Shown here: piece by piece, positions 1-43,194 of the stretch
Layout: the number at the start of each line of letters is the position of its first letter
How positions within the stretch are numbered: the stretch's first letter is position 1
Origin: Eubacteriales bacterium
GTDB taxonomy: Bacteria > Bacillota > Clostridia > Lachnospirales > Lachnospiraceae
Assembly: GCA_030536855.1 (NCBI GenBank)
Contig: JAUNPK010000022.1
Coordinates: 1-43,194, forward strand
Direction: 5' to 3'
Length of the DNA: 43,194 nt
Made by a program: the position numbers and the translations under genes
The notes under the pieces: model-generated
What the model was told of the DNA's origin: nothing
Databases searched by the model: none
What the model saw: the letters and a program-made list of their open reading frames with translations, nothing else

Positions 1-1339
<1,339 letters not shown>

Positions 1340-1350
1340 TTATTCCTTTC

Positions 1351-1364
1351 TGAGCTTATGCTCA
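1351..1364. repeat. Small palindrome between grpE and dnaK
   Basis: TGAGCTTATGCTCA is a short inverted repeat (5-bp arms, TTAT loop) in the 45-nt grpE-dnaK gap, just before the dnaK SD. Processing or attenuation hairpins are known between genes of this operon in other Firmicutes; here the role is only inferred. It has no U-run, so it is not a standard terminator. Confidence 0.45.
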
Positions 1365-1381
1365 ATTAATAACTTTTTAAA

Positions 1382-2041
1382 TTAGTTTGCTACTTTAACC
1401 ATACTGTGACGAATCACAGTTTCTCTATAAGTGTAGCCCTTTTCAAATTCCTCAACCACAATGTTTTCGCCTACGGAATCATCTTCCACATGCATTACCG
1501 CATTGTGAAGATCCGGGTTAAACTCTAAACCAACTGCCTCAATAGGCTTTACCTGAAGTTCCTCAAGCATCTTTATTGTCTGCTTGTAAACCATATCCAT
1601 ACCTTTGGCAAATGGTGTTTCTAACTCCTCATCTGTGACAGACTTAAATCCTCGTTCAAAATTATCCACAATCGGAAGTAATTTCTTAACTACATCCGAA
1701 GCTCCCATTTCAAACATTGAAGATTTTTCTTTCTCAGTACGCTTTCTGTAATTATCAAACTCAGCCATCTGACGCTTCAAACGATCTTGTAATTCTTCAA
1801 TCACAGCGTCCTTCTGGTCCTTCTTTGAGGATTTCTCCTCTTCTATATCAACTGTTTCCTCCGCTTCCTTCGCATCACTTGCGTCGGATGATTCTTCTGC
1901 TTCTGCTGATGAATTCTCCTTCACATCTGCGTCGTCGCCTTGAGTTTCTACAGTATCAGCGTCTTGTTCAACATTTTTTTCTGTTTCATCAATATTATTT
2001 TTTACTTCTTCCTCAAACTGATTCTCATCTTTTTTAGACAC
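1382..2041 (-). CDS. grpE: Nucleotide exchange factor GrpE
   Basis: GrpE drives ADP release from DnaK. The 219-residue protein has an unusually long acidic, low-complexity N-terminal tail (about residues 1-80, rich in Glu, Asp and Ser), then a long helix (VIEELQDRLKRQMAEFDNYR) and the C-terminal beta domain (LPIVDNFERGF, GLEFNPDLHNAVMHVED, YRETVIRHSMVKVA). The start is GTG (2039-2041), with the SD GAGGTGAGAG just upstream; no ATG alternative fits better. It lies 15 nt downstream of the hrcA stop and 45 nt upstream of dnaK, so it is translated from the HrcA-controlled operon mRNA. The family is certain; only the role of the acidic tail is unclear. Confidence 0.97.
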   Translation of the reverse strand: MSKKDENQFEEEVKNNIDETEKNVEQDADTVETQGDDADVKENSSAEAEESSDASDAKEAEETVDIEEEKSSKKDQKDAVIEELQDRLKRQMAEFDNYRKRTEKEKSSMFEMGASDVVKKLLPIVDNFERGFKSVTDEELETPFAKGMDMVYKQTIKMLEELQVKPIEAVGLEFNPDLHNAVMHVEDDSVGENIVVEEFEKGYTYRETVIRHSMVKVAN

Positions 2042-2056
2042 TTAACTCTCACCTCT

Positions 2057-3142
2057 CTATGATTTCTTAAAAACATCATCCAACTGCGTACGCATATTTT
2101 TAAGGGTTTCTACAACCTTTTCATAATTCATACGCTTTGGACCAATGATACCGATTGTACCCTTCATTCCATCTGCAAGTTCATAGGTTGCTGTAACAAC
2201 ACTACAATCCTTCATGGATTCAACCGGTGTCTCATTTCCTATATATACCTGAATACCATGGTTGGAATTATCGTCACCATCCACAACATCCATATCTGTT
2301 GATACGAGATCTGTGAGACTCTTCTTTTCCTCCAGGGCATATATAAGCTCACTGGCTTTTGTAGAATCACTAAGTTCAGGATACTTAAAAATGTTGGTAG
2401 CTCCGCTGGTATATATCTTAAGATCATCTGCATTGCTTATAGTATCAACAATGGCATCCAGTACTTCCTTTACAAGATTAATATGCTCTCCTGCCTGATT
2501 CTCCATTTTGGAAACAATGCTTAAGTTCATTTCTTCCAGGGTAAGCCCTGTCAGCGTGGTATTAAGAAGAATATTAAGCTTAAGAAGATTCTCCTGAGAA
2601 ATTTCCTCGCTTACTGTAATAACCTTATTCCTAATAAGGTTTCCTTCCATTACTATGACAGCAAGGATCTTATTAGACTCCAGCTGCGAAAGTTGAACAA
2701 ACTTCAACTTGTTTCCCTTTACCTTAGGAGTGGTAATCATTGTTGCATAATTGGTATCTTTAGCCAATACCTTAGCAACATTTTGAAGAAGTTCTTCCAC
2801 TCTGTCCACTTTCTGTGAAAGCATATCCTTCATGGAATTAAGTTCCTTTTCCTTATCAGCAACTTCCAATTCCCTTTCTGATATTCCCTTCTCTTTCTCT
2901 GCCATCATATCATCAACATAAAATCTGTATCCCTTATCTGTAGGAATTCTTCCTGCTGATGTGTGAGGCTGGACAATGTATCCAAGTTCTTCCAAGTCTG
3001 CCATTTCATTTCTTATTGTTGCTGAGCTGAGTTTCATATCCGTAAGCTTTGAAATTGTCCTTGAACCTACAGGTTCCCCTGTATCAAGATAATTCTGTAT
3101 AACTGCCTTTAATATCTTAACCTTACGCTCATCAAGCTCCAT
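2057..3142 (-). CDS. hrcA: Heat-inducible transcription repressor HrcA
   Basis: HrcA represses the class I heat-shock operon by binding CIRCE. The protein has an N-terminal winged-helix domain (about residues 1-75: ERKVKILKAVIQNYLDTGEP, VGSRTISK, SSATIRNEMADLEELGYI, PHTSAGRIPTDKGYRFYVD), then a GAF-like domain and C-terminal dimerisation region (GIIGPKRMNYEKVVETL). A longer frame opens at 3175, but the ATG at 3140-3142 has the SD GGAGGG at the right distance. The longer start would also lie inside the CIRCE operator. The chosen start gives 361 residues, usual for the family. It is first in hrcA-grpE-dnaK and therefore autoregulated. Identification is certain and the start is well supported. 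Confidence 0.97.
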   Translation of the reverse strand: MELDERKVKILKAVIQNYLDTGEPVGSRTISKLTDMKLSSATIRNEMADLEELGYIVQPHTSAGRIPTDKGYRFYVDDMMAEKEKGISERELEVADKEKELNSMKDMLSQKVDRVEELLQNVAKVLAKDTNYATMITTPKVKGNKLKFVQLSQLESNKILAVIVMEGNLIRNKVITVSEEISQENLLKLNILLNTTLTGLTLEEMNLSIVSKMENQAGEHINLVKEVLDAIVDTISNADDLKIYTSGATNIFKYPELSDSTKASELIYALEEKKSLTDLVSTDMDVVDGDDNSNHGIQVYIGNETPVESMKDCSVVTATYELADGMKGTIGIIGPKRMNYEKVVETLKNMRTQLDDVFKKS

Positions 3143-3164
3143 GGCACACCCTCCTTTCGGTTTA

Positions 3165-3191
3165 TTAGCACTCATTTCTTTGGAGTGCTAA
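3165..3191. promoter_or_regulatory. CIRCE operator (HrcA binding site)
   Basis: A perfect consensus CIRCE: TTAGCACTC, a 9-nt spacer, then GAGTGCTAA. It sits 22 nt upstream of the hrcA start and just downstream of the promoter, so HrcA would block the whole heat-shock operon. Confidence 0.98.
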
Positions 3192-3204
3192 TATCGTCAT
3201 AAAT

Positions 3205-3233
3205 AAAATATCACTACCCTTTATAGATGTCAA
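3205..3233 (-). promoter_or_regulatory. SigA-type promoter of hrcA-grpE-dnaK
   Basis: On the minus strand the -35 box TTGACA (3228-3233) and a -10-like TATTTT (3205-3210) are separated by 17 nt. The predicted transcription start falls about 10 nt upstream of CIRCE, the usual arrangement for HrcA control. Confidence 0.75.
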
Positions 3234-3363
3234 CACGATAAATTACAAAATTGATAAATAATTTATAAATTTTCTAAAAGGAATGTAAAGCCACTATTTC
3301 CGAATATATTGGGTCTTAGTAGCCCAATCCACCACAAAATATGGTATTTTCCCCTTTAAATTA

Positions 3364-3391
3364 TTGACTTTTACATTATATTTGGTATTAT
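3364..3391 (+). promoter_or_regulatory. Putative promoter of the surface protein-sortase operon
   Basis: TTGACT (3364-3369), a 16-nt spacer and TATTAT (3386-3391) lie about 80 nt before the surface protein start. The rest of 3234-3472 is AT-rich, with no gene seen. Boxes near consensus make this a reasonable but unproven promoter. Confidence 0.5.
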
Positions 3392-3472
3392 AAGAGATAT
3401 ATTTGATGAACATATTGTTTACATATTTTTGAAATATATTAATTATATGAATATACTTTTGGAGGTGCAATA

Positions 3473-4147
3473 ATGCGATTTAAGAAATTTGCAGCATTTG
3501 CTGTTAGCTCAATTATGATGGCAGGTATGTGTTTTCCTGTTTTTGCAGCTGATCTTAACAGTAATGAAAGCAGTATTATTTCAACGTTACAGTCAAGTGG
3601 GGTTCCTGCCCAGTATGTAACACAGGCAAGAAATTATTTCCTATTAGATGATGTTGATATTACATCTGATCAGGCTGCCAGCATTAATTCCCATATTCAG
3701 CAGGCTAAAGCTTATGCCGGTGATACACTTCAGCTTTCAAATCTTTCTGCAACACAGCAGAGCCAGATTGTGGGTGAACTTTCTGCTGCAGGTAATGTAA
3801 TCGGTCTTGGAGTAACATATAATTCCTCAAGTAAGACACTGCTTGTAACCAATGGAAGAAATATTGTGTTTGAATCGGTTGCAGGAACAATAACAAGCCC
3901 TGTCGTAAGCTCAAGTAGTGGAGGTACAACCAATAATAGCACTACTAACAATAATACAACTAATAACAACACTACTAACAATTATTACAACACAACAAAC
4001 GGAAGCACCACTTCTTCTGATGGCGTAGTTAAAAAAACAGGTACTAACATGTATTTAACTTATGGTATAGTTGGAGCTCTTGCCATTGTACTTGCCGGTT
4101 GCGGAGTAGTCGTATATAGAAAAAATTCTTACAAGAAAGAAGTTTAA
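3473..4147 (+). CDS. Secreted cell-surface protein with C-terminal sortase-like anchor signal
   Basis: A 224-residue exported protein of no family I recognise. It begins with a signal peptide (basic MRFKK, hydrophobic core, cleavage likely after VFA near residue 25). A soluble region (26-145) follows, then a Thr/Asn linker of TTNNN units (about 151-176), then KKTGT at 187-191, a hydrophobic segment (about 194-216) and a basic tail YRKNSYKKEV. The TG-containing pentapeptide plus membrane segment plus positive tail is the layout of a sortase substrate, although the motif differs from LPXTG. The adjacent downstream gene is a sortase, so this is probably its substrate. The SD GGAGG precedes the ATG. 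If the motif is not cut, it would be a simple C-terminally anchored membrane protein. Confidence 0.8.
   Translation: MRFKKFAAFAVSSIMMAGMCFPVFAADLNSNESSIISTLQSSGVPAQYVTQARNYFLLDDVDITSDQAASINSHIQQAKAYAGDTLQLSNLSATQQSQIVGELSAAGNVIGLGVTYNSSSKTLLVTNGRNIVFESVAGTITSPVVSSSSGGTTNNSTTNNNTTNNNTTNNYYNTTNGSTTSSDGVVKKTGTNMYLTYGIVGALAIVLAGCGVVVYRKNSYKKEV
3923..4000 (+). repeat. Thr/Asn-rich tandem repeat inside the surface protein
   Basis: This part encodes repeated TTNNN units, a flexible linker between the soluble region and the membrane anchor. The near-repetitive ACT/AAT/AAC codons make the stretch prone to length change by slippage. Confidence 0.8.
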
Positions 4148-4153
4148 TTTTTT

Positions 4154-4828
4154 ATGAAGGATAGAATTAAACAGATAATGGCATATTTTTATATGCCATT
4201 ATTTTTTACTTTAATAGGATATGGAATTGTGTATGCAGCATCTCTGCCAGTTCTTGATACTATAATTCAGGTAGGCAACATAATCACCAGCGATGGTACA
4301 CCTGATTTTACAACTGAACTTGACGTTGTATATGATGATGATACAGCTTCAAAAGCTGCTAAGAATCAGCAGCAATCAATTAATCTTTCAGAGATAACCA
4401 TGCCGTCTTACGGTACACAATATGCATATATAAGCTGTGAAAGAATCAGTTTTAAAGCTCCTGTATTCTGGGGAGACAATTTATCCATATTAAATAACGG
4501 AGTAGGTCAGTACATAGGAAGTAATCTTCCCGGATTTAATTCAACAATCCTGCTTTGTGGTCATAACGCCACCTACTGTCTTCCTTTACAGTACATTACA
4601 GAAGGAGACATTATTACCGTAAAGACTAATTACGGTACATATGAATATGAAGTTGCAGCAATAAGAGTGGCTAACATGAATGACTCTAGTGCTTATGACC
4701 TTGCCCTTGATACAGAACAGCTGATTATATACACCTGCTATCCTTTTGATATGCTTGGCGATAAAGTTAACCGAATGTATGTATATGGAACTAAAATATC
4801 CGGCCCTACTGTAAATGGCCTTAATTAA
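4154..4828 (+). CDS. Sortase, class D-like
   Basis: A transpeptidase that joins sorting-signal proteins to the cell wall. An N-terminal membrane segment (about residues 11-30) anchors it. The sortase fold carries the catalytic residues His137 (LLCGHN), Cys195 (IIYTCYPF) and Arg207 (NRMYVYG). The TCYP context after the strand is typical of class D/E enzymes. Length is 224 residues, normal for the class. It begins 6 nt after the stop of the upstream surface protein, which carries a KKTGT signal and is the probable dedicated substrate. A separate SD is not obvious; the AAGAAAGAAG at the end of the upstream gene may serve, suggesting translational coupling. The family is certain; the class assignment is by eye. 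Confidence 0.92.
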   Translation: MKDRIKQIMAYFYMPLFFTLIGYGIVYAASLPVLDTIIQVGNIITSDGTPDFTTELDVVYDDDTASKAAKNQQQSINLSEITMPSYGTQYAYISCERISFKAPVFWGDNLSILNNGVGQYIGSNLPGFNSTILLCGHNATYCLPLQYITEGDIITVKTNYGTYEYEVAAIRVANMNDSSAYDLALDTEQLIIYTCYPFDMLGDKVNRMYVYGTKISGPTVNGLN

Positions 4829-4846
4829 AATGTATAGGAAACCCTT

Positions 4847-5704
4847 ATGAGCAAGAAAAATAAAAACAAATCCAACAAGACAGGCATGAATGCAATCAGT
4901 ACGATAATCTCATTTCTTCTCTCCATATTTTTAACTTTAATCTGTTATTTATGCGGAACATATTTCGGACTGTTTAACAAAGCACTTATTCTGGATGCCA
5001 TGAATAAATCTTCCTATTATGAATCAGTTAACAGTTACACCTATGATGAGGCTGTTAATCTTGCAATACCAGCCAATCTTAACGAGTCGATTTTTGATGG
5101 TGTATTCTCATTAAATGATACTTACAGGGAAGGAAAGGCTTATCTGGAAGCAACACTTAACGGAGAACACTACACCATAGATACAACCAAAATAAGAAGC
5201 AAACTTTCTGAGAACATAAAGAAATATATAGCGGAGTCAAATATATCTCCTGATGCCTATAACGATAATAATATTAACACATTTATTGATGACGTATGCA
5301 GAATATATGTTTCCAATCTGGCTGTACCATATCTGTCTTACTATAACGGAATTAAGTCCATGTTTAAACAGATAATGCTAATAGGTCTGCCTGTTCTTAT
5401 TATATTATCTTTGATTTCTATATTCCTTTTAACTAAGACTCAAAAATGGATTCACAGATCCTTAAGATATGTGGCATACTCATTTTTAGCAGCTGCCCTT
5501 ATGACTACGATTATGCCTGCTTTTCTTCTTATAACAGGCGGATACAGTCGTCTAAACTTATCTCCTGAATTTTTCAGCAGGCTTCTTTCAAAATATCTTG
5601 GTCAGAGTCTTATGATGTATATTTACACATCTGTAATTATGCTTTCAGCTGCTCTTATTGTAATATTACTGGTTTACTACACAAGAAAAAAAATAGTCAG
5701 ATGA
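4847..5704 (+). CDS. Multi-pass membrane protein of unknown function
   Basis: A 285-residue protein that I do not recognise with certainty. It has a basic N-terminus (MSKKNKNKSNK), a first membrane segment at about residues 16-42 and an extracytoplasmic domain of roughly 130 residues. Three more hydrophobic segments follow (about 174-196, 205-232, 255-280), ending in the basic tail YTRKKIVR. One long N-proximal outside loop followed by a C-terminal helical bundle resembles some uncharacterised Firmicutes integral membrane proteins. It follows the sortase gene by 18 nt and ends just before a terminator, so it is the third gene of a surface-protein operon. A role alongside the sortase is suggested only by position. 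Confidence 0.75.
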   Translation: MSKKNKNKSNKTGMNAISTIISFLLSIFLTLICYLCGTYFGLFNKALILDAMNKSSYYESVNSYTYDEAVNLAIPANLNESIFDGVFSLNDTYREGKAYLEATLNGEHYTIDTTKIRSKLSENIKKYIAESNISPDAYNDNNINTFIDDVCRIYVSNLAVPYLSYYNGIKSMFKQIMLIGLPVLIILSLISIFLLTKTQKWIHRSLRYVAYSFLAAALMTTIMPAFLLITGGYSRLNLSPEFFSRLLSKYLGQSLMMYIYTSVIMLSAALIVILLVYYTRKKIVR

Positions 5705-5747
5705 TAAGATATACTTATACAAGAATTTACATCTTACGGTTCAACAC

Positions 5748-5792
5748 AAAAAAGAATGGATGACCTGATATAGGTTACCCATTCCTTTTTTA
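5748..5792. terminator. Bidirectional terminator between the sortase operon and thrC
   Basis: A 13-bp stem with one mismatch and one wobble (GAATGGATGACCT, loop GATAT, AGGTTACCCATTC; 5754-5784) is followed by a T-run on the plus strand and preceded by an A-run, so it can stop both converging transcripts. Confidence 0.85.
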
Positions 5793-5827
5793 TTCATAAA
5801 TTATTATCAATACACTTATAATTCAAA

Positions 5828-7315
5828 CTAAATTCCAAGGAATTTCTTAACTTCGTTGCTCATTTCCTCAACTTCACATACTGTTTTGTGAAGGACAGGC
5901 GCTGTACGGATATCTTCAATTGCCTGAGGAACTTTTACCTTGCTTATCTTGCAAAGCTCATCTACAAGCTCAAAATCTCCCATAGAATCATATTTAGAAT
6001 CAATTGCATTCATTACACTTCTTGTAAACTTATATGGGCTTGCTGTAGAAGCAATAACAGTCTTAGTGTCATCCTTTGTCTCTTCCTTATACTTATTGTA
6101 AACTGTTGCAGCTACAGATGTATGTGTATCTATCACATATCCGCATGAATCATAGATTGATTTGATTGTGCCGGCATTTTCTGCCTCTGTTGCATAATTT
6201 CCGTAGAAATCTGCAAGCTGTGCTTTCATCTCAGATGTAATCTCATATTTTCCTGTATCCTTTAAAGATGACATAAGTTCTGAATTCTTAGCCGCACTAT
6301 TTCCTGCAATTCTGTATATAAGTCTTTCAAGATTGCTTGAAATAAGGATATCCATAGAAGGAGATGTAGTGAGAACAAACTCTCTGTTTCTATTGTATTC
6401 ACCTGTTGTAAAGAAATCGTATAAAACTTTATTTTCATTAGAAGCACATATTAACTTATTGATAGGAAGCCCCATATTCTTAGCATAAAATGCAGCAAGA
6501 ATATTACCAAAGTTTCCTGTAGGAACTACTACATTAATCTTTTCATCTTTCTGAATTTCTCCGTTAGCGAGAAGTCTTGAGTATGCATATACATAGTAAA
6601 CAATCTGTGGAACAAGACGTCCTATATTAATTGAGTTAGCTGATGAGAACTGGAATCCAGCTTCATTCATAACCTTCTCTAATTCTTTATCACCAAAAAT
6701 CTTCTTAACACCTGTCTGGGCATCATCGAAGTTTCCTTTAATTCCGATTACATGTGTGTTAGCACCCTTCTGTGTAACCATCTGTTTTTCCTGAATAGGG
6801 CTTACACCATTCTTAGGATAAAATACTATAATCTTAGTTCCGGGAACATCAGCAAAACCTGCCAACGCAGCTTTACCTGTATCTCCTGATGTAGCTGTAA
6901 GGATAACGATTTCATTTTTAACATTATTCTTCTTAGCTGATGTTGTAAGAAGATGAGGCAGAATTGATAAAGCCATATCCTTAAATGCAATTGTAGCTCC
7001 ATGGAATAATTCCAAGAAATAAGCTCCCTCAGCCTTTACAAGTGGAGCAATCTCCTCTGTATCAAACTTAGAATCGTAAGCTCTATCGATACAATTCTTA
7101 AGTTCTTCCTCTGTAAAGTCATCAAGCATAAGTTTCATGACTTCATATGCAACTTCCTTATATGACATTTTAGAAAGCTCTTCCAAACTTTTATCTAATG
7201 CAGGAATGCTATCCGGCACAAATAATCCCCCATCAGGAGCAAGTCCCTTTAATATTGCCTGTGATGCAGTAACCTTTACACTATCGTCTCTTGTGCTTCT
7301 GTAAAACAAACTCAT
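5828..7315 (-). CDS. thrC: Threonine synthase
   Basis: A PLP enzyme that converts O-phosphohomoserine to threonine, the last step of the threonine pathway. The N-terminal segment LFYRSTRDD...LAPDGGLFVPDSIP is typical of the long (class I) form. The PLP lysine is K112 in HGATIAFKDMALS, and the phosphate-binding loop is TATSGDTGKAA. Length is 495 residues. A longer frame opens upstream with TTG, but the ATG at 7313-7315 has the SD AAGGTGG and matches family N-termini, so it is preferred. The gene stands alone, with its own promoter-like sequence upstream and a bidirectional terminator downstream. Other threonine genes (hom, thrB) are not in this window. Confidence 0.97.
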   Translation of the reverse strand: MSLFYRSTRDDSVKVTASQAILKGLAPDGGLFVPDSIPALDKSLEELSKMSYKEVAYEVMKLMLDDFTEEELKNCIDRAYDSKFDTEEIAPLVKAEGAYFLELFHGATIAFKDMALSILPHLLTTSAKKNNVKNEIVILTATSGDTGKAALAGFADVPGTKIIVFYPKNGVSPIQEKQMVTQKGANTHVIGIKGNFDDAQTGVKKIFGDKELEKVMNEAGFQFSSANSINIGRLVPQIVYYVYAYSRLLANGEIQKDEKINVVVPTGNFGNILAAFYAKNMGLPINKLICASNENKVLYDFFTTGEYNRNREFVLTTSPSMDILISSNLERLIYRIAGNSAAKNSELMSSLKDTGKYEITSEMKAQLADFYGNYATEAENAGTIKSIYDSCGYVIDTHTSVAATVYNKYKEETKDDTKTVIASTASPYKFTRSVMNAIDSKYDSMGDFELVDELCKISKVKVPQAIEDIRTAPVLHKTVCEVEEMSNEVKKFLGI

Positions 7316-7345
7316 CTTATATTCCACCTTTTTAATAAAATAATG

Positions 7346-7450
7346 CGCCTTACGGCGAACCAACAGTTACTTGTGGCACCCTGTGACAGTTCTCTTCCTT
7401 CTGTCAAAAAAGCCTATGACATTATACAACAATACACTACTCAAAAACAA
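7346..7450 (-). promoter_or_regulatory. thrC promoter and leader with small hairpins
   Basis: On the minus strand a perfect -10 TATAAT (7421-7426) lies 18 nt after a weak -35 TTGTTT (7445-7450). The leader of about 100 nt contains two inverted repeats: GACAG...CTGTC (7385-7415) and CGCC-TTAC-GGCG (7346-7357), the second ending some 30 nt before the start codon. I could not match it to a T-box or a known riboswitch. Confidence 0.45.
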
Positions 7451-7501
7451 TAGGCAATTTTCCTTTTCACATTTTACCTTTTCACATTGAGTTCCTTAGG
7501 A

Positions 7502-7507
7502 TATAAT
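7502..7507 (+). promoter_or_regulatory. Putative -10 box upstream of the long hairpin and AP2-like gene
   Basis: TATAAT on the plus strand, with a weak TTTTCA 17 nt upstream as -35. If used, transcription would start about 10 nt before the 232-bp hairpin, making that hairpin the 5' leader of the AP2-like mRNA. Confidence 0.4.
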
Positions 7508-7523
7508 TAAAACAATTAATACA

Positions 7524-7755
7524 AATAATTATTATAGGTATTTGCAAAACTCTGTGATTTAATACTGTACGTTGTGCAATTATACTATGTTACCGCTAGG
7601 CACGCTCTCGCTGCTTGCTGCTCACAGCGGTGCATAAACGGCTAAAATACAGCCGCTAAGCACCGGTGGCAGCAAAACACCTAGCTTGCAACATAGTATA
7701 ATTTCACAACTGTTCAGCACCGAAAATGTGTTTCGCAAATACCTAAATAATTATT
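7524..7755. repeat. Long imperfect inverted repeat (232 bp) forming a hairpin
   Basis: The left arm (7524-7600) and right arm (7680-7755) are near-complementary. They pair at AATAATTATT with AATAATTATT, TAGGTATTTGC with GCAAATACCTA, AATTATACTATGTT with AACATAGTATAATT, and GCTAGG with CCTAGC. The loop itself folds: CGGTGC...CGGCT pairs with AGCCG...GCACCG, and TGCTG with CAGCA. The result is one long stem with a GC-rich tip in otherwise AT-rich DNA. It ends directly at the SD (AAAGGAGGAG) of the AP2-like gene. It could be a MITE-like DNA element or a structured RNA leader. It contains no coding frame of note. Confidence 0.85.
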
Positions 7756-7773
7756 AGAAAGGAGGAGTAATTT

Positions 7774-8598
7774 ATGCCAGCAGGAGTATACAAAACTAGA
7801 AAAAAAGATGGCTCACCTTACTATAGGGTTTCTTTTACTTATAAAAATAAACATATAACCCTTGGTGGATTTGATGATGAAAATGTTGCTGCTTCCGTAT
7901 ATATTACAGCAAGAGAGATAGTGTCTGATTCTGCAAAATATTACATTGACCCTGACACTCATACCTCCTCTTATAATAACTGTAATCAGAACTTTCCTTT
8001 TAACAAATTTATTACTCTCATCAACTTCAGGGACAATGATATATACATAAAGACTCCTATATACTTATGCAAGAATTGTTTTCTGTACTTTCTTGCTCCC
8101 AACAACACACTAATCTTTTCCACGGACGATTTATTCTACTATTCCAACCACACCATAATGACAAGAGGGGGATACTATTTTGTCAATGATTATGGTATGC
8201 AGACAAGCATTTTATCAAGATACGGAATAAGAAACCACTCAGTTAAAGGTCGTGATTACATTTTTAAAAATAATGATGAACACGACTTTCGTTATGAAAA
8301 TGTACTGGTAATTAATCATTTCAATGGTGTAACACAGATTGAAAAAAAAGGACGGACCATGTACCAGAGTAAAATCCACATTAACGGGGATTTCATTATC
8401 GGTACATATCCCACAGAAAACGAGGCTGCCATAGCCTACAATAAGGTAATAGATATGTTGTCCGGGGTTGTTACGACCCAATACGCTGACAACTATATTG
8501 AAAACATATCCTCCATTTCCTATGCATCAATATATAACAATGTAAAAATCTCAAAAAAACTTCTTAACTATATTAAGGAAAGGGGTCAGACCCCATAA
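7774..8598 (+). CDS. AP2-like / degenerate HNH-like DNA-binding protein
   Basis: A 274-residue protein resembling bacterial and phage HNH-AP2 endonucleases. Residues 4-45 (GVYKTRKKDG, YYRVSFTYKNKHITLGGFDD, ENVAASVY) look like an AP2 domain. Residues 183-230 (NGVTQIEKKGRTMYQSKIHI, GDFIIGTYPTENEAAIAYNK) are a second one. Between them, about 141-181, the segment GRDYIFKNNDEHDFRYENVL aligns with the HNH core before an AP2 domain. However, the usual DH/HH of that core is replaced by Tyr-Ile, so nuclease activity is doubtful. The start ATG has a strong SD (AAAGGAGGAG). The last residues (RGQTP) and the stop are encoded by a 76-bp palindrome. The long hairpin upstream and palindrome downstream suggest a mobile or formerly mobile unit. 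The function is not known. Confidence 0.72.
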   Translation: MPAGVYKTRKKDGSPYYRVSFTYKNKHITLGGFDDENVAASVYITAREIVSDSAKYYIDPDTHTSSYNNCNQNFPFNKFITLINFRDNDIYIKTPIYLCKNCFLYFLAPNNTLIFSTDDLFYYSNHTIMTRGGYYFVNDYGMQTSILSRYGIRNHSVKGRDYIFKNNDEHDFRYENVLVINHFNGVTQIEKKGRTMYQSKIHINGDFIIGTYPTENEAAIAYNKVIDMLSGVVTTQYADNYIENISSISYASIYNNVKISKKLLNYIKERGQTP

Positions 8599-8656
8599 AA
8601 TTTTTATAAACTTTTTCCAGAAAAAGTTTATAAAAATTTTATGGGGTCTGACCCCT
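8581..8656. repeat. Perfect 76-bp palindrome (37-bp arms)
   Basis: Arms 8581-8617 and 8620-8656 are exact reverse complements around a CA centre. Each outer end carries AGGGGTCAGACCCC, itself a small palindrome, and the inner part is AT-rich. It contains the last codons and stop of the AP2-like gene and ends 8 nt before the flotillin stop codon on the other strand. It may serve as a bidirectional transcription stop, but lacks a classic U-run. GGGGTCAGACCCC-type motifs resemble REP-like mobile repeats. Confidence 0.95.
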
Positions 8657-8664
8657 CCTTATTA

Positions 8665-10221
8665 TTATTTTATGTCCGAACTTTTGATTGTGACATTGGA
8701 TACATTTTCCATGCCTTCAATATTAATATTTCTATCAGTTTTAGCCTGAAGTGTATTGGCTTTCATGACATCTGTTATATCGAATCCTGTAGTTTCCTTA
8801 ATAGATTCGATGGTCTTTGCAAGAACTGAAGGCACATAACCGCCCATCTGTCCTACACCTGAACCGCCATTACTGTCACCACCATCAATAATGGTAATCT
8901 TATCAATACTCTGAAGTGGTTTTGCCACTTGTTCTGCCATTTCAGGAAGAACTTTAACAAGCATTTCCATCATAGCAGCCTGACCGTACTTCTCATACGC
9001 TTCGGCTTTCTTCTCCATAGCTTCCGCTTCGGCAATACCTTTAGCCTTTGTAGCCTCAGCTTCCGCAATACCTGTCTTGGCAATAGCATCTGCCTGAGCC
9101 TGAGCCTTTATGGCAATAGCTTCCGCCTCTGCCTGGGCTTCTACCTTACGTGCTTCAGCTCTTGCCTCTGCCTCAGCAATCTGACGATATTTTTCAGCAT
9201 CAGCATTTGCCATCTGTTTTGCTTTCTCAGCATTGGCAGGCTCTACGATTGATACACGAAGACTTTCTTTTGTCTTTTCAGCCTGTCTTTGGGCAAGTTC
9301 AATATTCTTCTGCTCAGCAGCAATCTGTACCTGAATTTCAGCTTCTGCAATTTCCTTCTGTCTCTGCTTCTTCAAGAGTTCTGCATCCATCTGAGCCTGA
9401 ATAACATCCTTCTGAGTAATGTTAGACTGAATATCATGGGCAAGTTCCGCCTTAGCCATAGCAGTTTCCTGCTCCTGCTTGTAAGCAGATTCAAGGACAG
9501 CTTTGTCTTTCGCTGCCTGGGAAATATCTGCCTCTGCTTTCAATCTTGCAGCTTCACCTTCCTGACGTGCCTGTGAAGTCTTAATCTGCATATCCCTTGC
9601 AGCCTCAGCTTTCTGAATCTCTGCGTCTTTCTTTCTCTGGGCAATCATACCTTCACCAAGAGCTTTAATATAACCATTTTCATCAGAAATATCTGTGATT
9701 GTAAAGTTCTTTACCTCAAGACCCATATTGCCTAACTCAGTACCAACTACTTCCTGTACCCTTGAAGAAAATTCTTCTCTTTTCTGGTACAATTCTTCAA
9801 CGGTCATGGTAGCGATAATTTCTCTCAACTTACCTTCCAGTACCGCAATAGCTGTTCCCTGAATATTATCAATAATTTCCTTTTCATTACGTCCTGTAAA
9901 CTGCTCAATGGCTGTGAGAATACTGTTCTTTTCGTTTCTTACCTTAATTACGGCTGTTGTAATAACACTGATAGGAACACCCTGACTTGAAAGACTGCTT
10001 CGTGTAGCAACACTAAGGGGTATATTTCCCAAAGAAATATAATCAATTCTCTCAAACACAGGTATTACGAGTCCACCTCCACCGGTAATAACTCTCTTTT
10101 TCATACCTGTTACAACTCCTGCCTTATCCTGTGGCACTTTTTTCCACATTCTAAGAACAACTGCAAGTATAATTATTATACCCACTACTGCAGCTACGAT
10201 TCCAATCAAACTTGAATCCAT
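8665..10221 (-). CDS. floT: Flotillin-like SPFH-domain membrane protein
   Basis: A scaffold of functional membrane microdomains. It has an N-terminal membrane segment (about residues 5-24) and an SPFH/band-7 domain (about 28-200: VPQDKAGVVTGMKKRVITGG, ISLGNIPLSVATRSSLSSQG). A long Ala/Glu/Lys-rich coiled coil follows (about 210-400, with repeated EAEA/AEAR units), then a C-terminal tail with the flotillin-like segment KVLPEMAEQVAKPL. Length is 518 residues, close to B. subtilis FloT. The start ATG has the SD GAGGAGG. It lies 63 nt downstream of an NfeD-like gene, the standard partner. The Ala-rich coiled coil produces long open frames on the opposite strand that are not genes. Confidence 0.95.
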   Translation of the reverse strand: MDSSLIGIVAAVVGIIIILAVVLRMWKKVPQDKAGVVTGMKKRVITGGGGLVIPVFERIDYISLGNIPLSVATRSSLSSQGVPISVITTAVIKVRNEKNSILTAIEQFTGRNEKEIIDNIQGTAIAVLEGKLREIIATMTVEELYQKREEFSSRVQEVVGTELGNMGLEVKNFTITDISDENGYIKALGEGMIAQRKKDAEIQKAEAARDMQIKTSQARQEGEAARLKAEADISQAAKDKAVLESAYKQEQETAMAKAELAHDIQSNITQKDVIQAQMDAELLKKQRQKEIAEAEIQVQIAAEQKNIELAQRQAEKTKESLRVSIVEPANAEKAKQMANADAEKYRQIAEAEARAEARKVEAQAEAEAIAIKAQAQADAIAKTGIAEAEATKAKGIAEAEAMEKKAEAYEKYGQAAMMEMLVKVLPEMAEQVAKPLQSIDKITIIDGGDSNGGSGVGQMGGYVPSVLAKTIESIKETTGFDITDVMKANTLQAKTDRNINIEGMENVSNVTIKSSDIK

Positions 10222-10284
10222 AACCTATTCCTCCTCATATTTATTGTTTTTAATCACTAATATATGTAACACACATAAGTGTAA

Positions 10285-10872
10285 TTACTGTACATCACTC
10301 ATCTTGTGGTATTTTTCCTCAAGATGGTCTGTGCTCTCAACTATTATATAGTCTCCTTCAAACCTTAAAATGTCAACCTCTTTATCCTGCTCTATAGCCA
10401 TGCCATCAGATGATTTTGCGGGATATGAAACATTAGAACCGGTGCTTACGAGAATGCTTACAGCTCCAACTCCATTGTCCGGAATCCTGTTACTTACTTT
10501 ACCTTTTCTAAGCAATATCTCATCTCTGTCCGATGGGAAATTTTCAACTTTCTTAAGTCTTTTTACTACTGATTGTAATGCTACCGCAAATATATATCCC
10601 ACCAGCAATCCTAGAACCACCAGCAGCCATACCGGCAGTCTGTTCTGAAAAATCATTCCAAAACATCCAAATATAAGTGACCACAAGCAAAGACTGTTAA
10701 CTGATAAAGGAAGAAAATCAAAACACCAGTCTCCTCCAAAATCCAACTGAAAGACATCTATATCAAGGAAATCAACAAAACCATCAAACAAATTAAGAAC
10801 TATACTGCAAAATGGAATCAACAATCCAATAATCACACACGCAATACATATTGTTTGAAACATTTTTCTCAC
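10285..10872 (-). CDS. NfeD-like membrane protein (flotillin partner)
   Basis: A 195-residue protein. It has an N-terminal hydrophobic helix (about residues 7-28), two further membrane segments (about 58-78 and 80-103) and a soluble C-terminal domain of about 75 residues. The C-terminal part (LLRKGKVSNRIPDNGVGAVS, SYPAKSSDGMAIEQDKEVDI, GDYIIVE) matches the OB-fold of NfeD/YuaF proteins. It immediately precedes the flotillin gene, as yuaF precedes floT in Bacillus. The SD is GAGGGGTGAG before ATG. The membrane arrangement is by eye; family assignment rests on the OB-fold pattern and the neighbour. Confidence 0.85.
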   Translation of the reverse strand: MRKMFQTICIACVIIGLLIPFCSIVLNLFDGFVDFLDIDVFQLDFGGDWCFDFLPLSVNSLCLWSLIFGCFGMIFQNRLPVWLLVVLGLLVGYIFAVALQSVVKRLKKVENFPSDRDEILLRKGKVSNRIPDNGVGAVSILVSTGSNVSYPAKSSDGMAIEQDKEVDILRFEGDYIIVESTDHLEEKYHKMSDVQ

Positions 10873-10972
10873 CCCTCACTTACTTTCTTTTACTTAATAA
10901 TATACTATTATTATTTTTTATAAAATCCTAAAAAATACATTATTTCCCTCTAATCGTGCAAAAAAGCATAAC

Positions 10973-11008
10973 AAAAAATACCCTGAGCACGCAAATTGCC
11001 CAAGGTAT
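10973..11008 (-). terminator. Terminator after leuCD
   Basis: On the minus strand, a stem of about 11 bp with wobbles (ATACCTTGGGC / GCTCAGGGTAT) is followed by TTTTTTG. It starts 6 nt after the leuD stop. Confidence 0.85.
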
Positions 11009-11014
11009 TCTTAA

Positions 11015-11500
11015 CTACTTATTGTTTATATAATTAACAAGCCCTTCTGCTTTTATTATCTTCTGCATAAATTCCGGGAAAGCCTGACCCTGGAAAGTCT
11101 GACCTGTAGTCTTATCTGTAATAACACCACTGTCAAAATCAATTGACACTTCATCACCATCATTTATTGCCTTTGCTGCTTCAGGACATTCGATAATAGG
11201 AAGTCCAATATTGATAGAATTTCTGTAAAAAATTCTCGCAAATGTTTCTGCAATAACACAGCTTACTCCTGCTGCCTTTATAGCTATTGGTGCATGTTCT
11301 CTTGATGAACCGCATCCAAAATTCTTATTGGCAACAATAATGTCACCCTTGCTAACCTTATTAACAAATTCTTTATCGATATCTTCCATACAGTGAGTTG
11401 CTAACTCTGCCGGATCAGATGAATTAAGATATCTTGCAGGGATAATAACATCTGTATCGATATTATCACCAAACTTAAACACTTTACCTTCTGCTAACAT
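11015..11500 (-). CDS. leuD: 3-isopropylmalate dehydratase small subunit
   Basis: With LeuC it isomerises 2-isopropylmalate to 3-isopropylmalate in leucine synthesis. The 161-residue protein shows the swivel-domain motifs [16 protein letters not shown], the aconitase-type [12 protein letters not shown] and [15 protein letters not shown]. The ATG at 11498-11500 has the SD CGGAGG; a longer frame starts at 11530 but has no better SD. It follows leuC by about 49 nt and precedes a terminator. Bacterial short-form LeuD proteins of about 160-165 residues fit this length. Confidence 0.97.
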
Positions 11501-11549
11501 AAATATTCCTCCGTTTCTACGCTGTTTCACCGCGCATCTTCATAACATA

Positions 11550-12815
11550 TTAAATTCCTAATTCCGATGGCTGGCTAATCTTACCTGTTACCGCACTTGC
11601 TGCCGCTACAGCCGGACTGGCAAGATAAATCTCTGAATTAACATGTCCCATACGTCCAACAAAGTTTCTGTTAGTTGTAGATACACATTTTTCTCCTTCT
11701 GCAAGGATACCCATATATCCACCGAGACAAGGTCCGCATGTTGGTGTACTTACAACAGCACCTGCCTTTATAAATGTCTGAACAAGACCTTCTTCTATAG
11801 CCTGCATATATATATTCTGTGTTGCCGGAATAACAATTACTCTCAATCCCTTGGCTACCTTTCTTCCATCAAGAATCTTGGCAGCACATCTTAAATCATC
11901 GATTCTTCCGTTAGTACATGAACCGATTACAACCTGATTAATCTTTATTTCATCAATTGAGTCTACTGTATGTGTATTCTCCGGAAGATGAGGGAAGGAA
12001 ACTGTAGACTTAATTGTTGAAAGGTCAATTTCTATAACCTGATCATACTCAGCATCCTCGTCTGCAGTATACTCAACAAATGGTCTCTTAGAATGTTCTT
12101 TCATATACTCTCTTGCAAGATCATCTACAGGGAAAATTCCATTCTTTCCCCCTGCTTCAATTGCCATATTAGCAATTGTAAATCTGTCATCCATAGTAAG
12201 GTTCTTAACACCTTCACCCACGAATTCCATAGACTTATATAATGCACCGTCCACACCTATCATTCCGATAATATGGAGAATAACATCCTTACCGCTTACC
12301 CACTTATTAAGCTTTCCTTTAAGAACAAATTTAATAGCTGAAGGCACCTTAAACCATGCCTTTCCTGTTGCCATACCGGCTGCCATGTCTGTTGAGCCTA
12401 CACCTGTTGAAAATGCTCCTAAAGCTCCGTATGTACATGTATGTGAATCAGCACCTATAATAACATCACCTGCTACAGTAAGACCCTGCTCAGGAAGAAG
12501 CGCATGCTCTATACCCATCTGTCCTACTTCAAAGTAATTGGTAATATCATGCTTCATGGCAAATTCACGTACACATTTGCAATGTTCTGCTGACTTTATA
12601 TCCTTATTAGGAACAAAATGATCCGGTACCAATGCAATCTTATCCTTGTCAAATACAGTCTTAACTGTCATCTTATCCATCTCATGTATTGCTACAGGAG
12701 AAGTGATATCATTACCAAGAACAAGGTCTAAATCCGCCTCAATCAACTGTCCTGCTTTAACTTCAGAAAGACCTGCATGGGCTGCAAGAATCTTCTGTGT
12801 CATTGTCATTCCCAT
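11550..12815 (-). CDS. leuC: 3-isopropylmalate dehydratase large subunit
   Basis: The iron-sulfur subunit of isopropylmalate isomerase. The 421-residue protein carries cluster ligands Cys300 (VIGSCTNGR), Cys360 and Cys363 (TCGPCLGG). It also has the aconitase-family motifs [20 protein letters not shown] and the C-terminal [12 protein letters not shown]. This size is typical of the homoaconitase/LeuC type found with ~160-residue LeuD in Clostridia and archaea. The ATG at 12815 follows the SD AAGGAGG. A good promoter lies about 50 nt upstream, so leuC-leuD form a two-gene operon. leuA and leuB are not in the window. Confidence 0.97.
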
Positions 12816-12863
12816 TTTTAATTCCTCCTTAAAAAATCATGTATAAAACATAGAACTTTTACT

Positions 12864-12892
12864 ATTTTACAGTATATATTTTCATAATGCAA
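12864..12892 (-). promoter_or_regulatory. leuCD promoter
   Basis: Minus-strand TTGCAT (12887-12892), 17-nt spacer, TAAAAT (12864-12869), about 50 nt upstream of the leuC start. Between it and the S66 peptidase gene lies the second long hairpin. Confidence 0.7.
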
Positions 12893-12917
12893 ACCATAAA
12901 TCTATCCGGAATGCTAA

Positions 12918-13171
12918 TTAATATAAAGATTAGGGTTCCAAAAGCCCATTATAATTTTATGTCCTGGCAAATTACACAAAGAAAGTTGTTTGAATTCCAT
13001 TGTGCTAACCATTCCGATGAGCCTCTTAGCACAAAATCGTGTTCAGCAAAGGCTTCCACGATTTTAAGAGTCTCATCTCCATAGCACAAAAGTCATTTAA
13101 ACAATCTTCTTTGTGCAATTCGCCACTCACATTTTTCATAATGGGCTTTTGACACCCTAATCATATAAATA
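12918..13171. repeat. Second long imperfect inverted repeat (about 235-254 bp)
   Basis: The outer arms are GATTAGGGT (12928-12936) and ACCCTAATC (13154-13162). Next inward, CAAAAGCCCATTAT pairs with ATAATGGGCTTTTG. Further in, TGGCAAATTACACAAAG pairs with CTTTGTGCAATTCGCCA apart from two mismatches. GTGCTA and GATGAG blocks also pair with their complements, and the core AAAATCGTG/CACGATTTT (13033-13065) closes the stem. Weaker complementarity extends to 12918 and 13171. It carries no gene and fills the gap between leuC and the S66 peptidase gene, covering that gene's stop codon. Several mismatches become G-U wobbles if the minus strand is transcribed, hinting at an RNA structure. Confidence 0.85.
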
Positions 13172-14209
13172 ATTAAAACGGAGATTATTATCTCTTACGG
13201 TAACCTGTACCTGCGCTCCGCTCACAATAGGCATTGAAGGTGGCAGATGTCCAAAGTCAGCATCCATAATAACTGGCACATTATATTTTTTTGCCACTTC
13301 CGTAACAGCATTGTACTGGTTCATTCCCATCATTTCCTGTCCAAAAACAAGAGGTCTTCCGATTATAAAGCCTTTGACATACTTAAACCATCCTGCGTTA
13401 TCCATCTGCCACATAGCACGTCTTATACTCATAACATTAAGATCACAGCTTTCTAAAAACCAGATAATGCCATCACTCTTATACTTTTCATTAAACTCCT
13501 GCACATTATCAAATCTTGTTCCTAAAAGATTTACAAGGCAGTCCATGCAGCCTCCCAGCAACCGTCCCTTTATATTAATTGATACTCCTTCTTTGGAAGT
13601 ATCCACAGTTTGATTTCCTATAAAACATTTTAAAATTTTTAACTCTGTCAGATTATACTCGGGTGTGGGATTATCCTCACTCTTAAGGGATTCCTTCTCC
13701 CATAGAGCATATCCGCTTATATCCTTTTTCCTACCCATCATAACATCCAAGGCATCCTTAAGGGCAGGATGCAATCTATCCTGTCCAAATGCAGCTGCAC
13801 AAGGACCGTATATGCTTGCAGTGTCACATATTGTATTGAGAAGAAAAGTGAAATTGGTATTATCTGAATATCCCATAAACCATTTTGGTGAAGCATTTTT
13901 TATTCTCTCAAAATCTACAAAAGGCAGAATTTCACACATGAGTTCACCGCCTCCGCAGGAAATAAGAACATCACAATCTTCGGATGTGTACATTTCCGTA
14001 AGCTCTTTTCCACATAATTCAGGAGTGTTACTTATGCCCACACCTTTATTTTCATAAACATTAGGTCCTAATTTTACATTCAGACCCATGTTCTTAAATC
14101 TTTCCAAAGCCTTATTAAATCCTGTTATATAAGGCTCCGTAGCACAGCCAAATGACGGTGCAACGAAGCCTATACATCCTTCATTATTAAGGAATCCCGG
14201 ATATTTCAT
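13157..14209 (-). CDS. S66 family peptidase (LD-carboxypeptidase / MccF-like)
   Basis: A cytoplasmic serine peptidase of the family containing LD-carboxypeptidase A (murein tetrapeptide recycling) and MccF (microcin C7 self-immunity). The catalytic triad is visible: Ser115 (FMGYSDNT, nucleophile elbow), Glu253 (WFLESCD) and His321 (DADFGHLPPSMP). The N-terminus GCIGFVAPSFG and the segment VLISCGGGELMCEILPFVDF are typical. Length is 350 residues, and the presence of the region between Ser and Glu suggests the MccF-like subgroup. The SD AGGAGA precedes ATG. It is 17 nt downstream of mecA. Its TAG stop lies inside the arm of a long hairpin. The family is certain; the substrate is unknown. Confidence 0.9.
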   Translation of the reverse strand: MKYPGFLNNEGCIGFVAPSFGCATEPYITGFNKALERFKNMGLNVKLGPNVYENKGVGISNTPELCGKELTEMYTSEDCDVLISCGGGELMCEILPFVDFERIKNASPKWFMGYSDNTNFTFLLNTICDTASIYGPCAAAFGQDRLHPALKDALDVMMGRKKDISGYALWEKESLKSEDNPTPEYNLTELKILKCFIGNQTVDTSKEGVSINIKGRLLGGCMDCLVNLLGTRFDNVQEFNEKYKSDGIIWFLESCDLNVMSIRRAMWQMDNAGWFKYVKGFIIGRPLVFGQEMMGMNQYNAVTEVAKKYNVPVIMDADFGHLPPSMPIVSGAQVQVTVRDNNLRFNYLYD

Positions 14210-14226
14210 AAACTATCTCCTATTAA

Positions 14227-15066
14227 TTATCCCTGATACTTCTTTACCTTGTTTATAGCATTAGCAGGAATAATACATCTGCAATGCTCCTTTATCCAAG
14301 ATAGTCTTTCTTCCTTTGCAGAATCAAACTCCCCATACTCCATAAGAAGATTAAGCACTGCTCTATACTTGCCTTCTGCACATTTTCCCTTTTCTATCAC
14401 CAGGTATAAACATTCTTTATCCGTATTCTTGTACAGGCTGTTTCCTATACCCCATGTTTTACTAACCAATGCACAAAATTCTTCAAAGTCATCATAACTG
14501 TCCATCTTAAATATTGCATATCCTGCTTTAACAATTGAATCAGCCTTATTCTTTGATGGCACCTTCACACTTGTATAATCACTCTCACTGCTTGTCTCAC
14601 CAATCTTACTTTTGTTGTCTTTTACATTTTCTCCATTATCTTTAGTCGTATTATCTCCAAACAATTCTGATATCCTGTCAAAAGGAGAAAATTCTGCAGG
14701 CTTTGACATTTCCCCTGCATTCTTAATAACATTACTTCTATTTTCCTTGAAATGTCCCGAAGATGTTATGGCCTTAGCTGCTCTCTCCCCTGCCTGTTTG
14801 AGCATATTGGTAAAATCTTCCTGACCGGATGAAATTGTAAGCAGAATAGAATGATCAGGCTGTGGCGCAAGCTGAAGAGACATAACCCCTCCATCAAGCA
14901 CGATTCCTATACTTTTTTCTGCCTCTTCCATAATAACGTCAAGAAGGCTATGTATCTTTCTTGTATCATTCTTAAAAAAATCATCCAGAGTTATGTTGTT
15001 TTCTTCAAGATCCTCTTCATACAAGAGACATTGAAATTTATTGTCATCTATTTTTCTTATTTCCAT
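14227..15066 (-). CDS. mecA: Adaptor protein MecA
   Basis: An adaptor that delivers substrates to ClpC for degradation by ClpCP. The N-terminal domain (about residues 1-80) reads MEIRKIDDNKFQCLLYEEDL, DLEENNITLDDFFKND and SLLDVIMEEAEKSIG, as in the MecA family. The C-terminal domain (about 185-279) has AIFKMDSYDDFEEFCALVSK, NTDKECLYLVIEKGK and LMEYGEFDS, the ClpC-binding part. The middle (about 95-180) is polar, low-complexity linker. Length of 279 is slightly above the 220-250 of Bacillus MecA because of this linker. The SD GAGGT precedes ATG. It is followed after 17 nt by the S66 peptidase gene. Which substrates it targets cannot be told from this window. Confidence 0.9.
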   Translation of the reverse strand: MEIRKIDDNKFQCLLYEEDLEENNITLDDFFKNDTRKIHSLLDVIMEEAEKSIGIVLDGGVMSLQLAPQPDHSILLTISSGQEDFTNMLKQAGERAAKAITSSGHFKENRSNVIKNAGEMSKPAEFSPFDRISELFGDNTTKDNGENVKDNKSKIGETSSESDYTSVKVPSKNKADSIVKAGYAIFKMDSYDDFEEFCALVSKTWGIGNSLYKNTDKECLYLVIEKGKCAEGKYRAVLNLLMEYGEFDSAKEERLSWIKEHCRCIIPANAINKVKKYQG

Positions 15067-15164
15067 AAAACCTCATTCCTAATCTATTTGCATTTTAAAT
15101 TAGCTATAAACTATGTAAAGTGTAAATATAATAACATATTTTTAAAAAAAGTACATCCGGTAAA

Positions 15165-16034
15165 TTAAAGATTACGTCGAACTTCTTCCACCAGTCTGTG
15201 CATCAACAGATTGATATTATTTATCTTTTCTTTTTCTTCGTATCTGAAATGTTTTCTTTCATTAAAGGCATATACCGAAGCTCTAACAACATTTCTTTCA
15301 ATTTCTGCATTTACACGGCAGTAATCCACAAATTCAAGGGCACCTATCCGCTTAGTAAGTTCATTTTCAATATCAAAACACTTCTCTGTTTCCTCATCAC
15401 CGTAATTATCTCTCAAAAAATCAACCAAATCATTGTCAGATGTAAGTATGGCTGTTGAGGCAGTTCCGGCAGCAGGAATAAATGTTTTACAATCCAGATA
15501 GTTGTAACTCAATCCCTTAATCTTGTCTCTTTTCATTATCTTTACGTCATCAACCGGAACCAGTATGGCATCACACTCATCAGCAATCAGCTTCTTAAAA
15601 CATCTGTTAATGCTTTTTTCAACTACACATGTTACATCATCGTAGAGATGGCAGAACTGGGTACCATCATCTTCACTGATGGTACATATAAGAGCTCCCT
15701 CCAGTATGTCATTTTTTCTCTTTCTCTTTATCAGAACAAATCTTTGATCACGTCTTTTAATTAATGTTGCAATACTGACATTCTGTGGAATTTCAACACC
15801 GTTACCAATACATTTATAAAGTTCATCCATATCAATAAAGGCTATATTATACTTCTGTTCCCCAAGTCTACGTAAAACATTCTCGGTTTCCGTGAGTAAT
15901 TCATCCTTCTCCAAAAATTGTTTCTCTATCGCAATATTTTTATTTTTCTTTTTTAAAAATCTTATAATTAAATCACACTTTGCAGATGTGAGCTTTTTTG
16001 TACCCACCCCAACCACAAGTTTGTTTTCCTGCAT
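15165..16034 (-). CDS. HemC (porphobilinogen deaminase)-like protein lacking catalytic signatures
   Basis: A 289-residue protein that aligns by eye along the length of hydroxymethylbilane synthase. VVGVGTKKLTSAK matches the N-terminal strand and helix, and YNIAFIDMDELYK matches the DIAVHSMKDVP region. VSIATLIKRRDQRFVLI matches the segment after it, CDAILVPVDDVKIM matches YDAIILAVAGLKRL, FIPAAGTASTAIL matches LPAVGQGAVGIE, and ENELTKRI the helix before the cofactor loop. The key residues are missing: there is no SMKD aspartate motif, no SLRR arginines, and no cysteine at the dipyrromethane attachment site (IGALEF in place of EGGCQV). It is therefore probably not a functional deaminase. The gene has its own promoter and no heme genes nearby. 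The role is unknown; sensing or binding a tetrapyrrole is speculation. Confidence 0.6.
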   Translation of the reverse strand: MQENKLVVGVGTKKLTSAKCDLIIRFLKKKNKNIAIEKQFLEKDELLTETENVLRRLGEQKYNIAFIDMDELYKCIGNGVEIPQNVSIATLIKRRDQRFVLIKRKRKNDILEGALICTISEDDGTQFCHLYDDVTCVVEKSINRCFKKLIADECDAILVPVDDVKIMKRDKIKGLSYNYLDCKTFIPAAGTASTAILTSDNDLVDFLRDNYGDEETEKCFDIENELTKRIGALEFVDYCRVNAEIERNVVRASVYAFNERKHFRYEEKEKINNINLLMHRLVEEVRRNL

Positions 16035-16118
16035 ATAATCATTCTTTCTTTGTTTATTAATTATCCCTCCATACCTTACGTCTCATACTTTCTGTCTCAA
16101 GAGGACAATTCCTTGATA

Positions 16119-16148
16119 ATTATATCATAATAGATGTATTTACTGCAA
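16119..16148 (-). promoter_or_regulatory. Promoter of the HemC-like gene
   Basis: Minus-strand TTGCAG (16143-16148), 18-nt spacer, perfect TATAAT (16119-16124), about 85 nt before the start codon. Confidence 0.6.
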
Positions 16149-16188
16149 AAACATATAAACAAGAATACTAACAGAGACTGCCTTTTCC

Positions 16189-16217
16189 TTGAAAGAATAC
16201 GCCTAATGTGCTATTTT
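16189..16217 (+). promoter_or_regulatory. Promoter of the PIG-L deacetylase gene
   Basis: Plus-strand TTGAAA (16189-16194), 17-nt spacer, TATTTT (16212-16217). The predicted transcript leader is about 50 nt. Confidence 0.55.
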
Positions 16218-16243
16218 ATTTGGAGGATTTATAGGAAAGGAAT

Positions 16244-16262
16244 TTGTATTTTACAAATACAA
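16244..16262 (+). promoter_or_regulatory. Hairpin between SD-like sequence and PIG-L start codon
   Basis: TTGTATTT-TAC-AAATACAA is a perfect 8-bp stem with a 3-nt loop. The only SD-like sequence (AAAGG, 16236-16240) lies 35 nt before the ATG; folding the hairpin would shorten this to about 16 nt. An in-frame stop (16264-16266) rules out an earlier start. Confidence 0.5.
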
Positions 16263-16275
16263 CATAAATAATATT

Positions 16276-17727
16276 ATGAAGCTAAAGAAAATATTTAAAT
16301 ATTTAATATCAATAACAGGAGGTCTGTGTCTCTGTCTTTCTCTTACAAGCACAGTAAAAGCTGATAACACGGCCAGCCAGCTGGACACTGATATCAGTCA
16401 TACAGGTTCTGGTTCAGTCACAAGACTTACTGACGGCTCATACACATCTAAATGTTATTTTGATGCCTCTGATACAATTACAATAACAAGCAACCAGGAC
16501 ATATACGGAATCTACATAATATGGGGAAGCGAAGTATCTCCTTATACCATCACTTACGATAATAAAACGGTATCCTGCGGAAAATATGGCTACCTTCACG
16601 ATTATGTTGCCCTTGAACAGGGAACAAAAAGTGTAACAATAAATATAAGCTCTGAAGTATCTATATGTGATATATATGCCTATTCTTCCGGAACACTTCC
16701 TTCAGAAGTTCAGGTATGGCAACCACCATGCAATTCAGAAACAGACATTCTTGTATTTTCCACCCACGCAGATGATGAAATACTATTTCTTGGCGCAGTA
16801 CTTGCCAACTATGGTGGTGAGCAGAAACTCAATGTTCAGGTTGCCTATTTATGTGATTTCTTTTTAACAGAACCCGTAAGAATGCAGGAAGAATTAGACG
16901 GATTGTGGGAATGCGGAATTACTCACTACCCTATAAAGGGGGACTTTAAGGACCTTTATTCAATGAGTCTGGAAACAGCTTTAAACCAATACAATTATGA
17001 AGACGTTGTTGCTTACGCAACTGAATGTATAAGACGTTTTAAACCAATGGTCTGTGTATCACAGGATTTCAATGGTGAGTACGGACATGGCGGACACAGA
17101 ATTTTTGCTAAAGCTATTGCTGAGTCTGTTGAAAATTCAAATACTGTAGAATTCTATTCAGAATCTTCCGCAAAATATGGTATATGGAATGTTCCTAAAA
17201 CATATATGCATCTTTACGAGGAGAATACCATAAAGCTGGATGTTGATACTCCGCTTTCAAATCTTGGAGGAAGAACCACCGTTAAGGTATTACAAGACGC
17301 ATTTGCACACCATGCTACTCAGGCAGGTTATACATTTAAAGTAAGAGATGACGGATACTCTACTTACAATGAAAAAAAGTTCGACTGTAGAGCATTTGGG
17401 TTATATAGAAGCACAGTAGGAACAGATACAAACAACAATATGATGGATAATGTTAAATCATATTCTCAACAGAAGGCTGAAGCTCTTGCCAAAGCTGAAG
17501 CTGAGGAACAGGCTTCCCGTGAAGCTACCCTTGCTGAAAATAATTCAGACATGAATGAGAATAATGATAGTTCCCATACTTCCGGAAAATTATCTGCAAA
17601 GAAAATGATTATCAATATAATTGCTATCATAATCATTGTTATAGTTATCGCATTACAGGCAAGCAGATCTAAATCCTTATACAGAAAGAAATATAAGAAA
17701 TACAAAGGTCAATGGAAAAGACAGTAG
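16276..17727 (+). CDS. Secreted PIG-L family deacetylase, C-terminally membrane anchored
   Basis: A probable zinc-dependent N-acetyl-sugar deacetylase acting outside the membrane. Residues 1-29 form a signal peptide (cleavage near VKA). Residues 32-145 are beta-rich, possibly a carbohydrate-binding jelly-roll-like domain. The PIG-L domain begins at about 157, with the zinc/catalytic motif HADDE (164-168) and the second motif HGGH (271-274). A charged segment with Lys/Ala/Glu and Asn/Ser repeats (about 398-440) leads to a membrane helix (about 446-464) and a very basic tail (RKKYKKYKGQWKRQ). The next gene is alr, 19 nt downstream, so the pair may be co-transcribed; alanine racemase makes a wall precursor and this enzyme may act on wall or surface glycans (inference). 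No close SD is present; see the hairpin entry. Confidence 0.88.
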   Translation: MKLKKIFKYLISITGGLCLCLSLTSTVKADNTASQLDTDISHTGSGSVTRLTDGSYTSKCYFDASDTITITSNQDIYGIYIIWGSEVSPYTITYDNKTVSCGKYGYLHDYVALEQGTKSVTINISSEVSICDIYAYSSGTLPSEVQVWQPPCNSETDILVFSTHADDEILFLGAVLANYGGEQKLNVQVAYLCDFFLTEPVRMQEELDGLWECGITHYPIKGDFKDLYSMSLETALNQYNYEDVVAYATECIRRFKPMVCVSQDFNGEYGHGGHRIFAKAIAESVENSNTVEFYSESSAKYGIWNVPKTYMHLYEENTIKLDVDTPLSNLGGRTTVKVLQDAFAHHATQAGYTFKVRDDGYSTYNEKKFDCRAFGLYRSTVGTDTNNNMMDNVKSYSQQKAEALAKAEAEEQASREATLAENNSDMNENNDSSHTSGKLSAKKMIINIIAIIIIVIVIALQASRSKSLYRKKYKKYKGQWKRQ

Positions 17728-17746
17728 TTAAAAAGGAGATGATTTA

Positions 17747-18934
17747 ATGGATTCCACATTAAAAAGAACCTGGGCAGAAATAGATCTTGATGCTTTGGCT
17801 CACAATTACAAAACATTGAAGGAACGAATCGGAAAAGACGTTAAATTTTTAGGTGTTGTAAAAGCTGATGCTTACGGTCACGGTTCTGTCCGGGTAAGCA
17901 GATTATTACAGAGTCTGGGTGCTGACTATCTTGCGGTCAGCAGTATTGACGAAGCTGTTGAACTTCGTCTCAACAACATTACTATGCCCATACTTATTCT
18001 TGGACATACTCCAAGAGAACAGGTTGCAAATCTTATTAAATACAATATTACCCAGGCTGTCACATGTAAGGCAAAAGCCATAGAATACAGCGAAGAAGCT
18101 GTTAAATGTCATGGCATCCTTAAGATACACATCAAGGTAGACACAGGTATGTCCCGTTTGGGATACCTCTGTGACGGAGACTATTTTAACACAGGTGTTG
18201 AAGGTATCTGTGAAGGCTGCTCTCTTCCGGGACTTGATGCTGAAGGTATATTTACACATTTTGCAGTATCAGATGAACCCGGAGATGAATGCAAAGCTTA
18301 CACAGAGCATCAATTTAAGCTTTTTACTGATGTTATTAATGCTGTTGAAGAAAAACTGGGACAGAAATTCCTGATTCGTCATTGCGCCAATACCGGTGCA
18401 GTTGCAAAATATAAAGATACATGGCTTGATATGGTAAGACCCGGATTATTACTGTATGGTTATGGGGAATTTGCCGGTGAGCTGGGACTTAAACCGGTTA
18501 TGTCGTTAATGTCTACTGTAAGTACAATTAAGATATACCCTGCCGGAACAGCCATCAGCTACGGTGGTATTTTTAAAACAGACAGAAAAACCAGAATCGG
18601 CGTACTCCCTTATGGATATGCTGACGGATTTTTCAGATGCCTCTCCAACCGGTGCGAGATTATGACAAAAGCAGGACCTGCTAAACAAAGGGGCAAAATA
18701 TGCATGGATATGTGTATGATAGACCTTACTGATATGCCCTCTGTAGATGTGGGAAGTGAAGTTGAAATATTTGGAAAAAATAATTCTATAAATGATTTAG
18801 CTGCACTTGCAGGAACTATTCCTTATGAGCTTACTTGTGCAGTAAGTAAAAGAGTTCCAAGAATATATATCCGTGACGGTGAAGTTGTTGAAAAAGAGCT
18901 TTTACTTAGAAACGGAGAATCCGCAGGCAGATAA
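17747..18934 (+). CDS. alr: Alanine racemase
   Basis: A PLP enzyme interconverting L- and D-alanine for peptidoglycan synthesis. The PLP lysine is Lys39 in FLGVVKADAYGHG, and the second catalytic base is Tyr272 in GTAISYGGIF. Other family marks are HIKVDTGMSRLG, RHCANTGAV, DMVRPGLLLYGYG and GKICMDMCMIDLTD. Length is 395 residues, normal for the family. A strong SD (AAAAGGAG) precedes ATG. It follows the PIG-L gene by 19 nt and is followed by a bidirectional terminator. In many Firmicutes alr neighbours mazEF; here mazF is about 4 kb away on the other strand. Confidence 0.97.
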   Translation: MDSTLKRTWAEIDLDALAHNYKTLKERIGKDVKFLGVVKADAYGHGSVRVSRLLQSLGADYLAVSSIDEAVELRLNNITMPILILGHTPREQVANLIKYNITQAVTCKAKAIEYSEEAVKCHGILKIHIKVDTGMSRLGYLCDGDYFNTGVEGICEGCSLPGLDAEGIFTHFAVSDEPGDECKAYTEHQFKLFTDVINAVEEKLGQKFLIRHCANTGAVAKYKDTWLDMVRPGLLLYGYGEFAGELGLKPVMSLMSTVSTIKIYPAGTAISYGGIFKTDRKTRIGVLPYGYADGFFRCLSNRCEIMTKAGPAKQRGKICMDMCMIDLTDMPSVDVGSEVEIFGKNNSINDLAALAGTIPYELTCAVSKRVPRIYIRDGEVVEKELLLRNGESAGR

Positions 18935-19006
18935 AGATTTCTCAAAGGAATAAAGATTCTTCATAGATTTACAAATTAAGAAACCTGCGCCGCCAGGCAC
19001 ATAGCT

Positions 19007-19050
19007 AAAAAAGCAGATACAGGTCAATTAAAACCTGCATCTGCTTTTTT
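19007..19050. terminator. Bidirectional terminator between alr and ilvC
   Basis: AAAAAAGCAGATACAGGT (19007-19024) pairs with ACCTGCATCTGCTTTTTT (19033-19050) with one mismatch. A-run and T-run flank the stem, so it works for both converging genes. Confidence 0.92.
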
Positions 19051-19089
19051 ATCATAACATATTTCATATCAGTATGATATATATCAAAA

Positions 19090-20148
<1,059 letters not shown>

Positions 20149-20640
20149 TTATTTTAAACTTGCAGCACCACGCGCAAGACCTGTTATTCCGGTTCTTGCC
20201 AGTTCTGTAATTTTAAAACCATCCATTAATTCAATAAATGAATTAACCTTGCTTTGACTTCCTGTCAATGATATTATCAAAGATTCCTTTGAAACATCAA
20301 CAATGTTAGCTCTGTAAATATCCACCATTGTTGTAATCTGCTGTCTTTCTTCCGGACTGCATTGTACCTTAATCAGCACTAGTTCTCTGCATACAGAATC
20401 ATCATTAGGAAGTTCAACAATTTCCTTAACATCAATAAGCTTGTTAAGCTGCTTTTCAATCTGTTCCAGGACTTCCTCATCACCGGTTACAGTGATTGTC
20501 ATTCTTGAATACTTTGGGTCTAAAGTTTCTCCCACTGTCAAACTGTCTATGTTGTATCCTCTGCGGCTAAATAAACCTGCAACACGGCTCAAAACACCTG
20601 ATGAATTGTCTACAAGAATTGAAAATACTGCTCTTCTCAT
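20149..20640 (-). CDS. ilvN: Acetolactate synthase small (regulatory) subunit
   Basis: The regulatory subunit giving valine feedback control of acetohydroxyacid synthase. It has an N-terminal ACT domain (RRAVFSILVDNSSGVLSRVA, GLFSRRGYNIDSLTVGETLD) and the C-terminal small-subunit domain (RELVLIKVQCSPEERQQI, SLTGSQSKVNSFIELM, ARTGITGLARG). Related proteins begin at MRR..S.LV.N, matching the ATG at 20638-20640, which has an SD-like GAAAGG upstream. The longer frame starting at 20748 would overlap the promoter. Length is 163 residues. The catalytic subunit ilvB is not adjacent; ilvC follows. Confidence 0.95.
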   Translation of the reverse strand: MRRAVFSILVDNSSGVLSRVAGLFSRRGYNIDSLTVGETLDPKYSRMTITVTGDEEVLEQIEKQLNKLIDVKEIVELPNDDSVCRELVLIKVQCSPEERQQITTMVDIYRANIVDVSKESLIISLTGSQSKVNSFIELMDGFKITELARTGITGLARGAASLK

Positions 20641-20719
20641 ATCTTTCTGCCTTTCATGGTAACTAACTCTGTTTTCCATAACAAAACCTAACCAGTTTCC
20701 TATAATAAAATCATCCATT

Positions 20720-20748
20720 ATTTTAGCAATTGACACACTTGTTGTCAA
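20720..20748 (-). promoter_or_regulatory. ilvNC promoter with inverted repeat
   Basis: Minus-strand TTGACA (20743-20748), 17-nt spacer, TAAAAT (20720-20725). The -35 box overlaps the end of the upstream ABC ATPase gene. TTGACA-ACAAGTG-TGTCAA is an inverted repeat across the -35 and spacer and may be an operator. Confidence 0.75.
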
Positions 20749-21308
20749 CCGACAACCATTACTGTCCCACCTAATTTTTTTGCATCATTAATATCATGGG
20801 TTGTAATGATTAAAGTTCTATTATTAGCTCTCTCAATTATGTATTTTATGGCCTTGTCTTTATTTACTTCATCCAGGCCGGCAAAGGGCTCGTCCATAAT
20901 CACCACCTGTGAGTCTGCCATCATTGCCCTTACAATTTCCACCCTTCTTTGCATTCCGCCACTTAATTCTTCACACTTTTTATATATACTGTCCTCATCA
21001 AGAAGTATGCATAACTCCTTCTCGATACTTTTTTTATCAGGATTATGCTGAATCATCTTAATATTAGTCACAGGAGTAAGATGTTTCACCAGCCTGTTTT
21101 CCTGAAACACAACAGATATGCTGTCATCATTTTTGATACTTCCTTCATCCGGAATTTCAAGTCCCATAAGAAGTCGCAGCAATGTTGTTTTTCCTGAACC
21201 TGATTTTCCCATAACACAGGTTATTTCCCCACCTTTAAATATATGAGATACATTTTGCAAAATATATTTATCATTGTATTGTTTTGAAACATTTGAAATT
21301 TCAATCAT
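20745..21308 (-). CDS. ABC transporter ATP-binding protein (nitrate/sulfonate/taurine type)
   Basis: A short (187 residues) ABC ATPase: Walker A GKSGSGKTTLL (residues about 34-44), a Q-loop VVFQENRL, signature LSGGMQRRVEIVRAM, Walker B VVIMDEPFAGLD and the switch histidine in IITTHD. The sequence stops soon after the H-loop, so it is nearer the core domain than the usual 240-260 residues. It follows the permease gene by about 24 nt. The pair resembles SsuBC/TauBC or ThiXYZ-type importers. No substrate-binding protein is adjacent; the lipoprotein at 35780-36808 is a candidate partner. The substrate is unknown. Confidence 0.93.
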   Translation of the reverse strand: MIEISNVSKQYNDKYILQNVSHIFKGGEITCVMGKSGSGKTTLLRLLMGLEIPDEGSIKNDDSISVVFQENRLVKHLTPVTNIKMIQHNPDKKSIEKELCILLDEDSIYKKCEELSGGMQRRVEIVRAMMADSQVVIMDEPFAGLDEVNKDKAIKYIIERANNRTLIITTHDINDAKKLGGTVMVVG

Positions 21309-21332
21309 AAATCTGCCATACCTCTTTTACTC

Positions 21333-22082
21333 TCATCTGCTTAATAACAAATACAACCCCTTTGATAAAGCAAGTACAATTTTCTCAAATAATGCACTGA
21401 CCACTATGACCACCAGACTCCATGCAAAAAGCTCTGCAGAAAGGAGATATATTTTGGCATAATACATACTTGTACCTATAGTGTTGGAAACCAGACCAAT
21501 AACCTCTGCTGAAATCCCAGCCTTAAAGCACATTCCCAAAGACATTTTTAACTGTGAAACTACATAAGGGTAACTTTCAGGAAAGAAAATATATCTTACC
21601 TGATTTATTTTTTTCATTCTGTATACCTTGGCAAACTCCATAAGTTTTCTGTCAGTGTTTCTGATGCCTTCTCTCACGCCGTTGGTAATCATTGGAATAA
21701 CCACCATAGCTGTGATTATAGTTGATACTTTCTTAGAACCAAACCACATAAGAAGTAATATTACAAAAGCCGCCACAGGAAGGGATTTCATAAGTTGCAG
21801 GGGCAAAGCAATAAACTCTTCAAAAATCTTAATTTTACCTGCCAGCATACCCAGTATGATTCCTATGGCAAGACCTATAAAAAAACCACCTCCGATATTA
21901 CACAGACTGTGTAACAGCGTTTTATAAAAATCCCATGTGGTTAACATTTCAAAAAGTGTCCTTAATACAGTAACAGGACTTGCAAGCAAAAGCTCAAGTC
22001 CTGTTAACATACTGGCTGTCTGCCATATTAAAATCCAGATAAGCACTATAAAAAATCTTCTAATTAGTTTTATTCTCATCAT
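21333..22082 (-). CDS. ABC transporter permease (SsuC/TauC-like)
   Basis: An inner-membrane permease with about six membrane helices (first at about residues 8-28) and the BPD_transp_1 ATPase-coupling loop near EGIRNTDRKLMEFAKVYRMK and the downstream FPESYPYVVSQLKMSLGMCF. It starts inside the end of the upstream CorC-like gene; candidate ATGs at 22091, 22082 and 22079 all overlap it. I chose 22082 because of SD AAAGAG upstream, giving 249 residues. The overlap implies translational coupling. It is the membrane partner of the adjacent ATPase and likely imports a small organosulfur, nitrogen or pyrimidine-type solute (inference from family). Confidence 0.9.
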   Translation of the reverse strand: MMRIKLIRRFFIVLIWILIWQTASMLTGLELLLASPVTVLRTLFEMLTTWDFYKTLLHSLCNIGGGFFIGLAIGIILGMLAGKIKIFEEFIALPLQLMKSLPVAAFVILLLMWFGSKKVSTIITAMVVIPMITNGVREGIRNTDRKLMEFAKVYRMKKINQVRYIFFPESYPYVVSQLKMSLGMCFKAGISAEVIGLVSNTIGTSMYYAKIYLLSAELFAWSLVVIVVSALFEKIVLALSKGLYLLLSR

Positions 22083-22962
22083 GCTCTTCATTCTCTTTGT
22101 CTTTAATCGGTGTAGCCAATACCTTTGCAACCATTTTATTCTCTACAGAAAGTATCTTGAAAATATACCCATTACATTCTGTTTCAAACTGTTCATCCTT
22201 CTCAGGAATCTTTCCAAGCTTATATATGATATAACCGTTTATTGTATCAATATCCTCACAGTCAAACTTTATATTCAGCTTATCCTCTATGTCTTCAAGC
22301 ATAGTCTGACCATTCATTTCATAAGTGCCATCACTATTAGCTTTTACCTGTTCTTCTTCATCGTCGTACTCATCAAGAATATTTCCAACAATTTCTTCCA
22401 ATATATCTTCCATGGTAATTATACCTGTGGTCTGACCATACTCATCAACCACTATTGCCATGTGATTTTTCTTTGACTGCATCTCCTTAAACAGAAGGCT
22501 TATGTTGCGTGTTTCAGGTATACAGTAAGGATCAAACATTATCTGGTTCTTAACCTGAAAAAGTTTCTTATCCCTGTTACTTTCTTCAACATAAAGTTTA
22601 AGTAAATCCCTGATATGTAGTACTCCTATTATATTGTCAAGATCACCATCAAACACCGGGTATCTGGAGTAATTCTCCTCCATAACAATGTCAAAGGCTT
22701 CTTTGACAGTAATACTGCTGTCAAGGGCAATGATATGTTTTCTGTGGGTCATAACATCCTCTGCCTTCTTCTCCCCCAGTTCAAAGATATTGCCGATCAT
22801 CTCTGCTTCGCTCTCAGCAATCACACCGTTCTCATGGCTTTCATTGACCATATCCATTATTTCTTCTGTTACATCTTCTTCCCGTTTTCCTTTGCCTGCC
22901 AGTTTTCTGATCAGACCTGAAAACAGTCCTTCATTCCCATCCGCGGGATGGCCATCGTTCAT
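22060..22962 (-). CDS. CBS-domain protein, CorC/HlyC type
   Basis: A 300-residue soluble protein with paired CBS domains (VMTHRKHIIALDSSITVKEA, YSRYPVFDGDLDNIIGVLHI, IPETRNISLLFKEMQSKKNH, VVDEYGQTTGIITMEDILEE) and a C-terminal CorC_HlyC domain (about residues 215-290). It lacks the N-terminal DUF21 membrane domain found in full CNNM/hemolysin-like proteins, so it is CorC-like. Such proteins are linked to magnesium or cobalt handling in other bacteria. The ATG at 22960-22962 has the SD GAAAGG; a longer frame without SD was set aside. It follows mazF and overlaps the ABC permease start. Confidence 0.9.
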   Translation of the reverse strand: MNDGHPADGNEGLFSGLIRKLAGKGKREEDVTEEIMDMVNESHENGVIAESEAEMIGNIFELGEKKAEDVMTHRKHIIALDSSITVKEAFDIVMEENYSRYPVFDGDLDNIIGVLHIRDLLKLYVEESNRDKKLFQVKNQIMFDPYCIPETRNISLLFKEMQSKKNHMAIVVDEYGQTTGIITMEDILEEIVGNILDEYDDEEEQVKANSDGTYEMNGQTMLEDIEDKLNIKFDCEDIDTINGYIIYKLGKIPEKDEQFETECNGYIFKILSVENKMVAKVLATPIKDKENEEHDENKTN

Positions 22963-23034
22963 GTCTTTTTTCCTTTCAATGTCAAGTTTATAAAATATAT
23001 AACACTTACACAAATAAGTATTGTAGTAAGCATA

Positions 23035-23388
23035 TCACAAATCCTCATTCATCTCAAGACTTACACTCAAAGCCTTATTAACCTGATGAATTATATCGTT
23101 GTCTAAATGACAAACTTTATCCTTAAGGCGCTTTTTATCTATAGTTCTCAACTGTTCCAAAAGAATAACAGAATCCTTTACAATGTCATAATGGCAGGCA
23201 TCAATTTCCACATGAGTTGGCAATTTTGCCTTGTTCATTTTGGACGTTATCGCCGCACATATAACCGTAGGACTATGTTTATTCCCTGTATCATTTTGAA
23301 TTATGAGAACAGGTCTTATTCCTCCCTGTTCCGAACCTACCACCGGTCTTAAATCTGCATAAAATATATCTCCACGTTTAATTACCAC
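23035..23388 (-). CDS. mazF: MazF/EndoA-type mRNA endoribonuclease toxin
   Basis: A PemK/MazF family ribonuclease of 117 residues: [20 protein letters not shown] followed by [11 protein letters not shown], then VICAAITSK and a C-terminal segment with [15 protein letters not shown]. These are the conserved family blocks, including the Arg and Thr/Ser active-site region. The start is GTG at 23386-23388, with SD GGGAG 10 nt upstream, matching the usual MIVKRGD N-terminus; the earlier GTG has no SD space. The 85-nt gap after nnr holds no antitoxin frame, so a MazE/EndoAI partner is absent here. It sits in the nnr-mazF-corC run. Confidence 0.94.
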
Positions 23389-23473
23389 AATCTTCACACT
23401 CCCAAAGCATCTACTTATCTTGTCTAACTTAAGTATTGCCAGGCTTTCCGGTGTGTATTCAATTTTTTTCGTT

Positions 23474-24976
23474 TTATTTGATTACTTCTTTGATGTATCT
23501 TGCAATATCTGTTGCTGTCATGCTTACACTTCCGCAGTATTCTGCGGCTTTGTCTCCTGCCTTTCCATGTATAAATGTACCCAGACAGGCGGAATCAAAG
23601 CAGCCCATTCCCGTGGCCAGAAGTCCCGTAATAATTCCCGTAAGGACGTCACCTGAACCACCTGTTGCCATTCCATCGTTACCTGAACAGTTTATATAAA
23701 CTCTTTCCCCATCTGTAACCACTGTTCTTGCATCTTTAAGAACACATATAAGATGATGTTCCCTGGCATAATTCACTGCGGTAGATATAATATTCTTTTT
23801 TATTTCAGGTATGGAAATTCCGGTAAGTCTGGACATTTCTCCAATGTGAGGAGTAATTATTGCATTAGAATCCCCTTCCCTGGTTTCTATTGTCATTTTA
23901 TCCCTTGCAATAATATTCAAAGCATCTGCATCGAATACTCTCACAATATCTGCTTTTTTTGCAACCTCCAGTGTTAATCTCTCCGCCCTTTTGTCCGTTG
24001 AAAGTCCCGGTCCTATGGCTACACATGTCGCCCAAGGTAAAGAACCCTCCAGAAGCAGGGATGCATTTTCACCGGAACATGTATCATCATAAGTTGATAT
24101 AAGGCACTCCGGAACATGTATCAATAAAGGCTCCTTATTGTCCATATGTGTAAGTACCTTTACCAGTCCCGTACCCATATTATAAGCAGCCTTTCCTGCA
24201 AGAATGGCAGCCCCTCCACATCCTGACGAGCCTGCTACTACCAGTGCTTTTCCAAATGTTCCTTTATTGCCGTCTCGCTGTCTTACAGGCAATCTCTTAA
24301 TATCTTCATCTTCATAGACAAAAATTTCTTTCAACTCTTCATAAAATGGAGCAAAGCCAATATTTTTAATAATAACCTCTCCGCAATATGCAGTTCCCGG
24401 ATAAAGTATCATACCCAACTTTTCATATCCAAATGTCACAGTAATATCTGCCTTGACGCAACATCCCATAATTCTGCCATCAGTAGCATTTACACCTGTA
24501 GGAATATCCACTGCAACAACTGTACTGCCTTTTTCAGATGCACTGTTGATTAGTTCCACGATATCCTTATATTTTCCTTCTACATTTCTTGACAAGCCGT
24601 TTCCAAATACCGCATCTACAATTACATCATAATTATCAAATAATGGCTTACTAATACATTCTATGCCAAGATTTTCAATTATGTTCAATTGTACACGGTA
24701 TTCTGATGTTGTATTGCCTTCTCCTACCGTGTAAACGTCAGTATTTATATCCTTTTCCGTTAACTGTCTTGCAACTGCCAGACCGTCAGCTCCATTATTT
24801 CCCGTGCCACAAACGCATAAAATCTTGGAGTTGGTGCCAACATGCACCTTCTCCAAGATTGTCTCAGTTACACATAAAGCTGCCCTTTCCATCAAAACCA
24901 TGGAAGGTATGCCCACTTGTTTAATTGAATATTCGTCCACTGCCTTCATTGATGCAGCATCCACAACATATCTCAT
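23474..24976 (-). CDS. nnr: Bifunctional NAD(P)H-hydrate repair enzyme (epimerase + ADP-dependent dehydratase)
   Basis: Repairs damaged NADHX/NADPHX. The N-terminal epimerase domain (about residues 1-215) has [18 protein letters not shown] and [14 protein letters not shown]. The C-terminal dehydratase domain (about 225-500) has [20 protein letters not shown], the AIGPGLS motif, [13 protein letters not shown] and the catalytic loop [20 protein letters not shown]. The ATG at 24974-24976 has the SD GGAG; a start four codons earlier lacks one. Length is 500 residues, normal for the fused form. It lies between a coiled-coil hypothetical gene and mazF, as part of a compact minus-strand run. Confidence 0.95.
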
Positions 24977-25005
24977 AACATACTCCATTCCAGCTTATGC
25001 TTATA

Positions 25006-25635
25006 TCAATTATTCATATTGTTCCCATTATTTTCGTTATTTTCATTAATCCTATCAAGTTCGGTACAGGCATCGGCTCCGAAAATATCATGCATATAGG
25101 AATACACTTTCTCATTTACCGCTTCTTTATCCTGTTTGATAAGAATATTCTTTTTCAATTTCACCCTTGTGGCATTAATCCACTTATCAAGAACCTGAAT
25201 ATCTTCCTTGTTGGTATTGAGTCTATCATAACAAACCTTTAAAGTTTCCACTACAAGTTTCTGGTTAGCTCTGGCAAGTTCTCTGGGGATATCAAGGGAT
25301 TCGTCTTCAAGGGCAGCAATCTTATCCTTCGCTTCCTGAATAAGCCTCTGGCTCTGGTTCATGTTTTTCTTTTTCTTGTCGCTGTTATCATCATCCTCCA
25401 TGTTATCAACCACTTCCTGAATAAGCTGTTGCTTTAATTTCTTCAATTCCTTTATATCATTATTAACCTGCCCCTGTTTCTTTAGAAGCTCGTTAACTTC
25501 CTTCTCCCAATACCTTATCTCGTCAGTCTTAACCTTCTCTGTAATAAGATGGTACCATCTCTCATCCAGGGTAAGTATTGGAATATTCTTAAATGCGTCA
25601 TTATCTTTAATGGATTCGTATGTAATCTCTGACAC
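25006..25635 (-). CDS. Conserved-looking coiled-coil protein of unknown function
   Basis: A 209-residue cytoplasmic protein I do not recognise. It begins SEITYESIKDNDAFKNIPIL and TLDERWYHLI, then has a charged coiled-coil region (about residues 42-135, with NDIKELKKLKQQLIQE and an acidic-basic patch EDDDNSDKKKK). A further helical part (LVVETLKVCYDRLNTNKEDI, VLDKWINATRVKLKKNI) and an Asn-rich tail follow. No signal peptide or membrane helix is seen. It lies 76 nt after rex and 29 nt before nnr, in the same orientation, so co-transcription with the redox-controlled rex operon is likely. Confidence 0.75.
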   Translation of the reverse strand: MSEITYESIKDNDAFKNIPILTLDERWYHLITEKVKTDEIRYWEKEVNELLKKQGQVNNDIKELKKLKQQLIQEVVDNMEDDDNSDKKKKNMNQSQRLIQEAKDKIAALEDESLDIPRELARANQKLVVETLKVCYDRLNTNKEDIQVLDKWINATRVKLKKNILIKQDKEAVNEKVYSYMHDIFGADACTELDRINENNENNGNNMNN

Positions 25636-25711
25636 TCTTCATACCTCCCTGCCGGAATCATTGAATAAATATATAAATATCAACAAACATATCAGTAGAT
25701 ATTACATTCTG

Positions 25712-26344
25712 TTATTTTTTATTGGCAATTGTATAGGAAAGTCTCATAAGACTCTCAGATAAATGCACATTTTCAACAATCACATCATCTGCCAGATTAA
25801 GATCTGTATGGGCAAAATTCCATATAGCCTTGATTCCTGCATCAGCTACAATTTTCCCAACTTCTTTGGCTGCCTGTTTAGGAATTGTAAGTGCTACAAT
25901 TTCGATATCATTATCTTTAATAAAATCCGTAAGTTCATCCATCATACGGATTTTTATTCCCCTGATTTCTTCACCCTTTAAATCAGCATTATCATCAAAT
26001 ACACCGCAGATAATAAAACCTCTTTTTTCAAAATCGGCATAGTTGACAATAGCTCTGCCAAGATTTCCTGCTCCAATGATAATCATGTTATGATTTCTGT
26101 CTATGCCCAGAATCTTCCCAATTTCGTCATACAGATACTTTACATTATAACCATATCCCTGCTGTCCAAATCCTCCGAAATTATTAAGATCCTGTCTTAT
26201 CTGAGACGCAGTTACCTTCATCTTAATACTTAAATCCTTTGATGAAATTCTCTGAACTCCGCTCTCTATAAGTTCACCCAAGTATCTGTAATATCTTGGA
26301 AGCCTTCTAATTACAGCAGATGAAATCTTTTTATCTTCCTCCAT
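25712..26344 (-). CDS. rex: Redox-sensing transcriptional repressor Rex
   Basis: An NADH/NAD-responsive repressor of fermentation and anaerobic genes. The N-terminal winged helix (AVIRRLPRYYRYLGELIESG, RISSKDLSIKMKVTASQIRQ, DLNNFGGFGQQGYGYNVKYL) is followed by a Rossmann domain (MIIIGAGNLGRAIVNYADFE) that binds the nucleotide. The ATG at 26342-26344 has the SD AGGAGG; the longer frame to 26389 lacks one. Length is 210 residues, normal. A Rex-like operator overlaps its promoter, so autoregulation is expected. It heads the run rex-hypothetical-nnr-mazF-corC-permease-ATPase. Confidence 0.97.
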   Translation of the reverse strand: MEEDKKISSAVIRRLPRYYRYLGELIESGVQRISSKDLSIKMKVTASQIRQDLNNFGGFGQQGYGYNVKYLYDEIGKILGIDRNHNMIIIGAGNLGRAIVNYADFEKRGFIICGVFDDNADLKGEEIRGIKIRMMDELTDFIKDNDIEIVALTIPKQAAKEVGKIVADAGIKAIWNFAHTDLNLADDVIVENVHLSESLMRLSYTIANKK

Positions 26345-26427
26345 CAAGTCGCCTCCTAATCTTTTTGTATATCCAATCTTAAATTTCATCCGTTTCTTGT
26401 ACTCATACTAAGAAGCAGTTACATACA

Positions 26428-26462
26428 CTGTTAATTGTATAACAATATTATCCAAAAGTAAA
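26428..26462 (-). promoter_or_regulatory. rex promoter overlapped by a putative Rex operator
   Basis: Minus-strand TTTACT (26457-26462), 17-nt spacer and TACAAT (26434-26439) form a promoter. The 18-bp TTGTTATACAATTAACAG (26428-26445) matches the Rex site consensus TTGTTAANNNNTTAACAA at nearly all fixed positions and covers the -10 box. Confidence 0.7.
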
Positions 26463-26468
26463 GAAACC

Positions 26469-28931
26469 CTATCCTAACACCTTTTTGGCAATATCAACAG
26501 ATTCCTTTGCATCTCTGGCATAGAAATCCGCCTTAATTTCCCTGGCATATTCCGGTGTGAGAACAGCTCCTCCCACCATAACCTTGCAATCAAGATTATT
26601 CTCATGAATAAGTTCAATCGTCTTTTTCATGGATACCAATGTAGTTGTCATAAGTGCCGACAATCCACAGAGTTTAACATTGTTATCTCTTATAGCATCC
26701 ACTACAGCCTGGTATTCTACATCTTTACCAAGGTCAATTACTTCATAGCCGTAGTTCTCCAAAAGAACCTTAACAATATTCTTTCCGATATCGTGTACAT
26801 CACCCTTTACAGTGGCAATGACAATCTTTCCTTTACTAACAGGTGCACTGTTGCTCATAATCATGTGTTTTCTGATAACTTCAAATGCAGCCTGGGCAAC
26901 TCCTGCAGCCATAATAAGCTGTGGAAGGAATAATGTACCCTTCTCAAATTCAGCACCGATTTTATCCAATGCAGGAATAAGAGCCTGATTAACAATGTCC
27001 ATTGAATCCATTGTTTTTAAAAGTTCTTCCGTAACAATTGCACCCTCATTTTTAAGTCCTTTTTCTACAGCATAAACCAGATCATCAATTGTATAACTTC
27101 CCTTCTTATCCTTAAGATTAACTGTTGTTTCTGATGACTGTACTACATCACGTGAAGTAGTAACAGATTGTCCTTTTTCTGCCGGATTAATTTTACTTAC
27201 AGCAGGCATAGCACCATAAGCTTTAATATAATCAACAGAATTCTTATCTATATTGGCAAGAAGTTTATAAGCTCTCACAGCTCCTGTCATTTCCGGAATA
27301 TTAGGATTAATAATGGCAAGATCCAGACCATTGGTCAATGCCATTGTGAGGAAAATATGGTTAACCAGCACTCTGTTTGGAAGTCCGAAAGATATATTAG
27401 ATACACCAAGAACCGTCTTCAACCCCAAATCATGTTTAACGCTGTAAAGAGCACTCAGTGTTTCCATAACACCTTCCTGCTCTGCTGAGGCAGTCAGGGT
27501 AAGGCAGTCTATATATATATCTTCCTTCGGAATACCTATTGAAACAGCTCTGTCCATTATCTTTTTTGCAATCGCTACTCTGTCAGCTGCTTTCTTAGGA
27601 ATACCATCTTTATCAAGAGCAAGTCCTATAACGGCTGCACCATATTTTTTTACAATAGGAAGAATGTTATTAAGAGATTCTTCCTCTCCGTTAACAGAAT
27701 TCACAATTGGCTTTCCATTGTAAATCCTAAGAGCTGCATCAAGGACTTCAGGAATTGTTGAATCTAACTGAAGAGGTACATCCACAACTGACTGAAGTGA
27801 TTTTACTGTATCAATCATCATCTGACGCTCATCAATACCCGGAAGACCCACATTTACATCAAGAATATCAGCACCTGCAGATACCTGCTCCAGGGCCTGT
27901 CCCAAAATGTAATCCATATCCCCATCAAGAAGTGCCTGTTTAAACACTTTTTTACCTGTAGGATTAATTCTCTCTCCCACAATTCTTGGCTCATTAACAA
28001 CCACCGTATTGGTAGCTGAGCATACAGCCCCAGGAATCTGTATTTTTTCCACTTTAGGATTTCCTTCTTTTCTCAGCACTTCAAAAAGACAGCTGATAAA
28101 TTCCGGATTAGTACCACAACATCCTCCAAATACCTTAATTCCATATTTTCTTAAGTCCTTCATGAACTCTGCAAACTGAGAAGGTGTGACGTTATATTCA
28201 TTGGTAACAGGATCAGGCAGACCTGCATTTGGCTTTACAATAATCGGAAGGTTTGTCCAGCGACTCAACTCTTCTATAACAGGTTCAAGTTCCTTAGGTC
28301 CTAAAGAACAGTTTACTCCCAGTGCATCAACGCCTAAACCTGACAGTGTCAATGCCATTGCTGATACCGAACAACCCGTAAATGTTCTCATATTCTCTTC
28401 AAAGCTCATTGTTGCCATAACAGGAAGACTGCTGTTTTCTTTAGCTGCAAGAATCGCCGCCTTAACATCAAGCAAATCTGTCATAGTTTCAAAAACAACC
28501 AAATCCGCACCTGCTGCTTCGCCGCATTTTACTATTTCAGCATACATATCATAAGCTTCCTCAAAGCTTAAAGTTCCTGTTGGTTCTAAAAGCTGTCCTA
28601 TAGGTCCCACATCAAGAGCTACCAGTGCCTCAGGTTTAACATTTTCGCAAGCCTGTCTTGCATTTTTTATTCCTGCTGTAACCAGCTCCTGCACTGTCTT
28701 TCCGCATTCCTCCAGCTTATATCTGTTACCGCCAAATGTATTCGCATATATAATATCTGAACCTGCATTAAGATACTGTTCATGTATGGAAATAAGCAAC
28801 TGTGGCTGTGTTACATTAAGCACTTCAGGAGTCTCTCCCACTTTCAGTCCTGAAGCCTGAAGCATCGTTCCCATACCGCCGTCAAGTATTACATAATCTC
28901 TCTTTAATAATTCCTGTAATTTATTAACCAT
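26469..28931 (-). CDS. metH: Cobalamin-dependent methionine synthase lacking the activation domain
   Basis: Transfers the methyl group from methyltetrahydrofolate to homocysteine. The 820-residue protein has a homocysteine-binding barrel with zinc cysteines (GVNCSLGP, GGCCGTNP), a pterin-binding domain (RIVGERINPTGKK, QLDSTIPEVLDAALRIYNGK), a B12 cap (residues about 610-690) and a B12 domain with DVHDIG (711-716; His713 as the cobalt ligand), then SALMTTTL and MVGGAVLT. It ends at the B12 domain, without the C-terminal AdoMet activation domain of the ~1200-residue enzyme. That function is supplied by the gene just upstream, which overlaps it by 8 nt. The SD for ATG at 28931 is GGAGGAC within the upstream gene's end. 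Confidence 0.96.
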   Translation of the reverse strand: MVNKLQELLKRDYVILDGGMGTMLQASGLKVGETPEVLNVTQPQLLISIHEQYLNAGSDIIYANTFGGNRYKLEECGKTVQELVTAGIKNARQACENVKPEALVALDVGPIGQLLEPTGTLSFEEAYDMYAEIVKCGEAAGADLVVFETMTDLLDVKAAILAAKENSSLPVMATMSFEENMRTFTGCSVSAMALTLSGLGVDALGVNCSLGPKELEPVIEELSRWTNLPIIVKPNAGLPDPVTNEYNVTPSQFAEFMKDLRKYGIKVFGGCCGTNPEFISCLFEVLRKEGNPKVEKIQIPGAVCSATNTVVVNEPRIVGERINPTGKKVFKQALLDGDMDYILGQALEQVSAGADILDVNVGLPGIDERQMMIDTVKSLQSVVDVPLQLDSTIPEVLDAALRIYNGKPIVNSVNGEEESLNNILPIVKKYGAAVIGLALDKDGIPKKAADRVAIAKKIMDRAVSIGIPKEDIYIDCLTLTASAEQEGVMETLSALYSVKHDLGLKTVLGVSNISFGLPNRVLVNHIFLTMALTNGLDLAIINPNIPEMTGAVRAYKLLANIDKNSVDYIKAYGAMPAVSKINPAEKGQSVTTSRDVVQSSETTVNLKDKKGSYTIDDLVYAVEKGLKNEGAIVTEELLKTMDSMDIVNQALIPALDKIGAEFEKGTLFLPQLIMAAGVAQAAFEVIRKHMIMSNSAPVSKGKIVIATVKGDVHDIGKNIVKVLLENYGYEVIDLGKDVEYQAVVDAIRDNNVKLCGLSALMTTTLVSMKKTIELIHENNLDCKVMVGGAVLTPEYAREIKADFYARDAKESVDIAKKVLG

Positions 28932-29607
28932 TACAATGTCCTCCCGCCTTTCTAAACCTGCATGTACCTTTCAGATTGCAGGATGCACAGCCTCTGTTAG
29001 AAGCTTTTACCCTGCCTTTTGTAAGTCCTATTATTGCTGTAACTGACTTTGTTGGTGTAAGCATAGATGAACTGCTTACATTAAGTCCTATAAGTTTGGG
29101 TGCGTTCAGCACCGTGAGAAATTCCTTTTGATGCTCAATAGGCAAATCCCCATATCCTATACCAAATCTGAAAGTTTGGTTATATTCCGGCAATTCCTCC
29201 TTTATAATAAGCTCCACCTTATCACACACCTGCTCAACAGCAACACTTGCCAGACTGTCGGATACCACAGCCTTTGCCATATCAGTACCGGACATAACCC
29301 TTAACATCCTGTCAATACCTTCTGATAAAGTAACAGCCATCAATGCTGCTTTCTCGCATCCTTCAAGATGTTCCTTTATGGAATCCCCTTTAAGGATCAG
29401 ACTTGTGCCCTCTATGCTTACCCCTTCATTTGCCCGGGTAAAATCCACTATTCTGTATGTGTAACGGGGTACAGCATTTTTAATTACTTCCTCCTCGCAG
29501 AGGTTCAGCAGACTTTCCGTCATATCATCTGTCTGAAAATCTTTATAGCCTAAATATCTTAATGCCTCATTTCTATTTAACTTATCCAAAGTTATCTTCT
29601 TATTCAA
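28924..29607 (-). CDS. Methionine synthase activation-domain protein
   Basis: A stand-alone protein related to the C-terminal reactivation domain of MetH, which uses AdoMet to re-methylate inactive cobalamin. Supporting segments are NRNEALRYLGYKDF, PRYTYRIVDF, VTLSEGIDRMLRVM, SDSLASVAVEQVCDKVE, RFGIGYGDLPIEHQ and SSMLTPTKSVTAIIGL. A Cys-rich tail (CASCNLKGTCRFRKAGGHC) resembles a metal-binding knuckle. No ATG is available at the start; I chose TTG at 29605-29607, 1 nt after the helicase stop, with an SD-like GGAAGTGGAA upstream. GTG at 29619 is an alternative. The gene overlaps metH by 8 nt, so the products are probably made together. The start is uncertain. Confidence 0.88.
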   Translation of the reverse strand: MNKKITLDKLNRNEALRYLGYKDFQTDDMTESLLNLCEEEVIKNAVPRYTYRIVDFTRANEGVSIEGTSLILKGDSIKEHLEGCEKAALMAVTLSEGIDRMLRVMSGTDMAKAVVSDSLASVAVEQVCDKVELIIKEELPEYNQTFRFGIGYGDLPIEHQKEFLTVLNAPKLIGLNVSSSSMLTPTKSVTAIIGLTKGRVKASNRGCASCNLKGTCRFRKAGGHCNG

Positions 29608-29608
29608 T

Positions 29609-31237
29609 CTATTTTCCACTTCCGCGTTTTCTGCCTTTCTTAGCTTTTCCACCTTTTGCACTATTGGCTTTCTCAACGCTCACCTTTCTGCCCTTTATCT
29701 GAACATTATCATTCATGGCACGGAGAACTCTCTCCGCATGTATTGCAGGCACATCAACAAATGTATAATTATCCATCATATCTATTGAGCCCACCAGTTT
29801 TCCCGGCATACCTGACTCTCCTGCAATAGCTCCCAGAATATTGGATGGTTTTATTTTATCCTTTTTTCCAACATTAATAAAGAGCCTTACCATATGTCTG
29901 TCATCATTTTCCATATCAAAATGTATATCTTCCACCTCGTCTTCTTTTTCCAGGGTGTCACCGATAATCATTTTCAAAAGAGCTGCTGCCATATCCATCG
30001 ATGTGTAATCTTCCTCATTAACATGCTCCTCAACAAGATTAAGCATATCTGAAAGTCCGCCTTCATTTATAGTATTTCTTACCTTTTCAAATATGTTATC
30101 TAACTTTGTGCTTTTTACATCATCCAGGGAAGGTACCGGCTTTGCAAGAATTTTGGTCTTACAATATCTTTCAATCTCTTTAAGCTTGTATACCTCTCTT
30201 CCGCTTATAAATGAAAGGGCCATTCCGTCTCTTCCCGCACGTCCTGTTCTTCCTATTCTGTGAACATAATACTCTTCATCCTGAGGAAGATCATAGTTAA
30301 ACACCATATCCACATCACTGACGTCAATACCCCTTGCTGCTACATCAGTAGCTATGAGAATATCAATTTTTCCGCTTCTGAAATCGTCCATAACACGGTC
30401 TCTCTGCTGCTGTTTCATGTCTCCATGGATTCCGTCTGCAAAATAGCCTCTTCCCTTTAATTCAGATATAAGCTCATCCACCTGTCGTTTTGTATTACAA
30501 AAAACTACAGATAATCTCGGATTATAAATATCTATAAGTCTGCATAATACTTCAGTCTTATTTTTAGGTCTTACTTCATAATAATACTGCTGTATATTTT
30601 CCACAGTCAGCTCTTTTCTAACCACCTTGATAACCTTTGCATTTTTCTGATATTTTCCTGCAATTTCCATAATCTCCTTAGGCATTGTGGCAGAAAACAT
30701 AACCGTCTGTCTGTCATCAGGCGTGTCTGTCAGAATAGTCTCAATATCATCCCTGAATCCCATATCCAGCATTTCATCGGCTTCATCAAGTACAACTGTG
30801 GAAATGCTGTCAAACTTTACTGTTTTTCTTCTCATGTGATCCATGACACGTCCCGGTGTTCCCACTATAATCTGAACTCCTGTCTTTAAGGACTTAATCT
30901 GTCTTACAATTTCCTGTCCCCCGTAAACCGGAAGCACTTTAATATCAGACATATATTTTGCCAGTTTTCTTATCTCATCAGCCACCTGTACAGCCAGCTC
31001 CCTGGTAGGACATAATACAATAGCCTGTGGTTTCTTAATCTGTGGATTCACTTTCATAAGCATAGGGATTGCATAGGATGCTGTCTTACCAGTTCCTGTC
31101 TGAGCCTGTCCCACCATATCATCCCCGTTGCAAACCACAGGAATAGACTGTATCTGAATGGGTGTTGGCTCTTCAAATCCCATATCTTCAACTGCTCTTA
31201 AAATTCTATCGTCAATATTAAATTCGTCAAATCTCAT
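29609..31237 (-). CDS. DEAD-box ATP-dependent RNA helicase with C-terminal RNA-binding domain
   Basis: An RNA remodelling helicase of the DeaD/CshA/DbpA group. The two RecA-like domains show the Q motif (FEEPTPIQIQ), Walker A AQTGTGKT (residues 45-52), PTRELAVQ, DEAD in VLDEADEMLD, SAT, then VFCNTKRQVD, ATDVAARGIDV and HRIGRTGRAGRDG. A C-terminal DbpA-like RNA-binding domain (about residues 440-515: RLFINVGKKDKIKPSNILGA, GSIDMMDNYTFVDVP) and a basic tail follow. The ATG at 31235-31237 has the SD GGAGAT. Length is 542 residues. It is first of the helicase-activation protein-metH run; a functional link to metH is not obvious. Confidence 0.95.
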   Translation of the reverse strand: MRFDEFNIDDRILRAVEDMGFEEPTPIQIQSIPVVCNGDDMVGQAQTGTGKTASYAIPMLMKVNPQIKKPQAIVLCPTRELAVQVADEIRKLAKYMSDIKVLPVYGGQEIVRQIKSLKTGVQIIVGTPGRVMDHMRRKTVKFDSISTVVLDEADEMLDMGFRDDIETILTDTPDDRQTVMFSATMPKEIMEIAGKYQKNAKVIKVVRKELTVENIQQYYYEVRPKNKTEVLCRLIDIYNPRLSVVFCNTKRQVDELISELKGRGYFADGIHGDMKQQQRDRVMDDFRSGKIDILIATDVAARGIDVSDVDMVFNYDLPQDEEYYVHRIGRTGRAGRDGMALSFISGREVYKLKEIERYCKTKILAKPVPSLDDVKSTKLDNIFEKVRNTINEGGLSDMLNLVEEHVNEEDYTSMDMAAALLKMIIGDTLEKEDEVEDIHFDMENDDRHMVRLFINVGKKDKIKPSNILGAIAGESGMPGKLVGSIDMMDNYTFVDVPAIHAERVLRAMNDNVQIKGRKVSVEKANSAKGGKAKKGRKRGSGK

Positions 31238-31293
31238 ATATTTATCTCCATTTCTGCACATTTTACAATGCATTGTCATTTTCTGACTGAAAC

Positions 31294-31322
31294 ATCATAC
31301 ATTACCCTTTAGAATAAGTCAA
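31294..31322 (-). promoter_or_regulatory. Promoter of the helicase-metH operon
   Basis: Minus-strand TTGACT (31317-31322), 17-nt spacer, TATGAT (31294-31299), about 55 nt before the helicase start. The divergent ABC-F gene starts at 31422. Confidence 0.7.
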
Positions 31323-31421
31323 AATTGCATTTTTAATTATTACCATATATAATTCTTGAGTAATTAAACTCACAGAAACAGTTTAAAATGAATTTCAGAC
31401 TTTTGTGAAAGGAAGGTACTT

Positions 31422-33350
31422 ATGATACTTTCATGCAATAACATTAATAAATCTTTTGGAACAGACGTAATACTTACCAACTGTTCCTTTAATATAGAAG
31501 AACATGAAAAAGCTGCACTTATCGGAATTAACGGTGCAGGCAAATCTACACTGTTAAAGATTATTACCGGGGATGAACCTGCTGATTCAGGTCTTGTAAC
31601 CCTGTCAAAAAATAAAACGCTTGGATATCTTGCACAGGAGCAGAACCTTAACTCAGACAATACCATATATGACGAACTGCTTTCTGTTAAGCAATATATT
31701 CTTGAATTGGAATCTAATTTAAGAAGTACAGAAGCTGCCATGAACCAGGCTACCGATAAGGAGTTGGAAGAACTTATGACAAAATATTCTTCCCTTAACC
31801 ATGAATTTGAAATAAATAACGGCTATGCTTATAAAAGCGAAATCACAGGGGTACTTAAAGGTCTGGGATTTAACGAAAATGATTTCGGACTGTGTGTCAA
31901 TACTCTATCAGGAGGCCAGAAGACCCGTGTTTCTCTCGGAAAACTTCTTTTATCAAAACCTGATATTATTCTTCTGGATGAGCCTACCAACCACCTGGAC
32001 ATGGCGTCAATAAGCTGGCTTGAAAATTATCTTCTCAATTACAACGGCGCTGTACTTATTGTATCTCACGACAGATATTTCCTTGATAAAATTGTTTCCA
32101 AAGTTATAGAACTTGATAACAGTATTGCTACTACATTTTCAGGAAACTATTCTGACTATGCGTCTAAAAAGGCCATTCTCAGAAATATGAAATTAAAGGA
32201 ATATCTCAACCAGCAAAGAGACATAAAACATCAGGAAGAAGTAATCGCAAAGCTTAAGCAGTTTAACAGGGAGAAATCCATTAAAAGAGCCGAAAGCCGC
32301 GAAAAAATGCTGGATAAAATGGATATTATAGAAAAGCCTGTAGAGCTTAACGACAAAATGAACATTAAACTTGAGCCAAAGGTTGTAAGTGGCAATGATG
32401 TATTAAGAATTACAGACCTTTCCAAAGCATTTGATAATGTTACTCTCTTTGAGAATCTTAACATGGACATTAAGCGCGGAGAGCGTGTGGCTTTAATAGG
32501 AAGTAACGGAACAGGGAAAACAACAATCCTTAAATTAATTAACGGACTTTTACCGGCTGACAAGGGAGAAATATATCTCGGAGCCAAGGTAAACATAGGT
32601 TACTACGATCAGGAACATCACGTTCTTGACCCGGATAAAACTATTTTTGAAGAAATTCAGGATTCCTATCCTGACCTTAACAATACCAGGATAAGAAATA
32701 CCCTGGCAGCTTTCCTTTTTACTGACGAAGATGTATTCAAATATATACGTGATCTCAGTGGTGGAGAACGTGGCCGTGTATCACTGGCAAAGCTTATGCT
32801 TTCCAACGCCAACCTGCTCATTCTTGATGAGCCTACCAACCACCTTGATATAACTTCAAAGGAAATTCTGGAAAATGCGCTGAATAATTATACAGGAACT
32901 GTTTTATTTGTTTCTCATGACAGATATTTTATCAACAGAGTTGCCACACGCATTTATGAACTTTCTGATAAACGCCTCATTAATTATATTGGAAATTATG
33001 ATTATTATCTTGAAAAAAAGGATATCCTGAATGTAAAGACTTCAGCTAAAATCCCAGCAAAGGACACTTCCATCAATGGTGATAATAAAAGTGCTGATGC
33101 CAAGGCTGTGTGGCAGCAGGATAAAGCAAAACAGAATCAACTTAAGAAATCTAAAAATGAGATAAAGAAAACAGAAGAAAGAATTGCTGCTATAGAAGAT
33201 GAAATAAAGAAGCTGGATGAAATGTATGATAATCCTGAAATCAGCAGTGATACAGGGAAACTCATGGAAATCCATAATAAAAGGGAATCTCTTAACCTTG
33301 AATTGAATGAATTATATGAAAAATGGGATACTCTTATGGATAGTATATAA
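31422..33350 (+). CDS. ABC-F family ATPase (ribosome-associated type)
   Basis: A soluble protein with two ABC ATPase domains and no membrane part. Domain 1: Walker A GINGAGKS (residues 35-42), signature LSGGQKTRVSLGKLL and Walker B ILLDEPTNHLD. A linker (about 245-320) rich in charged residues (REKSIKRAESREKMLDKMDI) is the P-site tRNA interaction motif region. Domain 2: GSNGTGKTT, LSGGERGRVSLAKLM and ILDEPTNHLD. A C-terminal coiled coil (about 565-640) resembles Uup and YdiF. Length is 642 residues. Such proteins relieve ribosome stalling or, in some subgroups, give antibiotic protection; which applies here cannot be seen. SD AAGGAAGG precedes ATG. Confidence 0.95.
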   Translation: MILSCNNINKSFGTDVILTNCSFNIEEHEKAALIGINGAGKSTLLKIITGDEPADSGLVTLSKNKTLGYLAQEQNLNSDNTIYDELLSVKQYILELESNLRSTEAAMNQATDKELEELMTKYSSLNHEFEINNGYAYKSEITGVLKGLGFNENDFGLCVNTLSGGQKTRVSLGKLLLSKPDIILLDEPTNHLDMASISWLENYLLNYNGAVLIVSHDRYFLDKIVSKVIELDNSIATTFSGNYSDYASKKAILRNMKLKEYLNQQRDIKHQEEVIAKLKQFNREKSIKRAESREKMLDKMDIIEKPVELNDKMNIKLEPKVVSGNDVLRITDLSKAFDNVTLFENLNMDIKRGERVALIGSNGTGKTTILKLINGLLPADKGEIYLGAKVNIGYYDQEHHVLDPDKTIFEEIQDSYPDLNNTRIRNTLAAFLFTDEDVFKYIRDLSGGERGRVSLAKLMLSNANLLILDEPTNHLDITSKEILENALNNYTGTVLFVSHDRYFINRVATRIYELSDKRLINYIGNYDYYLEKKDILNVKTSAKIPAKDTSINGDNKSADAKAVWQQDKAKQNQLKKSKNEIKKTEERIAAIEDEIKKLDEMYDNPEISSDTGKLMEIHNKRESLNLELNELYEKWDTLMDSI

Positions 33351-33379
33351 ATTTATCTTATATATTCGACAAAATCTTT

Positions 33380-33417
33380 AAAAAATGCCGAAAAATGGCA
33401 TTTTATAGGCATTTTTT
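33380..33417 (+). terminator. Terminator after the ABC-F gene
   Basis: AAAAAATGCC (33380-33389) can pair with either GGCATTTT (33397-33404) or GGCATTTTTT (33408-33417), giving two competing stems with a T-run end. Confidence 0.75.
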
Positions 33418-33418
33418 A

Positions 33419-33447
33419 TTGACAAAATAACCAGTTTGGAGTATATA
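33419..33447 (+). promoter_or_regulatory. Strong promoter of the HU gene
   Basis: Consensus TTGACA (33419-33424), 17-nt spacer, TATATA (33442-33447), about 45 nt before the HU SD AAGGAGG. Fits a highly expressed gene. Confidence 0.85.
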
Positions 33448-33497
33448 TATCATATACTTATTATTACTTATTTCATTTAAGGAGGATGTAGTTTATT

Positions 33498-33791
33498 ATG
33501 AATAAGACAGAATTAGTTGCTGCAATCGCAGAGAAGGCTGAACTTTCTAAGAAGGATGCAGAGAAGGCATTAAAGGCTTTCACAGAAACAGTTGCTGAGC
33601 AGTTAAAGAATGGTGAGAAGATTCAGTTAGTTGGCTTCGGTACTTTCGAAGTTGCTGACAGAGCTGCCAGAACAGGTAAGAATCCTCAGACAGGTAAGGC
33701 TATTAAGATCCCTGCTTCTAAGGCACCTAAGTTTAAGGCTGGTAAGGCTTTAAAGACAACTGTTAACACACCTAGCAAGAAGAAGAAGTAA
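33498..33791 (+). CDS. hup: HU-family DNA-binding protein
   Basis: A small nucleoid protein that bends DNA as a dimer. The 97 residues show the complete HU pattern: MNKTELVAAIAEKAELSKKD, a helix FTETVAEQLKNGEKIQLVGF, GTFEV, the DNA-binding arm RAARTGKNPQTGKAIKIPAS with Pro at the tip, and KAPKFKAGKALK at the end. A short Lys-rich tail (SKKKK) is extra. The codon use (many AAG, GCT) suggests high expression. It stands alone, with a strong promoter and a terminator. Confidence 0.98.
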   Translation: MNKTELVAAIAEKAELSKKDAEKALKAFTETVAEQLKNGEKIQLVGFGTFEVADRAARTGKNPQTGKAIKIPASKAPKFKAGKALKTTVNTPSKKKK

Positions 33792-33826
33792 TTTTTCTTA
33801 CAATTGGTAAGTAATGGTAACATGTG

Positions 33827-33858
33827 GGGCTGTCACTTTTGTGGCAGTCCTATTTTTT
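33827..33858 (+). terminator. Terminator after the HU gene
   Basis: GGGCTGTCAC-TTTT-GTGGCAGTCC with wobble pairs, followed by TATTTTTT. Confidence 0.85.
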
Positions 33859-33916
33859 AATTAACTTACTCTTCTGTCACAATGGTATCCTGTTTTATTG
33901 AATTATGGAGGCTTCA

Positions 33917-34369
33917 ATGGAAATAGAACGTAAATTTTTAATATCAAAAATCCCTGAAAATCTTGAGCAGTATCACTGCCGTGAAATACAACAGGGTTAT
34001 CTTTCAACCGATCCTGTAGTTCGGGTAAGAAAAGACAATGATGATTACTATCTGACTTATAAAGGAAAAGGTAAATTGGCCAGAGAAGAATATAATCTTC
34101 CACTGACAAAAGAATCCTATGAACACTTGATTAAAAAATCTGACGGTAATATTATCACTAAGAAGAGATACGAAATTCCTGATAATACCGGGCACACCAT
34201 CGAACTGGATATATTTGAAGATGTCTTTGAAGGTACTGTTTTTGCCGAGGTGGAATTTGAATCAATTGAGGATGCCAACTCTTACATTAAACCTGACTGG
34301 TTTACGGAGGATGTCACCGACAATAGGGAATATCACAACAGCAACATGAGCCAAAAGATTTTTAAGTAA
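33917..34369 (+). CDS. CYTH-domain protein (triphosphate tunnel metalloenzyme family)
   Basis: A 150-residue protein of the CYTH superfamily (class IV adenylate cyclase, thiamine triphosphatase and inorganic triphosphatase-like). The signature EIERKFL (ExExK) is at residues 2-8. Then RVRKDNDDYYLTYKGKG and REEYNLPL, KKRYEIP, ELDIFEDVFEGTVFAEVEFE and WFTEDVTDNREYHNSNM follow, giving the alternating acidic and basic strand residues of the tunnel. The ATG at 33905 overlaps the SD GGAGG; the ATG at 33917 has correct spacing and matches MEIERKFL starts. A cytoplasmic tripolyphosphate- or nucleoside triphosphate-hydrolysing role is likely; the substrate is unproven. Confidence 0.9.
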   Translation: MEIERKFLISKIPENLEQYHCREIQQGYLSTDPVVRVRKDNDDYYLTYKGKGKLAREEYNLPLTKESYEHLIKKSDGNIITKKRYEIPDNTGHTIELDIFEDVFEGTVFAEVEFESIEDANSYIKPDWFTEDVTDNREYHNSNMSQKIFK

Positions 34370-34413
34370 TATTTGCACTTTAGATATGGATTTGAGAAAG
34401 GTACACAAACGAG

Positions 34414-35697
34414 ATGAAAGCAAGGTTATTCAACATACAACCGGATACTGTTACAGAGACATTCCAAAGAATGCGAATGGCTGTATTTACTCTTTTTAAA
34501 TGGCTGTTCTGTTCTGTTGTTTCCGGTGTGGTTATAGGTCTTGTAGGAACAGGGTTTTACAAACTGCTTGCATTTGTGACAGAATTACGAATTAATAATT
34601 TTTATTTTCTTTTCCTGCTTCCTGTTGCAGGTATCATAATTGTATTTATGTACAGAGCTGTAGGAGAAGGAAATAATAAAGGTACCAACATTGTCATCAC
34701 TGCAATACAATCAAATGACGAAGTGCCTATAAGAGTGGCACCTCTTATAATTATTTCTACACTGCTCACACATCTTTGCGGCGGTTCTGCCGGCAGAGAA
34801 GGTGCTGCACTTCAAGTTGGTGGCTCTGTAGGTAATTTTTTTGCAAATCATCTGGATTTTGATGAAAAAGATAAACGAATTATGGTTATGTGCGGAATGA
34901 GTGCCTGCTTCGCCGCTCTTTTCGGAACCCCCATCGCTGCAGCTATATTTTCCATGGAAGTAATAAGCGTGGGAATTATGTATTACGCCGCTTTAGTTCC
35001 GTGTGTTATATCTGCCTTTATTGCCCAGGGTATTGCCGCATTTTTTAACATTTCTCCCACAAGGTTTGATATAGGAGAAATCTGTAGTTTTAATATGGTT
35101 TCAGGAACTAAATTTATTATTATGTCTGCGTTGTTTGCTTTGGCAAGCATATTGTTCTGCATAATTCTTCACACCTCATCAAAGCTTTATTCAGAATATT
35201 TTGCCAACCCTTACATAAGGATTGTAATCGCCGGATTGCTGGTAATCGCTTTGAGATACATTACAGGTACCACAGACTATCTGGGAGCAGGCGCTGATAT
35301 TATCAGCAAAAGCTTTACGGTAAGTGCTGCATGGTATGTATTCCTGCTGAAAATGATATTCACTGCAATCACCTTAGGCGGCGGATATAAGGGAGGCGAG
35401 ATTGTACCCACATTATTCGTAGGTGCTACACTGGGTAGCTTCTTAGCTCCTATATTCGGACTTCCGGTGGGATTATGTGCCGGATGCGGTATGGTCAGTG
35501 TTTTCTGCGGAGTCACAAACTGCCCACTCACATCCCTCATATTATCAATAGAGATGTTCGGGGCAGGTTCAATGAAATTTGTAATTATATGTGTGGCTCT
35601 CAGCTATATGCTGTCAGGCTACTATAGTCTGTATAACAGCCAGAAGATTGTGTATTCAAAATATAAGACTGAGTATATAAACAGACGGTCTCATTAG
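34414..35697 (+). CDS. CLC-family anion channel or antiporter with atypical motifs
   Basis: A multi-pass membrane protein of 427 residues. The gating-glutamate motif GREGAALQVGG (Glu129) and the later GGGYKGGEIVPTLFVGA mark the CLC family. Where Cl-type CLCs have GSGIP, this one has GEGNNKGTN, with Asn at the place of the chloride-binding Ser. The inner proton glutamate position (FIIEE in E. coli CLC) reads FSMEV. Asn-containing motifs and loss of the inner glutamate are features of the fluoride-exporting CLC-F clade, but a Tyr near the C-terminus (IVYSKY) could match the chloride-coordinating Tyr. No fluoride riboswitch is visible upstream. It follows the CYTH gene by 44 nt. Family certain; ion unknown. 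Confidence 0.9.
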   Translation: MKARLFNIQPDTVTETFQRMRMAVFTLFKWLFCSVVSGVVIGLVGTGFYKLLAFVTELRINNFYFLFLLPVAGIIIVFMYRAVGEGNNKGTNIVITAIQSNDEVPIRVAPLIIISTLLTHLCGGSAGREGAALQVGGSVGNFFANHLDFDEKDKRIMVMCGMSACFAALFGTPIAAAIFSMEVISVGIMYYAALVPCVISAFIAQGIAAFFNISPTRFDIGEICSFNMVSGTKFIIMSALFALASILFCIILHTSSKLYSEYFANPYIRIVIAGLLVIALRYITGTTDYLGAGADIISKSFTVSAAWYVFLLKMIFTAITLGGGYKGGEIVPTLFVGATLGSFLAPIFGLPVGLCAGCGMVSVFCGVTNCPLTSLILSIEMFGAGSMKFVIICVALSYMLSGYYSLYNSQKIVYSKYKTEYINRRSH

Positions 35698-35770
35698 GTT
35701 ACTGTCCACACTCAGCCAGATTGTAAGCAAGTATATGTGTAATACTCCGGCTGGGTGTGGACAGTAACCT
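35696..35770. terminator. Long palindromic bidirectional terminator or repeat
   Basis: 22-nt arms (35696-35717 and 35749-35770) with one G-U wobble surround a 31-nt loop. It begins at the CLC stop codon and ends 9 nt before the stop of the convergent lipoprotein gene. There is no strong T-run, so termination is likely but the palindrome may also be a repeat element. Confidence 0.7.
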
Positions 35771-35779
35771 TTAAAGAAC

Positions 35780-36808
35780 TCACTTATAGAAATCATCAGC
35801 CGGCATCTTACCTCCTACTGAGGCTGGATTTTCATCATATAATACCTGAAGATACTTAGATATCTTTGTCTTTGCCTCATCTCCCGGAATCAATGTTATA
35901 TTACATTTCGGTATTGCCTGTTTGGCAATGGCAGCTTTGGTTATTCCATACTTTTCAACAAGTTCCGAAGAATCATCAACATTTGCATTAACGTAATCTA
36001 CTGACGATTTATACTCTTCAAGAAATTTATCTACTGCTTCTTTATTACTGTTGTAATATTCAGTATTTACCACAATCACACCTGTAACTACACTACTTCC
36101 GTCTTTTGCAGCTTTTTCCCATTCTGCTGTAACATCTAAGGCTATTCTTGCATTTTTATTGCTTGTAAGCACTGTTGTCACAAATGGCTGTGGCAACATA
36201 GCTATTACCTCATCCTTGCTTTGTGCCATAATTGTTGCAACCTCTGTAGCCTCTGATTTGAATTCTATGTTTACATCCTTATCAGGGTCAATTCCATTAG
36301 ATTTAAGAAGATATCTTAATGTGTATTCCGGAGTTGTTCCTTTTCCTGTTGAATAAATCGTCTTTCCTTTAAGGTCAGAAACCGACTTGACTGAATCTCC
36401 TGTTTCCACCACATATAGAACTCCAAGAGTATTTATCCCCAGTACTGTTATCTTTCCTGAACTTTTATTGTAAAGTGTGGATGCTGCGTTACATGGCATT
36501 GCTGCAATCTGGATATCACCTTTTATAAGGTTTGCAGTAAATGCGTCCGCAGAGGCTTCTATCTGAAAACTGTAGTTATTGGCTGTCAGTCCGTCTTCGC
36601 TGTCCTTCATAAGCTTAACCATTCCTATTGCTGTAGGTCCTTTCAAGGCTGCAACATTAATATCCCTGCTTACATACTCTTGTGTTATACCGTTGTTTTC
36701 CTCATTATCAGACTTATCCTTTGTGCTGCCGCACCCTGCAAATGATGATAAAGCCATAACTGCAATTAATGTAGCTGCAATTTTCTTCCTTAATCTTTTA
36801 TTAAACAT
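35780..36808 (-). CDS. ABC transporter substrate-binding lipoprotein (NMT1/SsuA-like)
   Basis: A membrane-anchored solute receptor of 342 residues. The signal peptide ends in a lipobox (SSFAGC, lipidated Cys26), then a Ser/Asp/Glu-rich linker. The periplasmic-binding fold shows VAALKGPTAIGMVKLM, DAFTANLIKGDIQIAAMPCN, VSDLKGKTIYSTGKGTTPEY and TLRYLLKSNGIDPDKDVNI, the pattern of SsuA/TauA/THI5-like proteins. The ATG at 36806-36808 has SD GGAGGAG, which lies inside the last codons of recJ; the gene starts 2 nt after the recJ stop, so translation is coupled. No permease or ATPase is adjacent; the pair at 20745-22082 is of the matching family. Confidence 0.9.
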   Translation of the reverse strand: MFNKRLRKKIAATLIAVMALSSFAGCGSTKDKSDNEENNGITQEYVSRDINVAALKGPTAIGMVKLMKDSEDGLTANNYSFQIEASADAFTANLIKGDIQIAAMPCNAASTLYNKSSGKITVLGINTLGVLYVVETGDSVKSVSDLKGKTIYSTGKGTTPEYTLRYLLKSNGIDPDKDVNIEFKSEATEVATIMAQSKDEVIAMLPQPFVTTVLTSNKNARIALDVTAEWEKAAKDGSSVVTGVIVVNTEYYNSNKEAVDKFLEEYKSSVDYVNANVDDSSELVEKYGITKAAIAKQAIPKCNITLIPGDEAKTKISKYLQVLYDENPASVGGKMPADDFYK

Positions 36809-36810
36809 AA

Positions 36811-38523
36811 TTACTGTCTCCTCCATTCTTTAATTATCATATCAATTGATACATTTCCCATATATTGATTTAATGACGGATAATATACCACCTGTATTGT
36901 GCTCCCAATCTCCGGCATTTCAGCCTGTGTTGCATTAAATATTACTCCCTTTACCTGTTTGCCGTACTCATCCTCAAGATTTATATGCATAACATTATGA
37001 TTCCTGCCAACCATACGCACCATCTTCACCAGCATGTTCCTTGCTGCAAAAAAAGGTTTTGAATTTCCAACGCCGTATGGTTCCAATATCTCCAACTGGG
37101 AAATAAACTTCATATCTGAATAAGCTGTAGCACTGTCATCATCTATCCATATCTTAGGAATAAAATCTTCTTCCTTCAAGGTAATATTCTCATTAAGTTT
37201 TTTCCTTAACATTTCAATATTTTCCTCAGGAAGAGATAATCCCGCTGCCATAGGATGTCCGCCGAATTTTGTAAGTAGACCTTTACATTTGCCAAGCTCT
37301 GCTGCTATATCATAACCTTCAATAGACCTTGCGGAGCCCTTCACTCCTTCCTTACCCTTTGTCAGCACAATTGTAGGTTTATAATATACCTCTTTAATCC
37401 TTCCTGCAATTAATCCTGCAATACTTTCATGTACATCCGGAAGATAAACCACAAGAACCTTATCATTTTTTAAATCAGTATTTTCCACAAGAGATAATCC
37501 TTCGTTGCTCCCCTGCTCCGTAAGTTCCTTCCTCTCCTCATTAAGATTTCTTAATGACTGTGCTTTTATTAATGATTCATTTCTATCCGTTGAAAGAAGC
37601 ATTTCCAATGCATCCGTTGCCGAAGACAAACGCCCGCTGGCATTTAGACACGGTCCGAATACAAAACCCACATGGTATGCAGATAAGTTATTAATGTCTA
37701 TTCCACAGATCTCTATCAATGCCCTGAGCCCTATATTTTTAGTCCCGACTATATGTTTAAGACCATATTTCACTATAATTCTGTTCTCATCCTTCAGTTC
37801 CACTAAATCCCCAACCGTAGCAATAGCCGCAAACTCTGCATATTCTTCCAAATGCGTCATATCAAGTCCTAAAGACATAAATAATAGTGTGATAAGCTTA
37901 TATGCGACTCCTGCACCGCACAATTCCTTATATGGGTATTTACAGTCCGGCAGATGTGGATTAATAACAGCATGTGCCATAGGTATCTTAAATACCTTTT
38001 CCCCATTTACAATTTCAACAGGTATCTGGTGATGGTCTGTAATAATCACTGTTATGCCATTATCTTTTGCATATTTAATTTCATCATAGGCTGATATACC
38101 ATTATCGCAGGTTATGATTGTGTCTATCCCATCTCTTACAGCCTCATCAATAAGCTCTATATTAATTCCGTATCCATCATTAATCCTGTGGGGAATTGCA
38201 TAATCTGCCTGTGCTCCTGCAGTAATTAACCCCTTGTATAAAATGTATGTGGAACATATTCCATCAATATCGTAATCACCAATTATCCTTATTCTTCTGT
38301 AAGCCTTTATCTTCTCCTTAAGGATATCCACCGCCTTATCAGAATCCTTCAAAAGATGAGGGTCATGAAGGTCTTTCATACTTCCATTTACATACATATT
38401 GAAATCCCTGTCATTATGAATCCCTCTGTTAAATATTATTCTGGCAATAACATCGCTTATATTGTATCTGTTTCCTATGGTGTTAAAGTCTGCCTTTAAT
38501 CTGTACTGCATCCACCTGCTCAT
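36811..38523 (-). CDS. recJ: Single-stranded-DNA-specific exonuclease RecJ
   Basis: A 5'-3' single-strand DNA exonuclease for recombination and mismatch repair. The 570-residue protein has the DHH phosphoesterase motifs: DYDIDG (83-88), TCDNGISA, DHH (163-165), the GDLVELKDENR region and the DHHA1 motif FGGHPMAAGLS. A C-terminal OB-like domain (about 455-565) follows. Length is at the lower end of the family (560-580 in E. coli), without the long extension of some Firmicutes RecJ. The ATG at 38521-38523 has SD GGAGG; an upstream TTG frame start was rejected. It is followed at once by the ABC lipoprotein gene. Confidence 0.95.
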   Translation of the reverse strand: MSRWMQYRLKADFNTIGNRYNISDVIARIIFNRGIHNDRDFNMYVNGSMKDLHDPHLLKDSDKAVDILKEKIKAYRRIRIIGDYDIDGICSTYILYKGLITAGAQADYAIPHRINDGYGINIELIDEAVRDGIDTIITCDNGISAYDEIKYAKDNGITVIITDHHQIPVEIVNGEKVFKIPMAHAVINPHLPDCKYPYKELCGAGVAYKLITLLFMSLGLDMTHLEEYAEFAAIATVGDLVELKDENRIIVKYGLKHIVGTKNIGLRALIEICGIDINNLSAYHVGFVFGPCLNASGRLSSATDALEMLLSTDRNESLIKAQSLRNLNEERKELTEQGSNEGLSLVENTDLKNDKVLVVYLPDVHESIAGLIAGRIKEVYYKPTIVLTKGKEGVKGSARSIEGYDIAAELGKCKGLLTKFGGHPMAAGLSLPEENIEMLRKKLNENITLKEEDFIPKIWIDDDSATAYSDMKFISQLEILEPYGVGNSKPFFAARNMLVKMVRMVGRNHNVMHINLEDEYGKQVKGVIFNATQAEMPEIGSTIQVVYYPSLNQYMGNVSIDMIIKEWRRQ

Positions 38524-38644
38524 TAATCTTTCCTCCAAAACACTGTAATAATATTATCCTATTTAGAATTATAAATCCATAACCAATTGAAAAAGATACA
38601 GATTATATCTTGTAAAATGTGATGTGTAAAATATATTGTATAAA

Positions 38645-38687
38645 ATAGCAATGCCCCCGACAGCCTTATATTTGCTGCCGGAGGCAT
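38645..38687 (-). terminator. Terminator after secDF
   Basis: ATGCCCCCGACAGC (38651-38664) pairs with GCTGCCGGAGGCAT (38674-38687) around a 9-nt loop. On the minus strand the stem is followed by TGCTATTTTA, a modest U-rich tail, and separates secDF from recJ. Confidence 0.75.
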
Positions 38688-38720
38688 TTAAAAAACTATT
38701 TAATTACCCTGATTAAAACA

Positions 38721-40961
38721 CTACACCTGAGAGCCGTCTGCATTAACCTTCTTAGCTTCTTCTCTCTTTTTAATCGCTTCATCGATAACTCCGCGTTTCT
38801 TACCACCCATCATGTACCAGAGAGCACTTGTAAGGCAGATTGAAGAATACGCACCTACAATAATACCTACAATAAGAGGAAGGGCAAATTCTTTTACAGA
38901 AGAAACTCCAAGTATAAACAATACAACAAGCATTATAAGCGTTGTGATAGATGTATTAATTGTTCTTGTCATTGTGCTTGTAATTGAAGAATTAACAAGC
39001 TCTGTAATATTAGTTCTTGAAGTTGCATCCTTTAACTTCTCTCTTATTCTGTCAAATATGATAATTGTACCGTTGATTGAGTAACCAACAATTGTAAGCA
39101 TACATGCGATAAATGTATTACCTACAGATATTCTGAATACAGAATAGAAAGTTAATACAACAAGCACATCATGAAGAAGTGCTATAACAGCCGCAGCCGC
39201 AAATTTAATATCTCTGAATCGTACAAAAATATAAATAAGCATTGCTATTGTTGCCAATATAACTGACATAATAGCATTTTTCTTCATTGTATTACTTACT
39301 GATGAACTGATTGTATCTGTCTCAACCACTGTATTTTCCTTGATAGGGAATTTCTCTGTGACTGCTGTCTCAATTGCCTGCCTCTGATCAAGTGAAAGAT
39401 CAGTTGTCTTAAATGATACCTTTGTTGAATCCTGATCTTTCTGCTGCTTTACTTCACTGATTCCTGCAGCTGACTTAATTACAGGAATAATGTCATTCTC
39501 AATTTCTGACTGAGAATAATCTTTTTCGAAGGTAAAGCTTGTTGTTGAACCTCCTACAAATTCAAGGCTGAAATTAAGTACTCTGTTTCCAAGCCCTGCC
39601 TGAATGCCCATAACTACAAATCCGGCAAGGATTACTACAGCAGAACCTATAATAGCCCATTTTCTGATTCCCAGTACATTTAATGTCTTCTCATGAACTG
39701 TCTTTCCATAGAACTTAGGATCCTGTATTCCAAAGTTATATAAAAGCTTCATAATAACCTTAGTAATAACAAGAGCTGTAAACATTGAAACAACGATACC
39801 TACAGCAAGTGTTGTTGCAAAACCTTTAACAGGACCTGTACCAAATATATAAAGAACCGCTGCTGCAATTAATGTTGTTACGTTACCATCCACAATAGCT
39901 GATGTAGCCTTGCTGTAACCTGAAAGGATTGAACCTTCAACGTTCTTTCCGGCGCCGATTTCTTCTCTGATACGTGTATAAATAATAACGTTAGCATCAA
40001 CCGCCATACCTATACCAAGAATAATACCTGCAATACCAGGAAGCGTTAATGTAAGGTCATAAACACTTACAAGGAAAAGTGTAAGAGCTGTATAAATCAC
40101 AAGGGAAATTGTAGCAACTACACCCGGAATTCTGTAAATAACAATCATGAAAATGCAAAGTAATACAAGACCGATTGCTGCTGCTATAAGACTTGAATTA
40201 ATTGCATCATGTCCCAACTGGGCACCTACAATATTAGAGCTTACCTCATTAAGTGTAAGAGGAATTGAACCAATTCTTATGTAAGTAGCAAGATTTTCTG
40301 CTGCCTCTGCCGATTCCATACCTGTAATTGAAGCATTGCCGCCTGTAATTGTCTGGTTAACTGTTGGGTAGCTGACTACTTCCCCATCATAAATGATATA
40401 AATTCTGCTTCCTACATTTTTAGATGTGGCATCTGCAAACTTATCTGCACCTTCATCTGTAAATGTGAGTGAAACACCGTAAGGTGTGCTGTCTGTTGAT
40501 GATGTATCTGTGTAGGCCTGAGCAGTCTTAACATCTGAACCTGTAAGCAACGGCTCATAAGACTCGCCTGATGACCATGCTGAATATCCTGTGTAATCAA
40601 GGAATTCAAGAGAACCCGGTGTTCCAAGTTCTTCCAGTATTTCGTTAGCATCTGTCACTCCGGGAATTTCAACTGTGATTCTGTTATCACCTTCCCTATA
40701 AACCTGTGACTCTGTACTTCTTCCTTCAACACGCTTTTCAAGCTTATAAATAGTATCCTCAATATCCTGAGATGTAGGATTGCTCTCCTGAATCTCATAA
40801 GTAATACTTACACCACCTGCAAGGTCAAGACCAAGATTAATATTTCCGGCACTTCCGTAACCCTTGCCATCCATTCCAAAGAATGCTGTAAGCGTAAGAC
40901 CAACAGCCATTGCTACTACTATTATGGAGTAGCAAATTTTCTTAGGTAAACTGTACTTCAT
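38721..40961 (-). CDS. secDF: Fused protein translocase subunit SecDF
   Basis: A membrane-integrated accessory of the Sec translocon that uses the proton-motive force to pull proteins out. The SecD half has the first membrane helix, the D1 motif GLDLAGGVSITYEI, an extracytoplasmic domain (about residues 60-240) and five more helices with GMAVDANVIIYTRIREEIGAG. The SecF half starts near residue 430 with its first helix, FSLEFVGGSTTSFTF, a short outside domain and helices with VGYSINGTIIIFDRIREKL and SITTLIMLVVLFILG. Length of 746 residues fits the fused Firmicutes form. The SD GGGAG precedes ATG. It lies 46 nt downstream of scfB, a common neighbourhood for SCIFF loci. Confidence 0.97.
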   Translation of the reverse strand: MKYSLPKKICYSIIVVAMAVGLTLTAFFGMDGKGYGSAGNINLGLDLAGGVSITYEIQESNPTSQDIEDTIYKLEKRVEGRSTESQVYREGDNRITVEIPGVTDANEILEELGTPGSLEFLDYTGYSAWSSGESYEPLLTGSDVKTAQAYTDTSSTDSTPYGVSLTFTDEGADKFADATSKNVGSRIYIIYDGEVVSYPTVNQTITGGNASITGMESAEAAENLATYIRIGSIPLTLNEVSSNIVGAQLGHDAINSSLIAAAIGLVLLCIFMIVIYRIPGVVATISLVIYTALTLFLVSVYDLTLTLPGIAGIILGIGMAVDANVIIYTRIREEIGAGKNVEGSILSGYSKATSAIVDGNVTTLIAAAVLYIFGTGPVKGFATTLAVGIVVSMFTALVITKVIMKLLYNFGIQDPKFYGKTVHEKTLNVLGIRKWAIIGSAVVILAGFVVMGIQAGLGNRVLNFSLEFVGGSTTSFTFEKDYSQSEIENDIIPVIKSAAGISEVKQQKDQDSTKVSFKTTDLSLDQRQAIETAVTEKFPIKENTVVETDTISSSVSNTMKKNAIMSVILATIAMLIYIFVRFRDIKFAAAAVIALLHDVLVVLTFYSVFRISVGNTFIACMLTIVGYSINGTIIIFDRIREKLKDATSRTNITELVNSSITSTMTRTINTSITTLIMLVVLFILGVSSVKEFALPLIVGIIVGAYSSICLTSALWYMMGGKKRGVIDEAIKKREEAKKVNADGSQV

Positions 40962-41007
40962 TTTATTTAGTATCTCCCTTCAATGTTATTATTAAAAATG
41001 CAATCTT

Positions 41008-42366
41008 TTAATCTTCCGACATGGCTGCCCTTATCATAATTGCACACTCTATACGTTTCTTCTGCAACTCGCATCCCACATCATAGGCATCGTTAATATT
41101 GCCATGGAAATTGTAAGAATTAGCTGCACATCCACCACTGCAATAAAACTTTGCAAAGCAGTTTTTACATTTTTCCTTTGAGTAGACATTACAATTCTTA
41201 AACATGTCTCTTATATCCATCCGAGTGATTCCCTCATCCACATTACCCATAAGAAAATCTTCATTTCCCACAAACTGATGACACGGATAAAAGTCACCCC
41301 AAGGAGTTACAGCCAGATATTCGCATCCTGAACCGCATCCTGATAATCTCTTGGCAACACATGGTCCACCATTAAGATCTATCATAAAGTGGAAGAAATT
41401 GAATCCTTTTCCGGCTTTCTTTCTCTTTATAATCTCTTTTGCCAGGATATCGTACTGTTCAAACAAAACAGGTAAATCTTCTTCCTTTATTGCATAAGAG
41501 TCCGTAGGCTGTGCAACCACAGGTTCCACTGAAATCTGCTCAAAGCCTTCATCTGCCAGATGAAGGACATCCTTTGAAAAATCCAGATTATTATGTGTAA
41601 ATGTACCTCTGACATAATAATTCATCTGATTACGGCTCTCTGCCACCTTCTTAAACTTAGGCATTATAATATCGTAAGAACTTCCGTGATTATTACGGGT
41701 AGGTCTCATTAAATCATTAATTTCCTTACGACCGTCAATACTTAACACTATATTGCCCATCTCTTTATTGGCAAACTCTAATATATCATCATCCAGAAGT
41801 ATCCCATTAGTTGTGAGGGTAAATCTGAAATTCTTGTTATGTTCCTTTTCAAGACTTCTTCCATATTCTACAAGCTGCTTAACAACCTCAAAATTCATAG
41901 TCGGCTCTCCGCCGAAGAAATCCACTTCAAGATTCTTTCTGTTACCTGAATTAGCCACAAGAAAATCTAACGCTTTCTTACCTACTTCAAAGCTCATTAG
42001 AGCTCTTCTTCCGTGGTATTCCCCCTCCTCAGCGAAGCAATACTTACAGGCAAGGTTGCAGTCATGAGCGATATGTAAACACAGTGCCTTAACAACTGTA
42101 GGTCTATCCTTAAATGAATCTATATATGGTTCATACACATCTTCTGTAAACAGCTGTCCTGCATCTTTAAGTTCATTAATCTCTGAATACGCTTCCCTTA
42201 CTTCTTTTTCAGGATATTTGTTCTCCAATGCATCTATAATCTCATCAAGAGATTTATCTTCATACAATGCAATTATGTCATACACGCATTCATCAACAAC
42301 ATGAACGGAACCACTGTTCACATCCAATACAATGTTGTATCCATTATTCTTATACTGATGTATCAT
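41008..42366 (-). CDS. scfB: SCIFF peptide maturase, radical SAM/SPASM enzyme
   Basis: Forms thioether cross-links between cysteines and other residues of the SCIFF precursor. The N-terminal part (about residues 1-85) is a peptide-recognition (RRE-like) region. The radical SAM cluster motif is Cys103-x3-Cys107-x2-Cys110 (DCNLACKYC), followed by DFFGGEPTMNFEVVKQL and a TIM-barrel. The SPASM domain has further cysteines (GPCVAKRLSGCGSGCEYLAV, YPCHQF, CKNCFAKFYCSGGC) for two auxiliary clusters. Length is 452 residues. The ATG at 42364-42366 has SD GGTGGAG; an earlier GTG in frame overlaps that SD. It follows scfA, separated by a hairpin terminator. Confidence 0.97.
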   Translation of the reverse strand: MIHQYKNNGYNIVLDVNSGSVHVVDECVYDIIALYEDKSLDEIIDALENKYPEKEVREAYSEINELKDAGQLFTEDVYEPYIDSFKDRPTVVKALCLHIAHDCNLACKYCFAEEGEYHGRRALMSFEVGKKALDFLVANSGNRKNLEVDFFGGEPTMNFEVVKQLVEYGRSLEKEHNKNFRFTLTTNGILLDDDILEFANKEMGNIVLSIDGRKEINDLMRPTRNNHGSSYDIIMPKFKKVAESRNQMNYYVRGTFTHNNLDFSKDVLHLADEGFEQISVEPVVAQPTDSYAIKEEDLPVLFEQYDILAKEIIKRKKAGKGFNFFHFMIDLNGGPCVAKRLSGCGSGCEYLAVTPWGDFYPCHQFVGNEDFLMGNVDEGITRMDIRDMFKNCNVYSKEKCKNCFAKFYCSGGCAANSYNFHGNINDAYDVGCELQKKRIECAIMIRAAMSED

Positions 42367-42385
42367 TATTATCTCCACCTAACCG

Positions 42386-42424
42386 CAAAAATAAGAGAGT
42401 GTCGAAATGCTTTAACACTCTCTT
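42386..42424 (-). terminator. Terminator or attenuator between scfA and scfB
   Basis: Minus strand: AAGAGAGTGT, 12-nt loop, ACACTCTCTT (perfect 10-bp stem, 42393-42424) followed by ATTTTTG. It would make scfA the more abundant transcript, with partial read-through to scfB. Confidence 0.85.
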
Positions 42425-42438
42425 ATCCACAGTACAAA

Positions 42439-42585
42439 TTAATTACTCTTATTCTCACAGCTCTGATTTCCGACTGTGCAAGATGTCTTACATGCTGACT
42501 GGCATGATGTCTGGCACTCGCCACATCCGCCATGCTTCATTGTATCCTTTAAAACTCGGTTGCTGATTGTCTTAATGTGCTTCAC
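42439..42585 (-). CDS. scfA: SCIFF ribosomal peptide precursor (six cysteines in forty-five residues)
   Basis: A 48-residue precursor of the SCIFF family, the substrate of ScfB. The leader MKHIKTISNRVLKDTMKHGG is followed by six cysteines at residues 21, 24, 28, 32, 36 and 43 in CGECQTSCQSACKTSC and downstream. The start is GTG at 42583-42585 with SD AAAGGAGG at the proper spacing; the longer frame to 42648 lacks such a site and would cover the promoter. The product becomes a thioether-bridged (ranthipeptide-type) peptide; its biological function is not settled in the literature I know. A near-consensus promoter lies upstream and a terminator downstream. Confidence 0.97.
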   Translation of the reverse strand: MKHIKTISNRVLKDTMKHGGCGECQTSCQSACKTSCTVGNQSCENKSN

Positions 42586-42619
42586 GACAATACCTCCTTT
42601 ATATTCATAACTGATTGAG

Positions 42620-42648
42620 ATTATACCACATAGATATAACATTTTCAA
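42620..42648 (-). promoter_or_regulatory. scfA promoter
   Basis: Minus-strand TTGAAA (42643-42648), 17-nt spacer, perfect TATAAT (42620-42625), about 35 nt before the scfA start. Confidence 0.88.
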
Positions 42649-42692
42649 TTGTTTGTTTCAAGTATATTTACAAAGTATATCTAAGCCATTTT

Positions 42693-43194
42693 CTATATCA
42701 AACCCATACTTCTTAATAAAAATATCCAGCCCGTAAGAGTTATACTTGAGAAAAATGTTGTAAGTACGACAATACTTGATGAAAGAACTCCATCATTGTC
42801 CATTCCCTTAGCCATAACATAACAGGTTACTGTTGTTGGCGAAGCCAGCATTATAAGTATTGCAACAAGTTCCTGATTTCTGAATCCCATGATGACTGCT
42901 ATAGGAAGAAAAACCGCTGTCAGTCCAACCAATTTAATTAATGTTGCAATAACCGTAGGCTTTATCTTCTTAATCGCCTTTCTTCCCTCAAATCCGGCTC
43001 CAATACATATAAGTGCAATTGGAGTTGCAGTCTGTGCAACACTGGAGATTGTTTTGTCTATTATGACAGGGTAATCTATCCCAATCAGAGATGATAACAA
43101 TCCCAAAACAATTCCTATAATAATTGGATTCTTTACTATGTTAATACATGCTTTTTTTATATTATCCGATTTAATGTTGTCAGATTTAATGTTA
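42693..43194 (-). CDS. AEC-family (auxin efflux carrier-like) permease, 5' end beyond window
   Basis: The C-terminal part of a membrane transporter. The frame is open to the window edge, so the N-terminal half is missing. About 166 residues show five or so hydrophobic helices, with KNPIIIGIVLGLLSS, IDKTISSVAQTATPIALICI, AGFEGRKAIKKIKP and a stretch ending ASPTTVTCYVMAKGMDND, which is the AEC-family C-terminal pattern. Just before the helices a short repeated segment NIKSDNIKSDNIKK occurs, probably the central cytoplasmic loop. AEC proteins in bacteria export or import organic acids such as malate; the substrate is unknown here. It is upstream of scfA, which has its own promoter. Confidence 0.88.
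   Translation of the reverse strand, partial: NIKSDNIKSDNIKKACINIVKNPIIIGIVLGLLSSLIGIDYPVIIDKTISSVAQTATPIALICIGAGFEGRKAIKKIKPTVIATLIKLVGLTAVFLPIAVIMGFRNQELVAILIMLASPTTVTCYVMAKGMDNDGVLSSSIVVLTTFFSSITLTGWIFLLRSMGLI

Follow-up and report, generated by a model that had tools for sequence, protein, structure and literature searches.

The stretch of DNA analyzed here, hereafter the window, comprises 43,194 nt of a Lachnospiraceae draft genome that we assign to the genus Lachnospira (contig JAUNPK010000022.1; the genome, G000, consists of 54 contigs and 2.4 Mb). Its features of interest, collected in Table 1, lie around the start of a gene for an AP2-like protein, which is preceded by a long hairpin that the original prediction had put at 7524–7755, exactly at the ribosome-binding site. 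The hairpin is real: the predicted fold of this interval has a free energy of −90.6 kcal/mol, as compared with −50.5 kcal/mol for shuffled sequences (sd 4.2, n = 200; z = −9.6), and none of the 200 shuffles folds as well. The arms of about 76 nt that had been described do pair, but their outermost ∼11 bp are a target-site duplication rather than part of the element. This duplication happens to be almost self-complementary and mimics an outer hairpin arm; the true unit is slightly narrower than the interval first proposed. The Shine-Dalgarno (SD) sequence does follow the hairpin directly, just outside the duplication. The promoter-like site described ahead of the hairpin is likewise present, but it is weak evidence for a promoter, since 10 such sites are found where 6.3 are expected by chance. 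At the other end of the AP2-like gene, a long inverted repeat (GGGGTCAGACCCC..GGGGTCTGACCCC, 8582–8655) spans the stop codon.

Table 1. Features at and around the hairpin upstream of the AP2-like gene
Feature	Coordinates	Strand	Basis
Promoter-like site, TTTTCA-17-TATAAT	7479–7507	+	10 of 12 consensus matches; no evidence of function
Left target-site duplication, AATAATTATTA	7524–7534	+	Direct reading
MITE, 211 bp, TAGG..CCTA	7535–7745	+	Copies, duplications, ends
Left terminal inverted repeat, TAGGTATTTGCAAAAC	7535–7550	+	One mismatch to TAGGYRWTTGCGAAAC
Conserved structured module	7573–7709	+	R1 match, 147.5 bits (this copy is one of the 15 used to build R1)
Mini-hairpin GC-TCTC-GC, loop TYNC (GNRA on minus strand)	7604–7611	+	Aligned copies
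Right terminal inverted repeat, TAGGTATTTGCGAAAC, facing the SD	7730–7745	−	End-pattern search
Right target-site duplication, AATAATTATTA	7746–7756	+	Direct reading
Shine-Dalgarno, AAAGGAGG, immediately beyond the right duplication	7758–7765	+	Direct reading; family pattern
AP2-like gene, 274 aa, ATG at 7774	7774–8598	+	Conserved host gene, outside the element

The hairpin is a miniature inverted-repeat transposable element (MITE) insertion rather than a leader peculiar to the AP2-like gene. In its own genome, 40 places match the element, of which 11 (the window copy counted) are near full length at 85–100% identity, the others being partial or matching the opposite arm. With one mismatch or none allowed, the end pattern TAGGYRWTTGCGAAAC is found 37 times in the same genome, and the reversed control pattern not at all. 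By plain DNA comparison, 5/41 genomes, G000 included, have relatives of the element; the refuting outcome named with the original prediction, a lack of copies elsewhere, did not occur. About half of the copies are flanked by duplications. Exact duplications of at least 8 bp are seen in 8/17 measurable copies of G000 (three of 20 were left out for want of a recognizable left end), as against 1/272 mismatched end pairs, and in 10/24 copies of other genomes (three of 27 left out, an end being missing), as against 1/552; the remaining 9/17 and 14/24 show none. The distance from AGG to CCT is 200–209 bp in 23/24 of the copies in other genomes, and there are also mini-elements that have these ends but no core. 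No listed ORF of at least 60 aa lies inside the 211-bp element, which hence has no transposase gene. Ends in common with an autonomous insertion sequence (IS), target-site duplication and multiple dispersed copies all bear out the "MITE-like DNA hairpin" that had been one of the three readings offered. Plasmid records searched for the element gave no match, and a pattern scan of viral contigs found a single stretch (L133), which is without an R1 match and was discarded. In G013, a genome of the same genus that we take to be Lachnospira rogosae, an ORF at L157 1899–2888 lies beside a coreless TAGG-ended element and presumably resembles Rpn/PD-(D/E)XK transposase-type nucleases; for an Rpn-like ORF next to one element, the neighbors of the copies yielded no relative. 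Among known MITEs, MITEAba12 is similarly short and non-autonomous, shares its termini with an IS and is reported to have target duplications in 40% of its copies (PMC6382973). The MITE here differs from it in carrying a conserved structured module and in a placement tied to SD sites.

The ends of the MITE match those of a 1.7–1.8 kb insertion sequence of other Lachnospiraceae, in which TAGGCGTTTGCGAAAC-type and GTTTCGCAATTACCTA-type ends surround transposase genes. Eight of the 10 copies with both ends span 1745–1811 bp. All three transposases examined (485–526 aa) match DUF772, the transposase type common to the IS1182 family and this element, and NCBIfam IS1182 is their best model; we name the element IS1182-like only, because the scores (64.2, 69.3 and 77.9 bits) are below the cut-off of 270. 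Duplications of 13, 14 and 13 bp flank the copies at L313, L315 and L323, and at L322 a 12-bp duplication pairs the right end with the outer of two left ends, which lie 461 bp apart (847–3066), so that a nested insertion is likely there; 6/10 of the both-ended copies have no exact duplication of at least 8 bp. Transposase relatives (E ≤ 1e-20) are present in 19/299 genomes of the family. Within the genus, G005 has a transposase fragment with a DUF772 match that is preceded by a TAGGCGTTTGCGAAAC end, and in G002 such an end lies, by eye, before a decayed fragment. A transposase of this kind was not found in the 54-contig draft of G000, and the window copy would have been moved by such an enzyme in trans. 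Members of the IS1182 family are reported to pick special targets such as hairpins and palindromes, and IS1272/TnSha1 to make no target duplication and to replace inverted repeats (PMC4923244, PMC5678879). The IS described here, unlike IS1272 as reported, makes duplications of 10–14 bp and adjoins SD motifs.

The center of the MITE is a structured module of ∼138 nt. With R1, a covariance model built from 15 cores, matches were found in 17/41 genomes: 16/22 of the genus, 1/3 of the other genomes of the family and 0/16 of other families. In a sample of the family, 114/299 genomes (113/298 genera) contain the module, and in a sample of the class 8/341 do, all of them Lachnospiraceae. Because few candidates were scored per genome in these searches (11 in the family sample, 9 in the class sample), the copy numbers are minimum values, and weakly matching carriers could have escaped notice. 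The check for compensatory changes was strongly positive. In an alignment of 121 matches, drawn from 100 selected loci and comprising 117 distinct rows, pairing is seen in 92.9% of the cells as compared with 58.2% in shuffles, and 2086 cells are changed on both sides as compared with 589. The covariation score reaches 0.842 as compared with 0.201, with slid controls at or below 0.133; this alignment was fitted to R1 and leans toward the model. In an initial MAFFT alignment, of 16 sequences, 32/54 pairs were doubly changed (16.2 in shuffles) and the score was 0.370 (0.172 in shuffles). Coarser measures, namely pairs with change on both sides (51/52 as compared with 45.9) and further pair types (174 as compared with 178), discriminate little at this depth. 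The two-pair mini-hairpin with its TYNC loop is kept in 117/121 aligned copies. As with the structured RNA families of Rfam, the consensus structure is backed by covariation; unlike them, the window copy reaches no family's gathering score, a scan of the whole window returning no family at that score and a best sub-threshold E of 0.49.

The module is not confined to this MITE. In G194 it is part of an element of ∼275 bp whose ends are of the GGTTCGGGTGTCAAAAG type (L248–L256), flanked by repeats of 7–8 bp that are exact over 7 bp in 8/9 copies and mismatched in one, by eye. Another repeat, whose GGGGCTGTCGCATTAAGAAATTATTGCGGCGCC-like ends are of the GGGGCTGTCGCA or GGGGCTGTCACA type, encloses it at L136 and L138 (G000) and L082 (G005); L135, L137, L065 and L089 seem to be decayed or incomplete forms. 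MITE-module copies precede many unrelated genes, and inverted module pairs between genes recur in several genera. One such pair lies between what we take to be aspS-like and gatC-like genes in four genomes of the genus (L152, L068, L069 and L084), and its apical stems are fast-changing yet paired. A link to a neighboring gene was sought by all-against-all blastp of the neighbors and rejected, as no family is common to many copies. The larger clusters correspond either to a single orthologous locus, with 9 entries each, or to common families, among them an ABC-transporter-like cluster of 7 members and smaller ones of 4.

Two readings of the action of the module are considered. In one, it is an RNA element of transcript ends, a REP-like mRNA stabilizer or processing site, that was picked up by MITEs. 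The positions of the 153 copies without MITE-a ends lend this some weight: a stop codon lies within 80 bp on the 5′ side only in 57 and on the 3′ side only in 15 (both sides, 10), and inverted pairs sit between genes. However, 71 of the 153 have no stop codon within that distance, orientation in tandem gene contexts is unbiased (31 and 40), and the MITE copies sit in 5′ leaders. Many module copies are orthologous among related species, and therefore these context counts are not independent.

The base pairs themselves give a divided answer. Of 213 arm pairs, 109 share no 12-mer yet stay largely complementary; they contain 3903 Watson-Crick, 102 G-U, 111 A-C and 263 other pairs, and pairing is perfect in 10 of the 109. 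G-U thus equals A-C, an outcome that would not be expected if selection acted on a single RNA strand; by a similar count, a 6S control, itself weak, had 51 G-U and 27 A-C. In 49 copies aligned locally, 45 G-U are found as compared with 86 A-C. In A5, the outer stem has 29 G-U as compared with 67 A-C. The A5 core stem has 87 as compared with 46, mostly from two pairs with 45 and 20 G-U and no A-C, which is what an RNA would show, while three other core pairs favor A-C over G-U (14 to 2, 11 to 8 and 7 to 3). Because these counts differ between sets, the evidence on RNA or DNA is contradictory, and we regard the transcript-end RNA as possible, though rather unlikely.

The other reading takes the module as a single-stranded or cruciform DNA hairpin for a recombination or replication protein, with palindrome correction keeping the arms complementary. 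The symmetry of the G-U and A-C mismatches suits this, as do arms that are unrelated between paralogs and still complementary; at one orthologous site, the core in G009 is like those in G002 and G017 and the arms are strongly different but paired. DNA mini-hairpins of the GC-GNRA-GC type are unusually stable, and the module has one on its minus strand. A GGACG tag, which reads CGTCC in reverse, marks the 5′ foot of 47/198 copies and the 3′ foot of none, and points the same way. Against this, no protein partner was found: Y1 transposases (PF01797) do not co-occur with the module, being present in 58/114 genomes with it and 115/185 without, and mobilization by RAYTs was rejected on this ground. 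The bias of stop codons to the 5′ side hints, moreover, at transcription. We give the DNA hairpin a similarly doubtful standing.

REP and REPIN sequences are 20–40 bp palindromes with a GTAG or CGTC tag (PMC3733652, PMC3116915). The module resembles REP, BIME and REPIN elements in being extragenic, in frequently forming inverted pairs and frequently lying downstream of genes, and in its foot tag. It is unlike them in its length and elaborate covarying core, in carrying the GGACG tag in only a minority of copies and in its lack of association with Y1/RAYT-type transposases.

We now turn to placement. In the insertion sequences, a GGAG, AGGA or GAGG motif at nt 10–26 outside the end is present at 14/14 left ends and 0/8 right ends, against a background of 10% at randomly chosen positions in these loci. 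The left ends tested were 14 of 15, L310 being omitted because it is flanked by a further copy of this IS (that flank also reads GAGGAG); of the 15 loci from the transposase search, L316, L318 and L319 were not entered, no good left end having been found. A later set, consisting of 19 of the 30 loci of one fetch (the other 11 repeat earlier places) and 5 further loci, gave 13/19 left and 3/24 right ends in a raw count before hand sorting, and the three positive right ends proved to be left ends read from the opposite strand. The hand count allowed at most two mismatches, took account of transposase orientation and omitted places already counted (L338, L359), L358 (which repeats L334) and second-strand reads of L355–L359. 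It gives the motif at 9/10 left ends and 0/11 right ends, or at 8/9 left ends without the doubtful L353, which has two mismatches and an unusual distance to the transposase; the left end that lacks the motif is L356. These later copies are partly non-independent, as L329, L354 and L355 are in G684 and L356 and L357 in G119, and the latter is also the source of L313, so that the earlier and later sets overlap in genome.

The MITEs follow a similar pattern. Among 30 module-bearing copies from several genera, with module ends fixed at 37 nt outside the model match, an SD-led open start lies within 60 nt of an end in 21, as compared with 27.8% for random points outside the long ORFs of the same loci (p = 2e-6). 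Within the 20–40-nt band it does so in 20/30, as compared with 13.3% (p = 2e-11). An earlier, cruder gene calling had placed 15/30 within 45 nt, as compared with 24.5%. By the motif test, 23/30 are positive where 19% are expected, with the motif confined to the right end in 12 copies and to the left end in 11; no copy has it at both, and 7/30 have none. The SD-led-start test fails for 9/30 MITEs; 11/15 insertion sequences pass it and 4/15 fail, and the coreless mini-elements pass in 4/8 (p = 0.014). As SD-adjacent placement recurs in the IS, the MITEs and the mini-elements, it follows the transposon and not the hairpin or the AP2-like gene, and the hairpin lies "exactly at the ribosome-binding site" probably because its transposon family inserts that way. 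Among the matches listed, literature on this repeat or on SD-targeting transposition was not found.

These observations make it very probable that the hairpin is a MITE of an IS1182-like insertion sequence, placed in AT-rich DNA directly upstream of an SD. In the mechanism that we propose, the IS1182-like transposase would put elements into AT-rich DNA immediately 5′ of an SD motif, making a target duplication of ∼10–14 bp. The insertion in the window kept the promoter-like site and the ribosome-binding site whole, the hairpin becoming part of the leader, and the module is separate cargo traveling in the center of the MITE. A similar distribution could arise by survivorship only, if insertion into AT-rich DNA were random and mostly insertions between promoter and ribosome-binding site persisted. 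The duplications do look AT-rich by eye, and such sites are probably the least harmful to genes. However, survivorship does not require an orientation, and it is the left IS end that is turned to the SD in 14/14 and 9/10 cases, the right end in 0/8 and 0/11. Since the orientation to the SD is fixed, recognition of the target is favored and survivorship on its own appears improbable; the placement would reflect target choice by the transposase, though selection for the least harmful insertions could contribute in part.

The AP2-like gene itself is conserved independently of the element. It has matches at 42–72% identity in 24/40 other genomes and 20/21 within the genus, and a single-match ortholog in 21/22 genomes of the genus. 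The AP2 label of the 274-aa protein is weakly supported: the window protein has no family match, 2/7 orthologs match Pfam AP2 (best E 0.0029), and a profile comparison matches the PDB AP2 protein WRI1 with E = 6.7e-4. No hairpin is seen by eye in the 140 nt before the start of any of 19 fetched orthologs, and an R1 search of the fetched flanks finds no module upstream, its sole other matches there being a module pair downstream of the gene in G013. That inverted pair (L139, 1037–1757) lies between the ortholog and a presumably leuD-like gene, and a gene that we also take to be leuD-like is near the AP2-like gene in the window, at 11015–11530. It is therefore very improbable that the element is a cis-acting leader RNA regulating the AP2-like gene or an operator bound by its protein, and the proposed recognition site is rejected: its position between promoter-like site and SD, its folding, its covarying pairs and module pairs 110 bp behind the ortholog in G013 and 1.2 kb away in G023 would fit, but none of the 19 orthologs has it upstream, copies precede many unrelated genes, G012 has 21 module matches and no ortholog match, and the SD is predicted to be open to a similar mean degree in the presence of the element (0.37) and in the joined empty site (0.33). 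The effect of the element on the AP2-like gene is accordingly predicted, from folding, to be small. For the further suggestion of a structured regulatory RNA the evidence is mixed: covariation is strong, but the arms have no G-U excess of the RNA type and the predicted exposure of the SD is nearly unchanged.

Returning to the MITE reading, its two halves can be joined, tentatively and at somewhat less than even chances, into one: a transposon family that recognizes SD DNA in one orientation, and a widespread module whose upkeep does not work through a single RNA strand. Insertion just 5′ of the SD would then be a gene-safe strategy at ribosome-binding sites, and the module, with a conserved core and complementary "barcode" arms particular to each copy, would travel in three or more types of MITE whose ends are unrelated, besides being placed behind genes.

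Lachnospiraceae are major gut anaerobes, and a transposon that lands beside the ribosome-binding site, leaving promoter and ribosome-binding site unbroken, would explain how their leaders gain long hairpins. The drift of the arms, which remain complementary as they change, makes the choice between selection on RNA and palindrome correction of DNA directly testable, and an SD-adjacent transposon could become a tool for tagging leaders.
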